Positions 1 through 64,000 of a stretch of 64,000 nucleotides of DNA are shown piece after piece. A program made the position numbers and the translations under genes. Position 1 is the first letter of the stretch. Each line of letters starts with the position of its first letter. The notes below the pieces were generated by a model that saw nothing but the letters and a program-made list of their open reading frames with translations, was not told the origin of the DNA and did not search any database. Source of the stretch: an uncultured Synechococcus sp. (GTDB lineage: Bacteria > Cyanobacteriota > Cyanobacteriia > PCC-6307 > Cyanobiaceae); the NCBI GenBank assembly GCA_913057985.1, contig CAJXPL010000014.1, positions 1-64,000 on the forward strand, read 5' to 3'.

Positions 1-59
1 CTGGGCTGATCGCTGCCCGCCAGGTGAGAAAATCCAGCGTTGCTGAAGAAGCCCGGTCC

Positions 60-1865
60 ATGGCCCTCCTGGTGCAGAAATTCGGGGGCACCTCCGTCGG
101 CAGCGTGGAACGCATCAAGGCGGTGGCCGATCGGATCGGACGCTGCCGTGAGGAGGGACACGACGTGGTCGTGGTCGTCTCCGCCATGGGCCATACCACC
201 GACGAATTGACGGGCCTGGCCAACGCCATCACCTCTACCCCCACACAGCGGGAGATGGACATGCTGCTGGCCAGTGGCGAACAGGTGTCGATCGCCCTGC
301 TGGCGATGGCCTTGAACGCCCAAGGGGTCAGTGCGACGTCGATGACCGGGCCGCAGGTGGGCATCGCCACGGAATCCACCCATGGCCGGGCCCGGATCCT
401 CGGGATTCGCACCGACCGAATCCACAACCGCCTCGCGGCTGGTCAGGTGGTGGTGGTCGCCGGTTTCCAGGGCACCAGCACCAGCAGTGATGGCATCAAC
501 GAAATCACCACCCTCGGGCGCGGGGGCTCCGACACCTCCGCTGTCGCCCTAGCGGCAGCCCTGGGTGCCGATGCCTGCGAGATCTACACCGACGTTCCTG
601 GCGTGCTCAGCACCGATCCGCGCAAGGTGTCCGATGCCCAGCTGATGGAGACGATCAGCTGCGACGAAATGCTGGAACTCGCCAGCCTGGGGGCCTCCGT
701 GCTGCATCCCAGAGCTGTTGAAATCGCCCGCAACTACGGCGTGAACCTTGTGGTGCGCTCCAGTTGGAGCGATGCCCCAGGCACCCGGATCACCAGCCGT
801 TCAGCCCGTCCGATCAGCAGCAGCGGCCTGGAGCTCGGCAGCCCTGTGGATGGAATGGAGGAAGTGGACGGGCAAGCCGTGCTCGCCCTCTCCCACATTC
901 CCGATCAGCCTGGGATTGCCGCACGCCTGTTTGAAACCCTCTCCGCGGCGGGAATCAATGTGGACCTGATCATTCAGGCCACCCACGAGGGCAGCAGCAA
1001 CGACATCACCTTCACGGTGGCGGAAGCCGATCTCGAGCTGGCCCGCGATGTATGCCAGAAAGTGCTGGATCAACTGGGCGGCGATCTGGCTTACGAAGGA
1101 GGGCTGACCAAGCTCAGCATCAGCGGGGCCGGAATCATGGGGCGTCCTGGCATTGCCGCCAGCTTGTTCAACTGCCTGTGTCAGCAGGGCATCAACCTGC
1201 GCCTGATCGCCACCAGTGAGGTGAAGGTGAGCTGCGTGATTGACTCCGGCGCCGGCAGCAAAGCGGTTCAAGCCGTGCAGGAGGCCTTCGATCTGGAGGA
1301 GTCGCAAATCCGCATCAATCCCACCGACAACGGCAGCGGAGAACCGGAAGTGCGCGGCGTCGCCCTCGACCGCGACCAGGTGCAACTGAGTGTTCGCCAC
1401 GTGCCCGATCGACCCGGCACCGCAGCGGCCCTCTGTTCAGCCCTGGCGGACAACAGCATCAGCCTTGATGCCATCGTTCAATCGGAACGGCAACACAGCG
1501 ACGGATCGCGGGACATCACCTTCATCCTGCGCAAGGACGACCGCGCCCGTGCCGATGTGGCCTTGGCACCCCTGCTGGCCCAGTGGCCCGGTGCCGCTCT
1601 GGAAGATGGTGAGGCCATCGCCCGGGTGAGTGCTGTAGGCGCTGGGATGCCGGCAACGCCAGGGACAGCGGGGCGCATGTTCCGAGCACTGGCCAACGCC
1701 GGCATCAACATCGGTCTGATCGCCACCAGCGAAATCAGAACCAGCTGTGTGGTGGCAGAAGACGCCGGCGTCCAGGCCCTCCAGGTGGTGCACGCCGGCT
1801 TCGGGCTGGGAGGTGAAGAGCGTCACACCGCCGAAGGCACCGCTTCACCGCAGGACGCCGACTAA
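60..1865 (+). CDS. lysC: Aspartate kinase with four ACT domains
   Basis: Phosphorylates aspartate, the first step to lysine, threonine and methionine. The protein opens with the amino-acid kinase signature KFGGTSVG at residues 7-14, followed by SGEQVS near 71 and GRGGSDTSA near 158. After the kinase domain (about 1-250) come two tandem pairs of ACT-like segments with the recurring pattern of PG.A..F..L...GIN, near 290, 370, 455 and 540. About 600 residues is typical of the long cyanobacterial form, which is feedback-controlled by lysine and threonine. I chose the ATG at 60 because family members begin MALLVQKFGG; an in-frame GTG at 24 would add 12 residues. The downstream gene follows after 32 bases. 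Confidence 0.93.
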   Translation: MALLVQKFGGTSVGSVERIKAVADRIGRCREEGHDVVVVVSAMGHTTDELTGLANAITSTPTQREMDMLLASGEQVSIALLAMALNAQGVSATSMTGPQVGIATESTHGRARILGIRTDRIHNRLAAGQVVVVAGFQGTSTSSDGINEITTLGRGGSDTSAVALAAALGADACEIYTDVPGVLSTDPRKVSDAQLMETISCDEMLELASLGASVLHPRAVEIARNYGVNLVVRSSWSDAPGTRITSRSARPISSSGLELGSPVDGMEEVDGQAVLALSHIPDQPGIAARLFETLSAAGINVDLIIQATHEGSSNDITFTVAEADLELARDVCQKVLDQLGGDLAYEGGLTKLSISGAGIMGRPGIAASLFNCLCQQGINLRLIATSEVKVSCVIDSGAGSKAVQAVQEAFDLEESQIRINPTDNGSGEPEVRGVALDRDQVQLSVRHVPDRPGTAAALCSALADNSISLDAIVQSERQHSDGSRDITFILRKDDRARADVALAPLLAQWPGAALEDGEAIARVSAVGAGMPATPGTAGRMFRALANAGINIGLIATSEIRTSCVVAEDAGVQALQVVHAGFGLGGEERHTAEGTASPQDAD

Positions 1866-1897
1866 CGGTCTACAACGGGGGGACTGCCCCCCTAGCC

Positions 1898-2707
1898 GTG
1901 GACGCCGATTTCGAGCAGCACTACCAAGCCGCTGAACGGGCCTATGGCCTCGGGGAGTACACCGAGGCCCAAGCCCTCGCCTCGGCGTTGTGGGATCAAC
2001 TCCAGAGCGCATCCGAAGAGCACAACCCAAGCCTCGTCTTGGGCTGGCGGGCGGTGGTGGCGTTGCTGCTGGGTCACATCCAGCTGCATGGTCTCCAGCA
2101 GCCAAAAGAAGCCACCATCTCGTACCAAAGGGTGCTGGAGGATGAGCCAGATGCCACCATTGCAGCCCTGGCGCAACAGGGGCTGGAGCGCTGCCGATCC
2201 CAAAACAGCAATGGCGAGGCCATCACGACTGAGGCCATCGCAACAGCGACGAACCATCTGCCGATCCCAGACCTGTTGAAGGATCCCTTTCTGACCACGG
2301 ATTCCGATCAAACCAAGCCGGACATGCCGTGGTTGCCCAATGACGAGGCACCCCGGCCCACTCCGGCCCCAACCCCAGAGCCAGCGGTGATCCTGGAGCC
2401 AGAGATCACGACAGAGCCCATAGAGCAGCTACCGAGCAATGAGGTTGAGCCCACCCGCGAAGAGCTAACAGCCACCCTGGAACCGGACATCACAACCGAG
2501 CTACCAGAGCAGCCAGCGAGCGACGTAGTCGAAGACAAGATCGATGTCGAGCCAACACCCCAGGAGCCTGCCGCCAAGGATCTCCTGGAGAAATCATGGC
2601 TTCGAGTCCAGCTCCAGCCTGAAATCAAAAGCCCCACCAACTCCAATGAGCCGATGGGGCTGATCAACAAGATCAAAGAGGCTTTCGCCCGCTCAGCTGG
2701 CCGCTGA
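1898..2707 (+). CDS. Helical-repeat (TPR-like) protein with acidic proline-rich tail
   Basis: Function unknown. Residues 1-105 are helical and look TPR-like (YQAAERAYGLGEYTEAQALA, then a second helix pair ending in EATISYQRVLEDEPDATIAALAQQGLERC). Residues 150-235 are acidic and proline-rich. This part contains two imperfect copies of a unit starting LEPEITTEP / LEPDITTEL. The C-terminus is again amphipathic (NKIKEAFARSAGR). There is no signal peptide, so a cytoplasmic scaffold is plausible. Start is a GTG 32 bases after lysC, so the two may be co-transcribed. Its last 15 bases overlap the 3' end of the convergent RNase J gene. Confidence 0.7.
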   Translation: MDADFEQHYQAAERAYGLGEYTEAQALASALWDQLQSASEEHNPSLVLGWRAVVALLLGHIQLHGLQQPKEATISYQRVLEDEPDATIAALAQQGLERCRSQNSNGEAITTEAIATATNHLPIPDLLKDPFLTTDSDQTKPDMPWLPNDEAPRPTPAPTPEPAVILEPEITTEPIEQLPSNEVEPTREELTATLEPDITTELPEQPASDVVEDKIDVEPTPQEPAAKDLLEKSWLRVQLQPEIKSPTNSNEPMGLINKIKEAFARSAGR

Positions 2708-4741
2708 ACGACGACGACGGGTGCGGCCTGCAGGCATTTCCGGCTCTGGGGAAGCCGGGGCTGCCTTTTCAGCCACCGGTTGAGCAGACACCTTCTCCAC
2801 AACAGCTGTGGCTGCAGCGGCACGAACAGGAGCCGGTGTTGCAGAGCCAGAACGCCCATTACCATTGCTCTGGTTGGTGCGCACTGGAGCGGGGGTTCCG
2901 CCTCCACCTCCACCATTGCGACGGCCATAGGGAGACCCACCGCCCCGGCCACCGCGACCGCGGGGAGCCGGACGATCATCGGACTCAGCATCCGCGCGAC
3001 CTTTGTAAACCGGGGTGCCACCAGGAGCGGGCTGCACCAGACAGAGGATCAGCGGCTCCACCTGGAGTTCACGGCGCATCCGGCGGCCGAGGCCCACCTC
3101 CACTTCACGCTGCACACCCATCCAATCCACTTCCGGTGCCTTGCCACCGGTGTTGCGGCAGAGCTGCTTCCAGCGGTTTTCAAGCACCCACTTGATTTCA
3201 CGCTCCACCCACAGCGACATCTTGCGGGCATCGGCTGTGGTGACCACACCACGCAGGTTCACCCGCGGCGGAGCCACCATGGCGCCATCGGTGCTGATGG
3301 CGGCCAGGATCGTGACCACGCCATCTTCCGCCAACTGCTGGCGTTCCTTCAGCACCCGAGCATCGACGATGCCATTGCGGGATTGATCCAGCAGCTCAAT
3401 CCCTGCCTTCACCGCACTGCCCTTGCGGATCGCATCCGGGGTGAGCTCCACCACATCACCGTTGTCGATGATCAGGGTGTTGTCGACTGGAACCCCCATC
3501 GAATGACCGGTGCGGGAGTGCTGCACAAGCATCCGGTGCTCACCGTGCACCGGCACGAAGAACTTGGGCCGGGTGAGGGCCAGCATCAGTTTCTGGTCTT
3601 CCTGGAAGCCGTGGCCGGAAACGTGGATGCCTTCGCCCTTTCCGTAGACCACCTTGGCCCCCAGCATCATCAGTTTGTCGATGGTGTTGACCACGGAAAT
3701 CGTGTTTCCCGGGATCGGGCTAGCCGAAAAGATGATCGTGTCGGTGGTCTTCACCTTCACCTGGGGATGTTCACCGCGAGAGATGCGGCTCAGGGCGGCC
3801 AGCGGCTCGCCCTGGCTACCGGTCATCAGCAGCAGCGTTTCGCGATCGGGCACATCGTTGATCTGCTTGATGGGCACAAACAGCTCATCGGGTGCGCGCA
3901 TATAGCCCAGTTCGCGGGCCTTGGCGATCACATTGAGCATCGAGCGACCCAGTAGGCCCACCTTGCGGCCGTTCTTCAGGGCCAGCTCCAGAATCATCGA
4001 CACCCGATGGATCGAGCTGGCGAAGGTGGTGACGATCACCCGACCCTCGGCATTGGCGATATGGCGATCCAGATTGGGGAACACCGAGCGCTCCGGCGGG
4101 CAGAAGCCCGGAACTTCCGAGTTGGTGGAGTCGCTGAACAGGCAGAGGACGCCCTTGTCACCGTGGTGGGCAAGGCGGGCCATATCAAAGTTTTCGCCAT
4201 CGACCGGGGTGTGGTCGAACTTGAAGTCACCCGTGAAGATCACGGTTCCCACCGGTGTAGAGATGGCCAGCGAGAAGCTGTCGGCCATCGAGTGGGTGTT
4301 GCGGATGAACTCCACGGAGAAGTGCTGACCCACCTTCACCACATCACGCGGACCGACGGTCTGCAGGGTGGTGCGGTCGCGGACCCCGGCCTCGTCCATT
4401 TTGCCGGTGAGCATTGAGAGGGCCAGCCGCGGCCCGTAGATCACCGGAATGTTGAAGTGCTTGAGGTGGTGGGCGATGCCACCGATGTGGTCTTCATGAC
4501 CATGGGTGACGATCATGCCGCGGATCCGCTTCTGGTTCTCGCGCAGGAAGCTGGTGTCGGGCAGCACCACATTCACCCCGTGCATGCCGTCGCTGGGGAA
4601 GGCCAGTCCGGCATCCACCAGCATCAGGTCATCGCCGTACTCGAACACACAGGTGTTCTTGCCGATCTCGTGCAGACCACCCAGGGGAATCACCCGAAGG
4701 CAGGGCTCCTGCCCCTTGCTGGATCGCGCGTTGTTGGCCAT
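2693..4741 (-). CDS. rnj: Ribonuclease J
   Basis: Metallo-beta-lactamase-fold exo/endoribonuclease that matures and degrades RNA in organisms with an RNase E/J degradosome. The metal-binding motif HGHEDH is at residues 80-85, with further motifs GDFKFDHTP, FSDSTNSEVPG and the C-terminal core PVHGEHRM of the beta-CASP family. The usual core is about 555 residues. This one has roughly 120 more, rich in Gly, Arg, Pro and Ala (RGRGGRGGGSPYGRRNGGGG), probably disordered and RNA-binding. It is the last gene of the leftward run asd-dapA-rnj, 52 bases after dapA. The order asd-dapA-rnj is, from memory, common in cyanobacteria. Confidence 0.93.
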   Translation of the reverse strand: MANNARSSKGQEPCLRVIPLGGLHEIGKNTCVFEYGDDLMLVDAGLAFPSDGMHGVNVVLPDTSFLRENQKRIRGMIVTHGHEDHIGGIAHHLKHFNIPVIYGPRLALSMLTGKMDEAGVRDRTTLQTVGPRDVVKVGQHFSVEFIRNTHSMADSFSLAISTPVGTVIFTGDFKFDHTPVDGENFDMARLAHHGDKGVLCLFSDSTNSEVPGFCPPERSVFPNLDRHIANAEGRVIVTTFASSIHRVSMILELALKNGRKVGLLGRSMLNVIAKARELGYMRAPDELFVPIKQINDVPDRETLLLMTGSQGEPLAALSRISRGEHPQVKVKTTDTIIFSASPIPGNTISVVNTIDKLMMLGAKVVYGKGEGIHVSGHGFQEDQKLMLALTRPKFFVPVHGEHRMLVQHSRTGHSMGVPVDNTLIIDNGDVVELTPDAIRKGSAVKAGIELLDQSRNGIVDARVLKERQQLAEDGVVTILAAISTDGAMVAPPRVNLRGVVTTADARKMSLWVEREIKWVLENRWKQLCRNTGGKAPEVDWMGVQREVEVGLGRRMRRELQVEPLILCLVQPAPGGTPVYKGRADAESDDRPAPRGRGGRGGGSPYGRRNGGGGGGTPAPVRTNQSNGNGRSGSATPAPVRAAAATAVVEKVSAQPVAEKAAPASPEPEMPAGRTRRRRSAAS

Positions 4742-4793
4742 GAAAAACGATGGGTAAAAGAACGGGTTGCGTAAGCCGATAAGCCGGACCGAA

Positions 4794-5702
4794 CTAGGTC
4801 TGACGGAGGGCGGCCATGGCGTTGGAAAGCGAACGTTTCATGTCGTCAGAGAGAGGGCACAGGGGCGGACGGGGCGCACCGACAGACCAGCCGTTGAGTT
4901 CCAGGGCAGCCTTGACGGGAATCGGATTGGTGGTGGCGAACAGGGCCTTGAACAGGGGAATTAACGCGTCGTGCAGGGCGAGTGCGAAGGCACCATCGCC
5001 GTTCAAATAGGCCTCGATCATGGCGCGGATCTCAGGGCCCGCCACATGGCTGCCCACACTCACCACACCCACGGCACCCACCGCGAGCATCGGCAGGGTG
5101 AGGCCATCGTCGCCGCTGTAGATCGCCAACTGCGGGCCGCAGGCCAGGCGCAGCGCCGTGACCTCCTCGGTTGTGCCGCTGGCGGCCTTGAAACTCACCA
5201 CGTTGGGGCTGTCCATCAGCCGGGCCACCGTGGCCGGGGCGATGCTGCAGCCGGTGCGACCGGGAATGTTGTAGAGCATCAACGGCAGCTCAGGCGCCGC
5301 CTCAGCGATGGCCCGGAAATGGGCCTCCAGCCCCTCCTGGGGAGGCTTGTTGTAGTACGGCACCACAACGAGAGCGCCATCGGCGCCGGCCGCCGCCGCT
5401 TCCTTGGTGGCCTTCACCGCTTCGGCCGTGCAGTTGCTGCCCGTGCCCGCCAACACCTTGGCGTTACCGCCCACGGCCTCGCGCACTGCTTGCAGCAGCT
5501 GCAACTGCTCATCCCAGCTGAGGGTCGGCGATTCACCGGTGGTGCCGCACACCAGCAATCCATCAGAGCCCTGATCCACGAGGTGACGGGCCAGGTTTGC
5601 GGCAACACTGAGATCCACAGCACCGCTGGCATCAAAGGGAGTCACCATCGCGGTGACCACACGGCCGAATGGCGTTGGCGAGAGGGTGGCGGCCTGAGTC
5701 AT
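4794..5702 (-). CDS. dapA: 4-hydroxy-tetrahydrodipicolinate synthase
   Basis: Condenses aspartate semialdehyde with pyruvate in lysine and diaminopimelate synthesis. It is a TIM-barrel aldolase. The motif CGTTGES is at 52-58, the active-site tyrosine lies in YNIPGRTG (Tyr144), and the Schiff-base lysine is Lys172 in VVSFKAASG. Length of 302 residues fits the family. The ATG at 5702 overlaps the asd stop by one base (TGATG), which I prefer over the GTG one codon upstream at 5705. It acts directly on the product of its upstream neighbour asd. Confidence 0.95.
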
Positions 5703-6724
5703 CACTTATCGATCAACAGTTCTGCGATCTGAACAGCATTCAGCGCCGCTCCCTTACGGATCTGGTCCCCACACAGCCAGAGCTCCAGAGCATTGGCATC
5801 GCTGATGTCCTGCCGGATCCGCCCGATCGCCACCGGATCGCGACCAGTCACATCCGTCGGCATCGGGAAACGGTTCGCCGCCGGGTCGTCAATCAACTGC
5901 ACACCGGGGGCCGCCGCCAGCAACTCACGTGCCTCATCAACCGGGAAGGGAGACTCGAACTCGATGTTCACGGCTTCCGAATGGGCCCGCAGCACGGGCA
6001 CCCGTACGCAGGTGGCGGTGAAGCGCAGATCCGGCAGACCCATGATTTTGCGGGTCTCGTTCACCATCTTCATCTCCTCCTCGCAATAGCCATTGGCTTG
6101 CAGGGGAGAGTTGTGAAGAAAGAGGTTGAACGCCAGGGAGTAAGGCAGCACCTCTCCCTTCGGAGTGCCGCCATCCAGCACCGTCTGCGACAGGTTTTTC
6201 AGCTCTTCCATGGCCCGGGCACCGGCACCACTGGCGGATTGATAGGTGCTCACCACCACCCGGCGCATCGCCCGCTTGGCCGCCAAAGGAGCCAAAGCCA
6301 GGGTGAGCAGGATCGTGGTGCAATTCGGATTGGCGATCACACCCTGGTGGGCGAAGGCCGCATCGGGATTGACCTCGGGCACCACCAGCGGCACACCGTC
6401 CTCCATCCGGAAAGCACTGGAGTTATCCACCATCACTGCACCTGCAGCGGTGATCGCTTCGCGCCACTGCTTTGACACAGAACCACCGGCCGACGCCAGC
6501 ACCAGATCGACCCCTTCAAAGGATTGGGCCGAAACCTCTTCCACCGTGAGGGTTCGGCCGTTCCAGGTTTGGGTCTGGCCGGCCGAACGGGCCGACGCCA
6601 GCAGTTTCAGATCGCCAACGGGGAAACTGCGCTCTTCAAGCAGCAGCAGCAGTTCCTGGCCAACAGCACCGCTGGCACCAAGAACAGCAACATTGAGAGG
6701 GCGATTGGGAAGGGTCGAAGACAA
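5702..6724 (-). CDS. asd: Aspartate-semialdehyde dehydrogenase
   Basis: Reduces aspartyl phosphate, the product of LysC, to the semialdehyde used by DapA. The NADPH-binding motif GASGAVG is at 16-22. The catalytic cysteine is Cys135 in IANPNCTTI. Downstream motifs include YQSASGAG, and the active-site histidine is in [10 protein letters not shown]. The start is a TTG; there is no earlier in-frame ATG or GTG, and the next internal ATG would remove the nucleotide-binding fold. It heads the leftward operon asd-dapA-rnj and is divergent from tig across about 157 bases that must hold both promoters. Confidence 0.95.
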
Positions 6725-6881
6725 GCGGTGGAGTGAACGATCTGAACAAAAACCCGTCGTTTCTCAGACCTGACATCACTGCGTAGAGAACGTGATGCAG
6801 GCCTAGCGACTCGCTCAGTTTACCGATCCAGCCTGAATTCACCGGTTGCATAAAGTGTTGGGCTGCCCTTTCCCTTCCCCC

Positions 6882-8291
6882 ATGAGCGCTGCAGCCCTGA
6901 AGGTGACCACCGAAGCCCGCCCCAGCAGCCGTCTGGCGGTGACGGTCACCGTTCCTGGGGAGCGCTGCAAGACCAGTTACGAAGACGCCATCACCAACCT
7001 GAGCCGCAGCATCAACCTGCCGGGCTTCCGCAAGGGCAAGGTGCCGCGCACGGTGCTGGTTCAGCAACTGGGTGGCGTGCGGATCAAAGCCACGGCTCTG
7101 GAAAAGCTGATCGATAACGCCTGGCGTGACGCCATCAAGCAGGAATCGCTGGAACCGATCAGTCAGCCTGATCTGAGCAGTGGTTTCGACGGCCTGCTGG
7201 AGAGCTTTGAGCCCGGCAAGGAACTCACCTTCACCCTGGAAGCCGACGTCGCCCCGACGCCGAAGCTGAAAACCACCAAGGGCCTGAAGGCGGAATTTGA
7301 AACCGTCGCCTACGACGCCTCCCGGGTCGACGCGATGCTTGAGGACTCCCGCAAGCAGATGGCCACGGTCGTGCCGGTGGAGGACCGTGCCGCCAAGAAC
7401 GGCGACATCGCTGTGCTCGGCTTCAAGGGCACCTACAGCGATGACGGCAGCGAGATCGAGGGCGGCAGTGCCGATTCGATGGATGTGGACCTGGAAAACG
7501 GCCGGATGATCCCCGGCTTCATCGAAGGGGTCATCGGCATGAAGGTCGGCGAGACCAAAACCGTGGAGTGCCAGTTCCCTGACGACTACCCGAAGGAGGA
7601 CGCCCGCGGACGTAGGGCCGCCTTCGAGATCGAACTGAAGGACCTCAAGACCCGCGAACTGCCCGAACTGGATGACGAATTCGCCAAGCAGGCCAGCGAA
7701 CAGGAAACCCTGGCGGACCTGCGCAAAGACCTGGAGCAGCGGCTCAAGGACGACGCCGAACGCCGTCAGACCAGCAACCGCCGCGATGCCCTCGTCGCAG
7801 CCCTGGTGGAGCAGCTGGAGGTGGAGCTTCCGGAAGCCCTGATCCAACAGGAAAGCCGCAACCTGCTGGAGCAGACCGCAGCCCAATTCGCCCAGCAGGG
7901 CATGGATGTGAAGTCGCTGTTCACGCCCGACCTGGTGCGCAACCTGATGCAGAATTCCCGCCCCGAGGCTGAAGAGCGTCTGCGCCGCAGTTTTGCCCTC
8001 ACCGCCCTGGCTGAAGCGGAGGACATCAAGCTCGACGACAAGGACGTGGACGCCAAGATCAAGGAGGTGAAGAAAGAGCTCTCCGCCGACGCCAAGATCG
8101 ATCCCGAGCGCCTGCGCCAGGCCGTGATGGATGACCTGATGCAGGACCGTCTGATGGGCTGGCTCGAGGAAAACAGCACCCTCACCGAAAAGGCGCCGGC
8201 TGCTGATGACAGCAAAGCTGAAGCCAAGAAAAAGCCCGCCGCCAAGAACACCGCGGCCAAAAGCAAGTCCAAGGCGGACGCCAAGGACTGA
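6882..8291 (+). CDS. tig: Trigger factor (ribosome-associated chaperone, prolyl isomerase)
   Basis: Binds nascent chains at the ribosomal exit tunnel. The ribosome-binding signature GFRKGKVP is at 48-55. A FKBP-type isomerase domain covers about 160-245 ([32 protein letters not shown]), and the helical C-terminal arms follow. The last 35 residues are an Ala/Lys-rich tail. I chose the ATG at 6882; an in-frame TTG at 6846 would add a non-conserved 12-residue leader. It is the first gene of tig-clpP-clpX, a chaperone/protease order that is widely conserved. Confidence 0.95.
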
Positions 8292-8334
8292 GCAACGCCC
8301 ATAGATTGGCCCAACTTCACCGCACACCGATCGC

Positions 8335-9009
8335 GTGATCGACGCCCGCAGTCACCACCCCATCCAGAACCGCTGGCGGGCCGCCATGCCCGTCTCGGCA
8401 CCGGGGCCGCTGCCCACTGTTGTGGAGCAGTCCGGTCGCGGCGACCGCGCCTTCGACATCTATTCCCGCCTGCTGCGGGAGCGGATCATCTTCCTTGGCA
8501 CCGGTGTGGATGACGCCGTTGCCGATGCCCTGGTAGCGCAGATGCTGTTCCTCGAAGCCGAGGATCCAGAGAACGACATTCAGATCTACATCAACTCACC
8601 GGGGGGCTCGGTGACCGCTGGCCTGGCGATCTACGACACGATGCAGCAGGTCGCCCCGGACGTGGTGACCATCTGCTACGGCCTCGCCGCCAGCATGGGC
8701 GCGTTCCTGCTCTCCGGGGGCACCAAAGGCAAGCGTCTAGCCCTGCCGAACGCTCGGATCATGATTCACCAACCCCTCGGCGGTGCTCAGGGCCAGGCGG
8801 TGGACATCGAAATCCAGGCCAAGGAAATCCTCTATCTCAAGGAGACCCTGAACGGGTTGATGGCCGAGCACACCGGCCAGCCTCTCGACAAGATCTCGGA
8901 AGACACCGACCGCGACTACTTCCTTTCTCCGGCAGAAGCGGTTGAATACGGCCTGATCGATCGCGTGGTGGACAGTTCCGGGGACGGAGGAATCATTACG
9001 GAGGGCTGA
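8335..9009 (+). CDS. clpP: ATP-dependent Clp protease proteolytic subunit
   Basis: Serine peptidase that forms the barrel fed by ClpX or ClpC. Catalytic Ser120 lies in GLAASMGAF and His145 in MIHQPLGG; the aspartate is in the EDTDRDYF segment near 189-196. The substrate-binding strand [11 protein letters not shown] is intact. The GTG at 8335 gives 224 residues with a 30-40-residue N-terminal extension that may be processed. An ATG at 8386 would give a shorter form. The gene starts 43 bases after tig and 90 bases before clpX, so it very probably partners with the adjacent clpX. Cyanobacteria have several clpP paralogues, so the exact paralogue number is not assigned. Confidence 0.94.
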
Positions 9010-9099
9010 CAGACGCCCTTCCGTTCTCGATCCTGTGTGTTCAGGGAGACCCCATCGGTTGATTCCTGAATTGTTCTCCTGCGTGGTGCCCAGCGTTCG

Positions 9100-10446
9100 A
9101 TGGCCAAGTTCGACGCCCATCTGAAGTGTTCGTTCTGTGGGAAATCCCAGGATCAGGTGCGCAAGCTGATCGCCGGACCTGGCGTTTACATCTGCGACGA
9201 ATGCATCGATCTCTGCAACGAGATCCTGGATGAAGAGCTGGTGGATGGGCAGGGCAACCCACGCCACAGCCATGAGCCGAGCCGAAAGGCCACCCCAGCC
9301 GCCCGCAAAAGCAGCAAGCCGGCCCCCACCCTGGCTTCCATTCCAAGGCCGCAGGACATCAAGAGCTTCCTGGACCAGCAGGTGGTCGGCCAGGACGCGG
9401 CCAAGAAGGTGATGTCGGTGGCGGTCTACAACCACTACAAACGTCTGGCCTGGCAGGGGGATGGCCAGGGTGAAACCGAGGAAACAGCAACCCGGCTGCA
9501 CAAGAGCAACATCCTGCTGATCGGACCCACCGGCTGCGGCAAGACGTTGTTGGCCCAGACCCTGGCCGAAATGCTGGACGTGCCTTTCGCCGTGGCCGAT
9601 GCCACCACCCTCACCGAAGCGGGCTACGTGGGTGAGGACGTGGAAAACATCCTGCTGCGTCTGCTGCAGAAGGCCGATATGGATGTGGATCAGGCCCAGA
9701 GGGGCATCATTTACATCGATGAGATCGACAAAATTGCCCGCAAAAGCGAGAACCCTTCAATCACCAGGGATGTGTCCGGTGAAGGGGTGCAGCAGGCCCT
9801 GCTGAAAATGCTGGAGGGCACTGTTGCCAACGTGCCGCCCCAGGGAGGCCGCAAGCATCCTTATCAGGACTGCATCCAGATCGACACCAGCCAGATCCTG
9901 TTCATCTGCGGTGGAGCCTTCGTCGGCCTTGATGACGTCGTACAGAAACGGATGGGCCGCAATTCCATCGGTTTTATGTCAAGCGATGGCCGCAATCGCA
10001 GTAACCGTGATCTACAGGCCAGCCAAGTGCTGCATCACTTAGAGCCAGACGATCTGGTTCGCTATGGGCTGATTCCAGAATTCATTGGTCGAATTCCTGT
10101 AAGCGCAGTACTCGATCCACTGGATGAACGCATCCTGCAGTCCATCCTCACTGAACCACGTGATGCTTTGGTGAAACAATTCCGCACGTTGCTGAGCATG
10201 GATAATGTGGAGCTTCAGTTCACAGATGGCGCAATCGAAGCCATCGCCCAAGAAGCACATCGCCGCAAAACAGGAGCGCGTGCTTTACGCGGCATTGTTG
10301 AGGAACTGATGCTTGATTTGATGTACGACCTTCCCTCTCAAACCAGCGTGAAAGAGTTCACAGTGACACGCGCCTTGGTCGAGGAACATACCGCGGGGAA
10401 CGTGTTGTCTTTACCAGGGAATCAGCGACGCCAGGAATCAGCTTGA
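9100..10446 (+). CDS. clpX: ATP-dependent Clp protease ATP-binding subunit ClpX
   Basis: AAA+ unfoldase that recognises substrates and threads them into ClpP. The N-terminal zinc-binding domain has Cys10, Cys13, Cys32 and Cys35. Walker A GPTGCGKT is at 142-149, the pore loop GYVG at 175-178, and Walker B IIYIDEID at 203-210. The ClpP-docking IGF loop (SIGF) and sensor-2 segment GARALRG are present. It is full length. Oddly, base composition drops inside the gene: a 60-base line at 9541 is about 62% GC by hand count, while lines at 10021 and 10141 are about 50-52%. This lower-GC tail leads straight into the atypical patch downstream. Confidence 0.96.
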
Positions 10447-10548
10447 GAAAGCATGGCGCCTGCCCCAACAACAAAAAAGCATAAAGAATCCAAAACTATA
10501 AGAAAATTTCTGGCAAATTATTGAGAGTCTCCTACGAGCAATCTCCGC

Positions 10549-11916
10549 ATGGCTAAGTCCAAAGGGTTCAAATTTTCTAAGTGGTTAAACAACCAAACAA
10601 AAAGCAATCTAAAGAGCAAAGACAACAATCCATCCAATTCTCAATCTGACGTTTACAATAAGCAAAGTGGTCGAGGAGTTTTAGCAAGATTTTTGCCAGA
10701 CGGTGAAGCACGTCCAAGAGGCAATGAAGGAGTAGCAGCAACTTTTCTGCACCAAGATGTTGTCACACCAAACCAGACTTATAGCGTTAACACTGACAAT
10801 GATGATTGGGTACCCTACCCTAATTATGCCAATCTTCTAGCAGTCGCCAAAAATCCAAACCAACTCGGTGGACAAGGAAATTTCTCAAAAGCACGTGGGA
10901 ACGAAAGCTGGGGTTATGGCGTTTTCTATGCTCACGACTCCAATTCAGTTGACCTAAGAGCCGTACCCTTTTGGAACAATAAAAATGATAGGTTTAACAA
11001 AAGACCTGATGGTTTTAAGGCCCCAGGATATTGGGGAACCTGGAATAATAATGGAGAAATAGTATGGTATGAGGATCTAACAAACGCTGATGGTACTAGA
11101 CAAAATGGATCAGGGAATGATTGGCTCAATATAGGAAACCCCGGAGTAGAAGGCCCAAAATATTATGGGCTAGGGACAGGAATACATGTAGAAAATAATT
11201 ATATAGATGCCATAGCAAATAAAAATCAAGAATTCAGCTGGCCAAATAGTGGATATGACAAATCCTGGCTACACGACGGAATCACAGGATGGTTCGGAGA
11301 ACTTGATTACAATTTAAAAGGGAATAATAATACCTGGAAAGCTTATGTCGATACAATGACGAGTGCAGCGTTGGATACTTTTAAAGTTTCTAAAATAGGC
11401 GACCTTGACTGGAACAACACCCCCACCAACCAAGGATGGTTAGATGCCGGCTTTAGCTGGGTCAACAATCCTACCGACATGATTAATATACAAAACAGTT
11501 TCTACCTGAACCGCAAAAATTACTTGAACAAAAAGCAATCTCAGCGAAGCAATTATTGGGGATGGAATGAAGTACCGACCAAGAACGCATACTGGAATAA
11601 CGCAAACAACATCAAGGGCTCTATCATTACATTACCCCTGAATTTCAAAGGAAAAAAAATTAATAAAAAAAGTGGATGGAAAAAAATTAAAAATAAAGTA
11701 TCTGACTTGATCGATCAATACAAGAACTATGTCCTCGACGACGGTAACTCTTTTGACGTCTCCAAATTTATAGACGGCAAGCCAATCGCTTTCGCTCAAA
11801 CTCTAGAAAAGCCATACGGAAATAGCTTATTTGAAATGACTTATACTTATAACAATAAAGAGTTGAAGGGCGATAATTTTACGATTACTTCTGAAGGAAT
11901 CTTAGATATTTTCTAA
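10549..11916 (+). CDS. Orphan Trp/Asn-rich, cysteine-free protein of an AT-rich patch
   Basis: Not recognised. The 455-residue product has 19 tryptophans, very many asparagines and lysines, and no cysteine. W/N/G clusters recur throughout (GYWGTWNNNGEI, DWNNTPTNQGWLDAGFSW, NYWGWNE). There is no N-terminal signal peptide or membrane span; the first 35 residues are basic and polar. The C-terminus ends in a short hydrophobic stretch (SEGILDIF), which together with the lack of cysteine would suit type I secretion; that is inference only. The gene is far more AT-rich than its surroundings (the line at 11041 is about 35% GC, at 11641 about 15%), so acquisition by transfer is likely. No clear ribosome binding site precedes the ATG. 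Confidence 0.7.
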   Translation: MAKSKGFKFSKWLNNQTKSNLKSKDNNPSNSQSDVYNKQSGRGVLARFLPDGEARPRGNEGVAATFLHQDVVTPNQTYSVNTDNDDWVPYPNYANLLAVAKNPNQLGGQGNFSKARGNESWGYGVFYAHDSNSVDLRAVPFWNNKNDRFNKRPDGFKAPGYWGTWNNNGEIVWYEDLTNADGTRQNGSGNDWLNIGNPGVEGPKYYGLGTGIHVENNYIDAIANKNQEFSWPNSGYDKSWLHDGITGWFGELDYNLKGNNNTWKAYVDTMTSAALDTFKVSKIGDLDWNNTPTNQGWLDAGFSWVNNPTDMINIQNSFYLNRKNYLNKKQSQRSNYWGWNEVPTKNAYWNNANNIKGSIITLPLNFKGKKINKKSGWKKIKNKVSDLIDQYKNYVLDDGNSFDVSKFIDGKPIAFAQTLEKPYGNSLFEMTYTYNNKELKGDNFTITSEGILDIF

Positions 11917-12009
11917 AACGACGAATAGTTAATCCAATGATTGCCAGCTTCATAGACCTTTTGATATAATGGATTCGAGTAAAGCGATTATTAACCATCA
12001 AACAAGTTT

Positions 12010-12644
12010 ATGGAGCTGGCGATCATCTCGTTGTTCCCAGGCATCATGGATTATTCGTACATCACGGAATCAATCTGGGCGATGGAACAGTCGCTCATTA
12101 CCTCGAAGGGAAGCAGATCATTCGCAGTTCATTGGAGGAATTTAGTCAAGATCAGACCATTAGCGTTATCGAGCATCAACATCAATCGCCTATTGGTGTG
12201 ACTCTCCGCCGAGCCATGAGTCGGCTCGGCGAACAGAATTACAATCTCTTGTTCAACAATTGCGAACACTTCGCAACCTGGTGCAAAACCGGGCGCCATC
12301 GCAGCGGCCAGGTGGACTCCGTGCTGGAGCGGGCCCGCCATTGGAGTGGTCTGATGCCATCAGCCCTGATGCGCGGTCTCGAACTGCTTGTGCAACGGGG
12401 TCTGCTGGACGACGACGCCCGCGCCATCGCCCGACAGGGGGTGGACAAACTGGAACAGCTGCGCCAGTCGCTGCTGCGCAAACTGGAGGGCCTGCTGGAA
12501 CGGGCCGGAGACGGCACGGATCGCCGGATGCTGCTCACCGGGCAGAGCCTGGCGGATGAGCTGGCGGCGGTGGAGGAGCTGAAAACCCGCATTGATGCCT
12601 TGCTGCAGCTACCAGAGTCACCAGACGGTGCCAGCCGGAACTAA
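12010..12644 (+). CDS. LRAT / NlpC-P60-like protein whose start is out of frame
   Basis: The frame containing codon 12132 encodes a circularly permuted papain-like LRAT-type domain. A histidine motif (GDHLVVPRHHG, then VHHGINLGDGTVAHY) lies at 12018-12107, and the cysteine motif NNCEHFATWC follows near 12253. A helical, GC-rich C-terminal region of about 100 residues comes after. The frame is open back to 11970 but has no ATG, GTG or TTG ahead of the histidine motif; the first is TTG 12132, inside the domain. The ATG at 12010 is in the next frame (MELAII). One extra base between 12012 and 12018 would give MELGDHLVV, a natural start. So this is a frameshifted gene, a sequencing error, or a non-standard start. 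Family members are thiol acyltransferases or hydrolases; the substrate is unknown. Confidence 0.6.
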
Positions 12645-12683
12645 AACCAAATTTTTTATCAACACACCCCTGCAGTTGAAGCC

Positions 12684-13631
12684 ATGCTGGCCATTTCTGG
12701 GCATCATTCGACAAAACAAACACATTCCATAGGCAGCAAGGCCGCTTTAAAACTCCAAAATCTCGAAGCCTGGAAACGCGAAGAAGGGTATTGGTTTGGC
12801 GAACTCAGCTTTCTAAACAAACAAGGGCGGTACGACTACATCGCCACAGAAAGCCCCACCGGCGGCCAGTTCGATTATCGAACGTATTATGGATTCATCA
12901 ACCTGCAGGTTGAGAAAGGAGAACTGAAGCAACGCAATATATTTGTTCGCCCTCCACTGAACATTGAACCGTTCGATCTTGATGCCGATCAAACGGTTTC
13001 CACCGAGGAGCTGCACCTGTTCGGCTTCACCAGCCCCTTCGGCTACACGATCGACACCAAAACCAAAACAGCAACACCGGTCAACGAGGAACTCAGCCCT
13101 TTTCAGTACAACGAAGGCACAGAACAAACCTTCACTGCCGATCAAAGTGGAGCCAACAAGAAAGGAACCCTGACAGGAACCTATTTCGGCATTCCAACGA
13201 CCACACAAACCCTGGGAGACAACACCATCGTCTACACGGTCGGCACCGAGCAGACCGGATTGTTCCAGAACCAACTCACCACACTGCCCAACCGCAACGG
13301 ACGCGTTCGCACCGCCCAGGGCTTCGCAGGCAATCAACCGACCTACGCCAGCTTCTATCGCGAAACCAAAGTCCTGCCAAGCGTGGACAAGAAGGGTTAT
13401 GTGACACGATCGGCCCGCGATAACTTCCTTGATCTTCTGGCGGAGAAACGCATCAACGCCAATGTGCCAGACGCACTGAAGACCGAAAACACCTCCGACT
13501 TCTTCACAACCGGCCTGGAACAAGCCGATGCCAGAGGCATCACGATTCCGGAGCTGGAGCTATCGCTGGATGCCGCCATTTCCGCTGATGCATCCGAGAA
13601 AAAATCAACTCAAAGGCACATCAGGCGATGA
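12684..13631 (+). CDS. N-terminal fragment of a split RTX-like protein
   Basis: The 315-residue frame has no recognised enzyme motif. It is beta-rich, cysteine-free and lacks a signal peptide. Segments such as YDYIATESPTGGQFDYRTYY and FTADQSGANKKGTLTGTYFG suggest an extracellular adhesin-like or surface domain. The frame is lost just after an A6 run at 13599-13604 and ends in a short nonsense tail (STQRHIRR). Reading one A fewer joins it directly to the downstream fragment (SEKNQLKGTSGDD), giving one protein of about 447 residues. The intact ancestor was therefore probably a single gene at 12684-14028. This could be a real pseudogene or a homopolymer error. Confidence 0.55.
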   Translation: MLAISGHHSTKQTHSIGSKAALKLQNLEAWKREEGYWFGELSFLNKQGRYDYIATESPTGGQFDYRTYYGFINLQVEKGELKQRNIFVRPPLNIEPFDLDADQTVSTEELHLFGFTSPFGYTIDTKTKTATPVNEELSPFQYNEGTEQTFTADQSGANKKGTLTGTYFGIPTTTQTLGDNTIVYTVGTEQTGLFQNQLTTLPNRNGRVRTAQGFAGNQPTYASFYRETKVLPSVDKKGYVTRSARDNFLDLLAEKRINANVPDALKTENTSDFFTTGLEQADARGITIPELELSLDAAISADASEKKSTQRHIRR

Positions 13632-14028
13632 TCTCTTCACCCTCGGAGGCAACAAACGCAGGATTCTTGGCAAGGAGGGAACCAACACCTATGTGATCAC
13701 CGGCTTTGTCAAAGGAAGACAGGCCGATGTAATCAGGGATTTCAACCCCGCCAAGGGTGACCGTGTGGTGCTCTCACCGGATGCCATCACCGCCAACCCC
13801 CACGACAGCCTCAGCTTCGCGGTTGCAGCAAACAGAGCGGAATTCCGGGCGCTGAAAAAAGACGCACCGGCTGTGATCTATCGCCAGGACCGCGGAGATC
13901 TGATTTTTGATGCCAACGGCGCCCAGCGCGGCCTGGGTGACGGTGGACGATTCCTCCGGCTCAAGGACGCGCCTGAACTCGACGTTGACAGCCTGTTCAG
14001 CCACGTGATGCCGGAACCCGCAGCCTGA
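13588..14028 (+). pseudogene. C-terminal fragment of the split RTX-like protein
   Basis: This frame continues the previous gene after the A6 run. Its N-terminal part (LKGTSGDDLFTLGG, then DVIRDFNPAKGDRVVLS) matches the style of hemolysin-type calcium-binding ends of secreted cyanobacterial proteins, where GT.GDD..T is followed by a DF.P..D.I strand. It has no cysteine. An in-frame ATG at 13588 lies before the A-run but has no visible ribosome binding site, so independent translation is doubtful. The fragment reads well to its natural stop at 14028. Type I secretion would be expected for an intact protein; that is inference from family style. Confidence 0.5.
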
Positions 14029-14113
14029 ACCTGAAACGATCCCCGATCTGAAGGCCGAACAAGCCATGATCCGCCGCGAAGCCTGAGTAGTCTCAGGCCG
14101 ACGCCCGCGGCGC

Positions 14114-16036
14114 ATGAGTTCGGCCTACCAGCCGCTGCATCACAAATACCGGCCCCAGCGCTTTGATCAGCTGGTGGGGCAGGAGGCGATCGCCGCCACC
14201 CTGGGCCACGCCCTCACCAGCAATCGCATTGCCCCGGCCTATCTGTTCAGTGGCCCCCGCGGCACCGGCAAAACCTCCAGCGCCCGCATCCTGGCCCGCT
14301 CGCTCAATTGCCTGAACAGCGAGGGGCCCACCCCAGAACCCTGCGGCACCTGCGAGCTCTGCACCACGATCGCCGCCGGCACCGCCCTCGATGTGATCGA
14401 GATCGACGCGGCTTCCAACACCGGCGTCGACAACATCCGCGAGCTGATCGAACGCTCCCGCTTCGCACCGGTGCAGGCCCGCTGGAAGGTGTACGTGGTG
14501 GACGAATGCCACATGCTCTCCACCGCAGCCTTCAACGCCCTGCTCAAAACCCTGGAGGAGCCACCACCGCAGGTGGTGTTCGTGCTCGCCACCACCGACC
14601 CGCAACGGGTGCTGCCGACGATCCTGAGCCGTTGTCAACGCTTTGATTTCAGGCGCATTCCTCTGGATGCCCTCAACAAGCATCTGAGCTGGATCGCCGA
14701 ACAGGAAGCGATCGAAATCAAGCCTGAGGCCATTCATGTGGTGGCCCAGCGGTCCCAGGGAGGCCTGCGGGATGCGGAAAGCCTGCTGGATCAGCTGAGC
14801 CTGCTGCCGCCGCCGATCGAAGCCGCTGCGGTGTGGGATCTGCTGGGGGCAGTCCCCGAACAGGAGCTGTTGGAACTGGTGGGGGCCATGAGCAGCGCCG
14901 AACCTGTGCAGCTGCTGGAGGCCACCCGAAACCTGCTGGACCGGGGCCGGGATCCCGGGGCCGTGCTGCAGGGTCTGGCCGGGATGCTGCGGGATCTGGT
15001 GTTGATGGCGGCCGCTCCAGACCGACTGGAACTCACCAGCGTGTCGCCCCAGTTCCGCGAGCAACTGCCCGCCCTCGCCAAGGCCATCGGCCGAGCCCGC
15101 TTGCTGCAATGGCAGGCCCAACTGCGCGGCACCGAGCAACAACTGCGCCAAAGCGTGCAGCCGCGCCTGTGGCTGGAAGTGCTGCTTTTGGGGTTGCTGG
15201 CGGAACCGGTACAGGCTCAGAGCACAGCCACAGCTCCGGCCCCAAGACAACCTGCGACAACGCAACCAGCAGCAACAGCAAGCCCACCGACAACGCCAGT
15301 CGCCCCTCCTGCTCCCACAGCTTCCGCAGCAGCACCTGCAGCAGCCCCAGCAATCGAGGCCCCCAGCCCAAAACCTGCCCCAGCCCCAGCTCCTTCGCTG
15401 GAACTACCGACGGTCTCCACCCCTGCACCGGCAGCCAGCACCAACCTGCCCGAGCTATGGCAACAGATTCTGGGCAGTCTCGAACTGCCTTCCACCCGGA
15501 TGCTGCTGTCGCAGCAGGCCCAACTGGTGCGCCTGGATGCCAACCGCGCCGTTGTGCAGGTGGCAGGCAACTGGATGGGGATGGTTCAGAGCCGGGCATC
15601 CCTGCTGGAACAGGCCGTGGCCAAAGCGCTTGGAGGCTCGAGGCAGCTGGTGCTGGAAGCCAGCAACAGCGCCATGCCACCTGCGATGGCAACAGCCCCG
15701 GTCAAAGCCCCCTCAATCACCCCACCGACCACTAACCCGCCGATCGCACCGGCACCGGCCATCGCAACAACGCCGGTCGGAACAGCCCCGGCAGCGGTCG
15801 AGCCGCCAACACCGGCACCGGCCCCAACGCCGGCACCCTCAGCCACATCAGCGTCAGCTTCGGTGCCAGCGCCAGAACTGCCGCACACCCAAGCCAAACC
15901 ATTGGACGCCAACCCGGCAGCTGCACCAGCAGAATCCAGCCCTCAAGCCAGTCCTCCCTCAGGCCTGGATCGTCAGGCCCGCAACCTGGCGGACTTCTTC
16001 AACGGTCAGGTGCTCGACGTTGACGAGGTCAACTGA
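14114..16036 (+). CDS. dnaX: DNA polymerase III gamma/tau subunit
   Basis: Clamp-loader ATPase of the replicative polymerase. Walker A GPRGTGKT is at 47-54. The zinc module uses Cys66, Cys77, Cys80 and Cys83, followed by VVDECHML and the sensor/arginine segment ILSRCQRF. Domains I-III end near 365. The rest is unusual: two Pro/Ala/Thr-rich linkers (about 375-445 and 530-625) flank a folded block near 450-525. A short C-terminal helix ends LADFFNGQVLDVDEVN. No AAAAAAG-type slippery site for a short gamma form was noticed. The gene lies just after the atypical patch and converges with the glycosyltransferase gene. Confidence 0.93.
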   Translation: MSSAYQPLHHKYRPQRFDQLVGQEAIAATLGHALTSNRIAPAYLFSGPRGTGKTSSARILARSLNCLNSEGPTPEPCGTCELCTTIAAGTALDVIEIDAASNTGVDNIRELIERSRFAPVQARWKVYVVDECHMLSTAAFNALLKTLEEPPPQVVFVLATTDPQRVLPTILSRCQRFDFRRIPLDALNKHLSWIAEQEAIEIKPEAIHVVAQRSQGGLRDAESLLDQLSLLPPPIEAAAVWDLLGAVPEQELLELVGAMSSAEPVQLLEATRNLLDRGRDPGAVLQGLAGMLRDLVLMAAAPDRLELTSVSPQFREQLPALAKAIGRARLLQWQAQLRGTEQQLRQSVQPRLWLEVLLLGLLAEPVQAQSTATAPAPRQPATTQPAATASPPTTPVAPPAPTASAAAPAAAPAIEAPSPKPAPAPAPSLELPTVSTPAPAASTNLPELWQQILGSLELPSTRMLLSQQAQLVRLDANRAVVQVAGNWMGMVQSRASLLEQAVAKALGGSRQLVLEASNSAMPPAMATAPVKAPSITPPTTNPPIAPAPAIATTPVGTAPAAVEPPTPAPAPTPAPSATSASASVPAPELPHTQAKPLDANPAAAPAESSPQASPPSGLDRQARNLADFFNGQVLDVDEVN

Positions 16037-16092
16037 GTGTTCGTCGAGTCGGCGACTCTCCCCCCGGTCATGCTGTCCAACAGGCAACAACC

Positions 16093-17412
16093 TCAGGCCT
16101 GAACCGGATGCTCCTGACCATGGCTGGTTTTGGCCCAGACCAAGCGTTTGGGGAGCAGTGACATCCGCAAGGTCACCCAGGGAATCACCACAAACCAGTG
16201 GCCCAGGTAAGCAATCGCGACGAGGAGATTGGCCAGGCTCGCTGAGGGAATCTCCGGCCCCTCGCTGCCATCGCGACATCCGCGCCAGTAGGCCAGACCC
16301 GACACGCTGAAGGCCACCACAGACAAAGGCCAGTAGACCGGCAGGCTTCGGGTGATCAGAGCCGTGCTCAGATCAGCGAAGGACACCACCGGCAAGGCGT
16401 ACTGGAGCAGAAAAAAGGCCGTCAGATCCAAGCGCTGACGAAGACTCAACTGCGCTGAGGTGAGCACCGGCCAGTAATCGAAGAACCGCTGCAAGCCACC
16501 TTCCGCCCAGCGCTGCCGTTGCTTCCACAGGGCCTGGAGACCGGGTACCGCCTCTTCCTGAACCGGAGGGTCCCACAACAATCCCACCAAAGCGCCATGG
16601 GTCAGCAGGCGGAAGCTGAGGTCAAGGTCATCGGTGACGGTGTCTTCATTGAAACCACCACTGGACTCGAGCACGGAGCGTTTGATCAGCTGTCCGTTAC
16701 CCCGCAGTTCGGCCACGCCTCTATTGGCCAGTCGGCCCGACTGGATTACCGCATCCAGAGCCATCTCCATTGCCTGGGATCGCGTCAGCCAATTGCGATC
16801 GGCATCAATCACGGCCTTGCGCAGCTGCACCGCCGACCAACCACCCTCCAGGGCGTAGGGGACAAGACGCTCAAGCAGGTCGTCCTGCAATTGGGCATCC
16901 GCGTCAAGCACCAGCAGCCACTCACCCTTGAGACGGTTCAAGGCGGTGTTGAGCGCACCCGACTTGCCACCACCGGCATTGCGCTGGCGATGGATGACAT
17001 TGAGTCCAGGGTGCTGGCTGGCCAGATCGTCCAGCAACTCGGAGGTCCGATCAAGACTGCCGTCGTCGATCACCCAAGTGGTGAGTTGGCCGGACGGATA
17101 GCGAAGGGATGTGAGCCGTTCCACCAAACGCGGCACCACCGCCTCTTCATCACGGGCTGCAACCACCACATCCAGGCTGGGCAGCTTCGCCGGATCGATC
17201 GCTGGTACGGAGTCCGATGACCCACGCGTCAGCTGCCCGCGCATGACGGAACGCAGCCCATAGCCCCCAAGCATCAAGGCAAGACTGATGGCGGGCCAGA
17301 GCGAACGGGCGGAATCGAGCCAGTGGGGAGCAGCACCAGCACATCCACAGGCGAACAGGAACGCTGCCGATTTCACACGACGGTGATCACCCGATGTGGC
17401 GTTCGAGCTCAT
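16093..17412 (-). CDS. Family 2 glycosyltransferase, membrane-bound
   Basis: Processive-type GT2 fold related to cellulose/hyaluronan synthase-like enzymes. Two N-terminal hydrophobic segments (about 15-60) precede the catalytic domain. That domain shows VVVAARDEEAVVPRL near 80, WVIDDGSLDRTSE near 115, the DADAQ metal site near 173, a TDDLDLS acceptor motif near 262, and QRQRW near 298 (the QxxRW signature). Two or three membrane spans follow (FFLLQYALPVVSF, SVVAFSVSGLAYW, LVAIAYLGHWFVVIPWV). The sugar donor and product cannot be told from sequence. An envelope polysaccharide or glycolipid is likely. It is convergent with dnaX and lies 24 bases downstream of the SpoIID-type gene on the same strand. 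Confidence 0.82.
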   Translation of the reverse strand: MSSNATSGDHRRVKSAAFLFACGCAGAAPHWLDSARSLWPAISLALMLGGYGLRSVMRGQLTRGSSDSVPAIDPAKLPSLDVVVAARDEEAVVPRLVERLTSLRYPSGQLTTWVIDDGSLDRTSELLDDLASQHPGLNVIHRQRNAGGGKSGALNTALNRLKGEWLLVLDADAQLQDDLLERLVPYALEGGWSAVQLRKAVIDADRNWLTRSQAMEMALDAVIQSGRLANRGVAELRGNGQLIKRSVLESSGGFNEDTVTDDLDLSFRLLTHGALVGLLWDPPVQEEAVPGLQALWKQRQRWAEGGLQRFFDYWPVLTSAQLSLRQRLDLTAFFLLQYALPVVSFADLSTALITRSLPVYWPLSVVAFSVSGLAYWRGCRDGSEGPEIPSASLANLLVAIAYLGHWFVVIPWVTLRMSLLPKRLVWAKTSHGQEHPVQA

Positions 17413-17436
17413 CCAGCTGCCCAGGTGGAAAGAACT

Positions 17437-18996
17437 TTAAGGGGACTGCGCTGGTGTTAAGAGTGGGCCGTAGACAGTCCCTGGGTAGTAATGGCTCAGG
17501 ATCCGCTCCACGGGCCAGCCACGCCAGGCCAGGTCGATCGCTCCAGCCTGCGACAAACCGGCCCCATGGCCAAAGCCACCACCCACCACCAGCCAGCGTT
17601 CAACACTCTGCGCCTCCAGCACGAACAGGGTGCTGGGCAGGGTGCGAAGGGTGCGACGGATGGCATCCAACTTGAGGATGACTGGAGCGGCGTCGCTGCT
17701 GCCTGAGACCTGCAAGGCCAGCACCCGGCCGCTGGCGCCCCGCTCCATCACCTTCAGTTGCAAGGGAGATACCAGGGGGTCTGCGGCTGCTCCGAGGGCC
17801 TGACGCAAGTCCGGACCCGAAAGGGTTCGGGTCCAGCGGAAGCGGGGGTGGCGCTGGCCATAGGCCCCACTGCGATCGGCAAGCAACGCTTCCACCGCCT
17901 TGCGCTGCTGCAGAGGCAAGGGATGACGGTTGCGCCAGCCCTCATCCCCATCCGGCTTCGCCCGCAAGTAGATACTGGGCTGCATGGCCCAGGCTTCCGG
18001 CCCGGCAGCCATCATCCCGCCATTGGTGGCGTGATACACCGCGCTGATCGGCTGGTTGTTCAGGCTGAGCAACTTGCCCTGGGTGGCTGCAATCGCCTCG
18101 CGCACAGCAGATCCCGCATGGCGGGGATCGCTGTAGACCTGGCACTGCGTGTCGCTGCAGAGGTGATAGCCATCAATGCTGAAGCGATGGCTGTTGGCCA
18201 GAGCCCAGGTGCGCGCCAGAACGGTCTGAGCCTGCAACGCCGCCATCGGCGAACCCGCACCGATCTCGTGGGGCACCACCCCCTCGAGGTAGCGCTCCAC
18301 CGGCACCTGCTCCACCAGGGTCCAGCTGCCGTAGGCATCCCGTTGCAGGCGGAAGGGCCCTTCAAAACGTCCACCAGCCCAGAGCAACCCATCCGAGGCC
18401 TCAATCAGAAGAGGGCCCTGCAGGGGGCGTCCCCCCTCCGGTGTCTGCAGCACCGGTTGGACGGTGCTGGTGACGGTGCCTTGCCAATCACGCACGGCCA
18501 GACCCTCGGGCACAGGCGAACCTTCCGGCGCCCACACCTCCCACTCCCTGGGATGGGCCACCTCAGCTGCAACCCCTAGAGCACGCCAACGGGAGGCGAC
18601 ACGATCCGCCGACTCGAAGCTGGCGAAGGGACCTGCAACCCGGCGAGCCAACGTCAGCGGACGGTCCAGGGCAACGTTTCGCCAGGAGATCACAAACCCT
18701 GAACCACTGTCTTGCTCCCCGGTGGCGTCGCGAAGGCTGAGCGATCCAGCAAAGGCACGCAGATGCAAAGGAGCTGCCGTTTGTGCAGCACCGAGATGAT
18801 CCTCCAAGGCCACCCAGAGCACCGGTTCATGGCCCTCGACCGGCGGTGGGTCAGCGACGGAACGGTGCGTCGCCCGTTGAACCGGTTCCACCAGAGTGGG
18901 CTCAGTGACAGTGGGTTGGAGAGGATCGCTCTGCTCACGGGCGCGGCAGCCAAGACCCACGCAAAGCAGCAATGTGAGCGTCAAGAGCCGAATCAT
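17437..18996 (-). CDS. SpoIID/LytB-domain lipoprotein
   Basis: The N-terminus is a lipoprotein-like signal ([19 protein letters not shown]) with a weak lipobox ending at Cys17. Residues 20-230 hold an SPOR-like segment ([18 protein letters not shown]). The SpoIID domain runs from about 230 to 510, marked by [40 protein letters not shown], and the terminal [18 protein letters not shown].... ILSHYYPGT. In sporulating bacteria SpoIID is a lytic transglycosylase acting on denuded glycan. The cyanobacterial paralogues are uncharacterised, but a peptidoglycan role is the best guess. It is divergent from rpmI across 57 bases. Confidence 0.85.
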
Positions 18997-19053
18997 TCAA
19001 CGCGGGGCACGTCGGGACGTATTGTTGTCGTTTGTGTCCGAACGAGCAGACCA

Positions 19054-19251
19054 ATGCCCAAGCTGAAGACCCGCAAAGCTGCCGCAAAGCGGTTCAAAGC
19101 AACCGGCACTGGCAAATTTCTGCGTCGTCGCGCTTTCCGGAACCACCTGCTGGACCACAAAACCCCCAAGCAGAAGCGTCATCTGGCCACCAAGGCTGTG
19201 GTGGACCGCACCGATGAGGAGCGCGTGACCCTGATGATGCCCTACGCCTGA
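19054..19251 (+). CDS. rpmI: 50S ribosomal protein L35
   Basis: Small basic protein of the large ribosomal subunit, 65 residues. It starts [20 protein letters not shown] and continues with [14 protein letters not shown], the conserved core. I placed the start at the ATG at 19054, because the upstream open frame is antisense to the SpoIID-type gene and not conserved in style. It is followed by rplT after 56 bases, the standard rpmI-rplT pair. infC is not adjacent, so the usual L20-controlled leader upstream of infC does not apply here. Confidence 0.97.
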
Positions 19252-19307
19252 GCAAAACAGCTCGGACGAGACCGTTCAACAAGACCTGATCCAACCCTTC
19301 CAACCTC

Positions 19308-19655
19308 ATGGCCCGCGTCAAGAGAGGCAACGTCGCCCGTAAACGCCGCAACAAGATCCTGCGGCTGGCCCGTGGCTTCCGTGGTGGCAACGGAACCCTG
19401 TTCCGTACAGCAAACCAGCGGGTGATGAAAGCCCTCTGCAACGCCTACCGCGATCGCCGTCGTCGTAAGCGCGATTTCCGTCGCCTCTGGATTGCTCGCA
19501 TCAACGCCGCTGCCCGCCTGAATGGTGTGAGCTACAGCCGTCTGATGGGCGGTCTCAAGAAAGCCGATGTGCGCCTGAACCGCAAGATGCTGGCTCAACT
19601 GGCCGTCGTTGACCCCGGTAGCTTTACCAACGTCGTGGCTGCAGCCAAGAGCTGA
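19308..19655 (+). CDS. rplT: 50S ribosomal protein L20
   Basis: Primary 23S rRNA-binding protein needed early in large-subunit assembly. The basic N-terminal extension [16 protein letters not shown] and the core [18 protein letters not shown]-like and WI.RINAAAR.NG segments are diagnostic. Length of 115 residues is normal. It lies 56 bases after rpmI and 11 bases before the Ycf37-like gene, suggesting one transcript. Confidence 0.97.
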
Positions 19656-19666
19656 ATTTCTCAACC

Positions 19667-20185
19667 GTGAACCTGCTGCCCCAGACCTACCTGCTAGGCC
19701 TGGTCGGCCTGCTTGCCATCGTTGCGGTGGTGGTGGGCCGACAATTCTTGCGTGTGCGTCGCGATGAAGCACGTCTGATCGAACTCGAGAAATCCGACAC
19801 GGCCTCGTCACGACAGGCCTCTGACCTCTACGAGCTCGGATCGGTTCAGTTGCGCAAGCGGTTGTACCCGCAGGCGGCTGCCACCCTGAAGCAGGCCCTG
19901 AAACGCCTGAGTGGTGAGCCCGATGAAGCCCGTGCGCTGATTGAAAACGCACTTGGCTTTGCTTTGGCGGCACAGAAGGATTACTCCGGTGCCACCAAGC
20001 ACTACAAGCTGGCACTGAAGGCAAAAGCGGATTACCCCGTCGCCCTCAACAACCTGGCGTTTGCCCAGGAAAAACTTCTGAAGGACGCTGAAGCGATCTC
20101 TCTTTATGAGAAGACGCTTCAACTGGAACCCGACAACGCCACAGCCAAGAAAGGACTGATAAAACTAAAGCGTCGGAACAGCTGA
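19667..20185 (+). CDS. ycf37: Ycf37-like TPR protein (photosystem I assembly)
   Basis: An N-terminal membrane anchor (residues 4-24, LPQTYLLGLVGLLAIVAVVV) is followed by a basic linker and three TPR units (ASDLYELGSVQLRKRLY, ENALGFALAAQKDYSGA, ALNNLAFAQEKLLKDAE). This architecture of one membrane span plus three TPRs in about 172 residues matches Ycf37. In Synechocystis, Ycf37 binds and stabilises trimeric photosystem I assembly intermediates. The start is a GTG 11 bases after rplT. The assignment rests on layout and remembered sequence style, so a generic TPR membrane protein is the alternative. Confidence 0.75.
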   Translation: MNLLPQTYLLGLVGLLAIVAVVVGRQFLRVRRDEARLIELEKSDTASSRQASDLYELGSVQLRKRLYPQAAATLKQALKRLSGEPDEARALIENALGFALAAQKDYSGATKHYKLALKAKADYPVALNNLAFAQEKLLKDAEAISLYEKTLQLEPDNATAKKGLIKLKRRNS

Positions 20186-20223
20186 GTTCTTTCAGATTCC
20201 CTGGGTACTCCAAAAAATTGAGG

Positions 20224-20769
20224 TCACCAGAGCGGCTGAACCGGAGGTTCTTCCTGGCAGCTGGGGGTCATCGCCAGGCGGCCACCCACTCCAGTGCTGG
20301 GGTCGGCCACATTGATCAATCGAGGTGCCTGCCAGCTGGTGGGACTGAACATCTGCAGGCCGAGAAAGACGCCGCCAGGCTCAACGCCCGCAATCAGGGG
20401 ATCCGCCAAAGGGATGAGATCCAGCTGATCCGACTTGGCATGGAGATTGCCCTGAACCGGTGTGGTGACGGAACCAAGGGTCATCATGCCCCGGAGATCC
20501 ACCATCTGGCCCATCGCCGTCATCTGGGTGATGTCCAACGTGACGTCGACGGTGGGACTGCCATCAAAGGGCTCGAACGTGCCGCACCACTGACGGGGCA
20601 GCGATACCGCCAGCTCTGCAGCGCGTGCGACTGGATCGAAGCTCTCAACCTCGAGTTCATTGAGCTCCAGAGGAACCGCCAACTGAATCGGATCCAGGGG
20701 CAACTGGGGATTGGTCTGGAACGGCACCTGGCTGCCAGCCGGGAGATCCATGGCAAGCAGGAACGGCAT
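20224..20769 (-). CDS. Conserved-looking hypothetical protein
   Basis: Not recognised. 181 residues without a signal peptide or membrane span. It is rich in beta-strand-like segments (PIQLAVPLELNELEVESF, TVDVTLDITQMTAMGQMVDLRG, VQGNLHAKSDQLDLIPL) and ends in a proline-rich tail. Codon use is like the neighbours, and the frame is uninterrupted between two real genes, so it is probably expressed. An alternative start (MDLPAG) lies at 20751. It is divergent from thiG across about 50 bases. Confidence 0.65.
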   Translation of the reverse strand: MPFLLAMDLPAGSQVPFQTNPQLPLDPIQLAVPLELNELEVESFDPVARAAELAVSLPRQWCGTFEPFDGSPTVDVTLDITQMTAMGQMVDLRGMMTLGSVTTPVQGNLHAKSDQLDLIPLADPLIAGVEPGGVFLGLQMFSPTSWQAPRLINVADPSTGVGGRLAMTPSCQEEPPVQPLW

Positions 20770-20819
20770 GGGGACGATGGATGATGAAGGAACGGTAGGC
20801 CCTTTTGCTCAGACGCGTC

Positions 20820-21638
20820 ATGGATTCGCCCTCCCTCAGCACCGACCCCCTGACCATTGGCGGGCGTCAGTTCAACAGCCGCCTGTTCACGGGCACCGGC
20901 AAGTACCCATCCATGACGGCGATGCAGCAGAGCATCGAGCGATCCGGCTGCGAGATGGTCACAGTGGCTGTGCGCCGTGTGCAGACCGTGGCGGCAGGCC
21001 ATGAGGGCCTGATGGAAGCCATTGATTGGCAGCGGATCTGGATGTTGCCCAACACCGCGGGCTGCACCGATGCCGAGGAAGCGGTGCGTGTCGCCAGGCT
21101 TGGACGGGAGCTGGCCAAGCTGGCGGGACAGGAGAACAACACCTTCGTGAAGCTGGAGGTGATTCCTGACGCCCGGCACCTTCTGCCCGATCCGATCGGC
21201 ACCCTGAACGCCGCCGAACGCCTGGTGAAAGAAGGATTCACGGTGCTGCCCTACATCAATGCCGATCCCCTACTGGCCAAACGGCTGGAGGAGGTGGGAT
21301 GCGCCACCGTGATGCCTCTGGGCTCACCGATCGGTTCCGGCCAGGGCCTCAACAACGCCGCCAACATCGCGCTGATCATCGAGAACGCCGGAATCCCGGT
21401 GGTGGTGGATGCCGGCATTGGTGTGCCCAGCGAAGCAGCACAGGCCCTGGAAATGGGCGCCGATGCCGTCCTGGTCAACAGCGCCATCGCCCTCGCGGGC
21501 GACCCCGCCGCCATGGCCGAGGCCATGAGTCAGGCCGTGAAGGCCGGGCGGACCGCCCACCTCTCCGGGCGCTTGCCACGGAAGGATCAGGCCTCTGCCA
21601 GCTCACCGACCACGGGCCTGGTGCAGTCACCCAAATGA
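20820..21638 (+). CDS. thiG: Thiazole synthase
   Basis: Forms the thiazole phosphate moiety of thiamine from deoxyxylulose phosphate, dehydroglycine and ThiS thiocarboxylate. It has a TIM-barrel fold, with [10 protein letters not shown] at 20-29, MVTVAVRR at 46-53, the Schiff-base lysine probably Lys111 in FVKLEVI, and the phosphate loops [12 protein letters not shown] and [11 protein letters not shown]. Length of 272 residues is normal. The ATG at 20820 is preferred over a TTG at 20805. No thi-box riboswitch was visible upstream. thiL lies elsewhere in the window at 40786. Confidence 0.95.
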
Positions 21639-21639
21639 A

Positions 21640-21675
21640 GTGAAGAGTCGTGAAGTGAGGTGAAGCCTGCTTCAC
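21640..21675 (+). promoter_or_regulatory. 10-bp-phased GTGAAG direct repeats with an inverted copy
   Basis: Immediately after the thiG stop, GTGAAG occurs at 21640, 21650 and 21660, and its reverse complement CTTCAC occurs at 21670. The spacing is exactly 10 bases each time, close to one helical turn. The last two form a perfect palindrome (GTGAAGCCTGCTTCAC). The right side also forms a GCCTGC/GCAGGC hairpin (21665-21670 with 21680-21685). A phased protein-binding array controlling the Psb34-like gene is my inference; the hairpin could also serve as a weak thiG terminator. Confidence 0.4.
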
Positions 21676-21730
21676 AAAGGCAGGCAATAAGCATTTGGAC
21701 TCATAAGGTCCGACCAGTCGCATTGGACCC

Positions 21731-21904
21731 ATGTCGGTTACCACGGAAGACGGCGGTCGCCTCAACGCCTTCGCCAAGGAGCCACGCATGGAGGTGATGG
21801 ACGTCGCCACCAGCCAGAGCCGCAACCGCAGCTCAATGATGATGCTGGTCAGCGGTGGATTGATTGTGGCCGCCATGGTGGCGGTGACGGTCGCCATCAG
21901 CTGA
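21731..21904 (+). CDS. psb34: Psb34-like (ssl1498-family) one-helix protein
   Basis: A 57-residue product. The N-terminal motif TTEDGGRLNAFAKEP is the hallmark of the ssl1498-type light-harvesting-like family, called Psb34 in work on photosystem II assembly. A single membrane span follows (MMMLVSGGLIVAAMVAVTVA, residues 37-56). Psb34 binds CP47-containing assembly intermediates in freshwater strains and competes with high-light-inducible proteins. The gene has its own 92-base upstream region with phased repeats (21640-21675), no obvious ribosome binding site, and an ATG 74 bases ahead of sqdB. The family match is from memory of the motif. Confidence 0.8.
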   Translation: MSVTTEDGGRLNAFAKEPRMEVMDVATSQSRNRSSMMMLVSGGLIVAAMVAVTVAIS

Positions 21905-21978
21905 GACGGCTCACACTGAAAATCCCTGTAGTAGCTTGCCAGGATTGAGCATCACGCTCGTTCCAGCAGGAGTTTGGG

Positions 21979-23175
21979 GTGAAAGTTCTCGTTCTCGGCG
22001 GTGACGGCTTCTGCGGCTGGCCCTGTGCGGTGAACCTGGCCGATCAGGGCCACGACGTGCTGATCGTGGACAACCTCAGCCGTCGCAAGATCGATATCGA
22101 CCTTGAAGTTGAGTCGCTGACGCCGATCGTGAGCATCGGCGAGCGCCTCAAAGCCTGGGAGGAGACCGGCGGCAAGCCGATGCGGTTTGTCCACATGGAC
22201 ATCGCCCACGAGTACCAGCGGTTGCTGGATCTGCTTCAGGACGAGCACCCGGATTCCGTGGTCCACTTCGCGGAACAGCGGGCCGCCCCCTACTCGATGA
22301 AGAGCAGCGCCACCAAGCGCTACACCGTCGATAACAACGTCAACGGAACCCACAACCTGCTGGCCGCCATCGTTGAAAGCGGTCAGGACATCCACGTGGT
22401 GCACCTTGGCACCATGGGCGTCTACGGCTACGGCTCCCACCGCGGCGCCACCATCCCCGAGGGCTACCTGAAGGTGGAAGTGCCCCAGCCCGACGGCAGC
22501 CGCTTCGAGGAGGAAATCCTCCACCCGGCAAGCCCCGGCAGCGTTTATCACATGACCAAGACGCTCGACCAGCTGCTCTTCCTCTACTACAACAAAAACG
22601 ACAAGGTCCGCATCACCGACCTGCACCAGGGCATCGTCTGGGGAACCAACACCGATGCCACAGACCGTGACCCGCGGCTCACCAATCGTTTCGATTACGA
22701 CGGCGATTACGGCACGGTGCTGAACCGGTTCCTGATGCAAGCCGCCATCGGCTACCCGCTCACCGTTCACGGCACCGGGGGCCAGACCCGCGCCTTCATC
22801 CACATCCGCGATTCCGTGCGCTGCGTTCAGCTGGCGCTGGAAAACCCTCCGGAACAAGGAGAGCGGGTGAAGATCTTCAACCAGATGACCGAAAGCCATC
22901 AGGTGGGTGAACTGGCCAAGAAGGTGGCCGCCCTCACCGGCGCTCAGGTCAACAACCTGCCCAACCCCCGCAACGAGGCCGTTGAAAACGACCTGATCGT
23001 GGACAACCGCTGCTTCATCGAGCTGGGCCTTAACCCCACCACCCTCGATGACGGCCTGCTGAAGGAAGTTGTGGAGATCGCCACCCGCTACGCCGACCGT
23101 TGCGACCGCAACCGCATCCTCTGCACCTCCGCCTGGACCAAAACCCAGGCCCAGGCCATCGGCACCGCGTCCTGA
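21979..23175 (+). CDS. sqdB: UDP-sulfoquinovose synthase
   Basis: Makes UDP-sulfoquinovose from UDP-glucose and sulfite, the head-group donor for the thylakoid lipid SQDG. It is an extended SDR enzyme with the NAD-binding motif GGDGFCG at 8-14, HFAEQRAAPYSM near 95, LGTMGVYG near 140 and the catalytic pair in YHMTK near 192. Length of 398 residues is full. The start is a GTG at 21979, giving MKVLVLGGDG. Thirteen bases separate it from sqdX, the next enzyme of the pathway. Confidence 0.96.
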   Translation: MKVLVLGGDGFCGWPCAVNLADQGHDVLIVDNLSRRKIDIDLEVESLTPIVSIGERLKAWEETGGKPMRFVHMDIAHEYQRLLDLLQDEHPDSVVHFAEQRAAPYSMKSSATKRYTVDNNVNGTHNLLAAIVESGQDIHVVHLGTMGVYGYGSHRGATIPEGYLKVEVPQPDGSRFEEEILHPASPGSVYHMTKTLDQLLFLYYNKNDKVRITDLHQGIVWGTNTDATDRDPRLTNRFDYDGDYGTVLNRFLMQAAIGYPLTVHGTGGQTRAFIHIRDSVRCVQLALENPPEQGERVKIFNQMTESHQVGELAKKVAALTGAQVNNLPNPRNEAVENDLIVDNRCFIELGLNPTTLDDGLLKEVVEIATRYADRCDRNRILCTSAWTKTQAQAIGTAS

Positions 23176-23188
23176 TCGAGCTTCATCC

Positions 23189-24334
23189 TTGAGAATCGCC
23201 TTCTTCACCGAAACCTTCCTGCCGAAGGTCGATGGCATCGTCACCCGTCTCACCAAAACGGTGAAGCACCTGGTGGAGGCCGGCGATGAGGTGGTGGTCT
23301 TCTGTCCGGAGGGCTGTCCGGAGGAGTACATGGGGGCACGCCTGATCGGCGTTCCGGCAATGCCGCTGCCGCTCTATCCCGAGCTGAAACTGGCCTTGCC
23401 GCGCCCAGCGGTGTCGGACGCGATCGATGCCTTTCAACCCGACCTGATTCATGTGGTGAACCCGGCGGTGCTGGGTTTAGGAGGCATCTGGCTCGCCAAG
23501 AACAAGGGCATTCCCCTAGTCGCCAGCTATCACACCCATCTCCCCAAATACCTCGAGCATTACGGCCTGGGAATGCTGGAGCCGCTTCTATGGGAAATGC
23601 TCAAGGCCGCCCACAACCAGGCCCTGCTGAATCTCTGCACCTCCACCGCCATGGTGAAGGAGCTCAGCGACAAGGGCATTCAGCACACCGATCTGTGGCA
23701 GCGGGGCGTGGACACCGAGTTGTTCCGTCCCGAGCTGCGCAGCGAGGAACTGCGCCAGCGGCTGCTGGGGGGCCACGACGACCGTGGAGCGCTGCTGCTC
23801 TACGTCGGCCGCCTCTCGGCGGAGAAGCAGATCGAACGGATCCGCCCCGTGCTGGAGGCCCTTCCCGATGCACGACTGGCCCTGGTGGGCGATGGTCCCC
23901 ACCGCCAACAACTGGAGAAGCACTTCGAGGGAACCGCCACCACCTTCGTCGGCTACCTCGCCGGGGACGACCTGGCAGGGGCCTACGCCAGCGGCGATGC
24001 CTTCCTCTTCCCCTCCAGCACGGAGACCCTGGGGCTGGTGCTGCTGGAAGCCATGGCAGCCGGCTGTCCAGTGGTCGGCGCCAACCGTGGAGGCATCCCC
24101 GACATCATCACCGACGGCGTCAACGGCTGCCTCTACGAACCCGACGGCGCCGATGGTGGAGCTGCAAGCCTGATCGAAGCCACCCGCCGCCTGCTGGGCA
24201 ACGACCTGGAACGCCAGGCCCTGCGCAGTGCTGCCCGAGCCGAAGCCGAGCGCTGGGGCTGGGCCGGTGCCACCGAACAGCTGCGGACCTACTACCGCAC
24301 GGTGCTTTCAACGCCTCAACTCACGGCCGCCTAG
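23189..24334 (+). CDS. sqdX: Sulfoquinovosyltransferase (SQDG synthase)
   Basis: A GT4-family glycosyltransferase that moves sulfoquinovose from the SqdB product to diacylglycerol. It starts MRIAFFTETFLPKVDGI with the acceptor-side motif. It has HVVNPAVLGLGG, SYHTHLPKY, LLYVGRLSAEKQIE, and the nucleotide-sugar site SSTETLGLVLLEAMAAGCPVV. I set the start at TTG 23189, 13 bases after sqdB; the longer frame upstream is antisense-like filler over sqdB. The last four bases overlap the convergent PBP2 gene. Confidence 0.95.
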   Translation: MRIAFFTETFLPKVDGIVTRLTKTVKHLVEAGDEVVVFCPEGCPEEYMGARLIGVPAMPLPLYPELKLALPRPAVSDAIDAFQPDLIHVVNPAVLGLGGIWLAKNKGIPLVASYHTHLPKYLEHYGLGMLEPLLWEMLKAAHNQALLNLCTSTAMVKELSDKGIQHTDLWQRGVDTELFRPELRSEELRQRLLGGHDDRGALLLYVGRLSAEKQIERIRPVLEALPDARLALVGDGPHRQQLEKHFEGTATTFVGYLAGDDLAGAYASGDAFLFPSSTETLGLVLLEAMAAGCPVVGANRGGIPDIITDGVNGCLYEPDGADGGAASLIEATRRLLGNDLERQALRSAARAEAERWGWAGATEQLRTYYRTVLSTPQLTAA

Positions 24335-26118
24335 CGCTGCCGGGTGCGCTCCCACTCCGCCAGCACCTTCTTGGCCATCGGCAAAGCGTGGACCGACCCA
24401 CCTCCAGGAGTGTTCTGGGCAAAGGCCACCACCACGATCTTGCCGTCGGGATAGGGGGCATAGCAGCCGAACCAGGCATGATCAGGCCCTCCCGTGCTGT
24501 CTTCTGCCGTTCCGGTCTTGCCCGCCGCCGCAGGAATGCCAGGGCCATTGAGGCCAGCACCGGTGCCGGCCTCCACCACTTTGCGCAGGCCCTCCCGGAT
24601 CATCTGCAACGTTGATGGCTTCATCGGCACTTTGGTGCGGTGCTCCGAGCTCAGCCAGTCGATGCCACCAGCAGCGAGATGCGGCGTCACCAACCAACCG
24701 CCATTGGCAAACACCGCATAAGCGCGGGCCAACTGCAGGGGGGTGATCTGCACAACCGACTGACCGATGGAAGCACTGGCCATGTCCTCAGGAATCCAAG
24801 GCACCGTGCCGGGCTCCGCCCAACCCCGGCCACGATCGGCCCAGGGCTCATCTCCCACCAACCCAACACTCTCTTCCCAGCCAATCTCAATGCCGGTTTT
24901 CTGCTGAAACCCAAGCTGATCAGCAGCCTGCTTCAACGCCAGGGACCCAACCCCGACGCCCACCTGATAAAAGAACGTGTTGCTCGAGTGGCGCAGGGCA
25001 TCGGCATAGCCGATGGTGCCGAAACCCTTGCCGTTGTGGTCCGGGAAGCAGTGGCCGCCGTAGGTGATGCAGGCCGTGGTGCGCAGCTTGGTGTCGGGCG
25101 GAAATTTGCCGGATTCCATGCCCGCCATCGCCGTCACCGGCTTCCAGGTGCTGCCGGGGTCATAGGGATTCATGGCCCGGGACAGCAACGGTTTCTTCGG
25201 ATTGGAGAAGAGGGCGTCGTACTCCTTCTGGGTGGTGATCAGCTTGGAGAAAAAATTTGGATCAAAGCTGGGACGGCTGGCCAGGGCCAACACAGCACCC
25301 GTCGCCGCCTCCAGCGCCACCACGGCACCGCCAGGCTTATCCGCCAGCGCTTGCTCCGCCACCCGCTGGAGATCCAAATCGAGGGTGAGCACCAGATCCT
25401 TGCCTGCTTCTGAGGGACGATCGCCCAGGTTGCGCTGCACCTCGCCCATGGCATTCACCTCGAGCATCTGGCCGCCCCACTTGCCACGCAGATGGCGCTC
25501 GTAGGCAGCCTCAACACCGGTGCGACCAATGCGGTCGCGGATCTTGTAGCCCTTCTCCGCCAGGATTTCGAATTCGCTTTCCGTGATCGGCTGGGTGTAG
25601 CCGAGGGCATGGGCCGCCAGGGTTCCGTTGGGATAGAAGCGCAGGATGTCGACATCCACCTGAGCACCCCGCAACCCAAGAGCTTGTTCACGGAAGCGCA
25701 GAACCTGCTCCGGCTTGAGATCCAGGGCCAATGTGGTGCGGTAACCATCCCGATCCATACCCTTCTGACGGCGCTGATCCAGCAGATCAGGCTCCAGATT
25801 CAGCAGCCTTGCCAGGCGATCCCGCAGATCAGGCCAGTCGTCATCGCTGACCAGACGTGGCTCGAGGTACAGGGAATAGGTGAGCTTGCTCGTGGCCAGC
25901 ACCCGCCCTTTGCGATCGAGCAACCGACCTCGGATCGGCGAGCGAGGCACAAGACGGATGCGGTTTTCGTCCGCCAGTTCACGGAAGCGTGAGCCCTCCA
26001 GCAGCTGCATCCAGACCAGGCGACTGACCATGGCGCTGCAGAACAGCAACACCAGCATCAGCAGCACCAGGGGTTGCTGACGCAGACCGGTCTGACGCTG
26101 CTGGACGGAACGGGTCAT
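24331..26118 (-). CDS. mrdA: Penicillin-binding protein 2 (elongation transpeptidase)
   Basis: Class B PBP that cross-links peptidoglycan during cell elongation with RodA. A single span at about 17-38 anchors it. A dimerisation/pedestal domain (ENRIRLVPRSPIRGRLLDRKG) comes first. The transpeptidase domain then carries the SxxK serine in GSTWKP, the SxN motif in RHSSNTFF and KTGTAED. Length of 595 residues is normal. The start overlaps the upstream small gene by four bases (ATGA), so the two are likely translationally coupled. Confidence 0.93.
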   Translation of the reverse strand: MTRSVQQRQTGLRQQPLVLLMLVLLFCSAMVSRLVWMQLLEGSRFRELADENRIRLVPRSPIRGRLLDRKGRVLATSKLTYSLYLEPRLVSDDDWPDLRDRLARLLNLEPDLLDQRRQKGMDRDGYRTTLALDLKPEQVLRFREQALGLRGAQVDVDILRFYPNGTLAAHALGYTQPITESEFEILAEKGYKIRDRIGRTGVEAAYERHLRGKWGGQMLEVNAMGEVQRNLGDRPSEAGKDLVLTLDLDLQRVAEQALADKPGGAVVALEAATGAVLALASRPSFDPNFFSKLITTQKEYDALFSNPKKPLLSRAMNPYDPGSTWKPVTAMAGMESGKFPPDTKLRTTACITYGGHCFPDHNGKGFGTIGYADALRHSSNTFFYQVGVGVGSLALKQAADQLGFQQKTGIEIGWEESVGLVGDEPWADRGRGWAEPGTVPWIPEDMASASIGQSVVQITPLQLARAYAVFANGGWLVTPHLAAGGIDWLSSEHRTKVPMKPSTLQMIREGLRKVVEAGTGAGLNGPGIPAAAGKTGTAEDSTGGPDHAWFGCYAPYPDGKIVVVAFAQNTPGGGSVHALPMAKKVLAEWERTRQR

Positions 26119-26498
26119 TCCTGTTGCGGCTCTGGCAAACGGCGGCGCAACTCCTCGAGGCGCTCTTCGATCCGCCGCAAGGTCGGCAGCAAGTCGTCGG
26201 GGCCGTCCTGTTCAACCGTTGCCGGTTCATCAACAGAAACCGAGACAGGCATCACCGGATTGCCCAGCCCAGGGCTCACGGCATCCAGCTGGTCTCGGAC
26301 GCCGCGCGCCACGGGCTCCCCTTCCTGACGCAAATCAGCGATGGGGTCCTCCGAGCCGGCGGTGAACGCCTCCACCACCTTGCCGGGACCCCCCTGCCGG
26401 GCCCGCTCCAGCACGGCCAGCCCCACAGGGAGCACCTCCTGCATCAAGGACAGACGCAACTGGTCGAGCGGGTTAGCGGAGTTGGAATCAGCGGCCAT
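26115..26498 (-). CDS. Small conserved-looking hypothetical upstream of PBP2
   Basis: Not recognised. 127 residues, soluble and acidic. An N-terminal helix (PLDQLRLSLMQEVLPVGLAVLERAR) is followed by a disordered proline/valine middle and a C-terminal coiled-coil stretch (LLPTLRRIEERLEELRRRL). Four-base overlap with the PBP2 start suggests coupling and a possible cell-wall link, but this is context only. Confidence 0.65.
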   Translation of the reverse strand: MAADSNSANPLDQLRLSLMQEVLPVGLAVLERARQGGPGKVVEAFTAGSEDPIADLRQEGEPVARGVRDQLDAVSPGLGNPVMPVSVSVDEPATVEQDGPDDLLPTLRRIEERLEELRRRLPEPQQE

Positions 26499-26507
26499 GG
26501 GGCCAGA

Positions 26508-27119
26508 TCAACGGACCCCAGTCTGTCCCGAAGGCAGCGCCAATGTCGGACAAGCCGAACGGTCCGCCGCCAGGGACCAGCCCATCACGCCACTGAGCAC
26601 CATCAGCATCACCACAGGCACCAGGGCTTTCTGGGTGGTGTCCAGCAGGATCCACTCGCGCCAGGCACGCCAGAAGCGGCTGCGCTCAAAGCGGCGGTGC
26701 TCACGGCTTTCATCGCGCTGACGCCGCCGGATGGCCTTGTCCACCCAGCGCTCGAAGGCCCGCTTCTTGGTGATCGTCATCTTGCGTTCCACCTCGAGCA
26801 TCTGCCCGGAACCCAGCTCGGGATGGAAGGTGCTGATCAGCTCCAGGCTCTTGAGGAACATCTCCACAGCGCCATCGTGAACGGCAGTGGCGTGATCATC
26901 CAGCTGGCCCCAGTCGAGTTCGGGGTAGAAACGGCTGCGGTTGGCCGTGATCTGATCCTCCGTCAGCTGACCGGGCTCCCGCAGCCAGCGATCGGTGTTG
27001 CTGTCGAACCGCCGCCAGTAGAGGAAGGGGTTCAGATAGATCGTGCGGCCACCCAGCTGAATGCTGTCCTGCTGCAGCCGACGCTGCAACTGAACATCCT
27101 GCTGTTGTGTCGCCGTCAT
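26508..27119 (-). CDS. Hypothetical protein with a C-terminal membrane anchor
   Basis: Not recognised. 203 residues. The first 150 are polar and soluble (IYLNPFLYWRRFDSNTDRW, HDGAVEMFLKSLELISTFHP). A very basic stretch follows (RWVDKAIRRRQRDESREHRRFERSR). One membrane span sits at about 172-190 (ALVPVVMLMVLSGVMGWSLA). The layout suggests a tail-anchored protein whose bulk lies in the cytoplasm, with the basic patch near the membrane. It lies 9 bases upstream of the 127-residue gene and so probably belongs to the PBP2 transcript. Confidence 0.68.
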   Translation of the reverse strand: MTATQQQDVQLQRRLQQDSIQLGGRTIYLNPFLYWRRFDSNTDRWLREPGQLTEDQITANRSRFYPELDWGQLDDHATAVHDGAVEMFLKSLELISTFHPELGSGQMLEVERKMTITKKRAFERWVDKAIRRRQRDESREHRRFERSRFWRAWREWILLDTTQKALVPVVMLMVLSGVMGWSLAADRSACPTLALPSGQTGVR

Positions 27120-27176
27120 ATCCCAAAGGCCGGTGGCCCAAGGTATCGGTGATGCAGGGCCGTCGCCAGCTGTGAT

Positions 27177-27800
27177 TCAGCCTGCGGCCTTCGCAGGACG
27201 TGCGCCGGCATGGGGCAACACCTCGCCGCGGATTCGGTAGCCGCGACGCCTGAGAAAACGGCAGAGCGCGGCCTGCTCCGAGGGAACGCTGATGTCGAAC
27301 TCAAAGAAATTGCTGCGTCCGGCGAAATAGCGCTTCAGATCAAGGTCATGGCGCTGCCAGGCCTCCTGCCAGTGCTGGCGCAGGTCCTCCAAGGTCAACG
27401 AGGGATCGTCATAGGCCCGACGCATCCGATCCAGATAGGCGCGGGCGTACTTGCCCTTGCGGTGGTTCATGCGTGAGTCCACCCAGCGGCTCACGTCGCG
27501 GGTGTTGTAGATGAAGCAAGAGCCTGGGTACTGCAGGTCCAACAAAGGGAACAGCCGGTAGGCGTAGAACTCACCACACAGCTCCATGTCCGTGTAGCCG
27601 CAATAGCCATCCACACCATCCAGCAGCGGCTTGGAGAAGGTGAAGTTGGCCTGAATCCGACGGGCCAAGCGCCCCTTGTCGTAGTGGATCGAGCTGTAGC
27701 CGTTCTTGCACAACAGCTTGTGGAACGACCGCGTGCCGCACTTGTTGTGTCCAATCAAAAAAATGCGGCCCGGTTTGGGCCGCAACCAATCCCAAGCCAT
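27177..27800 (-). CDS. Sulfotransferase-like P-loop protein
   Basis: The N-terminal motif FLIGHNKCGTRSFHKLL (residues 14-30) fits the 5'-phosphosulfate-binding loop of PAPS-dependent sulfotransferases. The later segment IYNTRDVSRWVDSR fits the 3'-phosphate-binding site. The middle (ANFTFSKPLLDGVDGY) and the basic helical C-terminus are typical of bacterial carbohydrate sulfotransferase-like proteins. The acceptor is unknown. The ATG at 27800 overlaps the guaA stop by one base (TGATG); an in-frame GTG lies at 27809. The genetic link to GMP synthesis has no obvious functional meaning. Confidence 0.7.
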   Translation of the reverse strand: MAWDWLRPKPGRIFLIGHNKCGTRSFHKLLCKNGYSSIHYDKGRLARRIQANFTFSKPLLDGVDGYCGYTDMELCGEFYAYRLFPLLDLQYPGSCFIYNTRDVSRWVDSRMNHRKGKYARAYLDRMRRAYDDPSLTLEDLRQHWQEAWQRHDLDLKRYFAGRSNFFEFDISVPSEQAALCRFLRRRGYRIRGEVLPHAGARPAKAAG

Positions 27801-29386
27801 CACTCCCACTCGATCGTGCCGGGGGGCTTGCTGGTGATGTCGAGAACCACCCGGTTCACACCCTTCACCTCATTCACAATCCGATTGGAGATGGTCTCCA
27901 TCAGGTCGTAGGGAAGACGGGACCAATCGGCGGTCATGCCGTCCTCACTGGACACACAACGCAGCACGATCGGCCAGGCATAGGTGCGTTTGTCCCCCAT
28001 CACCCCAACCGAACGCACGGGCAGCAGCACGGCAAAGGCCTGCCAGATGTCGTGATACAGCCCTGCTTCCTTGATTTCCTGGCGAACGATCAGGTCGGCA
28101 TCACGCAGGCAGTCCAGCTTCTCGTCGGTGACTTCACCCAAGATGCGGATGGCCAGACCAGGCCCCGGGAAGGGATGACGGCGCACGATCTCCTCGGGCA
28201 GGCCGAGGCTGCGGCCCACCTTGCGCACTTCATCCTTGAACAGCTTGCGCAGGGGCTCCACCAGCTTGAACTGCAGATCTTTGGGAAGTCCGCCCACGTT
28301 GTGGTGGCTCTTAATCTTCACGGCAACCCGCTCGCCAGTCTTGGGGTCCACGTTGGTGCCGGCGCTTTCGATCACGTCGGGATAGAGCGTGCCCTGGGCC
28401 AGGTAATCGAAGGGTCCGAGCCGCTTGCTCTCCTCTTCGAACACACGGATGAACTCGGTGCCGATGATCTTGCGCTTCTCCTCCGGATCGGTGATGCCCT
28501 TCAGCTTGCTGATGAACCGCTGACGGGCATTGATGTACTCCACATGGATGTTGAACTTCCGATCGAAAAAGTCCATGAGGAACTCGGGCTCACCCTTCCG
28601 CATGAAGCCCTGGTCGATGAACATGCAGGTGAGCTGATCACCAATCGCCTTTTTGAGCAGGAAGGCGAGGGTGGATGAATCCACCCCACCGGAGAGCGCC
28701 AACAGAACGCGCTTGTCGCCCACCTGCTCCCGCACCAGGCCAACGGCCTCATCGATGAACGCCGCGGTGGTCCAATCCGGATCACAACCGCAAACGTGAT
28801 ACACGAAATTGCGGATCAGGGCCATGCCGCAGGTGGAATGCACCACCTCGGGGTGGAATTGCACCCCGTAGAGCTTGCGTTGCAGGTGCGCCACCGCCGC
28901 CTCAGGCGTGTTGGCGGTGTGGGCCAGGCGCACAAACCCATCGGGCAGAGCCTTCACTGAGTCGCCATGGCTCATCCACATCGTCGAACCGTTGTCGACA
29001 TTGGTGAGCAGGTCCGTGGGGTCGTCCACTTCCAGGGGCGCCTTGCCGTATTCGGCCTTGCCCGTGGCGGCTTCCACAACGCCCCCGAGCTGCTGCACCA
29101 TCAGCTGCATCCCGTAGCAAACCCCCAGCACGGGAATGCCCAGATCCCAGATGCCGGGATCGCAGAGCGGCGCATGCTCGGCGTACACGGAACTGGGACC
29201 ACCGCTGAGGATGATTCCCTTCGGAGCCATGCGTCGCAGCTCTTCGGCCGACGTGCTGTAACCGAGCACCACCGAGAAGACCTCGGTCTCGCGCACGCGC
29301 CGGGCGATCAGCTCCGAATACTGAGAGCCGAAATCAAGGATGACGATGGCCGGCTGACGCTGACCGTCGGACGAGGGCTGGGACAT
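27800..29386 (-). CDS. guaA: GMP synthase (glutamine-hydrolysing)
   Basis: Converts XMP to GMP with glutamine-derived ammonia. An N-terminal class I amidotransferase has its catalytic cysteine at Cys90 in GVCYGMQLM and the His/Glu pair in FHPEVVHS. The PP-loop ATP pyrophosphatase has SGGVDSS near 236-242. The C-terminal dimerisation domain ends KPPGTIEWE, the standard terminus. I chose the ATG at 29386 (MSQPSSD); the open frame extends 26 codons upstream without family-like sequence. It sits 32 bases downstream of cbiD. Confidence 0.97.
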
Positions 29387-29418
29387 CGATCCTGGGAGGT
29401 ATCGCTCGCGGACGAGCG

Positions 29419-30525
29419 TCAATCCCTCAATGTAAAGAAGCGCTTCTCCCCCTCCGGTCCCCACCAGCGCAGGGTGCGGCTTCGGTCGAACAGAGCAGCA
29501 CCAATCCGCATGGACCAGGCGCCGTAGCGATCCACATAGGACTGGCTGCGCCGCTCCACGATCGCAGCCAGATGCTGCCCAAGGGCCATGGCTTGCTCAA
29601 CCTCCAGTGCCTGAAAGGCCTCCTCAACGGATGCAGCACCCCGCAGTTGCAGCAACTGAGCCACCGACAAACCGGCATCCAGGCCAAGGGCCACAAGCAC
29701 CTCCAGACGGCCGTCTGCCAGGTGGTGATGGGTGTGAAAGATGCCGCCGGCCAGCTTGATCAACTTGCCGTGGTAACCGAGCAGCAGCAGATCGCGAACA
29801 CCGGCTTCCGCCGCGGCCACCAGCACGGGCCCCACCCAGTTCCCCACCTTCAGCACGGGCCCCAGACCCTGCTGGCGGGCCAGATCCAAGCCGTTCTCAC
29901 CGATCACCAGAACGAGGCGTCCCTGAAACGCCGCATCCGCAGCGAGCGCCCTGAGGTCTGCCAGCACCTGCTGCAGTTGATCCGGTGCGGCGCTGCGCTG
30001 CACCTCCGCCTGGGTGCCGATCAACGCCAGACCATCAACAACACCGAAGGCAGCATTGCTGGTGCGTTCGGCCAGGACGCGGCCCCTCGGAAGAATCGGC
30101 TGCACCAGCAAGCCCCGACCTGGCGGCACCAAGGGCAGCAGATTCCGCTCCAACAGCTCACGGGCAAAACCGGAGAGACAGACGTCCCCCTCAGCACCAA
30201 AACGACCCACCCCTTCTCCGGCCTGCAGCTCGAGCACCGGCTGGGATGCAGCGATCCAGGCCACCCGCACCCAGACCTCAAGATCCCGCGTCAGATCAAG
30301 GCCAGGCCCTGGATCACAACGGCTGATGCCCAGGGCCTCACCTGGTGCCAGAGGAGCCGCCGAGCAGACAGGCACCTGCATCGAAGGTTGATCTGACCCC
30401 TGACTCAACTGCTGCTCAGGCTCAAACGACTCACCAAGCAACACCTGCAGGGCCGCCTTGGCCGCCGCCGCCACCCACACCGGCAGGGTCAATCCAGAAC
30501 GGGAGGGGGCGATGGAACCGGACAA
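29419..30525 (-). CDS. cbiD: Cobalt-precorrin-5B (C1)-methyltransferase
   Basis: Methylates C1 of the corrin ring in the anaerobic-type cobamide pathway used by picocyanobacteria, which make pseudocobalamin. The N-terminal substrate-binding half has [15 protein letters not shown]-like sequence. The SAM-binding half has [17 protein letters not shown] and [22 protein letters not shown], both CbiD signatures. Length of 368 residues is normal. The start is a TTG at 30525, 38 bases from the divergent aminotransferase gene. No cobalamin riboswitch fits in that space. Confidence 0.9.
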
Positions 30526-30563
30526 GCTGTTTTCTAGAGTCGCCGATTGGCATCCCCCGCGCC

Positions 30564-31712
30564 ATGCAGGACAAGCTCACCCTGATGATTCCGGGCCCCA
30601 CCCCGGTGCCGGAAACGGTGCTGAAGGCCATGGGTCGTCACCCCATCGGCCACCGCAGCGGGGAGTTCCAGGCCATCGTGCGGCGCACCACCGAACAGCT
30701 CAAGTGGCTGCACCAGACGACAAGCGACGTGCTGGTGATCACCGGCAGCGGAACCGCCGCCATGGAAGCGGGAATCATCAACACCCTCAGCCGCGGCGAC
30801 AAGGTGCTCTGCGGTGACAACGGCAAGTTCGGCGAACGCTGGGTCAAGGTGGCCCGCGCCTATGGGCTGGATGTTGAGGTTATCAAGGCGGAGTGGGGCC
30901 AACCCCTCGATCCCGAAGCCTTCCGCTCAGCGTTGGAAGCCGACAGCGCCAAAGCGATCAAGGCCGTGATCCTCACCCACTCGGAAACCTCGACAGGGGT
31001 GATCAATGACCTGGAGAGCATTGCCCGTCACGTGAAGGCCCACGGCACGGCCTTGACCCTGGCGGACTGCGTCACCAGCCTTGGTGCCACCAACGTCCCG
31101 ATGGATGAATGGGGACTGGATGCGGTGGCCTCAGGCGCGCAGAAGGGCTACATGCTTCCACCGGGCCTCAGTTTTGTGGCCATGAGTGCACGGGCCTGGG
31201 AGGCCTATGAGCGCTCCGATCTGCCCAAGTTCTATCTGGATCTGGGCCCTTACCGGAAAACGGCGGCGAAGGACAGCAACCCCTTCACCCCGGCCGTGAA
31301 CCTCTACTTCGGCCTGGAAGCTGCTCTGGACATGATGCAGAAGGAAGGTCTGGAGGCGATTTTTGCCCGCCACGCCCGCCATCGCGCTGCCGCCCAGGCA
31401 GGCATGAAGGCGATGGGCTTGCCCCTGTTTGCCGCCGAGGGTTGCGGCAGCCCGGCCATCACCGCAGTGGCCCCCGAAGGCATCGATGCCGAACAGTTGC
31501 GTAAAGCCGTGAAGGAGAAGTTCGACATTCTTCTGGCTGGAGGACAAGACCATCTGAAAGGTCAGGTGTTCCGCATCGGCCATCTCGGCTACGTCTGCGA
31601 CCGGGATGTGCTGACCGCCGTCGCTGCGATTGAATCCACCCTTCAGTCCCTTGGTCTACACAAAGGCAGCATGGGAGCAGGGGTGGCTGCAGCCTCCGCC
31701 GCTCTCGGCTAA
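30564..31712 (+). CDS. Class V aminotransferase (alanine/serine:glyoxylate type)
   Basis: PLP enzyme of the AGXT/SGAT group, which also includes proteins once labelled soluble hydrogenase small subunit. It starts MIPGPTPVPETVL, typical of the group. Asp168 in LADCVTS contacts the cofactor, and the PLP lysine is Lys194 in GAQKGYMLPPG. The C-terminal arginine in VFRIGHLGY binds substrate carboxylate. In a photorespiring cyanobacterium a glyoxylate-to-glycine role is likely. The ATG at 30564 starts the conserved sequence; the longer frame upstream overlaps cbiD antisense. Confidence 0.9.
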   Translation: MQDKLTLMIPGPTPVPETVLKAMGRHPIGHRSGEFQAIVRRTTEQLKWLHQTTSDVLVITGSGTAAMEAGIINTLSRGDKVLCGDNGKFGERWVKVARAYGLDVEVIKAEWGQPLDPEAFRSALEADSAKAIKAVILTHSETSTGVINDLESIARHVKAHGTALTLADCVTSLGATNVPMDEWGLDAVASGAQKGYMLPPGLSFVAMSARAWEAYERSDLPKFYLDLGPYRKTAAKDSNPFTPAVNLYFGLEAALDMMQKEGLEAIFARHARHRAAAQAGMKAMGLPLFAAEGCGSPAITAVAPEGIDAEQLRKAVKEKFDILLAGGQDHLKGQVFRIGHLGYVCDRDVLTAVAAIESTLQSLGLHKGSMGAGVAAASAALG

Positions 31713-31721
31713 AACACAGGT

Positions 31722-31739
31722 GGCGAGAGCGATCTCGCC
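31722..31739 (+). terminator. Hairpin between the aminotransferase gene and tRNA-Gly
   Basis: A perfect seven-base inverted repeat (GGCGAGA / TCTCGCC) with a four-base loop lies ten bases after the aminotransferase stop. It is followed by CCTTTG, only a short T-run. It could end the upstream transcript or mark processing just before the tRNA. Confidence 0.45.
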
Positions 31740-31744
31740 CCTTT

Positions 31745-31816
31745 GCGGGTGTAATTCAGTGGTAGAATGTCAGCTTCCCAAGCTGAACGTCGCCGGTTCG
31801 AGTCCGGTCACCCGCT
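31745..31816 (+). tRNA. tRNA-Gly (anticodon CCC)
   Basis: Cloverleaf by eye. The acceptor stem GCGGGTG pairs with CACCCGC and the discriminator base is T. The anticodon stem TCAGC/GCTGA encloses the loop TTCCCAA with anticodon CCC, reading GGG. The T arm contains GGTTCGAGTCC. CCA is not encoded. 72 nucleotides. Confidence 0.95.
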
Positions 31817-31837
31817 TGAACAAATTTCAAACGCTCA

Positions 31838-32059
31838 TCAAGAACGAGACTTGACGAGCTGGAGAACCTGAGGCCCAGCGCACCCAGCACGGCGCTCGTG
31901 TTCCAGGGCCTGCAAGATCAACGAGCCTGCTTCATTGATGCGGCCATCTTCTGCACAGTGGCGGGCCTTGATAAACAAAGCCTGAGCTGCTGATTCATGG
32001 TCCTGACGCTGTTGAGCAGCCGTCTCTGATTGTTTTGTTTTCGTAAGCGTCAGGGTCAA
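31838..32059 (-). CDS. Small hypothetical helical protein
   Basis: Not recognised. 73 residues from a TTG start, with a possible ribosome binding site AAGGGAA eight bases upstream. It is helical and TPR-like (AAQALFIKARHCAEDGRINEAGSLILQALEHERRAG). Its stop is 21 bases from the tRNA end, convergent with it. Support is only that the sequence reads as a plausible amphipathic helix pair; it might not be expressed. Confidence 0.4.
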   Translation of the reverse strand: MTLTLTKTKQSETAAQQRQDHESAAQALFIKARHCAEDGRINEAGSLILQALEHERRAGCAGPQVLQLVKSRS

Positions 32060-32167
32060 CGTTCGAATTCCCTTGTCAACAAAAGAGTAGCTCTAATTGA
32101 TACTTAGGCCATCCCACACGCGATCTGCACGATTACCGTTCAACCCCGTCGATTGCTTGGGTTCCGA

Positions 32168-32386
32168 TCAGGTACCCGGTTCCTCTGCATTGCCCCCCAG
32201 ATCGGCAATTCGGTCGCGCAACTGCGAGCAACGGCGCTGATCGCCTTTGGCTTCAGCGAGGGCGAGCGCGAATTCCAGCTTCTCGAGCTGATGACCACCT
32301 TCAAGGAAACCTGACCGGGTCCAGATGGTCATGCCATGCAAGGTGCGAGAAGCACAAGCATTGGAGGCAGGGATGGTGGTCGCCAT
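32168..32386 (-). CDS. Small hypothetical protein with a strong ribosome binding site
   Basis: Not recognised. 72 residues. The ATG is preceded on its strand by AGAAAGGTAACT, one of the better ribosome binding sites in the window, which supports translation. An N-terminal polar part (TIWTRSGFLEGGHQLEKLEFALALAEAKGD) leads to an amphipathic helix and an acidic tail. There are two cysteines, at about residues 11 and 53. No membrane segment. Confidence 0.55.
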   Translation of the reverse strand: MATTIPASNACASRTLHGMTIWTRSGFLEGGHQLEKLEFALALAEAKGDQRRCSQLRDRIADLGGNAEEPGT

Positions 32387-32424
32387 AGTTACCTTTCTTT
32401 TTATTTTGGCACCGCGCGCTACCC

Positions 32425-32748
32425 CTACGCGACATCGCGGCTCGCTTCTGTTTCGGCCTCCTGACCCCAGGCATGGTTCTGGGAGAACTCTTCAGCCATT
32501 TCAATCTCTGGGATCGGAGCTGTGCTCTCCAAAAGCTCCCGCGTTTCCCGCAGCAGAGCTTCAACGCCCTCGAGCGTGGAGATCTCTTCGTCTGGAACAA
32601 CATTCAGATTCTGCTGCTGCTGGCGCAGTTGCAGCTCAAGCGCTTCCTGACGCTGTTCCAGTTTCACCAAACGCTGCGACAGAGTCGTGATGGTTTGCGC
32701 GAGATCTTCCGCAGTGCGGGTGATCCGAAAGGACACGGAGGACGTCAT
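32425..32748 (-). CDS. Coiled-coil hypothetical protein
   Basis: Not recognised. 107 residues from the ATG at 32748 (MTSSVSFRITRTAEDL). A continuous coiled coil with heptad-like leucines runs from about 10 to 50 (LAQTITTLSQRLVKLEQRQEAL), ending in a glutamine-rich stretch. An acidic C-terminal part follows. The open frame runs 33 codons further upstream, but that part overlaps the divergent membrane-protein gene. A cytoplasmic adaptor or regulator is possible; nothing more specific can be said. Confidence 0.6.
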   Translation of the reverse strand: MTSSVSFRITRTAEDLAQTITTLSQRLVKLEQRQEALELQLRQQQQNLNVVPDEEISTLEGVEALLRETRELLESTAPIPEIEMAEEFSQNHAWGQEAETEASRDVA

Positions 32749-32831
32749 CACCGAAAGCTGATGGTTGCGCTGATGACAACACAGGAGCGCCGCTGTCTCA
32801 AGATCAAGCTGACATAACGCGATCGAGACCG

Positions 32832-33344
32832 ATGCCTTCCTTGGCAACGCTGGCGCTGTACCTGCTGGCTGGAACCGCCATCGGACTGCTGGCTCTGTTC
32901 AGCGGCATTCCCGCCGCACCTCTGGCAGGGGCCTTGCTGGGTGCTGGCATCGTCAGCATGAGCGGCCAGCTGGAACCAGCCACATGGCCAGCGGGAACGC
33001 GCACGGTTCTGGAGATCGGCATCGGCACCGTGATCGGAACCGGCCTGACACGAGCGTCCTTGGAGCAACTGCAACTTCTCTGGAAACCAGCAGTTCTGAT
33101 CACCCTGGCGCTGGTGCTGACAGGACTGGTCGTCGGCCTCTGGACCAGCCGCTTGCTCGGCATTGATCCCGTCGTGGCCTTGCTGGGCGCTGCCCCGGGT
33201 GGCATCAGTGGCATGAGCCTGGTCGGTGCCGAATTCGGCGTTGGTGCCGCGGTGGCCGCCCTCCATGCCGTGCGGCTGATCACCGTGCTGCTGGTGCTGC
33301 CGCTGGTGGTGCGGCTGATCGTGCCCTCGACAGCTGGAAGCTGA
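32832..33344 (+). CDS. AbrB-type (COG3180-like) small membrane protein
   Basis: 170 residues, almost all hydrophobic, with about five spans. The pattern LLALFSGIPAAPLAGALLGAG at the N-terminus and LLGAAPGGISGMSLVGAEFGVG in the middle is typical of the AbrB/YgjV-like duplicated membrane domain. Family members usually have two copies in about 350 residues; here there is one copy, so it would work as a homodimer or with a partner. Despite the family name it is not the DNA-binding AbrB. Substrate unknown. Confidence 0.65.
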   Translation: MPSLATLALYLLAGTAIGLLALFSGIPAAPLAGALLGAGIVSMSGQLEPATWPAGTRTVLEIGIGTVIGTGLTRASLEQLQLLWKPAVLITLALVLTGLVVGLWTSRLLGIDPVVALLGAAPGGISGMSLVGAEFGVGAAVAALHAVRLITVLLVLPLVVRLIVPSTAGS

Positions 33345-33377
33345 TCGATACCTTGGGATTAATCCACAACTGACGTC

Positions 33378-33791
33378 ATGGGTCCGAGCAGCAGGTCATC
33401 GCTGGTTCTCTCCGCCGCGGCCCTGATCGGCGTTCTCAGCCCCATGACCTCCCCCCTGCAAGCGGCCGAAGCCACCGAAGAGAAGGGGGCCAAGATCTAT
33501 TGCTTCATGCGGTCCAGCGGCAACGACCACGAGGTGAGCTGGAATGCCGCCTACGCCGTGATCAAGCGGCAGCGCAGCGGCGTTTTCAAAACATCCCCGG
33601 AGCATGCCTCGGTGATGATTACGGAAGCCGTCGTCCAGGACCCCGGCAATTTCCCCGACTGTGGCCAGTTCCTTGGTGATCTGTTCGGCGGGAACACTCA
33701 ACCAGCCACCGCTGCCGCCCTTGCAAACTCCTCCTCCGACACCGAAAGCAGCATCGAGAGCAGCGACGACACCACGCGCTACAGCTACTGA
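33378..33791 (+). CDS. Secreted small cyanobacterial protein (DUF6554-like)
   Basis: The N-terminal signal peptide (residues 1-30, SLVLSAAALIGVLSPMTSPLQAAEA) has a probable cleavage after QAA. The mature domain (KIYCFMRSSGNDHEVSWNAAYAVIKRQRSGVFKTSPEHASVMITEAVV) has two cysteines that could form a disulfide. A serine/aspartate-rich tail of about 30 residues follows. I associate the pattern with a cyanobacteria-only family (DUF6554), from memory. Function is unknown. Confidence 0.68.
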   Translation: MGPSSRSSLVLSAAALIGVLSPMTSPLQAAEATEEKGAKIYCFMRSSGNDHEVSWNAAYAVIKRQRSGVFKTSPEHASVMITEAVVQDPGNFPDCGQFLGDLFGGNTQPATAAALANSSSDTESSIESSDDTTRYSY

Positions 33792-34173
33792 GCCCTCAGG
33801 GCTTCTGGGGCTGATCCTTCTGGCTGCCGTGTTGGTGGCTGGCTGCCAGAGCAAGCAACCCGCGACGCCTGCCAACACACCGACGCCGCTCGTCTCCAGT
33901 TGCCTCAGCGGGTTCCGCATGGATGACCTTGAGCTGATGGTCAAACGCTGTGATGAGGCCATCGAGCAGACACCGGATCAGGCCGATCTGCATCGCGACC
34001 GCGCCCTTGTCTTGACCCTGCTTGGCCATCAAGCCAAAGCCTGCGACGACGTCGCAATGGCAGTGTCGCTGCTGAAGCAGTCGAGCCAACCGGTCGATCC
34101 GATGCTGCAGCACGAACTCCGGGTGCGTCAGAGCAGCTGCAAACAATCCCGCACCATGGCGGGGAGTGATTGA
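33721..34173 (+). CDS. Putative lipoprotein, start uncertain
   Basis: The sequence GLILLAAVLVAGCQSKQ is a convincing lipobox with the lipidated cysteine near 33844. The mature part has a helical repeat (CDEAIEQTPDQADLHRDRALVLTLLGHQAKACDDVAMA) resembling TPRs, and five cysteines after the lipidated one. No ATG lies just upstream. The nearest in-frame standard start is TTG 33721, which overlaps the previous gene by 71 bases and gives a long, basic n-region; a GTG at 33661 is the next. A non-standard CTG start near 33803-33812 is another option. The 3' end overlaps the convergent helicase gene by 46 bases. Confidence 0.55.
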   Translation: MQTPPPTPKAASRAATTPRATATEPSGLLGLILLAAVLVAGCQSKQPATPANTPTPLVSSCLSGFRMDDLELMVKRCDEAIEQTPDQADLHRDRALVLTLLGHQAKACDDVAMAVSLLKQSSQPVDPMLQHELRVRQSSCKQSRTMAGSD

Positions 34174-35756
34174 CGTTGCAGCGTCAAGCGTCGGGGCCCC
34201 AGCAACACCTCGATCCGTTCCGCCTTGCTCGCCAACAGACCATCCACGAGCTGATCCGCTGCACCGAGCTGCAGCCAATGGCAGGTCAAGCCATCCCCCA
34301 TCCCCAGACGATGACAGCGATCTTCCGCTTGTTCGAGATCCCCTGGCGTCCAAGGGCGTTCCAGCAAGATCACATGACGGGCCCTGTGCAGGGTGAAGCC
34401 AAGGGCACCGGTACCGAAGGTGGCGAGCAGACAATCGTTCTGACCCTGCTGAAAGCGATCCACACTCTCCTGACGTTCGGCAGGCCGTTGGCGACCGGTC
34501 AACAATTCCCCCCCGAGGGTTTGATGCAACAGCTGCAGCGGAGCCACAAAGCCACTGAACAGCACCACCGCCTCCCCTTGCCGGCGCAATGACTCCACCA
34601 GCTGCTGGGCCGCCGGCAGTTTGAATTCCGCCGCGATCTGGCGCATGGAGGTGAGCAGAGCCAGGTGCTCAGCATCCCGTCGCACCTCCCCGAGACGGGC
34701 CCGACGCCGGTAGTCATCCAGGACCAGCTCGACGCGATGGTCGAAACCTGTGAGTTCAGCCTCCGACAACGCCACAGGCTGAAGGCATCTCTGCTTGGGA
34801 GGAAGGTCCACCACCTGCCGCTTGCGGCGATGCAGGATTAACGGTCGACTCAGCCGCCGCAGCTCCTCCAGCTGACTGGCACCGGTGGCCTGCCAACGTT
34901 TGCCGGTTTGGCCCTCCCGCCAGTGGCCCTGGCAATAGCGCTCTTCGAACTGGCGTTGATCCCGAGCAATCGGATGATCCATCGCCGCCAGCAGGGGATA
35001 CAGCTGGGACGGGCGACCGTTCTTCATCGGGGTTCCCGTGAGCATCCAGATCGCCCGCAGACGGGGATGACGGGCCAGACGCAGCAAGGCAGCCGTGCGC
35101 TGCGCCTGAAGCGACTGGGCGTAGTGCGCTTCATCCACCACCAGGAGCGTCCCAGCTGGTGGCAGGGTGTCGGGAAGCCGAGCCCAACTCACCAACTCAA
35201 GCTCAACCCCGAGAGCCTCTGATTCCCGGCGCCAGTGGGGATGCAGGCCGACGGGAGCCACCACCAGCAACCGCAGCTCAGCGCAGCGCATCAGGGCACG
35301 GGCCGCCAACAGAGCTGTAAGGGTCTTCCCCAGCCCCATCTCATCCGCCAGAACGGCGCCGCGACGGGCCAGGAGCCAGCGGACCCCGGAGCGTTGATGG
35401 CGCAGAGGCCGACGACCATCCTGCAGGACTTCGTCGAGATCTGCTGCGGCAACAAGGGTCCGGTGCGGTGGCAGCGGCGGCAGCGGCTGCTGGCACCAGT
35501 CGAGCCACTGCTGCAATGAGGAGGTGACGGGGAAACGGCGCCCCAGGGCCTGCTGAAGCGCATCGGCTGCAGCCAAGGGGAAATCCCACCCCTGGCCAGC
35601 GCCGTTCCAACGCCCGCGGGGCTTGATCCGCCGCAACTGGGACTGAGTCACCGCATCAAAGGGGCTGACCACGCGAATCAGACCCGCTGGGGACAGATCC
35701 AGGCAACAGGTCAATGTGGGTTTTGACGGCACCAACAGGCCCCCACAAACAATCAT
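34128..35756 (-). CDS. SNF2-family DNA helicase with HARP-like N-terminus
   Basis: A compact 542-residue Swi2/Snf2 ATPase. Residues 20-75 (VVSPFDAVTQSQLRRIKPRGRW, then GWDFPLAAADAL) resemble the HARP module of SMARCAL1-type annealing helicases. The helicase core follows with HQRSGVRWLLA, Walker A DEMGLGKT near 138-145, DEAH near 211, and LTGTPMKN. In lobe 2 come LFSGFVAPLQLLH, FGTGALGFTLHRARHVILLERPW and AEDRCHRLG. A role in fork repair or remodelling is inferred from family. HNH nuclease sequence is not fused here, but an HNH gene lies divergently 138 bases away. Confidence 0.85.
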   Translation of the reverse strand: MIVCGGLLVPSKPTLTCCLDLSPAGLIRVVSPFDAVTQSQLRRIKPRGRWNGAGQGWDFPLAAADALQQALGRRFPVTSSLQQWLDWCQQPLPPLPPHRTLVAAADLDEVLQDGRRPLRHQRSGVRWLLARRGAVLADEMGLGKTLTALLAARALMRCAELRLLVVAPVGLHPHWRRESEALGVELELVSWARLPDTLPPAGTLLVVDEAHYAQSLQAQRTAALLRLARHPRLRAIWMLTGTPMKNGRPSQLYPLLAAMDHPIARDQRQFEERYCQGHWREGQTGKRWQATGASQLEELRRLSRPLILHRRKRQVVDLPPKQRCLQPVALSEAELTGFDHRVELVLDDYRRRARLGEVRRDAEHLALLTSMRQIAAEFKLPAAQQLVESLRRQGEAVVLFSGFVAPLQLLHQTLGGELLTGRQRPAERQESVDRFQQGQNDCLLATFGTGALGFTLHRARHVILLERPWTPGDLEQAEDRCHRLGMGDGLTCHWLQLGAADQLVDGLLASKAERIEVLLGPRRLTLQRQSLPAMVRDCLQLL

Positions 35757-35893
35757 CTTAGTGAACCCAGATCAGCACGCAAGCATTGAGATCAAGATTC
35801 ACATCACAGGCTGAAAAATTATCGAAAATGCAGCGCTCGACACATTGACGGGCTTTTCGTTCAAGGCAGAATTCTCGCAACCGATGCATTCGG

Positions 35894-36289
35894 ATGCATA
35901 GCAGGGACGCGGTTTTTCTCGACGAACTCTGTCCCAAATTACGCGTTAGAAGATGGCGACAGTCTCTTCACACTTTTACCGGCAAAAGTTGTATTTATTG
36001 CGGAAAACCTTCCGAATCAATTGATCACATTCACCCTCAGGCCAAAGGGGGTTCAAGCGTTACTGAAAACTGCGTACCGGCGTGTCTGTCGTGCAACGGC
36101 CGCAAATCGGACGCCGACGTTTTCGACTGGTACCGGCGACAGCGCTTCTATGACCCACGCCGCGCCATGGCGATTCGGGCCTGGATGGATGGCGACCTTC
36201 GGCTCGCCGTTCGCCTGCTGCAGTGGGCCCAACCGGATCAGCCCATCAACGAGCCGGACGACATCTCAATCGCGGCTCAGGCCGCCTGA
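35894..36289 (+). CDS. HNH endonuclease
   Basis: A 131-residue protein with a compact HNH nuclease. The zinc pair is CIYCGKP, the catalytic segment IDHIHPQAKGGSS, the asparagine is in VTENCVPAC, and the second zinc pair is CLSCNGRKS. A basic N-terminal helix and a C-terminal tryptophan-rich helical tail surround it. Such free-standing HNH genes are common in cyanobacteria; the target is not known. The 137 bases upstream are comparatively AT-rich and hold a GATGCAT direct repeat just before the start. Confidence 0.82.
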   Translation: MHSRDAVFLDELCPKLRVRRWRQSLHTFTGKSCIYCGKPSESIDHIHPQAKGGSSVTENCVPACLSCNGRKSDADVFDWYRRQRFYDPRRAMAIRAWMDGDLRLAVRLLQWAQPDQPINEPDDISIAAQAA

Positions 36290-36292
36290 GGC

Positions 36293-36460
36293 TCACCAAA
36301 CCCGGCAGACATCCAAGGAGTGGTGACGCTGGCAGATGGAGGCCTGAACGCCTGGGTCTTCAGGGGCCAGCACCGCAGCACCGGCGAGCAGGGCAGCCGT
36401 CAGGATGGCCCGAAGCACGATGGGCCCGGAGCGGGAACGATGGAGAGACGACGACGTCAC
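36293..36460 (-). CDS. Small secreted peptide, 55 residues, two cysteines
   Basis: Read directly from the reverse strand. A GTG start at 36460 gives a basic n-region (MTSSSLHRSRSGPIVLR), a hydrophobic core (AILTALLAGAAVLA-like, residues 18-32) and a short mature part of about 20 residues ending CQRHHSLDVCRVW. The two cysteines are nine residues apart and may form a disulfide. The gene exactly fills the space between the HNH gene (3 bases away, convergent) and the divergent SDR gene. I know of similar short Cys-terminal peptides in picocyanobacteria only by impression. Confidence 0.5.
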   Translation of the reverse strand: MTSSSLHRSRSGPIVLRAILTAALLAGAAVLAPEDPGVQASICQRHHSLDVCRVW

Positions 36461-36463
36461 GAC

Positions 36464-36491
36464 AGTACATTTGATCTAATACAGGTGTACT
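36464..36491. promoter_or_regulatory. Two abutting LexA-like boxes between divergent genes
   Basis: AGTACATTTGATCT at 36464-36477 and, on the other strand, AGTACACCTGTATT at 36478-36491 each match the cyanobacterial LexA consensus RGTACNNNDGTWCB (as I recall it) with one mismatch. They abut and fill the space between the 55-residue peptide gene and the SDR gene, where both promoters must lie. DNA-damage or LexA control is inferred. Confidence 0.35.
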
Positions 36492-36492
36492 G

Positions 36493-37446
36493 ATGCTTGC
36501 CGATCTTGTCAAGCGGTCGCAGCCGGGGGCGGCTGACACCAAGCTGCTGGTGCTGGGCGGCGGATACAGCGGACGTTGTCTGGCCGGGCTGGCTCGAGCC
36601 CTGGGAACACCGGTGCTCTGCACCCGCCGTTCCCTCGACTCTGCCGAGGCGGATCTGCTCTTCGACAGCAACGGTCAGGACCAGCTCGACCCTGCTGCCC
36701 TGGAGGGCGTGACCCATCTGCTGTCCACCATCCCCCCGGATCGCGAAGGCAACGATCCGGTCTTGTTGAAGCTGCTGCCAACGCTCAGAAACCTGCCGCT
36801 GCGCTGGGCGGGCTATCTCTCCACCACAGGGGTTTACGGCGATCGTCAGGGCGGTTGGGTGTCGGAACAGGACGACCCGGCACCAGCGCTGGACCGCAGC
36901 ATGCGCCGCCTCAACTGCGAACAAGCTTGGTTGCGCTCAGGTCTGCCGATCCAGATTCTGCGTCTGCCAGGCATTTATGGACCGGGCCGATCTGTGCTCA
37001 ACGGCTTGCAGCAAGGGCGGGCCCGCTTGATCGACAAGCCTGGCCAGGTGTTCTGCCGCATCCATGTGGAAGACATCGCAGGGGCCTGCTGGCACCTGAT
37101 GCATCGCCCCAGACAGGACGCTCCAGCAAGCCCGGGCAATGGAAGCATCGTGAATGTGGTGGATGACCTCCCGGCTCCCACTGCCGAACTGATGCGGCAT
37201 GCGGCAGACCTGTTGGGTTGGGCCCTGCCGCCGCTGGAGCCGTTCGACCAGATCGTGGACAGCATGACTCCGATGGCGCAGTCGTTCTGGAGCGAGAACC
37301 GCCGCGTCAGCAACCACAGGCTCTGCCATGAGCTCGGCTATGCATTGCTGCATCCGAACTACCGCGTTGGGCTGCAGGATTGCCTGAACCAGGACAAACT
37401 CAATCCGTCTGACCTGGGTTCTCCCCCTCAATCAGCCAACGGTTGA
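36493..37446 (+). CDS. NAD-dependent epimerase/dehydratase-like SDR protein
   Basis: Atypical extended SDR. The nucleotide motif LLVLGGGYSGRCLAG lies at about 19-33. The sequence STTGVYGDRQGGWVSE near 112 replaces the usual catalytic Tyr-x3-Lys, and LPGIYGPGRSVLN near 158 and FCRIHVEDIAGA near 186 follow. The pattern matches YeeZ-like proteins of unknown substrate. The first 17 residues are a polar leader, and the start lies immediately after the LexA-like boxes. The 3' end overlaps an antisense small gene by 47 bases. Confidence 0.8.
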   Translation: MLADLVKRSQPGAADTKLLVLGGGYSGRCLAGLARALGTPVLCTRRSLDSAEADLLFDSNGQDQLDPAALEGVTHLLSTIPPDREGNDPVLLKLLPTLRNLPLRWAGYLSTTGVYGDRQGGWVSEQDDPAPALDRSMRRLNCEQAWLRSGLPIQILRLPGIYGPGRSVLNGLQQGRARLIDKPGQVFCRIHVEDIAGACWHLMHRPRQDAPASPGNGSIVNVVDDLPAPTAELMRHAADLLGWALPPLEPFDQIVDSMTPMAQSFWSENRRVSNHRLCHELGYALLHPNYRVGLQDCLNQDKLNPSDLGSPPQSANG

Positions 37447-37609
37447 CATCGAAACCCTCGCCTTCCTCAGGCAGGGATAGCCCCACATCCTCAAGGAAAC
37501 GGGAGAGATGCAGTTCGATCCAGCCATTGCTCAGGCCAGCGGCCAATCCCACCAACAGACACCCCAGCAGCAGCAAACGCAGCACAGCGATGGGCCCCCA
37601 CGATTCCAC
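37400..37609 (-). CDS. Small membrane protein overlapping two opposite genes
   Basis: 69 residues from a GTG at 37609. One span at about 8-27 (IAVLRLLLLGCLLVGLAAGL) is followed by an amphipathic acidic tail (IELHLSRFLEDVGLSLPEEGEGFDVNRWLI). The sequence reads as a real protein rather than antisense noise. It overlaps the 3' end of the SDR gene by 47 bases and the 5' end of pdxA by 20, both on the other strand. Start could also be further upstream, but that part is antisense to pdxA. Confidence 0.5.
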   Translation of the reverse strand: MESWGPIAVLRLLLLGCLLVGLAAGLSNGWIELHLSRFLEDVGLSLPEEGEGFDVNRWLIEGENPGQTD

Positions 37610-38606
37610 GAACCCTAGGCATGAGCTGGTGATCGCTCTCGGCGATCCCGCGGGCATCGGCATGGAAGTGGTGCTGAAAGCCCTCGCCTCACCCACGCTC
37701 CCCCCAGAGCTCCAACCCTTGCTGGTGGGTTGCCGACGCACGCTGATCAGCACCCACGCGCGACTGCAGCGGCAAACGAGCCACCCCCTTGCCAACCCCG
37801 CAGCCCTCAGGATCGCCGACCAACCGCTGGAGGCCAGCGTTCAGCCAGGACAGCCCACCACCAGCGGAGCCGATGCGGGGTTTCGCTGGCTGACCCGCGC
37901 CGTCGAACTGCTGCAGGAACGGGGGTCCCGCGCCCTGGTCACCGGGCCCATCGCCAAACACCTCTGGCATGCGGCCGGCCACCGCTATCCCGGGCAGACC
38001 GAACGGCTGGCTGAGTTGGCTGGACGCCAGCGCTCCTCAATGCTGTTCACCGCCGTCTCTCCAACCAGCGGCTGGCGCCTGAACACCTTGCTGGCCACCA
38101 CCCACATCCCCCTCAGCCAGGTCCCTGAAGCGCTGAGCCCAGACCTGGTACACCACAAACTGAACGTGCTGGAGGAGTTCTGTCGACGCTTCACGAGCAC
38201 ACCCCATCTGCGCATTGCCGGTCTGAATCCCCATGCCGGTGAAGCCGGTCAACTGGGCCACGAAGAAGCCGAATGGCTGCTGCCGCTGCTGGATCAATGG
38301 CGGAAGGACCATCCTCAGGTGCAGCTGGTGGGTCCCGTTCCTCCGGACACCTGCTGGATCAGCGCTGCTCGCGCTTGGCAGTCGCCAAACCAGCCTGGTC
38401 CTGACGGGATCCTGGCCCTACATCACGACCAGGGGCTCATTCCCGTGAAGCTGCTGGCCTTCGACGCTGCGGTGAACACCACCTTGGAACTGCCGTTCCT
38501 ACGCACCTCCCCCGACCACGGCACCGCCTTCGACATTGCGGCCGAAGGTATTGCCAGCCCTGAAAGCACGACGGCAGCCATTCAGGCCGCCTGGGACCTG
38601 AGCTGA
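37590..38606 (+). CDS. pdxA: 4-hydroxythreonine-4-phosphate dehydrogenase
   Basis: Oxidises 4-phosphohydroxy-threonine in the DXP-dependent pyridoxal phosphate pathway. The motif ALGDPAGIGMEVVLKAL is near 16-32. Metal-binding histidines lie in LLATTHIPLSQV, NPHAGEAGQLGHEE and LALHHDQGLIPVK. The C-terminal FLRTSPDHGTAFDIA is highly diagnostic. The ATG at 37590 is used; a longer frame to 37443 has low-complexity serine/arginine sequence antisense to the small membrane-protein gene. Length of 338 residues is typical. Confidence 0.93.
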   Translation: MGPHDSTNPRHELVIALGDPAGIGMEVVLKALASPTLPPELQPLLVGCRRTLISTHARLQRQTSHPLANPAALRIADQPLEASVQPGQPTTSGADAGFRWLTRAVELLQERGSRALVTGPIAKHLWHAAGHRYPGQTERLAELAGRQRSSMLFTAVSPTSGWRLNTLLATTHIPLSQVPEALSPDLVHHKLNVLEEFCRRFTSTPHLRIAGLNPHAGEAGQLGHEEAEWLLPLLDQWRKDHPQVQLVGPVPPDTCWISAARAWQSPNQPGPDGILALHHDQGLIPVKLLAFDAAVNTTLELPFLRTSPDHGTAFDIAAEGIASPESTTAAIQAAWDLS

Positions 38607-38607
38607 C

Positions 38608-39087
38608 TCAGGCCGGCTTGACCCGCATCAACACCTGACCGAATTCAACGGGGGTGCCGTTGTCCACCAGGATCTCCACCACTTCACCGCCAACCTCAGA
38701 CTCCAGCTCGTTCATCAGCTTCATCGCCTCAAGGATGCAGACGGTTTGGCCGACATTGATGCGGCTGCCCACCTCAACAAAAGCGGGTTCGCCCGGAGCG
38801 GGAGCGCGGTAGAAGGTCCCCACCATGGGAGCCGTGACTTCGAGCAGGTCACTCCGGGTTGCGGTGGATGCAGGCGGCGCTGCTGCGGGCTCGGCGGACG
38901 CAACGGGCGCTGGTGCTGCAGCAGCAACAGGGGCGGGCATGACCGGGGCCATGACGGCCTGGGCCGGAAGGTTCCGACGGATTTCCAGACGGAAGTCATC
39001 CCCTTCCAACCGGAACTCCTGGATATCGCTCTCCCCGAGCGCTTCCAGCAAGCGGTGCAGTTGTTCGTGATCCAGCTGCATGGTCAT
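38608..39087 (-). CDS. accB: Biotin carboxyl carrier protein of acetyl-CoA carboxylase
   Basis: Carries biotin between the carboxylase and transferase parts of acetyl-CoA carboxylase, the first step of fatty-acid synthesis. The biotinylated lysine is Lys123 in EAMKLMNE. The N-terminal oligomerisation part ([26 protein letters not shown]) and an Ala/Pro hinge (45-75) precede the lipoyl-like domain. It overlaps the efp stop by four bases (ATGA), so it is coupled to efp. Confidence 0.95.
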
Positions 39088-39647
39088 CCGTTTTCGCGCC
39101 CGAGGTAGCTGTCGTTGCGGGTGTCCACTTTGATCTTTTCTCCCACAGAAAGGAAGAGCGGCACCATCACTTGTGCACCGGTCTCAAGAATGGCGGGCTT
39201 GGTGCCACCGGTGGCAGTGTCGCCTTTGACGCCAGGATCGGTTTCTTTGATCTCCAGAACCACGGAGTTGGGCAGTTCAACCTCGAGGGGGGTGTCGTTC
39301 CAGGACACCACGTTCACCTCCATGCCCTCCTTGAGGTATTTGCGGCTCTCACCGATCTGGTCTGCGCTGAGGCGGGTCTCCTCATAGGTGGCCATGTCCA
39401 TGAAGACATAGTCCTCGCCTTCCATGTAGGTGTGCTGAAGCGAGGATTTCTCCAACATCGCCTGGGGAAGCATCTCCCCGGCGCGGAAGGTTTTCTCCAC
39501 CACGTTGCCGGACTTCACCGCCTTGAGCTTGGTGCGCACGAAGGCAGATCCCTTGCCGGGCTTGACGTGCAAGAACTCGACAACGCGCCAAACGGCCCCA
39601 TCGATCTCAATCGTGGTGCCCGTGCGGAAGTCGTTACTGGAGATCAT
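39084..39647 (-). CDS. efp: Elongation factor P
   Basis: Rescues ribosomes stalled on proline runs, which are common in this genome (see FtsY and DnaX). It starts [17 protein letters not shown] and the loop [14 protein letters not shown] carries the modification-site lysine region at about 30-34. The C-terminus [11 protein letters not shown] is standard. The ATG at 39647 gives 187 residues; the frame extends 13 codons upstream but without family sequence. It is divergent from the cyclophilin gene, 32 bases away. Confidence 0.96.
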
Positions 39648-39679
39648 TCCCACCGAACGGTTCATCGGACTATACGGCT

Positions 39680-40789
39680 GTGCCAAAGTCCCGTCAGCAC
39701 TGGGGTTCCCCCTTGGTCCATCAGCGTTTGAACGCCGTCCTTGCTGTTCTGATCAGCTTTGCTCTGATCACAATCGCCGCCCCTGCCTGGGCCGCATTGC
39801 CCCAGGGCAATGCTGTGAAGGACCCTGCCGCGATTCTTCGGGACGCGCTTCCCTTCGATCAGGACGACATCCGCGAACTGCAGCATCGGCTGGAACTCAC
39901 CAGTGACGATCTGCGGGCCAAACGCTGGACAGCCCTCGGCAAGACGGTGTCACGCACTGAATCGCTGCTCAACACCCGCCGCGACACCATCCTGAACGCG
40001 GTGCCTGAAACCAAGCGCGGTACGGCAGAAGCACTGTTTGAGCGCGTGGATCAGGGCCTTGAAGACCTCAAAGAGAAGGTCAAAGCCACCGACAAACCAG
40101 GCTTCATCGCCGATCGACGCCGGACGCTGCGCTGCATCGGCGATGTGGAGGCCCTGCTGGTGCCCGAAGGTTTTGAACGGGAGATCCCCGCAGACTTCGA
40201 TGCCCTGCCACGGCTGCAGGGACGAGCCACCCTCAACATCAGCACCACCCAGGGGGAGCTGACCACCGTGGTGGATGGCTACAACGCCCCACTCACCGCA
40301 GGCGCCTTCGTGGATCTCGCCCTCAAGGGCTTCTATGACGGACTGCCCTTCATCCGGGCCGAAGACTTCTACGTGCTCCAGAGCGGTGATCCGGAAGGTC
40401 CGGAGATCGGCTACGTGGATCCAAAGACCAAGCAGGAGCGCCATGTGCCCCTGGAGATCCGCGTGCCGGGCGAAGACGACACGATCTACAACGAAACCTT
40501 TGAAGACGTGGGCCTGTTCATGGCCACACCAACCCTTCCGTTCGCAACCCTGGGCACCCTTGGCTGGGCCCATTCAGACCAGGCCCTCGACGACGGATCC
40601 TCGCAGTTCTTCATGTTTCTCTACGAGGCAGAGCTCACCCCGGCTGGTCTGAACCTCGTGGATGGCCGCAATGCAGCCTTCGGCTACGTGGTGGATGGAT
40701 TCGATGTTCTGGAGGAATTGGGCGTCGATGACCGGATCACCGCCGTGAAGGTGGTGGAGGGAGCGGAGCAGCTCAAAGCCCACGCATGA
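39680..40789 (+). CDS. Thylakoid-lumen-type cyclophilin (peptidyl-prolyl isomerase)
   Basis: An N-terminal signal peptide ([23 protein letters not shown], cleavage after AWA) targets it out of the cytoplasm. A helical region follows ([24 protein letters not shown], then [16 protein letters not shown]). The cyclophilin domain occupies about 185-369, with [22 protein letters not shown] and [27 protein letters not shown]. This helix-plus-cyclophilin plan is like plant TLP38/40-type proteins of the thylakoid lumen. Active-site changes ([19 protein letters not shown]) make isomerase activity uncertain. GTG start. It overlaps thiL by four bases. Confidence 0.83.
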
Positions 40790-41772
40790 GCCCGACCCTG
40801 GCGGAGCTGACTGAAGCGGAGTTGCTCAGGCGGCTGGCTCGCTTCGCTCCGCCCGATCAGCTCAGTGACGACACCGCAGCCCTGCCCGCCGACGCCCGGC
40901 CACTGCTGATCAACACCGACGTTCTGGTGGATGGCATCCATTTCAGCGATGCCACCACAACCTCCATGGATGTGGGCTGGCGCGCCGTTGCCGCCAACCT
41001 GTCCGACTTGGCCGCCAGTGGTGCAGTCGACATCGATGGAATCACCGTGGCCCTGGTCGCCCCAGGCCACACCCGTTGGGACTGGGTGGACGGGGTGTAT
41101 CAAGGCATCAGTGCCGCCTTGGGGCAGTACGGCGGCGTTCTGCTGGGGGGTGACTGCTCCAAAGGAGAGCAGAGGCTGCTCTCGATCACGGCACTCGGCC
41201 GTCTCGGACCCCTGCGTCTGCATCGCAACGCAGCCCGCCCTGGCGATGTGCTGGTCACCAGTGGGCCCCATGGGCTCAGCCGACTGGGCCTCGCCCTCCT
41301 CCAGAACGATCCAAACGTGCGTGACATCGCTTTGTGCTCAACCCTGCGGGACCAGGCGATCGCACGCCACCAACGCCCGACACCTCGGCTGAAGGACGTC
41401 CAGCAGCTGCTGGCCTGCAAACCGAAGCATCTGCCCTGGCGGGCCGGGGGAACCGACAGCAGCGACGGACTGCTCTCTGCCGTCGCAGGTCTCTGCAGCA
41501 GCAGCGGCTGCGGAGCGGTGCTGCAGAACGACCAACTTCCAACGACCGAAGGCTGGCCTGAGGGAGCTCAATGGACGGATTGGTGCCTCGCCGGAGGAGA
41601 GGACTTTGAGCTGGTGCTGAGCCTTCCCGAGGCCTGGGCCGATGTCTGGCAGCGATGCATCCCCGAAAGCCAGCGCATTGGCCAGATCAATGCTGAAGCG
41701 GGCGTCATCCGCTGGGCCCACAACCACGAGCCAGTGGACACAAGCGGATTTGATCACTTTCGCCAGCCCTGA
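40786..41772 (+). CDS. thiL: Thiamine-monophosphate kinase
   Basis: Makes thiamine pyrophosphate, the last step of thiamine synthesis. It belongs to the PurM/ThiL/SelD fold: LSDDTAAL near 26, LINTDVLVDGIHF near 45, GWRAVAANLSDLAASG near 65, LGGDCSKGE near 122, GGTDSSDGLL near 222 and LAGGEDFELVLS near 267. Length of 328 residues is normal. The start overlaps the cyclophilin stop (ATGA). The partner thiG is at 20820. Confidence 0.93.
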   Translation: MSPTLAELTEAELLRRLARFAPPDQLSDDTAALPADARPLLINTDVLVDGIHFSDATTTSMDVGWRAVAANLSDLAASGAVDIDGITVALVAPGHTRWDWVDGVYQGISAALGQYGGVLLGGDCSKGEQRLLSITALGRLGPLRLHRNAARPGDVLVTSGPHGLSRLGLALLQNDPNVRDIALCSTLRDQAIARHQRPTPRLKDVQQLLACKPKHLPWRAGGTDSSDGLLSAVAGLCSSSGCGAVLQNDQLPTTEGWPEGAQWTDWCLAGGEDFELVLSLPEAWADVWQRCIPESQRIGQINAEAGVIRWAHNHEPVDTSGFDHFRQP

Positions 41773-41800
41773 GCGGCCCCCCAAGCGACCGTGCCTGACC

Positions 41801-41836
41801 AAAAAAATCCCCCCCAAGTCGGGAGGGATCAAAAAA
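41801..41836 (-). terminator. Rho-independent terminator of gap2
   Basis: The stem ATCCCCCCC (41807-41815) pairs with GGGAGGGAT (41821-41829), with one mismatch and a five-base loop. On the minus strand it is followed by a run of seven T (41801-41807), just after the gap2 stop. A run of A on the other flank may let it work in both directions and also end thiL. Confidence 0.8.
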
Positions 41837-41851
41837 GCGGTCAGCTGGCGA

Positions 41852-42877
41852 TCACTTCCAGTTCTTGGCCACCACCTCGGCGAGGTCAACAACACGCTGG
41901 CTGTAGCCCCACTCGTTGTCGTACCAAGCCAGGATCTTCACAGCCTTGTCACCCATGGCGTAGGTGAGGTCGGCATCAAAGATGGTGGACTCGTTGGTGC
42001 CGGCGTAGTCGGTGGACACCAGGGGCAGATCGCTGTATTTGATGATCCCCTTCATGCCGTTCTCAGAAGCCGACTTGATAGCGGCCTTGATGTCGTCGAC
42101 GCTGGCGGCGCGGGAGGGGCCGAAGGTCAGGTCAACGGCGGAGACGTTCGGGGTGGGAACGCGCATGGCGAAGCCGGTGAGCTTGCCCTTCACCTCGGGG
42201 TAAACCAGAGCCACGGCTTTGGCTGCACCGGTGGTGGTGGGAACCATGTTCAGAGCTGCAGCACGGGCGCGGCGCAGGTCGCGGTGGCTGTTGTCCAGGA
42301 TCCGCTGGTCGCCGGTGTAGCTGTGAATGGTGGTCATCAGACCCCAGTCGAGGCCGAAGTTCTGATCCAGAACCTTGACGATCGGTGCCAGGCAGTTGGT
42401 GGTGCAGCTGGCATTGCTGAGGATGTCCCAGTCTTCGTGGCGGTACTGGTCGTCGTTGACGCCCACAACGAAGGTGCCGACGCGATCACCCTTACCAGGG
42501 GCGGTGAGGATCACCTTCTTGGCGCCAGCCTGGATGTGCATGCTGGCTTTCTCATCGGTGTTGAACACACCGGTGGACTCGATCACCAGGTCAACGCCCC
42601 ACTCCTTCCAGGGGCAGTTGAGGGGATTGCGGTCAGCGAAGAACTTGATCTCCTTACCGTTGACGAACATCGAGCTGTCCGTGGTCTTGATGTCGACGGA
42701 GGAATCAAGACGTCCAAGGATGGAGTCGTAGGTCAGCAGGTGAGCGCTGGTGGCGGGATCGGAGGTGGAGTTCATCCCCACGATTTCCAGGCCGGTGTCA
42801 GCGCCCCGGCTGATCCATCCCCGCAGAACATTGCGACCGATCCGGCCGAATCCATTGATCGCAACGCGCAGGGTCAT
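41852..42877 (-). CDS. gap2: Glyceraldehyde-3-phosphate dehydrogenase, Gap2 type
   Basis: The Calvin-cycle, dual-cofactor enzyme of cyanobacteria. The Rossmann motif INGFGRIGR is at 7-15, and the segment after the second strand reads [15 protein letters not shown], the pattern of Gap2/GapA rather than NAD-only enzymes. Catalytic Cys158 lies in SNASCTTNC. It ends [17 protein letters not shown]. It lacks the C-terminal CP12-like tail of plant GapB. The ATG at 42877 is used; the upstream open frame of eight codons is not family-like. It has its own terminator and a 161-base upstream region shared with divergent murC. Confidence 0.95.
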
Positions 42878-42916
42878 GGCAGAAGCGGCAAAGCCGCGCA
42901 AGAGTTTTGGCCGCCG

Positions 42917-42922
42917 ATCATA
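42917..42922 (-). promoter_or_regulatory. Possible -10 element of gap2
   Basis: On the minus strand TATGAT lies 40 bases before the gap2 start, in the only AT-rich part of the gap2-murC interval. No good -35 element sits at 17 bases, so this is a weak guess. Nothing else recognisable was seen in 42878-43038. Confidence 0.25.
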
Positions 42923-43038
42923 CAGAAATCAGCAGAAATACTTTGCCCAAGGCCAAATTAAATTCGCTTGATCCGTCCCTCAACACGGCAGACAAGCAGC
43001 GGCAACTGACTTATCTTTCTTCCGACTGAAGCCCTCCG

Positions 43039-44448
43039 TTGCCGCGCCTGCTCGACCGTCAGACACCAGTCCACTTCATCGGTGTCGGCGGAATTGGAAT
43101 GTCGGCCTTAGCCCGGATTCTCGTTGACCGCGGTCACTTGGTCAGCGGCTCGGACCCGCGTGACAATGCGACAACACAACAGCTGAAGACCCTCGGAGTA
43201 AAGGTCTTCCGTCAGCAGGACGCCACCTGCATTGATGCCGTCACGGAAGCAACTGCCGCTGGCTCGCCGGTGGTGGTGATCAGCACAGCCATCCCCGAGA
43301 GCAATCCGGAACTGCAGCGGGCCCGGCAGCAGGGGCTGCAGATCTGGCATCGCTCCGATCTCCTGGCGGCTCTGATCGAGCAACAACCCTCCATTGCAGT
43401 CGCCGGCAGCCACGGCAAGACCACCACCAGCACCTTGATCACCACCTTGCTGCTGGAGGCCGATCAGGACCCAACCGCTGTGATTGGAGGCATCGTTCCC
43501 AGCCTCGGCAGCAACGGCCATTCCGGCCAGGGGAAATTGCTCGTGGCCGAGGCGGATGAATCCGACGGGTCCCTGGTGAAGTTCAGCCCGAGCCTCGGCG
43601 TGATCACCAACCTGGAGCTGGATCACACCGATCACTACGCCAGCCTCGACGAGCTGATCTCCACCCTGAAGCGCTTTGCCGGCGGTTGCGAACGCCTGCT
43701 GGCCAATCACGACTGCCCGATCCTTCAGGAACACTTCCAGCCAACGGCCTGGTGGTCCAACCAGAGCGCTGAATCCGTTGACTTCGCCGCCCTGCCCTTG
43801 AGCCTTGAAGGCGATCGATGCCTTGCCCGTTTCTATGAAGCCGGCCACCCCGTTGGCGACTTCACCCTGCCGATGGCCGGGCTGCACAACCTGAGCAATG
43901 CAACAGGGGCCTTGGCCGCCTGCCGGATGGAAGGTCTCCCCTTTGACCAATTGGTGGAGGGACTCGCGGGACTGAAAGCACCCGGACGCCGATTCGATCT
44001 CCGGGGCACCTGGAAGGGACGTCACATCGTTGACGACTATGCCCACCATCCCAGCGAAGTGAAGGCGACCCTGGAAATGGCCCGCCTGATGGTGAGCAGT
44101 GGCCGCAGTCCACTCCCCACAGCACCGCAACGGCTGCTGGCGGTGTTCCAACCGCACCGCTACAGCCGCACCCGGCAGTTCCTCGATGGCTTTGCCCAAG
44201 CCCTGCAGAACTGTGATCTGCTGCTGCTGGCTCCCGTCTATGCCGCAGGAGAGCAACCCCTGCACGGCATCTGCAGCCATGCCCTGGCAGAACGGGTCCG
44301 CAATCTGAAGCCGGATCTTGAGATCGCCGTCGCGGAGACTCTCGATGAACTCACCGACCTGGTGATCCAGCACAGCCGCGAAGAGGATCTCGTTCTGGCC
44401 ATGGGCGCTGGCGATGTGAATGGGCTCTGGTCAAGGCTGACGTCATGA
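43039..44448 (+). CDS. murC: UDP-N-acetylmuramate--L-alanine ligase
   Basis: Adds the first amino acid of the peptidoglycan stem peptide. The N-terminal UDP-binding motif [14 protein letters not shown] is at 11-24, the ATP P-loop AGSHGKTTT near 120, ADESDGS near 165, [10 protein letters not shown] near 193, [10 protein letters not shown] near 333 and FQPHRYSRT near 371. Length of 469 residues is normal. The start is a TTG giving [15 protein letters not shown]. It overlaps murB by four bases. Confidence 0.95.
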
Positions 44449-45347
44449 CCCCATCGGATGACCGCCTACCCCAGGCCGGAGTCAGCCTTGCCGACTACAC
44501 CACTTGGCGGGTGGGAGGAGCCGCTGAATGGCTCGCGGAACCCGTCAGCCTTGAAGAGACCCAGGCCTGGATCCAATGGGCCGCTCACCAGGGCATGCCC
44601 TGCCGCGTCATCGGCGCTGGGTCGAACCTGCTGATTCACGATGACGGCCTGCCGGGGCTCTCGCTCTGTCTGCGCAAACTTCAGGGGCTGCAGCTTGATG
44701 CCACCACGGGGACCGTGGAGGTGCTCGCCGGCGAACCGATCCCGTCACTGGCAAGACGCGCTGCACGCGCTGGATTGCATGGCCTGGAGTGGTCGGTTGG
44801 AATTCCAGGAACCGCTGGCGGTGCGGCTGTGATGAATGCAGGAGCCCAGGGAGGCTGCACAGCGGAATGGCTGGAGTCCGTGCGGGTCATGCCCCTGGAG
44901 GGGGGCAACTGCTTTGAGCTGCAGCGGGATCAACTGGACTTCGCCTACCGGCACAGCCGTCTTCAAGACGACAACCTCGTGGTGTTGTCGGCACGGTTCC
45001 GCTTGCAGCCCGGTCACGATCCGAATGAACTGAAGCGGGTTACCACTGCGAACCTCAGTCACCGCACCACCACGCAGCCCTACCAACAACCCAGCTGCGG
45101 CAGCGTCTTCCGCAATCCGGAACCGCTCAAGGCCGGACGGCTGATCGAAGAGCAGGGGCTGAAGGGAACCCGAATCGGCGGCGCCGAAATCTCAACCGTG
45201 CATGCCAATTTCATCGTCAATACTGGTGATGCCGAGGCGAAGGACATCGCCCAGTTGATCCAGCTGGTGCAGGACCGCATCGAAGCCGAGCACGGAATTC
45301 GTCTGCACCCGGAAGTGAAGCGCCTGGGATTCGCTTCGGCGGCTTAG
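44445..45347 (+). CDS. murB: UDP-N-acetylenolpyruvoylglucosamine reductase
   Basis: Makes UDP-MurNAc, the substrate of the adjacent MurC. FAD-binding segments are [14 protein letters not shown] near 49-62 and [19 protein letters not shown] near 109-127. The proton-donor serine is in CGSVFRNP near 224. The final block [11 protein letters not shown] and LHPEVKRLG is type I MurB. Length is 300 residues. The ATGA overlap with murC implies coupling; the order murC-murB is common. Confidence 0.95.
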
Positions 45348-45371
45348 CCTTCCGGCTCCCACAGGATCGCC

Positions 45372-45713
45372 ATGGCAGGGTTCGGACTCCCCAATTTCGG
45401 CCAGCTCACCGAAGCCTTCAAGAAGGCCCAGGAGATTCAACAGAACGCTCAGGCCCTGCAGGACGAACTGGACGGGATGGAGATCGAAGGCAAGAGCAGC
45501 GATGGCCGTGCCAGCGTTTGGCTGTCGGGCAACCAGCAACCCCTGCGGGTGCGTCTGGACCCAGCCCTGCTGCAGGAGGGACAACAGGCCAGCGAAACGG
45601 CCACCCTGGAAGCCCTGCAGGCGGCCTATGAGCAATCCACCGCCACGATGAAAGGCCGGATGGAAGAACTCACCGGTGGCCTGAACCTCAACCTCCCCGG
45701 GATGGGCGGCTGA
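45372..45713 (+). CDS. YbaB/EbfC family nucleoid-associated protein
   Basis: 113 residues. A Gly/Phe-rich start ([40 protein letters not shown]) leads into the alpha-beta domain that dimerises into a tweezers shape and binds DNA. The C-terminus is Gly/Met-rich ([10 protein letters not shown]). It sits 24 bases after murB. It converges with rsgA with a 26-base overlap. Confidence 0.88.
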
Positions 45714-46602
45714 GGCTGCTCTGCTCGATCAATGCGGCCTTGTACAGGGCATAGCGTTCCCAGTCCGTGGACACACCGCAACCGGGCTCACCGCGATGCA
45801 GGCAGTCGCGGAAGCGACAGGGCCAGGGATCGAGTTGCTGCCGCAACTCCGGAAAAAGGACCCCCAGTTCCTGGGGATCCTCCGGAAGATCGGGGCGGTT
45901 GAAGCCGGGGGTGTCGGCCACCCTCGCCCTGGGACCCAGGGGAAACAGCTCCACGTGGCGGGTGGTGTGGCGCCCGCGCTGCAGTCGGCCAGACACCGCA
46001 GCCGTGCGCAGTTGAAGGTCAGGACGCAACTGGTTCAGCAGGCTGCTCTTGCCCACCCCGGAAGGCCCGCAGAGCACCGACAGCTGCGCGCCAGCCAAAC
46101 GCTGATGTAAAGCATCAATGCCGGTTCCGGCTGCACTGGACAGCGCCAGCGGGGCATAGCCCCACCCCTGCAACCGGGTGACAAGCCGCTCGAGGGCTGC
46201 AGCTGAGAGGAGGTCTGTCTTGGTGAGCAGCAGGATCACCTCCAGCCCGGTCCGTTCCGCCGTCAACAGGAAGCGACTGGCCTGATCAGGGTCAAAGCCG
46301 GGCTGTTCCACCGCCAACACCACAGCCACCAGAGAGACGTTGGCCACCGGTGGGCGTGTGAGAAAGCTGTGGCGTGGCTCGACCTCTGCCACCACGGCAC
46401 GCCCCTGGCCTGGATCAATGGCCTCAACGCGAACCCGATCGCCCACGTAAACGGCTTCACCCCGATGGCTGAGCCGGGTGCGGCGGGTGCAGAGCAGCCG
46501 CCCCGGGCATCCATCAGGTGCGACATCCAGTTCAACCTCCAGATAGTTGGCCTGGAGCGCCACCACCATCCCGGATGCCACCGAACGGGCGGTGTCAGCC
46601 AC
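45688..46602 (-). CDS. rsgA: Ribosome small-subunit GTPase RsgA
   Basis: Circularly permuted GTPase that checks 30S maturation. An N-terminal OB fold (about 10-75) comes first. The G motifs then appear in permuted order: TKTD (G4) near 127, GPSGVGKSS (G1) near 184 and DTPGF (G3) near 233. A C-terminal zinc module [16 protein letters not shown] follows near 265-280. The start is a GTG that overlaps tusA by eight bases. Confidence 0.92.
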
Positions 46603-46822
46603 CGCGGATCACCTCGATGGTGACGGCATCCGGCGTTTGATCAATGCACTCCACACGATGGCCTGCATCCCTCAGACCTGGAAGGACCATGGCCTCAGGC
46701 TCACCCCGATCGAGACAGACCTGCAGACAGTCGCCAGTGTTCATCTGCTCGAGGGTGAGCTTGCAGCGAATGAAATTCACCGGACAGGGCGTTCCCCGCA
46801 GATCCAGGGAACGCCTGCTCAT
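46595..46822 (-). CDS. tusA: TusA-like sulfur-carrier protein
   Basis: 75 residues with the SirA/TusA fold: [22 protein letters not shown] carries the active cysteine of the CP motif (Cys13), followed by [23 protein letters not shown]. In E. coli TusA relays sulfur for tRNA 2-thiolation and other pathways; the cyanobacterial partner is unknown. It overlaps dnaJ by four bases and rsgA by eight, so all three are probably translated together. Confidence 0.85.
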
Positions 46823-47955
46823 CCCTTCTGACCGAACAAGCGAGCGAACAGACCACTGTTGTGGTGATGGTGTTGCTTGCCGCGGGCGGAATAGTGACCT
46901 GCCAACTGCTCTAGGAGCTCGCGCTCCACATCACTGATCCGCTTCGGCAGGTCAACGGTCACCGTCACGCGCTGATCACCCCGTGCCACTGGGTTCCCGA
47001 GCTTGGGAATGCCCAGGTTGGGCAGGGTGAGCACCGTGCCGGGCTGGGTGCCGGCGGGGATGCCCAGCTCCTTGCGGCCATCCACCGTCTCCACCTCGAT
47101 GGTGTCGCCAAGAATCGCCTGGAGGTAGCTGACCTTGACCTCCGAGAAGATGTTCAGGCCATCCCGCTGCAAGCGCGGATGATTGCGAACGGTGAGGAAG
47201 ACGTAGAGGTCACCGGACGGGCCTCCCCGGGGTCCGGCATTGCCTTCACCGGTCACACGAAGCCGTGTTCCGGTGTCCACCCCGGCAGGAATGTTGATCC
47301 GCAGCTTCTTGCGCACCTGTTTGACACCCTGGCCACCACAGGACCCGCAAGGATCGGTAATCACCTGGCCCGTGCCTCCACAGTTGGGGCACTCGGCGAC
47401 CTGGGTGAAGCTGCCGAAGGGAGTCCGGGTGGCACGGCGCACCTGCCCGGCGCCACCGCAGGTGCCGCAGGTGGTGGGTCCACTGCCCGCTTTGGCACCG
47501 CTGCCGCCGCAGGTGTCGCAGGTCTCCAGATGCGGGATCTTGATCTCCTGCTCCTGACCGAACACCGCCTGCTCGAAATCAATCGTCAGGTCGTAGCGAA
47601 GGTCATCCCCCTGCTGAGGGCCCTGACGCCGCGGCCGACCAGCTCCAGCACCCCCGGGTCCACCGAAGCCCTGAAAAAACGTCTCGAACAGATCCGCGAA
47701 TCCGCCCATGTCCCCCATATCGGGGGCACCGGCCGCACCGCCGAGGCCGGCTTCACCGAACTGGTCGTAACGGGCCCTGGTCTGGGGATCACTGAGCACC
47801 TCGTAGGCACGACCGATTTCCTTGAAACGGTCTTCAGCTCCCGGATCCTTGTTGATGTCGGGGTGGTATTGACGCGCCATGCGCCGATAAGCCCGCTTGA
47901 GGCTGTCGGGATCCACATCCCGGCTGACGCCGAGCAGGTCGTAGAAGTCGGCCAT
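46819..47955 (-). CDS. dnaJ: Chaperone protein DnaJ
   Basis: Full type I DnaJ. The J domain has HPD in [20 protein letters not shown] near 31-33. A Gly/Phe-rich region (about 68-115) follows, then four zinc-binding CxxCxGxG-type repeats ([36 protein letters not shown]) at about 150-215. The peptide-binding barrels run to the end, with a histidine-rich tail. The ATG shares one base with the grpE stop (TGATG). DnaJ stimulates DnaK, whose gene is not in this window. Confidence 0.95.
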
Positions 47956-48632
47956 CAGGCCTCCTCCGCAGTCTGATCCGGTGCCGCTGCGGCCTCAGCA
48001 GGCGCTGACGCCGGATCGGATGGTCCTGGACCCATCGACACCTTCACCATGGCGTGGCGCAGCACACGCCCATCGCGGTGGTATCCGCGCTGGAGCTCCT
48101 CACACACCACGTCCTCAGCGAACTCGCTGCTTTCCTCCCGCAGCACGGCCTCATGCAGGTTGGGGTCGAACTCCTGGCCAACGACTTCCATCCGGGCCAC
48201 CCCCTGCTGCTTCAGCACCTCCACCAGTTGCTTGTACAGACCCTGGTAACTGCGGTGCAGCGCCTGAGCTTCCTCCCCTTCAGGATTCAGCTGCTGACGG
48301 GCCCGCTCGAAGTTGTCGACGACGGGGAGAATCTCCGTGAGGGTCGAGCAGACCAGCTGCTGACGCATTTCGTCCTGATCGCGGCTCTGGCGCTTGCGGA
48401 AGTTGTCGAAATCCGCCGCAATGCGCATGTATTGGCTGTTGAGCGTCTCGTGCTCCTGCTTCAACGCGCTCAATTCCTGCTCAAGCTGCTGCATTCGATC
48501 CGTCGGATCCACCGCTGCAGGAGCCTGTTCAGAGGTCGCCTCGGGCGCATCAGGAGCGGACTCCGGCGTTGCTGGACCAGCACCGGACGCAACGGTCTGG
48601 TCCTGCTCTGGGATGGAGGCGTCGCCGCTCAT
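47955..48632 (-). CDS. grpE: Nucleotide exchange factor GrpE
   Basis: Exchanges ADP on DnaK. A disordered Pro/Ala-rich N-terminus (1-45) comes first. The long dimerisation helix ([33 protein letters not shown]) leads to the core [12 protein letters not shown] and [16 protein letters not shown], ending [10 protein letters not shown]. Length of 225 residues is normal. It is the first gene of grpE-dnaJ-tusA-rsgA and is divergent from pilB across 90 bases. Confidence 0.95.
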
Positions 48633-48722
48633 GCTGACCGCTCAGGGATTTCTGTTTAGACATGTTGAAGGGCAACGCTTACCTCCCACAAGCTGCGGAA
48701 GCCCGCACCTCGGTCGCCATCC

Positions 48723-50570
48723 ATGACTCTGACGCTGCCCACCCCCGATGCGGGCGACACAGCACGGCAGCGTTTCGCCCTTGAATTGCTGTTGCAGCAA
48801 CCGGTTCCAGGCCCAGAGCAACTGCTGGCAAGCCGCAACCTGCTCAACGACGCCCTCCCGGACGTCGGCCCGGATCAATGGCGGGCACTGCAGGCCATGC
48901 CGATCGCCATCGGTGCTGACCACCTGGACATCGCGATCCCCAGCCAGTGGCGAGACCAGGAATGGCAGCAGCTGATCGATCAGCTGCCGGACCAACACCG
49001 CACAATCCGCCTGCACCCCGCCATCGAAGCGGATCTGCAATGGGCTTTGGGTGAGGACGTCATCCAACCGCCGCAGGTTGAGGAGGCTCCCGCTCCTGCT
49101 TCAACAGAAACCACCGGAACCCAACAAACGAACCCTGAAAACGTCAGCACGGAATCCTTTCTCGAAGGATTCAACACCGATGGGGTGCTCGAGAACGATG
49201 AAGACGAGAAGGGCCAGCAGGCCCAGGAAGCCATTGACCTGGAGACGCGGCTGAAGGATGCGGAAGCCTCGCCGGTGGTGACCCTGGTGGATCGGATCCT
49301 GCTCCAAGCCATGTCGGTGAATGCCAGCGACATCCACGTGGAACCCCAGCAGAAGGGGTTACGGCTGCGATTCCGTCAGGACGGTGTGCTTCAGCAATAC
49401 GTGGAGCCGCTGCCCAGCCGGCTCATTCCCGCAGTGACATCCCGCTTCAAAATCCTGGCGGATCTCAATATCGCTGAACGTCGACAAGCGCAGGACGGAC
49501 GCATTCGGCGCAAATACCGCGACCGAGTGGTTGATTTCCGTGTCAACACCCTGCCCAGCCGTTTCGGAGAAAAGGTCTGTCTGCGCCTGCTGGACAGTGG
49601 AGCGACCCAATTGGGACTGGACAAACTGATCAGCGATTCCGACGCCTTGGCCTTGGTCCGCGACCTGGGCTCCAAGCCCTTCGGAATGATCCTGGTCACT
49701 GGCCCAACAGGCTCCGGCAAGTCGACCACCCTCTATTCACTCCTCGCCGAGCGCAACGATCCGGGCATCAACATTTCCACGGTCGAGGACCCGATCGAAT
49801 ACACCCTGCCGGGCATCACCCAATGCCAGGTGAACCGTGAAAAAGGCTTCGACTTCGCCACAGCTCTTCGAGCGTTCATGCGCCAGGACCCGGACGTTCT
49901 GCTCGTGGGAGAAACCCGTGATCTCGAAACCGCCAAGACCGCCATTGAGGCTGCCCTGACCGGTCACTTGGTGCTTAGCACCCTGCACGCCAACGATGCC
50001 CCAAGCACGATTGCCCGCCTGGATGAAATGGGCGTGGAGCCCTTCATGGTGTCGGCTTCCTTGATCGGGATCGTGTCGCAACGCTTGCTGCGGAGGGTCT
50101 GCCCTCACTGCCGCGAGCCCTACCGGCCGAATGAACGTGAACTGGGCCGCTTCGGCCTCATGGCAAGCCGGGAAGCGGATGTCACCTTCTTCAAGGCCCA
50201 CCATCACAGCCCTGACGAACCGGTCTGCGCTCACTGCAAGGGAAGCGGTTACAAGGGACGCGTCGGGGTCTACGAAGTGCTGCGGATTCAGGAGGACATG
50301 GCCACTGCCATCTCCAAGGGCGCCAGCACCGATGTGATCCGCCAGCTGGCCCTGGAATCAGGGATGGTGACCCTGCTGGGCTACAGCCTCGAACTGGTGA
50401 GAAAGGGCGAGACCACACTGGAAGAAGTGGGGCGGATGGTGCTGACGGATTCAGGACTGGAATCCGAGCGCAGAGCCCGTGCCCTCAGCACAATGACCTG
50501 TGAAGGATGCGGAGCCGGCCTGCAGGAAGGCTGGCTTGAGTGCCCCTATTGCCTGACACCACGCCACTGA
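48723..50570 (+). CDS. pilB: Type IV pilus assembly ATPase PilB
   Basis: Hexameric secretion ATPase (GspE/PilB) that drives pilus extension. A poorly conserved N-terminal domain (1-170) leads to the core with ASDIHVEPQQKGLRLRFRQDG, Walker A GPTGSGKSTT, the Asp box STVEDPIEY, Walker B DPDVLLVGETRD and the His box LSTLHANDA. The tetracysteine zinc site is CPHC...CAHCKGSGYKGR. Unusually, the last 25 residues hold a second zinc-ribbon-like pair, CEGCGAGLQEGWLECPYC. It starts pilB-pilT-pilC, 10 bases ahead of pilT. Confidence 0.92.
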   Translation: MTLTLPTPDAGDTARQRFALELLLQQPVPGPEQLLASRNLLNDALPDVGPDQWRALQAMPIAIGADHLDIAIPSQWRDQEWQQLIDQLPDQHRTIRLHPAIEADLQWALGEDVIQPPQVEEAPAPASTETTGTQQTNPENVSTESFLEGFNTDGVLENDEDEKGQQAQEAIDLETRLKDAEASPVVTLVDRILLQAMSVNASDIHVEPQQKGLRLRFRQDGVLQQYVEPLPSRLIPAVTSRFKILADLNIAERRQAQDGRIRRKYRDRVVDFRVNTLPSRFGEKVCLRLLDSGATQLGLDKLISDSDALALVRDLGSKPFGMILVTGPTGSGKSTTLYSLLAERNDPGINISTVEDPIEYTLPGITQCQVNREKGFDFATALRAFMRQDPDVLLVGETRDLETAKTAIEAALTGHLVLSTLHANDAPSTIARLDEMGVEPFMVSASLIGIVSQRLLRRVCPHCREPYRPNERELGRFGLMASREADVTFFKAHHHSPDEPVCAHCKGSGYKGRVGVYEVLRIQEDMATAISKGASTDVIRQLALESGMVTLLGYSLELVRKGETTLEEVGRMVLTDSGLESERRARALSTMTCEGCGAGLQEGWLECPYCLTPRH

Positions 50571-50580
50571 GGAGCCGGTC

Positions 50581-51657
50581 ATGGATCTGATGATCGAAGA
50601 CCTGATGGAACAACTGGTGCAGGGCGGTGGCAGTGATCTGCACATCGCCACAGGTCAGCCCCCCTACGGCCGCTTCAGCGGTGAACTGCGGCCGATGACG
50701 GAGCACCCACTCGCTGAAGAGGACTGCAACAAGCTGATCTTCTCGATGCTGAACAACAGCCAGCGCAAGACGCTGGAGCAAACCTGGGAGCTGGACTGCG
50801 CCTACGGCCTCAAGGGCGTTGCACGCTTCCGCGTGAACGTCTACCGCCAGAAAGGCAGCTATGCCGCCTGCCTGCGGGCCCTTGGCAGCACAATTCCCAG
50901 CGTTGAACTGCTGGACTTGCCGCAAGTGGTTCTGGAGACCAGCGCGCGGCCCCGGGGCCTGGTGCTGGTGACGGGTCCAACAGGCTCAGGGAAGACCACA
51001 ACCCTGGCGGCTCTGTTGGATCACATCAACCACACCCGCAGCGAACACATCCTCACGATCGAAGACCCGATCGAATTCGTGTACCAGAGCGACAAGAGCC
51101 TGGTGCACCAACGCCAGCTGAACGAAGACACCCGCAGCTTCGCCAATGCCTTGCGCGCGGCCCTGCGAGAAGACCCGGACGTGATCCTGGTGGGAGAGAT
51201 GCGGGATCTCGAGACGATTCAACTGGCCGTCAGTGCTGCTGAAACAGGCCATCTCGTCTTCGGAACCTTGCACACCAGCTCCGCCGCCCAGACCGTGGAC
51301 CGGATGGTTGACGTCTTCCCACCAGAACAACAAACGCAGATCCGTGTGCAGCTCTCGGGCAGCTTGGTCGCGGTGTTTTCCCAGACCCTCTGCCGGCGTC
51401 AAAACCCGGCCGAGGGTCAGTTCGGTCGGGTGATGGCGCAGGAGATTCTGATCAACACACCTGCCACCGCAAACCTGATCCGCGAAGGCAAAACCGCCCA
51501 GCTTTACTCGCAGATTCAGACCGGTGGAGAACAGGGCATGCAAACGCTGGAGAAAGCCCTGGCCAACCTGGTGCTCAATGGGGATGTGTCCCGGTCCGAG
51601 GCGATGGCCAAGGCCAGCAAACCGGGGGAATTGCAGCGGTTGATCGGTGACAGCTGA
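50581..51657 (+). CDS. pilT: Type IV pilus retraction ATPase PilT
   Basis: Powers pilus retraction, needed for twitching or DNA uptake. Motifs: GSDLHIATGQPPYGRFSGEL at the N-terminus, Walker A GPTGSGKTTT near 135, Asp box TIEDPIEF, Walker B DPDVILVGEMRD and His box GTLHTSSA. The C-terminal PilT signature appears as ATANLIREGK, close to the usual AIRNLIREGK. Length of 358 residues is normal. It lies between pilB and pilC with short gaps, so is co-transcribed. Confidence 0.94.
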   Translation: MDLMIEDLMEQLVQGGGSDLHIATGQPPYGRFSGELRPMTEHPLAEEDCNKLIFSMLNNSQRKTLEQTWELDCAYGLKGVARFRVNVYRQKGSYAACLRALGSTIPSVELLDLPQVVLETSARPRGLVLVTGPTGSGKTTTLAALLDHINHTRSEHILTIEDPIEFVYQSDKSLVHQRQLNEDTRSFANALRAALREDPDVILVGEMRDLETIQLAVSAAETGHLVFGTLHTSSAAQTVDRMVDVFPPEQQTQIRVQLSGSLVAVFSQTLCRRQNPAEGQFGRVMAQEILINTPATANLIREGKTAQLYSQIQTGGEQGMQTLEKALANLVLNGDVSRSEAMAKASKPGELQRLIGDS

Positions 51658-51676
51658 ACCGAGGAGATAAGCACCG

Positions 51677-52936
51677 ATGGCCGCCTTCATTGCCTCCTAC
51701 GCCGGTCCCACCGGACAACCGCGGACGATGACGATTAAGGCAGCCGACCTGGCTGAAGCCAAAAAACTGCTGCGGCGGCGAGGCATTCGCGCCGATGAGC
51801 TGCGTCCGGTCAGCCCTGGAAACAGCCAAGACCCCAAAGCTGACGGGGCCACCGGGGGAGGTTTGGGCTCCATCGACCTCAACCGCCTGTTTGAGAAACC
51901 ACCGGGCGTGAAGGAAAAGGCCGTGTTCGCCAGCAAGCTGGCCGCCCTGGTTGATGCCGGCGTGCCGATTGTGCGCAGCCTCGATCTGATGGCGACGCAG
52001 CAGAAGCTGCCGATGTTCAAACGCGCCCTCACCAAAGTGAGCCTCGACGTCAATGAGGGCATTGCACTAGCGACAGCTCTGCGTCAGTGGCCCAAGGTGT
52101 TTGACCAGCTCAGCATCGCCATGGTGGAAGCGGGGGAAGCCGGCGGTGTGCTGGACGAAGCCCTGAAACGACTGGCCAAGCTGCTGGAAGACAACGCCAA
52201 ACTTCAGAACCAGATCAAAGGAGCCCTGGGCTATCCCGTGGCGGTGCTGGTGATCGCCATCCTGGTGTTCCTGGGCATGACCATCTTTCTGATCCCGACC
52301 TTTGCGGGGATCTTTGAAGATCTGGGCGCAGAGCTGCCGGCCTTCACCCGACTGCTCGTTGATCTGAGCGCCCTGCTGCGCTCCTCCGTCGCGCTCTATG
52401 CCCTCGGGGTGATCCTGCTAGCGATCTGGATGGTGAGCCGGTTCTATGCCACCCACAACGGCCGTCGCACGATCGACCGGCTGATGCTGAAACTGCCGCT
52501 CTTCGGCGACTTGATCCTGATGACAGCCACAGCTCAGTTCTGCCGAATCTTCAGCTCGCTCACCCGGGCGGGTGTGCCGATCCTGATGTCGATGGAGATC
52601 TCAAGCGAAACCGCCGGCAACGCAATCATTTCCGACGCGATCCTTGCCTCGCGGGGCATGGTGCAGGAGGGCGTTCTGCTCAGCAATGCACTGATCCGTC
52701 AGAAAGTGCTGCCGGACATGCCCCTGAACATGCTGGCCATCGGCGAGGAAACCGGTGAGATGGACAAAATGCTCAGCAAGGTGGCGGACTTCTACGAAGA
52801 CGAAGTCGGCGCCATGGTCAAGGCGCTCACCTCGATGCTCGAGCCCGCGATGATTGTGGTGGTCGGCGGAATCGTGGGATCCATCCTGCTGGCGATGTAC
52901 CTGCCGATGTTCACCGTGTTTGATCAGATCCAGTGA
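51677..52936 (+). CDS. pilC: Type IV pilus inner-membrane platform protein PilC
   Basis: GspF-type platform on which PilB and PilT act. Two homologous GspF halves are visible (FASKLAALVDAGVPIVRSLDLM and FCRIFSSLTRAGVPILMSMEI). Each has helices ending in hydrophobic spans, at about 185-215, 235-255 and 385-410 (MIVVVGGIVGSILLAMYLPMF). An N-terminal ARM-like segment (TIKAADLAEAKKLLRRRGI) matches the family. No pilin or pilM-Q gene is in the window. It overlaps the convergent oxidoreductase gene by 26 bases. Confidence 0.93.
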   Translation: MAAFIASYAGPTGQPRTMTIKAADLAEAKKLLRRRGIRADELRPVSPGNSQDPKADGATGGGLGSIDLNRLFEKPPGVKEKAVFASKLAALVDAGVPIVRSLDLMATQQKLPMFKRALTKVSLDVNEGIALATALRQWPKVFDQLSIAMVEAGEAGGVLDEALKRLAKLLEDNAKLQNQIKGALGYPVAVLVIAILVFLGMTIFLIPTFAGIFEDLGAELPAFTRLLVDLSALLRSSVALYALGVILLAIWMVSRFYATHNGRRTIDRLMLKLPLFGDLILMTATAQFCRIFSSLTRAGVPILMSMEISSETAGNAIISDAILASRGMVQEGVLLSNALIRQKVLPDMPLNMLAIGEETGEMDKMLSKVADFYEDEVGAMVKALTSMLEPAMIVVVGGIVGSILLAMYLPMFTVFDQIQ

Positions 52937-54179
52937 GCACTGCAGCGATGGCCCGACCCGCCAACCAACCGCCACTCCAGCAGGCCTGAAAATTGAAACC
53001 GCCGGTCACCCCGTCCACATCCAGCAGTTCACCCGCCAGGTAAAGACCAGGGCAGCGGCGGCTCTCCATCGTGGCCAGGTTGATGTCCCCCAGGGCGACA
53101 CCGCCGGCGGTGACGAACTCCTCCCCAAAGGGTCCACGTCCCTGGATCGGCACACTCTGCGCACAGAGCAGCTCGACCAATCGACGCTCCGCCTTGATCG
53201 GCAGATCCGCCCAACGGCGCTCTGGCTCCACCCCACCCGTGGTCAAAAAGGCTTGCCACAACCGCCGCGGCAGATGTTCGAAGGGCTTCGCGGCTGCAAG
53301 GGTTCGCCGGGCCTGCTCCTGTCGCCATTGATGAAACCGCTCGGTCAGCCCCGACCGCCCCAAGCCAGCGCTCCAATCCAACTTCAGCTCACCCCTGTAG
53401 CGGTTCTGATGCAGGGCCCTGGCGGCAAAAGCTGAGAGGCGCAACGTGGCGGGCCCGCTCAGACCACGGTGGGTGATCAGGACCCGCCCTGTCTGACGGA
53501 AACGCTGATCGCCCAGTTTCAGATCAAGGCCCACATCATCGATGGCAATGCCACTGCAGGCCGTCAGGGCGGGTGCCTGCAGGGCGAGGCTGAACAGCGA
53601 TGGCACCGGCGGCACCACCTGGTGGCCAAGGGCTTCCGCCAGGTTTCGGCCACTGGGATGCCCACCCGTGGCCAGCATCAAGCAGCCTCCATGCAAAGGC
53701 TCGAGGCCGCGGCCCTCGAGCACAAACCCCCCCTCGGGATGAACGCGCACCTGCTGGACCATCGCCTTCGTGCGCAGCTGGACACCCGACGCCCTTGCCG
53801 CCTTCTGCAGGCACTGAATCACGGCCTCAGAACGGTTCTGCTGCGGAAACATCCGTCCATCGGGTTCCTCCACCAGCGTGAGCCCATGCTCGTCAAACCA
53901 GGCGATCGCATCGCCGCAGGCGAAGCGACTGAAGGGCCCCCGCAGGGGTCGACTGCCGCGGGGGTAATGGGTCGCCAGTTCACGGGGATCCCAGCAGGCA
54001 TGGGTGACGTTGCAGCGACCGCCACCGCTGATGCGCACCTTCTGGAGGGGCTCAGGGGTGCCTTCCAGCACCAGCACCCGCCGAACCCCCTGCTCAGCTG
54101 CAGTGATCGCCGCCATGTACCCGGCAGGACCACCGCCAACAACAATCAGATCAAGCAGGCTGGAAGCGGAGGGCGACAC
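52911..54179 (-). CDS. HI0933/BaiN-type FAD-dependent oxidoreductase
   Basis: Flavoprotein with the dinucleotide motif LIVVGGGPAGYMAA near the N-terminus. It has the family signature RISGGGRCNVTHA near 48-60, FEPDG-like EEPDGRMFPQQNRSEAV, MLATGGHPSG, and the C-terminal FAD block LYLAGELLDVDGVTGGFNFQACWSGGW. Physiological substrate unknown; some family members reduce bile acids or act on tRNA or quinones. I chose the GTG at 54179, which overlaps msrB by 29 bases. Longer starts run antisense-free through msrB but lack family sequence. Confidence 0.85.
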   Translation of the reverse strand: MSPSASSLLDLIVVGGGPAGYMAAITAAEQGVRRVLVLEGTPEPLQKVRISGGGRCNVTHACWDPRELATHYPRGSRPLRGPFSRFACGDAIAWFDEHGLTLVEEPDGRMFPQQNRSEAVIQCLQKAARASGVQLRTKAMVQQVRVHPEGGFVLEGRGLEPLHGGCLMLATGGHPSGRNLAEALGHQVVPPVPSLFSLALQAPALTACSGIAIDDVGLDLKLGDQRFRQTGRVLITHRGLSGPATLRLSAFAARALHQNRYRGELKLDWSAGLGRSGLTERFHQWRQEQARRTLAAAKPFEHLPRRLWQAFLTTGGVEPERRWADLPIKAERRLVELLCAQSVPIQGRGPFGEEFVTAGGVALGDINLATMESRRCPGLYLAGELLDVDGVTGGFNFQACWSGGWLAGRAIAAVLTGSDQTR

Positions 54180-54654
54180 CGTTGTTGCAATAGCGCTTGC
54201 CGGTGGGTCGCGGTCCGTCGTTGAACACGTGGCCCTGGTGCCCACCACAACGGCTGCAGTGGTATTCCGTGCGCGGCAGGATCAATTTGAAATCTACTTT
54301 CGTGGCAATGGCCCCATCCAGGGGCTGCCAGAAGCTGGGCCAGCCGGTGCCGCTGTCGAATTTGGCCTCCGACGAAAACAAGGCTGCATCACAGCCTGCG
54401 CAGTGGTAGGTGCCGGAACGCTTTTCCCCATTGAGCGGACTGGTGAACGGGCGTTCGGTCCCCTCATTACGCAACACGTCATAGGCCTGGGGGGACAACC
54501 GCTCACGCCACTGGTCGGCATTGAGATCCCATGAGGAATCAGCCGCTTTCGACGCTGCCAGCACAGGCTGAGGTCTCCAGAGACTGCCAAACACCCCGGC
54601 CATTGCCGCCAACAACAGCGATCGACGGGACAGAACGGCGGCACTCAAGCTCAT
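54151..54654 (-). CDS. msrB: Peptide-methionine (R)-S-oxide reductase, exported form
   Basis: Repairs oxidised methionine in proteins. The N-terminus MSLSAAVLSRRSLLLAAMAG has a twin-arginine-like signal and a cleavable hydrophobic core ending PVLAA, so this copy probably works in the periplasm or lumen. Zinc cysteines are CAGC and CSRC. The catalytic cysteine is in KRYCNNGVALRF, with GTGWPSFW and HCSRCGGHQGHVFNDGP. The ATG at 54654 is used; the longer frame reaches into the divergent dus gene. Confidence 0.9.
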   Translation of the reverse strand: MSLSAAVLSRRSLLLAAMAGVFGSLWRPQPVLAASKAADSSWDLNADQWRERLSPQAYDVLRNEGTERPFTSPLNGEKRSGTYHCAGCDAALFSSEAKFDSGTGWPSFWQPLDGAIATKVDFKLILPRTEYHCSRCGGHQGHVFNDGPRPTGKRYCNNGVALRFQPA

Positions 54655-54694
54655 CGGTGCTGAAGAGGGAATCTCGGGCGGTTCTAATGGATTG

Positions 54695-55690
54695 ATGACT
54701 GCCTCCGGATCCACCGCTGCCTACCGCTTCAGTGTGGCCCCGATGCTGGATTGCACCGACCGCCACTTCCGGGTGCTGATGCGGCAGATCAGCCGCAGGG
54801 CGCTGCTCTACAGCGAAATGGTGGTGGCCCAGGCACTGCACCACAGCAAGCGACGCAACAAGCTGCTGGATTTCGATCCGGTGGAGCATCCCATCGCCCT
54901 GCAGGTGGGGGGGGACGACCCAGCCCTGCTGGCCGAAGCGGCACGACTGGCGCAGGACTGGGGCTACGACGAGATCAACCTCAATGTGGGTTGCCCCAGC
55001 CAGAAGGTGCAGGCCGGAAATTTCGGAGCCTGCCTGATGGCAGAACCGGATCTGGTCGCCCGCTGCGTGGAAGCCATGGTGGACGCAGGGGGACTCCCCG
55101 TGACCGTGAAGCATCGGATCGGCATTGACGATCTGGACAGCGATGCGCTGCTGACGAACTTCGTGGATCGGGTGGCGCTGGCGGGGGCCAGCCGCTTCGC
55201 TATTCATGCCCGTAAGGCCTGGCTGGAGGGCCTCGATCCCAAGCAGAACCGGACGATTCCTCCGCTGCAGCATGAGCGCGTGGTGGCGCTTAAGCAACGC
55301 CGCCCCGACCTGGTGATTGAACTCAACGGGGGGCTGGAATCCCCTGAAGACTGCCTTCAGGCACTGGAAGGGTGCGATGGCGCCATGGTGGGCCGAGCGG
55401 CCTACAGCCATCCCCTGCGCTGGACCAGCGTCGATGCCCTCATTTTCGGGGAGGAATCACGCCAGATCCTGGCGTCAGACGTTGTGAACGGGCTGCTTCC
55501 CCATGCGGCCGCTCATCTGGAGCGAGGAGGACGAATCTGGGACCTCTGCCGTCACCTGGTGCAACTGGTGGAAGGCGTCCGGGGTGCACGGCACTGGCGC
55601 CGGGAGCTGGGGGAGAAAGCCCAGCGCCCCGGGGCCGATCTGGATGTGCTGCTCAATGCCGGGCAGCAGCTCAAAGACGTAGGCCTCTGA
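54695..55690 (+). CDS. dusA: tRNA-dihydrouridine synthase (DusA type)
   Basis: Flavin enzyme that reduces uridines in tRNA D-loops. It starts with VAPMLDCTDRHFR, followed by ALQVGGDDPALLAEA, INLNVGCPSQKVQAGNFGACLM with the catalytic cysteine near 105, TVKHRIGIDD, FAIHARKAWLEGLDPKQNR and GAMVGRAAYSHP. Length of 331 residues is normal for DusA. The ATG at 54695 is preferred over the TTG one codon earlier. It is divergent from msrB with overlapping 5' regions. Confidence 0.93.
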   Translation: MTASGSTAAYRFSVAPMLDCTDRHFRVLMRQISRRALLYSEMVVAQALHHSKRRNKLLDFDPVEHPIALQVGGDDPALLAEAARLAQDWGYDEINLNVGCPSQKVQAGNFGACLMAEPDLVARCVEAMVDAGGLPVTVKHRIGIDDLDSDALLTNFVDRVALAGASRFAIHARKAWLEGLDPKQNRTIPPLQHERVVALKQRRPDLVIELNGGLESPEDCLQALEGCDGAMVGRAAYSHPLRWTSVDALIFGEESRQILASDVVNGLLPHAAAHLERGGRIWDLCRHLVQLVEGVRGARHWRRELGEKAQRPGADLDVLLNAGQQLKDVGL

Positions 55691-55696
55691 TCAACG

Positions 55697-55715
55697 GCTG
55701 AGGTCAGCCCTCAGC
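55697..55715. terminator. Hairpin between convergent dusA and RRM genes
   Basis: The perfect seven-base inverted repeat GCTGAGG / CCTCAGC with a five-base loop lies right after the dusA stop and overlaps the stop of the RRM gene. No T-run follows on either side, so intrinsic termination is uncertain. Confidence 0.3.
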
Positions 55716-56219
55716 TCCGCCGTAACCGGAATAGTCATCGCCACCGCCACTGGACGATCCACGGCGACGACGGCTGCGCCCTTCGTCGTAGGCATTGCCC
55801 TCCCCAGCGTTATCGCGGGCGCCATAGCTGCGGTCTTCCCAGCCCCGTGCACCGGAGGGACGATCACCACCACCACCGCCGTAGCCGCCGCCACCACCGC
55901 GATAACCGCCACCGCCACCGCCGTAGCCACCACCGCCGCCACCGCCATAGCCGCCGCCACCACGACGGGGGGCGCTGCCGCGGGGCTCCGCTTTGTTGAT
56001 CCGCAGAGGACGACCCATCAGTTCGGCACCCTGCAGCCCCTCAATCGCTGCCTCTTCGGTGGACTCATCGGCCATCTCAATGAAGGCAAAACCACGCTTG
56101 CGGCCTGTATCCCGCTCGAGGGGCAGCGCGCAGTTGGTCACTTCACCGAACTGGGCAAACAGTTCGATCACATCTTCCTGCTCAGCGCGGAAGGGAAGGT
56201 TGCCGACAAAAATGCTCAC
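55704..56219 (-). CDS. RRM-type RNA-binding protein with glycine-rich tail
   Basis: A single RRM (residues 1-82) with RNP2 IFVGNLPF and RNP1 KRGFAFIEM. A long glycine-rich tail follows (repeats of GGGGYGG and GGGGY, about 90-120) and a basic/serine end. This is the cyanobacterial Rbp layout, whose members are often induced by cold and bind mRNA; some localise thylakoid mRNAs. The glycine tract is built from near-perfect GGYGG codon repeats. The 126 bases upstream to argH hold its promoter, but no clear elements were seen. Confidence 0.9.
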   Translation of the reverse strand: MSIFVGNLPFRAEQEDVIELFAQFGEVTNCALPLERDTGRKRGFAFIEMADESTEEAAIEGLQGAELMGRPLRINKAEPRGSAPRRGGGGYGGGGGGGYGGGGGGYRGGGGGYGGGGGDRPSGARGWEDRSYGARDNAGEGNAYDEGRSRRRRGSSSGGGDDYSGYGGAEG

Positions 56220-56345
56220 GTTTTGCGTGGACCGGGTACGAAACAGTGGACCGATGAGGCCTTGAACATTGCCATCGGGCCATGACTCCGGAACGAAGTG
56301 ACATACCTCTGGCTGATCAAGCGTAGACCCGGTTATGGGTGAGAG

Positions 56346-57764
56346 TCATCCCACCGGCTGAGTTCCGTTGAAACGCTGTAACCAGCGCTGAAGCTGTTCA
56401 TCAACACGCTCAAATCCTGTACCCCCTTCACTGCGACGGGCGGCCACAACAGCACGGGGAGCCAGGGCGTCGTGCAGATCCGCCTCAAAGGCCGGGTGGA
56501 GTTCCTTCCAGGCACTCAGATCAAGGTCCCGCAAAAGACATCCCTGCTCCAGACAGCGCCGGACGACAGCACCGACCAATTGATAAGCCTCGCGAAATGG
56601 AACACCGCGAGACACCAGATAGTCGGCAACATCCGTTGCGTTGGAGAAATCCTGCTCCACCGCTTCATTGAGGCGCTCGACCCTGAAATCAAGGCCTTCC
56701 TCAAACAAAATCGCCATCGCCTCAACACAATCACGGGTTGTGCGGTAGGCATCAAACAGCGCCTCCTTGTCTTCCTGAAAATCCTTGTTGTATGCCAGCG
56801 GAAGACCCTTGATCATGGTCAGCAATCCCTGGAGATGTCCGAAGACCCGTCCGGTCTTGCCCCGAACCAACTCAGGCACATCGGGATTCTTCTTCTGAGG
56901 CATCAGGCTGCTGCCCGTGGCACAGCGGTCGCTGAGCCGCACGAAGCCGAATTCCTCGGACGCCCAGGCGATCACCTCTTCCGCCAGACGGCTGAGGTGC
57001 ACCATCACCAAGGAGGCGGCAGCGGAGAACTCAACGCAGAAATCGCGGTCACTGACCGCATCGAGGCTGTTGGCATAAACCGCTGAAAAACCGAGCTCCT
57101 TCGCGGTGCGCTGGCGATCAATCGGAACCGGCGTACCCGCCAGGGCGGCAGCGCCAAGCGGGCAGATGTTCACGCGTTTCCGCACATCCTGAAGTCGCTC
57201 ACGGTCGCGCTCCAGCATCTCGACATAGGCGAGCAGGTGATGGGCGAGACAGAGCGGCTGGGCCCGCTGCAGGTGGGTGTACCCAGGAATCATGGTGCGG
57301 CGATGGCGATCCGCCTGGGTCAGCAACGCCCCCTGCAACCGCTGCAGATCCTGATCCAGGTCATCCAGCCGTCGCCGCAGCCAGAGGCGGAGGTCAGTCC
57401 CAACCTGATCGTTGCGGCTGCGTCCGGTGTGCAACTTCTTGCCCACGGGACCGAGCAGGGCAATCAGGCGGCGTTCCACGGCGAAATGAACGTCCTCATC
57501 TGCCAGGCCGGGCTGGAAACTGCCGGATGCCGCCTCAGCACGAACGGTCTCCAGACCCTCCACCAGCTGCTCAGCCTCCGCTTCCGTGATCACTCCCACG
57601 CTGGCGAGCATCCGGGCATGGGCGATCGACCCATCGAGATCCTCCTGAAGAAGGGTCAGGTCAAAACCGATGGAGGCGTTGAACGCCTCGATGAAGGGAT
57701 GCAGACCCTGCTCAAAACGATCGCTCCAGGTGCCTGCTGCACCACCGGTCACCCCACCAGCCAT
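56346..57764 (-). CDS. argH: Argininosuccinate lyase
   Basis: Last step of arginine synthesis. It belongs to the fumarase/aspartase superfamily: [17 protein letters not shown] near 110, [11 protein letters not shown] near 155 and the catalytic serine loop [16 protein letters not shown] near 274-289. Length of 472 residues is normal. The start is the ATG at 57764 (MAGGVTGG); the open frame extends 18 codons upstream toward the phosphatase gene. It lies 28 bases after the phosphatase stop on the same strand. Confidence 0.95.
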
Positions 57765-57792
57765 CAATTCATCCGTCGATTTCCTCAGCTTG

Positions 57793-59205
57793 TCAGGCGA
57801 TTGACCGTCCCTGCACACTCGGCAGCGTGACCGCCTCCGGAACTTTCAGCACCACAAGCGACGCGTCGTCCTCCAGCTGACGATCCGGACCAACAAAACG
57901 GTCCAAACGTTCAAACAGGCTTTCAAGAATTCCCTGCGCTCCCTGACCACTGCGACAGGCCGTTTCAAGGGCACGAATCAGCCGCGCTTCGTCGAAACGA
58001 TCGCCCGTGATCCCCGGTGCTTCGGTGACGCCATCGGTGTAGTAGAGCAACACGTCTCCCGGTTCAAGGCGAATCTCGCCAAGGGCGAACTCAGCTTCGG
58101 GTTGGAGACCGATCAGCAGCCCAGCCGCATCGAGCCGCATGATCACCCGTCGCTCGGCGCGCCAAAGCAGGGGCGGATTGTGGGCCGCATTGGCATAACG
58201 CAGCCGCAGCGTGCGCGGATCCAGGTCGGAATAAAACAGCGTCACAAACCGGTGCGACTGCGCCAGGTCTTCCTGCGCCAGCTGGTTGAGGTCGTGAAGA
58301 ATCCGATCCGGTGGCAGACCGCTGAGAACCTCCGCGCGCAGCATCCCGCGCAGCATCGTCATCAGCAAACCAGCGGGCACACCCTTGCCCATGACATCAC
58401 CCATCACCAGGGCCCAGCGACCCCGCTCACGGCGTCGACCGATGAGTTCCGGACGGGTGGGGATGAAGTCGTAGTAGTCACCGCCCACCTGAAATGCAGG
58501 CCGACAGCGCGCGGCCAGATCAACGCCCTCGATCACGGGGCAACGGTCCGGCAACAACTGGGCCTGAATCTCTGCACCGATGCTGAGTTGTCGATCCACC
58601 CGCTCATGGCGGCGGGCGTCCTGCAGCATCTGATCGTTTTCGATCGCAACGCCAGCAAGATCCGCCACCAACTGAACGTGCCGACGGTGCACCTCAGTCC
58701 AGACCAACGAGCCGTTACGGGCGTACACGTAAAGGCGGCCCCGCGTCCGACCACGAGCCGTCACAGACGTGGCAAACAAAGCCGCTTTGGGAAGGCAGCG
58801 TTGCACCAGCCCGTCGAGCGCCAGCAGCTGCTGATCGTCGCTGCCGAAGCCCACGGCAGAGCCGGGTTCAAAGGCTGCCAAACGCCGCAGCAGATCCTGG
58901 GACGGCTCAGCTGGAGTCCCCTGCATCTTATCACGCCAGAGGCGACCATCCGACTGAAACGGAACAAGCAAGGCCCCCTCAACACCCACCAGACGCGAGG
59001 CCACCACAGGCACAAGCTCAAGAAAGCGCTGGAGGTTGGTGAAGCTGCGGAGGGCAAACCCCAGGGAGACCAACAGATCCTGATTGCGGCGCTGTTCGCT
59101 GCTGAGGCTGTCAAACAGCTGACGCAACGAGGCCATCACCTCAGGCGAGGGGTTCCCGGTCCGGTGCGCAGAGCTGGGATGACGTCCGGGCGGCTTGCTG
59201 CTCAA
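57793..59205 (-). CDS. GAF-like plus PP2C (SpoIIE/RsbU-type) serine phosphatase
   Basis: A short N-terminal coil ([21 protein letters not shown]) and a GAF-like domain (about 45-200) precede the phosphatase domain (about 210-455). Phosphatase motifs: [62 protein letters not shown] and [11 protein letters not shown]. Such proteins dephosphorylate anti-sigma-factor antagonists in partner-switching systems; no partner gene is visible here. The frame starts with TTG 59205; an ATG at 59136 (MASLRQL) is a plausible alternative. Confidence 0.85.
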
Positions 59206-59240
59206 CCTCGCACCCCCAGGGTCCGCAAGGTAGCAACGCT

Positions 59241-60779
59241 TCAGCGTCCAGCCAGCAGAGCCTCAACGAATTCAAAACTGTTGAAGGGGCGCAGATCGCG
59301 GATTCCTTCCCCAGCGCCGATGAAACGAATCGGCAATCCAGCCTCAGACGACACCGCCAGAGCAACACCGCCACGGGCTGTGCCGTCGAGTTTGGTGATC
59401 ACAACGCCGGTGAGGCCGGCCGCCTGCGCAAAGGCCATGGCCTGGCGAAGACCGTTCTGGCCCTGGCTTGCATCAAGAACCAGCAGGGATTCGACCTTCG
59501 CCTCCGGCGCCAAACGGTCGATGATCTTCCTGACTTTTTGGAGTTCCTCCATCAGGTTGTGCTTGGTCTGCAAGCGTCCGGCGGTGTCCACCAACAGCAG
59601 ATCAGAACCCCGCGAGCGGGCGGCGCCAACCGCATCGAAGACAACGGCAGCGGGGTCGGCATTGCTGCTGGGGTTGGAGACCACCGGAACATCACTGCGC
59701 TCTCCCCAGACCTCAACCTGCTGCACGGCTGCAGCCCGGAAGGTATCGGCGGCCGCGATCAGAGCCGAATAACCGCTGCGAACAGCCAGGTTGGCGAGTT
59801 TTCCCAGGGTGGTGGTCTTGCCAACCCCATTCACCCCCACCATCAACCAGATGTTGAGGCGATCCCGTTCCGGCGCCAGCAGAGGAACACCACTGGCCTG
59901 GATCGGCGCATCCAACAGGCCACGCAGCTGTTCCTTGAGGAAGCGAATCCCTTCCACAGGGTCGACCACCTCCTCATTCATCCGCTGACGCAAGGCATCC
60001 AGCACCTGATCGGTGGCCTGAACGCCAGCATCCGCCCTCAGCAGGAGGGTTTCGAGATCGTCAAGAACCTCCGGCGTCAGCGGGTCGTCACCGAGATTCT
60101 CCAGCAGGCTGGTAACAAAGCCCTGACGGGTCTTTTCAAGGCCGCGGCGGAGCCGACCCAACCAATCGATTTCTTCAAGGGAAACCTGATCAACGCGACG
60201 GCCCTGGGCTGCAAGCACTTCGGCAGACCAGGTGAAATCCTGATCAAAGTCACCCAGCTGCGGCTCTTCTGACTCGACAGCTGGCACAGGGGTGGGAGCC
60301 GGCGTGGGTGCAGGGGGAGCCTCGAGAGCCAGTTCATCCAGATCCTGCTGACGCTGCTGGCGTTGAGCCGCGGCCTGCTCCAGCAGCGACGGTCCGGGGG
60401 CTGGTGCTGGAGTCGGTGTGGGATTTGGTGGCTGACTCGGGAGCGGGGACGGCGTTGGTAACGGTGCCGGTCCTGGAGTTGGGGTTGGTGAAGGTGTAGG
60501 CGCTGGTTCTGGACTGGGCGCAGGGGTGGGCTGAGGGGCCGCTTCGGCGACAGAGGCCGCGGCCTGTTGTTGAGCCTTCAGCCGGGCATAGGCCTCACGG
60601 GCCCAAACCAGAGCCTCATCCTCTTCCTCACTAGCTGCAGGAGCTGGAGTCGGCTCCGGCGCCGCTGAAACGGGGGCATCAGTCCCACCAGCCATCGGTT
60701 CCGGCGTCGGCGCGGGGGTGGGCGTCGGCTCCGGCGTCGGTGACTCCTCAGCCTGTCGTTCGAACCAGTTGAACACCAT
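59241..60779 (-). CDS. ftsY: Signal recognition particle receptor FtsY
   Basis: GTPase that docks SRP-bound ribosomes at the membrane. The N-terminal 170 residues are low-complexity, rich in Pro, Thr, Ala and Glu with [11 protein letters not shown]-like repeats. This replaces the usual acidic A domain. The NG domain follows, with G1 [10 protein letters not shown] near 315, DTFRAAA, G3 DTAGRLQTK, and [10 protein letters not shown] with [10 protein letters not shown] at the end. The ATG shares one base with the nusB stop. Translating the Pro-rich leader should need EF-P, encoded at 39084. Confidence 0.95.
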
Positions 60780-61414
60780 CAGACCGATGCTTTCGATTGA
60801 GCGTCATGGAAGCGACGCAACACACCATTGATCATCCGGCGACCCTGCTCATCGCTGTAACGGTTGGCCAGCTCAACCGCCTCGTTGAACGCCACCGGAG
60901 CGGGAGTACGCAGGCTTTCCAGGTCAACGACAGCCAACCGGAGGATGTCTCGATCAATCCGCGGAAGCCGGGTCAGTCTCCAGCCCTCCATCACCTGATC
61001 CAACCGTTTATCGATGCCCTCGCGCTGGGTGAGCACCTTCTGAACCCGCTCCATGGCGCCGCGGCGAATCTGCTCCTGGTCGCCAAGCAGCAACAGCCGA
61101 GGCAACTCAAGACTGGCGGACAAACCATTCAGCACCTGTTCAGCGGAACTCAAAGAGTCGCGCAGATGGGTACGGACTGTGTCATGGGTTCCTGGTTCGC
61201 CCTGCTGTAACTCGCTGTCCAGCAGAGACTGCTGCGCTTGATCGAGCTCGGCAGCACTGGCATCAAGCGACTCACGCCAGTGCTGGGTCAGGGTGTCGAG
61301 GGCTTGGTCCAGGATGGAATCAAGGGCCAGGTCAGCAACTGAGGCTGACTTCTGTTCCGGCACTTGACCAAGCACCAGCAAGGCCAGCTCGCGTGTAAGG
61401 GATCGTGTGGCCAT
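60779..61414 (-). CDS. nusB: Transcription antitermination factor NusB
   Basis: Part of the rRNA antitermination and folding complex with NusE/S10. The N-terminus [17 protein letters not shown] and the C-terminal half ([16 protein letters not shown] and [31 protein letters not shown]) are diagnostic. At 211 residues it is longer than E. coli NusB, with an inserted acidic region at about 45-110, as is usual in cyanobacteria. It starts three bases after the DUF502 stop. Confidence 0.92.
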
Positions 61415-61417
61415 GAC

Positions 61418-62152
61418 TCAGCTGGAAGGAGATGCAGAAGCCCGTAACTGGGCCATGAGGCTGGAGAAACTCCGATTCACGGGCGCCTCCCGATCGTCGG
61501 GGTTGACGATGCCGGCCGAAATGATCGTTCGGAAAGCTTCTTCAACGCTGATCTCAAGCTCTCGGACGGATCCAGCTGGAACAAGGGTGTACCAACCGGT
61601 GGTGGGATTCGGAGCGGTGGGAATGAACACACTCAACAGCGGCTCCTTCAAATCGGATTGAAGTGAAGGCCCCACTTCACCGGTGACAAAACCAACGCTG
61701 AACAATCCCTCCCGTGGGTACTCAACGAGAACAACACGGCGGAAGCGGGAGGAGTTGTCGCGGAAAAAGGTCTCAAGCAGCTGCTTCAGCGTCTTGTAAA
61801 CCGATCCAGCCAGGGGAATGCGGCTCAAGGTGCCTTCACCGAACTCCAACAGCCAGCGACCCACAATGTTTCGGGCCATCAGGCCGATCAGAAGGATGCC
61901 CATCAGAGGCACCGTGAGACCGAGAGCCAGATTGATCAGATCCTGAAGCAGTGGATTCAGGGTGATGAACGGATTGAACTGCTTCGGTATCGAGGTCAGG
62001 AACGCCAGAACAAAGCGACTGACGATCGTTGACAGCCAAATCGTTGTCGCGAGCGGGATGACCACCAGCAACCCTGCAATCAGGTCGTTTTTCAGATCCT
62101 GCCGAAGCCTTGCGGACAGTGGCAGATCGGGTCTGGGATTGGACTGGACCAA
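61418..62152 (-). CDS. DUF502 family membrane protein
   Basis: 244 residues with two N-terminal spans (AGLLVVIPLATTIWLSTIVSRFVLAFL and LINLALGLTVPLMGILLIGLMA) and a soluble domain. The motif GEGTLSRIPLAGSVYKTLKQLLETF and EYPREGLFSVGFVTGE, with FIPTAPNPTTGW, identify DUF502. Function is unknown in bacteria; plant homologues (LCV-like/COV1) affect vascular patterning or Golgi. It starts the DUF502-nusB-ftsY run. Confidence 0.88.
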   Translation of the reverse strand: MVQSNPRPDLPLSARLRQDLKNDLIAGLLVVIPLATTIWLSTIVSRFVLAFLTSIPKQFNPFITLNPLLQDLINLALGLTVPLMGILLIGLMARNIVGRWLLEFGEGTLSRIPLAGSVYKTLKQLLETFFRDNSSRFRRVVLVEYPREGLFSVGFVTGEVGPSLQSDLKEPLLSVFIPTAPNPTTGWYTLVPAGSVRELEISVEEAFRTIISAGIVNPDDREAPVNRSFSSLMAQLRASASPSS

Positions 62153-62202
62153 GGAGCTACTGCGCCCAGCTTTGAATGAGGTTTGACCAACCTAACCAGC
62201 GG

Positions 62203-62850
62203 TCAGAGCACTGCCGTGAACGCGAGGAGCACAAATGCAACCGCAAGCACCACAGCGGTGATGGTTCCACCAATGAACCGCTGCTGGGATTCACGGGCCT
62301 GACCGGCCTCAACGGTCTTGAGTTGGGCCTCCATCTGGGCGATCTGATCGTCCACCATCTTTTCGGCCGCCCGAAGCTTGTCTTCATCGGTGGCATCCGC
62401 AGCGAGTTGACCGGCCTGGGCCAGCTGCTCGCCGAGGGAGGTCACCTGTGCTTCATCGGCGCGGAAGGCGCGAGCGTCCTTCAACGCTTCGCGGCCCTGT
62501 TCAAGATTGCGCAGGCGTGCAACGTCACCAGCACCTCCATCGAGGGACATGGGGACGGCAACCACCATGCCGAGGGCCAACAGACCGGAAAGGACGGCGA
62601 TCAGCAGGCGAAGAGGAGTGCGCTGCTGATGAGGCTGATCGAGCCGTGACCCAATCAGGCAGATCAACAAGCCAGCGAACCCCAGGGGAGCCAGCGCCAC
62701 CAGCGGTCCGGTGACCTGCGGGCGTGGAGCATCCGCACTCCAGTCGACACCGACAAGAACAGCAAGCATCTGCAGGACGAGGATCACCACGAGGGTCAAA
62801 CCAAGCCAGCGCAGTAAGGGAGCAAACCGTCCTGTCTCAGTGCCGGTCAC
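62203..62850 (-). CDS. HpsJ-like membrane protein
   Basis: 215 residues. Three N-terminal spans (WLGLTLVVILVLQMLAVLVGV, LVALAPLGFAGLLICLIGS, LLIAVLSGLLALGMVVAVPM) are followed by a helical coiled region (about 108-185) and a C-terminal span (GTITAVVLAVAFVLLAFTAVL). The plan matches cyanobacterial HpsJ-type proteins, first described in a polysaccharide secretion locus; the match is from memory and could be wrong. It is 50 bases upstream of DUF502 and divergent from queG. Confidence 0.6.
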   Translation of the reverse strand: MTGTETGRFAPLLRWLGLTLVVILVLQMLAVLVGVDWSADAPRPQVTGPLVALAPLGFAGLLICLIGSRLDQPHQQRTPLRLLIAVLSGLLALGMVVAVPMSLDGGAGDVARLRNLEQGREALKDARAFRADEAQVTSLGEQLAQAGQLAADATDEDKLRAAEKMVDDQIAQMEAQLKTVEAGQARESQQRFIGGTITAVVLAVAFVLLAFTAVL

Positions 62851-62886
62851 GAAGAAGATGTTGATGAGCGACCAAGATTAAGGTCG

Positions 62887-63852
62887 ATGCAAGGGCATGT
62901 CACCGGTCAACAAACGCTGTTGAGTCAGGCTCTGAAACGCCGCGCCGCGGAGGAGGGTTTCAATCCTGTTGGCATTGCCAGGATCCCAGGAAGCCCAAGG
63001 CTGCAGCTGCGCACCAAAGCCCTGCAACGTTGGTTGGAGCATGGCCATCAGGCCGACATGGCCTGGATGGCGGCCCCCCGACGTCAAGACCCAAGACTTC
63101 TGTTGAACGGAGCCAACAGCGTGCTCGCCGTTGGCCTCAACTATTACGTCGACGCCCAACCTTCCCCCGGCTCCCTCAAAGTCGCCCGCTACGGCTGGGG
63201 TCGGGACTATCACCGGGTGGTGGATCAGCGGCTGCGACGGATCGGTCGTTGGCTTTCGGAACAGCGGCCCGACTGTGGCTGGCGCGCCTGTGTTGACTCC
63301 ACGCCATTGCTGGACAAGGCCTGGGCCGAGGAAGCCGGCCTGGGCTGGATCGGCAAGCACAGCAATCTGATTCACCCCGAACGGGGCTCGTGGATGGTGA
63401 TTGGCCATCTATTGACCACAGAGCCTCTGGACGCCGACCCACCAGCCCGCAGCCTCTGCGGACGCTGCACCGCCTGCATCGATGCCTGCCCCACAGATGC
63501 AATCCGCGAACCTTTTGTGGTGGATGCAAGGCGCTGCCTGGCCTTCCACACGATCGAAAACCGAGAGGACGCCTTACCGAAGAGCATTCGCGCCGCCCTT
63601 GGACCGTGGGTGGCGGGCTGTGACATCTGCCAGGACGTCTGCCCCTGGAACCATCGAACCCTGCCCCAAAGCAGCGATCCAGAGGTGCAGCCACGGCCAT
63701 GGCTGCTGAATCTGCACAAGGAGAACATCCAGACCTGGGATGACAGCGTCTGGGACCAGAACCTGCGGGGGTCGGCCCTGCGACGAATCAAACCCTGGAT
63801 GTGGCGTCGAAACGCCGCTGCAGCACAACCGGATCGCACACCTACGCTTTAG
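62887..63852 (+). CDS. queG: Epoxyqueuosine reductase
   Basis: Cobalamin-dependent iron-sulfur enzyme that makes queuosine in tRNA wobble positions. Two 4Fe-4S clusters are given by CGRCTACIDACP (near 193) and CDICQDVCPWN (near 246). The catalytic/cobalamin part has GARSVLAVGLNYY-like sequence, YGWGRDYHRVV, DSTPLLDKAWAEEAGLGWIGKHSNLI. Length of 321 residues is normal. Its cofactor need fits the cbiD gene at 29419. ATG start at 62887. Confidence 0.94.
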   Translation: MQGHVTGQQTLLSQALKRRAAEEGFNPVGIARIPGSPRLQLRTKALQRWLEHGHQADMAWMAAPRRQDPRLLLNGANSVLAVGLNYYVDAQPSPGSLKVARYGWGRDYHRVVDQRLRRIGRWLSEQRPDCGWRACVDSTPLLDKAWAEEAGLGWIGKHSNLIHPERGSWMVIGHLLTTEPLDADPPARSLCGRCTACIDACPTDAIREPFVVDARRCLAFHTIENREDALPKSIRAALGPWVAGCDICQDVCPWNHRTLPQSSDPEVQPRPWLLNLHKENIQTWDDSVWDQNLRGSALRRIKPWMWRRNAAAAQPDRTPTL

Positions 63853-63871
63853 CGACTCCACCTTCACTCCA

Positions 63872-64000
63872 GTGCTGCGTCGAATTCGCTCCAGTCGGAC
63901 GCTGGCGGCTGCACTGGTCGTTCTGGCGGGCTTGTTGGGCGCCCCGGCAGCCAACGCCCTCATTCCCTACATCTACCTGCCCAGCGAAGAGGAGCTCAAA
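63872..64000 (+). CDS. Start of a secreted protein, cut by the window end
   Basis: A GTG at 63872 opens a frame that runs to the end of the window (43 codons). It begins with a clear signal peptide: basic MLRRIRSSR, a hydrophobic core LAAALVVLAGLLGA and the cleavage site ANA followed by LIPYIYLPSEEELK. The mature domain is not in the window, so no function can be given. It starts 19 bases after queG. Confidence 0.6.
   Translation, partial: MLRRIRSSRTLAAALVVLAGLLGAPAANALIPYIYLPSEEELK

Follow-up and report, generated by a model that had tools for sequence, protein, structure and literature searches.

Few parts of marine picocyanobacterial genomes are as poorly understood as the strain-specific exported proteins, and in the part of an exoproteome study on which we draw here, 54% of predicted exported proteins are given as uncharacterised (PMC4949707). 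According to the same part of that study, chitinases without a signal peptide were detected in marine Synechococcus exoproteomes, and an abundant exoprotein of WH7805 carries a serralysin M10 domain (PMC4949707). In the present work we analysed a protein of 455 residues encoded in a stretch of 64,000 nucleotides from an uncultured Synechococcus sp. (contig CAJXPL010000014.1, positions 1 to 64,000), which is referred to as the window.

The window protein can be compared with three kinds of described protein. It has no signal peptide, like the chitinases, which as far as the cited part of the study goes are encoded by only some strains; however, their export was measured there, whereas that of the window protein is inferred, and neither a chitinase nor a carbohydrate-binding domain is present in the window protein. 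With the RTX metalloprotease-like proteins of two same-genus regions (L056 and L059) it shares its setting, a gene standing alone in low-GC DNA at the junction between clpX and an LRAT-domain gene, and a similar size (421 and 442 amino acids in those regions). It differs from them in that neither an RTX nor a protease model matched it, and a tblastn comparison of its sequence with the L056 and L059 regions was negative at E 1e-3. The third comparison is with DUF4114 (PF13448) proteins: the relative of the window protein in Synechococcus sp. UW140 consists of the family core followed by DUF4114, whereas the window protein lacks DUF4114, its chain ending after the core. We consider it reasonably probable that the open reading frame (ORF) is a lone, laterally exchanged accessory exoprotein gene, and that its product belongs to an undescribed family with one globular core.

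Composition of the window protein

The gene under study is:

10549..11916, plus strand: ORF for a Trp- and Asn-rich, Cys-free protein of 455 amino acids, member of an unnamed family (ORF list, composition, alignment and profile search)

The ORF begins with ATG and runs for 455 codons without a stop. An earlier note on this DNA had counted 19 Trp in 455 residues, with no Cys and no signal peptide, and this was confirmed: Trp makes up 4.2% of the protein, Cys is absent, and the N-terminus is not hydrophobic on a hydropathy reading (best 15-residue Kyte-Doolittle mean -0.09). Asn is also abundant (65 residues, 14.3%). Among 52 long, mostly non-overlapping stop-to-stop frames of the window, the ORF itself included, the protein ranks first for Asn (mean 2.8, SD 1.9) and second for Trp (mean 1.3, SD 1.0), and four of the 52 frames are free of Cys. 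The GC3 of the ORF is 0.38, compared to 0.69 for clpX and 0.73 for dnaX.

The earlier note had further described clusters of Trp beside Asn and Gly and a W/N/G periodicity, and had suggested a repeat-built protein. Neither pattern exceeded the level set by composition. Asn was found within two residues of Trp in 11 of 19 cases against a shuffle mean of 8.8 (p 0.22), Trp occurred with Gly in 8 of 19 cases against 6.1 (p 0.23), and the autocorrelation of W, WG and WNG was not above that of shuffles (p 0.20-0.42). Self-BLAST of the protein gave no internal match, the best 20-residue self-match (7) was below the shuffle mean of 7.5, and a DNA repeat search returned a single 15-nt pair. With no repeats, no periodicity and a conservation that lies in one non-repetitive core, the idea of a repeat-built protein is not supported.

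A rare family with one conserved core

Iterative searches brought up nine relatives, in genomes of cyanobacteria, gammaproteobacteria and the Micrococcales group and in unclassified ones (with names and contig assignments taken from the deposited records), and the window protein is thus not the orphan it had been taken for. In 386 genomes of the phylum one full-length relative was found, that of UW140 (33% identity, E 3.8e-26), and a search of 400 genomes of the family gave a second, in the LacPavin cyanobacterial MAG (E 2.7e-19). When genome contigs were scanned with the window sequence alone no relative was obtained; the same scan with a three-row alignment gave five loci, i.e. UW140 and LacPavin again and three further loci in the MAGs Gammaproteobacteria MED690, Micrococcales NAT138 and bacterium TMED88. 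A second TMED88 copy was added by a profile search (the two copies are called TMED88a and TMED88b). In the order of NAT138, four of 166 genomes matched, NAT138 included, which added three more genomes (G1081, G1137 and G1153). Short weak matches (E 0.002-0.26; L002, L003 and L005-L008), four of which came from the 386-genome phylum search, were set aside as chance.

A profile built from the seven non-cyanobacterial members recovered the window protein at E 4.3e-20 and one of the four NAT138-group members at E 2.1e-10, E-values that apply to the small test set of 564 window frames, 200 shuffles, the reversed protein and the ten members. Up to E 10, the same profile matched only family members and no shuffle, reversed protein or unrelated frame of that set. 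Judged by these sequence comparisons, the family, for which we coin the name DSNS/GWNE, is real, rare and scattered over unrelated bacteria, and it is an unnamed and undescribed protein family. It was present in 1 of 34 genomes of the genus (E <= 0.01), 3 of 400 of the family and 2 of 388 of the class, counts which each include the window's own genome and come from overlapping genome sets. Beyond the named members, none was found at E <= 0.01 in the 34 genus, 388 class, 90 TMED88-class and 194 MED690-order genomes.

The window protein gave no match in phage and plasmid records, nor did MED690 in phage records or NAT138 in plasmid records, and no family relative was found when viral contigs were scanned. 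A phage origin found no support in these phage, plasmid and viral-contig searches. None of the titles and abstracts listed in literature searches, for which motifs cannot serve as queries, dealt with the DSNS/GWNE family or with clpX as an insertion point.

The ten sequences, window protein included, were aligned with L-INS-i, which gave the following features:

10666..11646, plus strand: conserved core, residues ~40-366, common to the nine relatives (L-INS-i alignment of ten sequences)
10918..10959, plus strand: motif 1, GVFYAHDSNSVDLR, residues 124-137 (alignment)
11173..11187, plus strand: motif 2, G-x-G-x-H, residues 209-213, in 10/10 (alignment)
11554..11577, plus strand: motif 3, YWGWNEVP, residues 336-343 (alignment)

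The core comprises approximately 330 residues in which variable stretches separate the motifs, and the tail beyond it is variable. The motifs were taken from the alignment that contains the window protein, and in their strict form they read GxxxR, Y-x9-R with DSNS-x-D between, GxGxH, W and GWNExP. Invariant in all ten sequences are G43, R47, P74, G124, Y127, R137, G209, G211, H213, W263, G338, W339, N340, E341, P343 and L362, of which G124, Y127 and R137 fall in motif 1 and the residues from G338 to P343 in motif 3. Among the residues found in nine of the ten are D130, S131, N132, S133 and D135 of motif 1, TMED88a being without D130, S131, N132 and D135 and TMED88b without S133. Contig edges remove the 3' end of TMED88a and the 5' end of G1153, and the start codons of several members are the analyst's choice.

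Outside the core, a DUF4114 is added at the C-terminus of UW140 (E 2.4e-7), and G1153 has a pentapeptide-repeat piece on the N-terminal side (E 8.1e-6). Cys is absent from the window protein and from the UW140 core, and the remaining eight members contain 8-15 Cys. Trp content is 2.4-4.7% across all ten members. Asn content is highest in the window protein and UW140 (10.1%) and amounts to 3.8-8.7% in the other eight members, so that Asn-richness is not a family trait. AT-rich DNA is probably part of the reason for the Asn-richness of the window protein.

That no family is recognised, as the earlier note had stated, holds for the curated libraries, although not in the wider sense, since nine relatives exist. 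The best match of the window protein in Pfam was YycE-like_C at E 0.3, below cut-off; NCBIfam gave no match, and the best E-values in PHROGs and against PDB sequences were 0.2 and 1.6, respectively. Over the core, no member had a match at the curated cut-off in Pfam (all ten scanned) or NCBIfam (seven of ten scanned). PHROG and NCBIfam scans of seven of the ten members produced single-member matches to phrog_30088 (PHROGs, no function given, E 0.0022) and to invert_tail (E 0.049), and sub-threshold Pfam listings on other members included Hint (0.11) and HlyE (0.17). Profile searches of the PDB gave best E-values of 0.049 (three-row profile) and 0.99 (six-row profile), and 0.028 was obtained for G1137. 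The match at 0.049, a flavivirus NS5, was gone with the larger profile, and the antibody chains matching G1137 were judged to be chance. None of the PHROG and PDB matches was regarded as convincing. RTX glycine-rich calcium-binding nonapeptides (PF00353) were absent from the window protein, no CBM or adhesin model of Pfam or NCBIfam matched it, and the clear match to a cytoplasmic enzyme family that, by the earlier note, would have spoken against its proposal was not found. AlphaFold, run with six sequences each, gave a mean pLDDT of 31.7 for the full window protein and 31.6 for the TMED88a core.

The genomic site and probable import of the gene

The ORF lies between clpX and an LRAT-domain gene, and the surrounding features are:

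9100..10446, plus strand: clpX, left neighbour (comparison with relatives)
9910..12278, no strand: probable imported low-GC block of ~2.3 kb, comprising the 3' part of clpX, the ORF and the 5' part of the LRAT gene (breaks in identity and GC3 against relatives)
11970..12644, plus strand: LRAT-domain (PF04970) gene, right neighbour (ORF list, Pfam)
12684..14028, plus strand: second insertion, in the LRAT-dnaX interval, with ORF315 (12684-13631) and ORF166 (13528-14028), mutually out of frame

The clpX gene was located in 29 of 34 same-genus genomes, and the region downstream of it was compared in 20, with the window counted apart. All 20 regions have the order clpX, LRAT gene, dnaX, with clpX and the LRAT gene directly adjacent in 16; in the window the ORF splits this junction. 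Two of the 20 regions carry an RTX metalloprotease-like gene at the same junction (L056, 186-1451, on the clpX strand; L059, 191-1519), in DNA of 0.44 and 0.43 GC, respectively. Their products match HemolysinCabind (E 4.5e-23 and 1.1e-26) and, weakly, Reprolysin_3 (E 1.3e-4 and 1.6e-5). Judging from these genes, exoprotein genes seem to be inserted recurrently at the clpX-LRAT junction. In L057 the junction contains ~0.2 kb with no ORF of at least 60 amino acids. Separately, L064 was seen to hold at the junction ~1.3 kb of 25% GC (~100-1420, clpX strand), also with no ORF of at least 60 amino acids.

Comparison with relatives in 90-base segments of clpX gave a best-relative identity for the window of 91-99% up to position 9909 and of 59-83% from 9910 on, while the best identity of the median relative in the same segments after 9910 was still 94-98% (14 genomes). 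In five of the six segments after 9910, one or two of the 14 relatives were equally divergent, and in the last segment none was. On the other side, the best identity of the LRAT gene was 69% and 64% up to 12188, then 84% and thereafter 83-91% (20 genomes), and 0, 1 and 1 of the 20 relatives were as low as the window in the first three segments. GC3 of the window was 0.40-0.60 in the divergent part of clpX and 0.33-0.60 in that of the LRAT gene, compared to means of at least 0.70 in the relatives, eleven of the 20 genomes being entered twice in the LRAT comparison. With a relative-to-relative control, the ends of the block were placed to within ~90 bases on the left and ~180 on the right. Since both identity and GC3 change abruptly within clpX as well as within the LRAT gene, it is strongly indicated, from sequence comparison, that the ORF entered the junction in a lower-GC block of ~2.3 kb by recombination in both flanking genes. 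No donor genome for the block was found. On the simplest reading, the ORF would have come together with the ends of both neighbours, from a lower-GC relative that already had the arrangement clpX-ORF-LRAT.

The LRAT frame is open from 11970, with no in-frame ATG, GTG or TTG before 12132 and an ATG at 12010 that is out of frame; the missing start may be due to a sequencing error, a rare start codon or damage during import. A sigma-70-like promoter match (11/12, with TG before the second hexamer) lies at 11941-11970, probably in imported DNA just before the LRAT gene, and promoter matches are no more numerous in this region than chance would give.

Concerning the second insertion, none of the 33 other genomes of the genus contained a match to ORF315, and neither ORF315 nor ORF166 was seen in the 20 same-genus regions. 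ORF166 contains a weak serralysin-like stretch (NCBIfam E 0.013, far below cut-off). The out-of-frame overlap of the two, at 13528-13631, is near a run of A. ORF315 and ORF166 may be one exported protein split in two.

Probable export

The earlier note had proposed export by type I secretion, and export receives indirect support from the N-termini of relatives, the DUF4114 of UW140, the RTX genes at the junction and two pairs of transport genes. Five of the nine relatives (NAT138, TMED88a, TMED88b, G1081 and G1137) have hydrophobic, signal-like N-terminal segments with a 15-residue hydropathy mean of 2.2-2.8, and those of TMED88a and TMED88b contain a lipobox-like Cys. By the same hydropathy reading, the window, UW140, LacPavin and MED690 proteins have no hydrophobic N-terminus, and no export signal, RTX repeat or DUF4114 was recognised in the window protein. 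Several of the relatives with signal-like N-termini thus look Sec-exported or like lipoproteins, and the cyanobacterial forms would probably use a type I-like or other route that is independent of a signal peptide.

Two pairs of an ABC-transporter and an HlyD gene are present in the window's genome, each transporter with a cyclic-nucleotide-binding domain; neither pair adjoins the ORF, and both are regarded as putative type I exporters. The HlyD profile gave 13 matches in this genome, none of which passed the curated cut-off, and it is unspecific, as it also matched in 13 of 14 control genomes. Going by its relatives and by the insertion site, the window protein probably leaves the cell.

Possible function and alternative explanations

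If the ORF is indeed a laterally exchanged exoprotein gene, one uncharacterised exoprotein can be assigned to a family, with three motifs that can be tested and a path by which its gene is exchanged. The gene would be a single-gene cassette that moves by recombination in the terminal parts of two core genes, into a junction that elsewhere holds other exoprotein-like genes, and activity, export and swapping would be directly testable.

As regards function, the conserved R, Y, D-S-N-S-D-R, H and N-E residues could form one putative active or binding site, and the protein might then be a putative secreted hydrolase or ligand-binder acting on an extracellular polymer, possibly a polysaccharide; both suggestions are more tentative than that of an exoprotein gene. 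An enzyme or binding site is favoured over a structural repeat since the conserved residues cluster in short motifs of the kind used in chemistry or ligand binding. A bolder version, in which the core is a new secreted enzyme domain with an active site of R, Y-x2-D-S-N-S-x-D-x-R, G-x-G-x-H and W-N-E, and in which the clpX-LRAT junction is a swap site of this Synechococcus-like genus where single exoenzyme genes are exchanged by flanking recombination, is conceivable and is put forward tentatively.

The same motifs might instead serve to bind a ligand or a metal or to maintain the fold in an exported binder or structural protein that has no catalytic activity and sticks to extracellular material. 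We regard this as a possible, if doubtful, alternative. It is in line with the fusions to DUF4114 in UW140 and to pentapeptide repeats in G1153, with the lack of a match to any enzyme family, and with the loss of part of motif 1 in TMED88a, but the short motifs with their invariant R, Y, H and N-E and with D-S-N-S-D in nine of ten members resemble an active site.

It is fairly unlikely that the window protein is cytoplasmic and shares only ancestry with exported relatives. In favour of this is the lack of a hydrophobic N-terminus in four forms, those of the window, UW140, LacPavin and MED690. However, exoproteins without a signal peptide occur in marine Synechococcus, according to the part of the study used here (PMC4949707), and the Cys-free core, the DUF4114 of the nearest relative and the finding of RTX metalloprotease-like genes where the ORF is inserted likewise argue against a cytoplasmic location, all of this being indirect evidence.

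A repeat-built carbohydrate-binding or adhesive surface protein, with Trp-rich repeats that bind sugars, appears quite unlikely. The high content of Trp and Asn, a likely extracellular location and the neighbours of some relatives, which may act on polysaccharides, fit such a protein; the lack of repeats, periodicity and any CBM or adhesin match does not, nor do the location of the conservation in a single core, free of repeats and with charged and His residues, and the absence of Asn-richness as a family trait. A chance open frame or decaying foreign DNA is extremely improbable. The low GC3 (0.38) speaks for it, as do the frame offsets that the LRAT gene and the ORF315/ORF166 pair seem to show, but unrelated bacteria have retained the core with its motifs, all 455 codons are open, and the family profile finds the protein at the E-value given above.

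Neighbours of the relatives

Ten neighbour ORFs of relatives were picked by hand for Pfam searches, and the neighbours differ between loci. Four of the ten hint at polymers: a GH18 adjoins the LacPavin member, a CE2 with CBM5_12 adjoins the NAT138 member, a GDSL hydrolase lies near TMED88b, and a GDSL match below the Pfam cut-off adjoins TMED88a. A glycosyltransferase is located ~5 kb from the G1137 member. Nothing polymer-related was found with Pfam in the remaining picked ORFs. Approximately 2.7 kb after the UW140 relative there is a gene for an AraC-type regulator (L013, 9867-10811; HTH_18, E 2e-16), and the ORF ahead of it (8836-9870) looks similar by eye.
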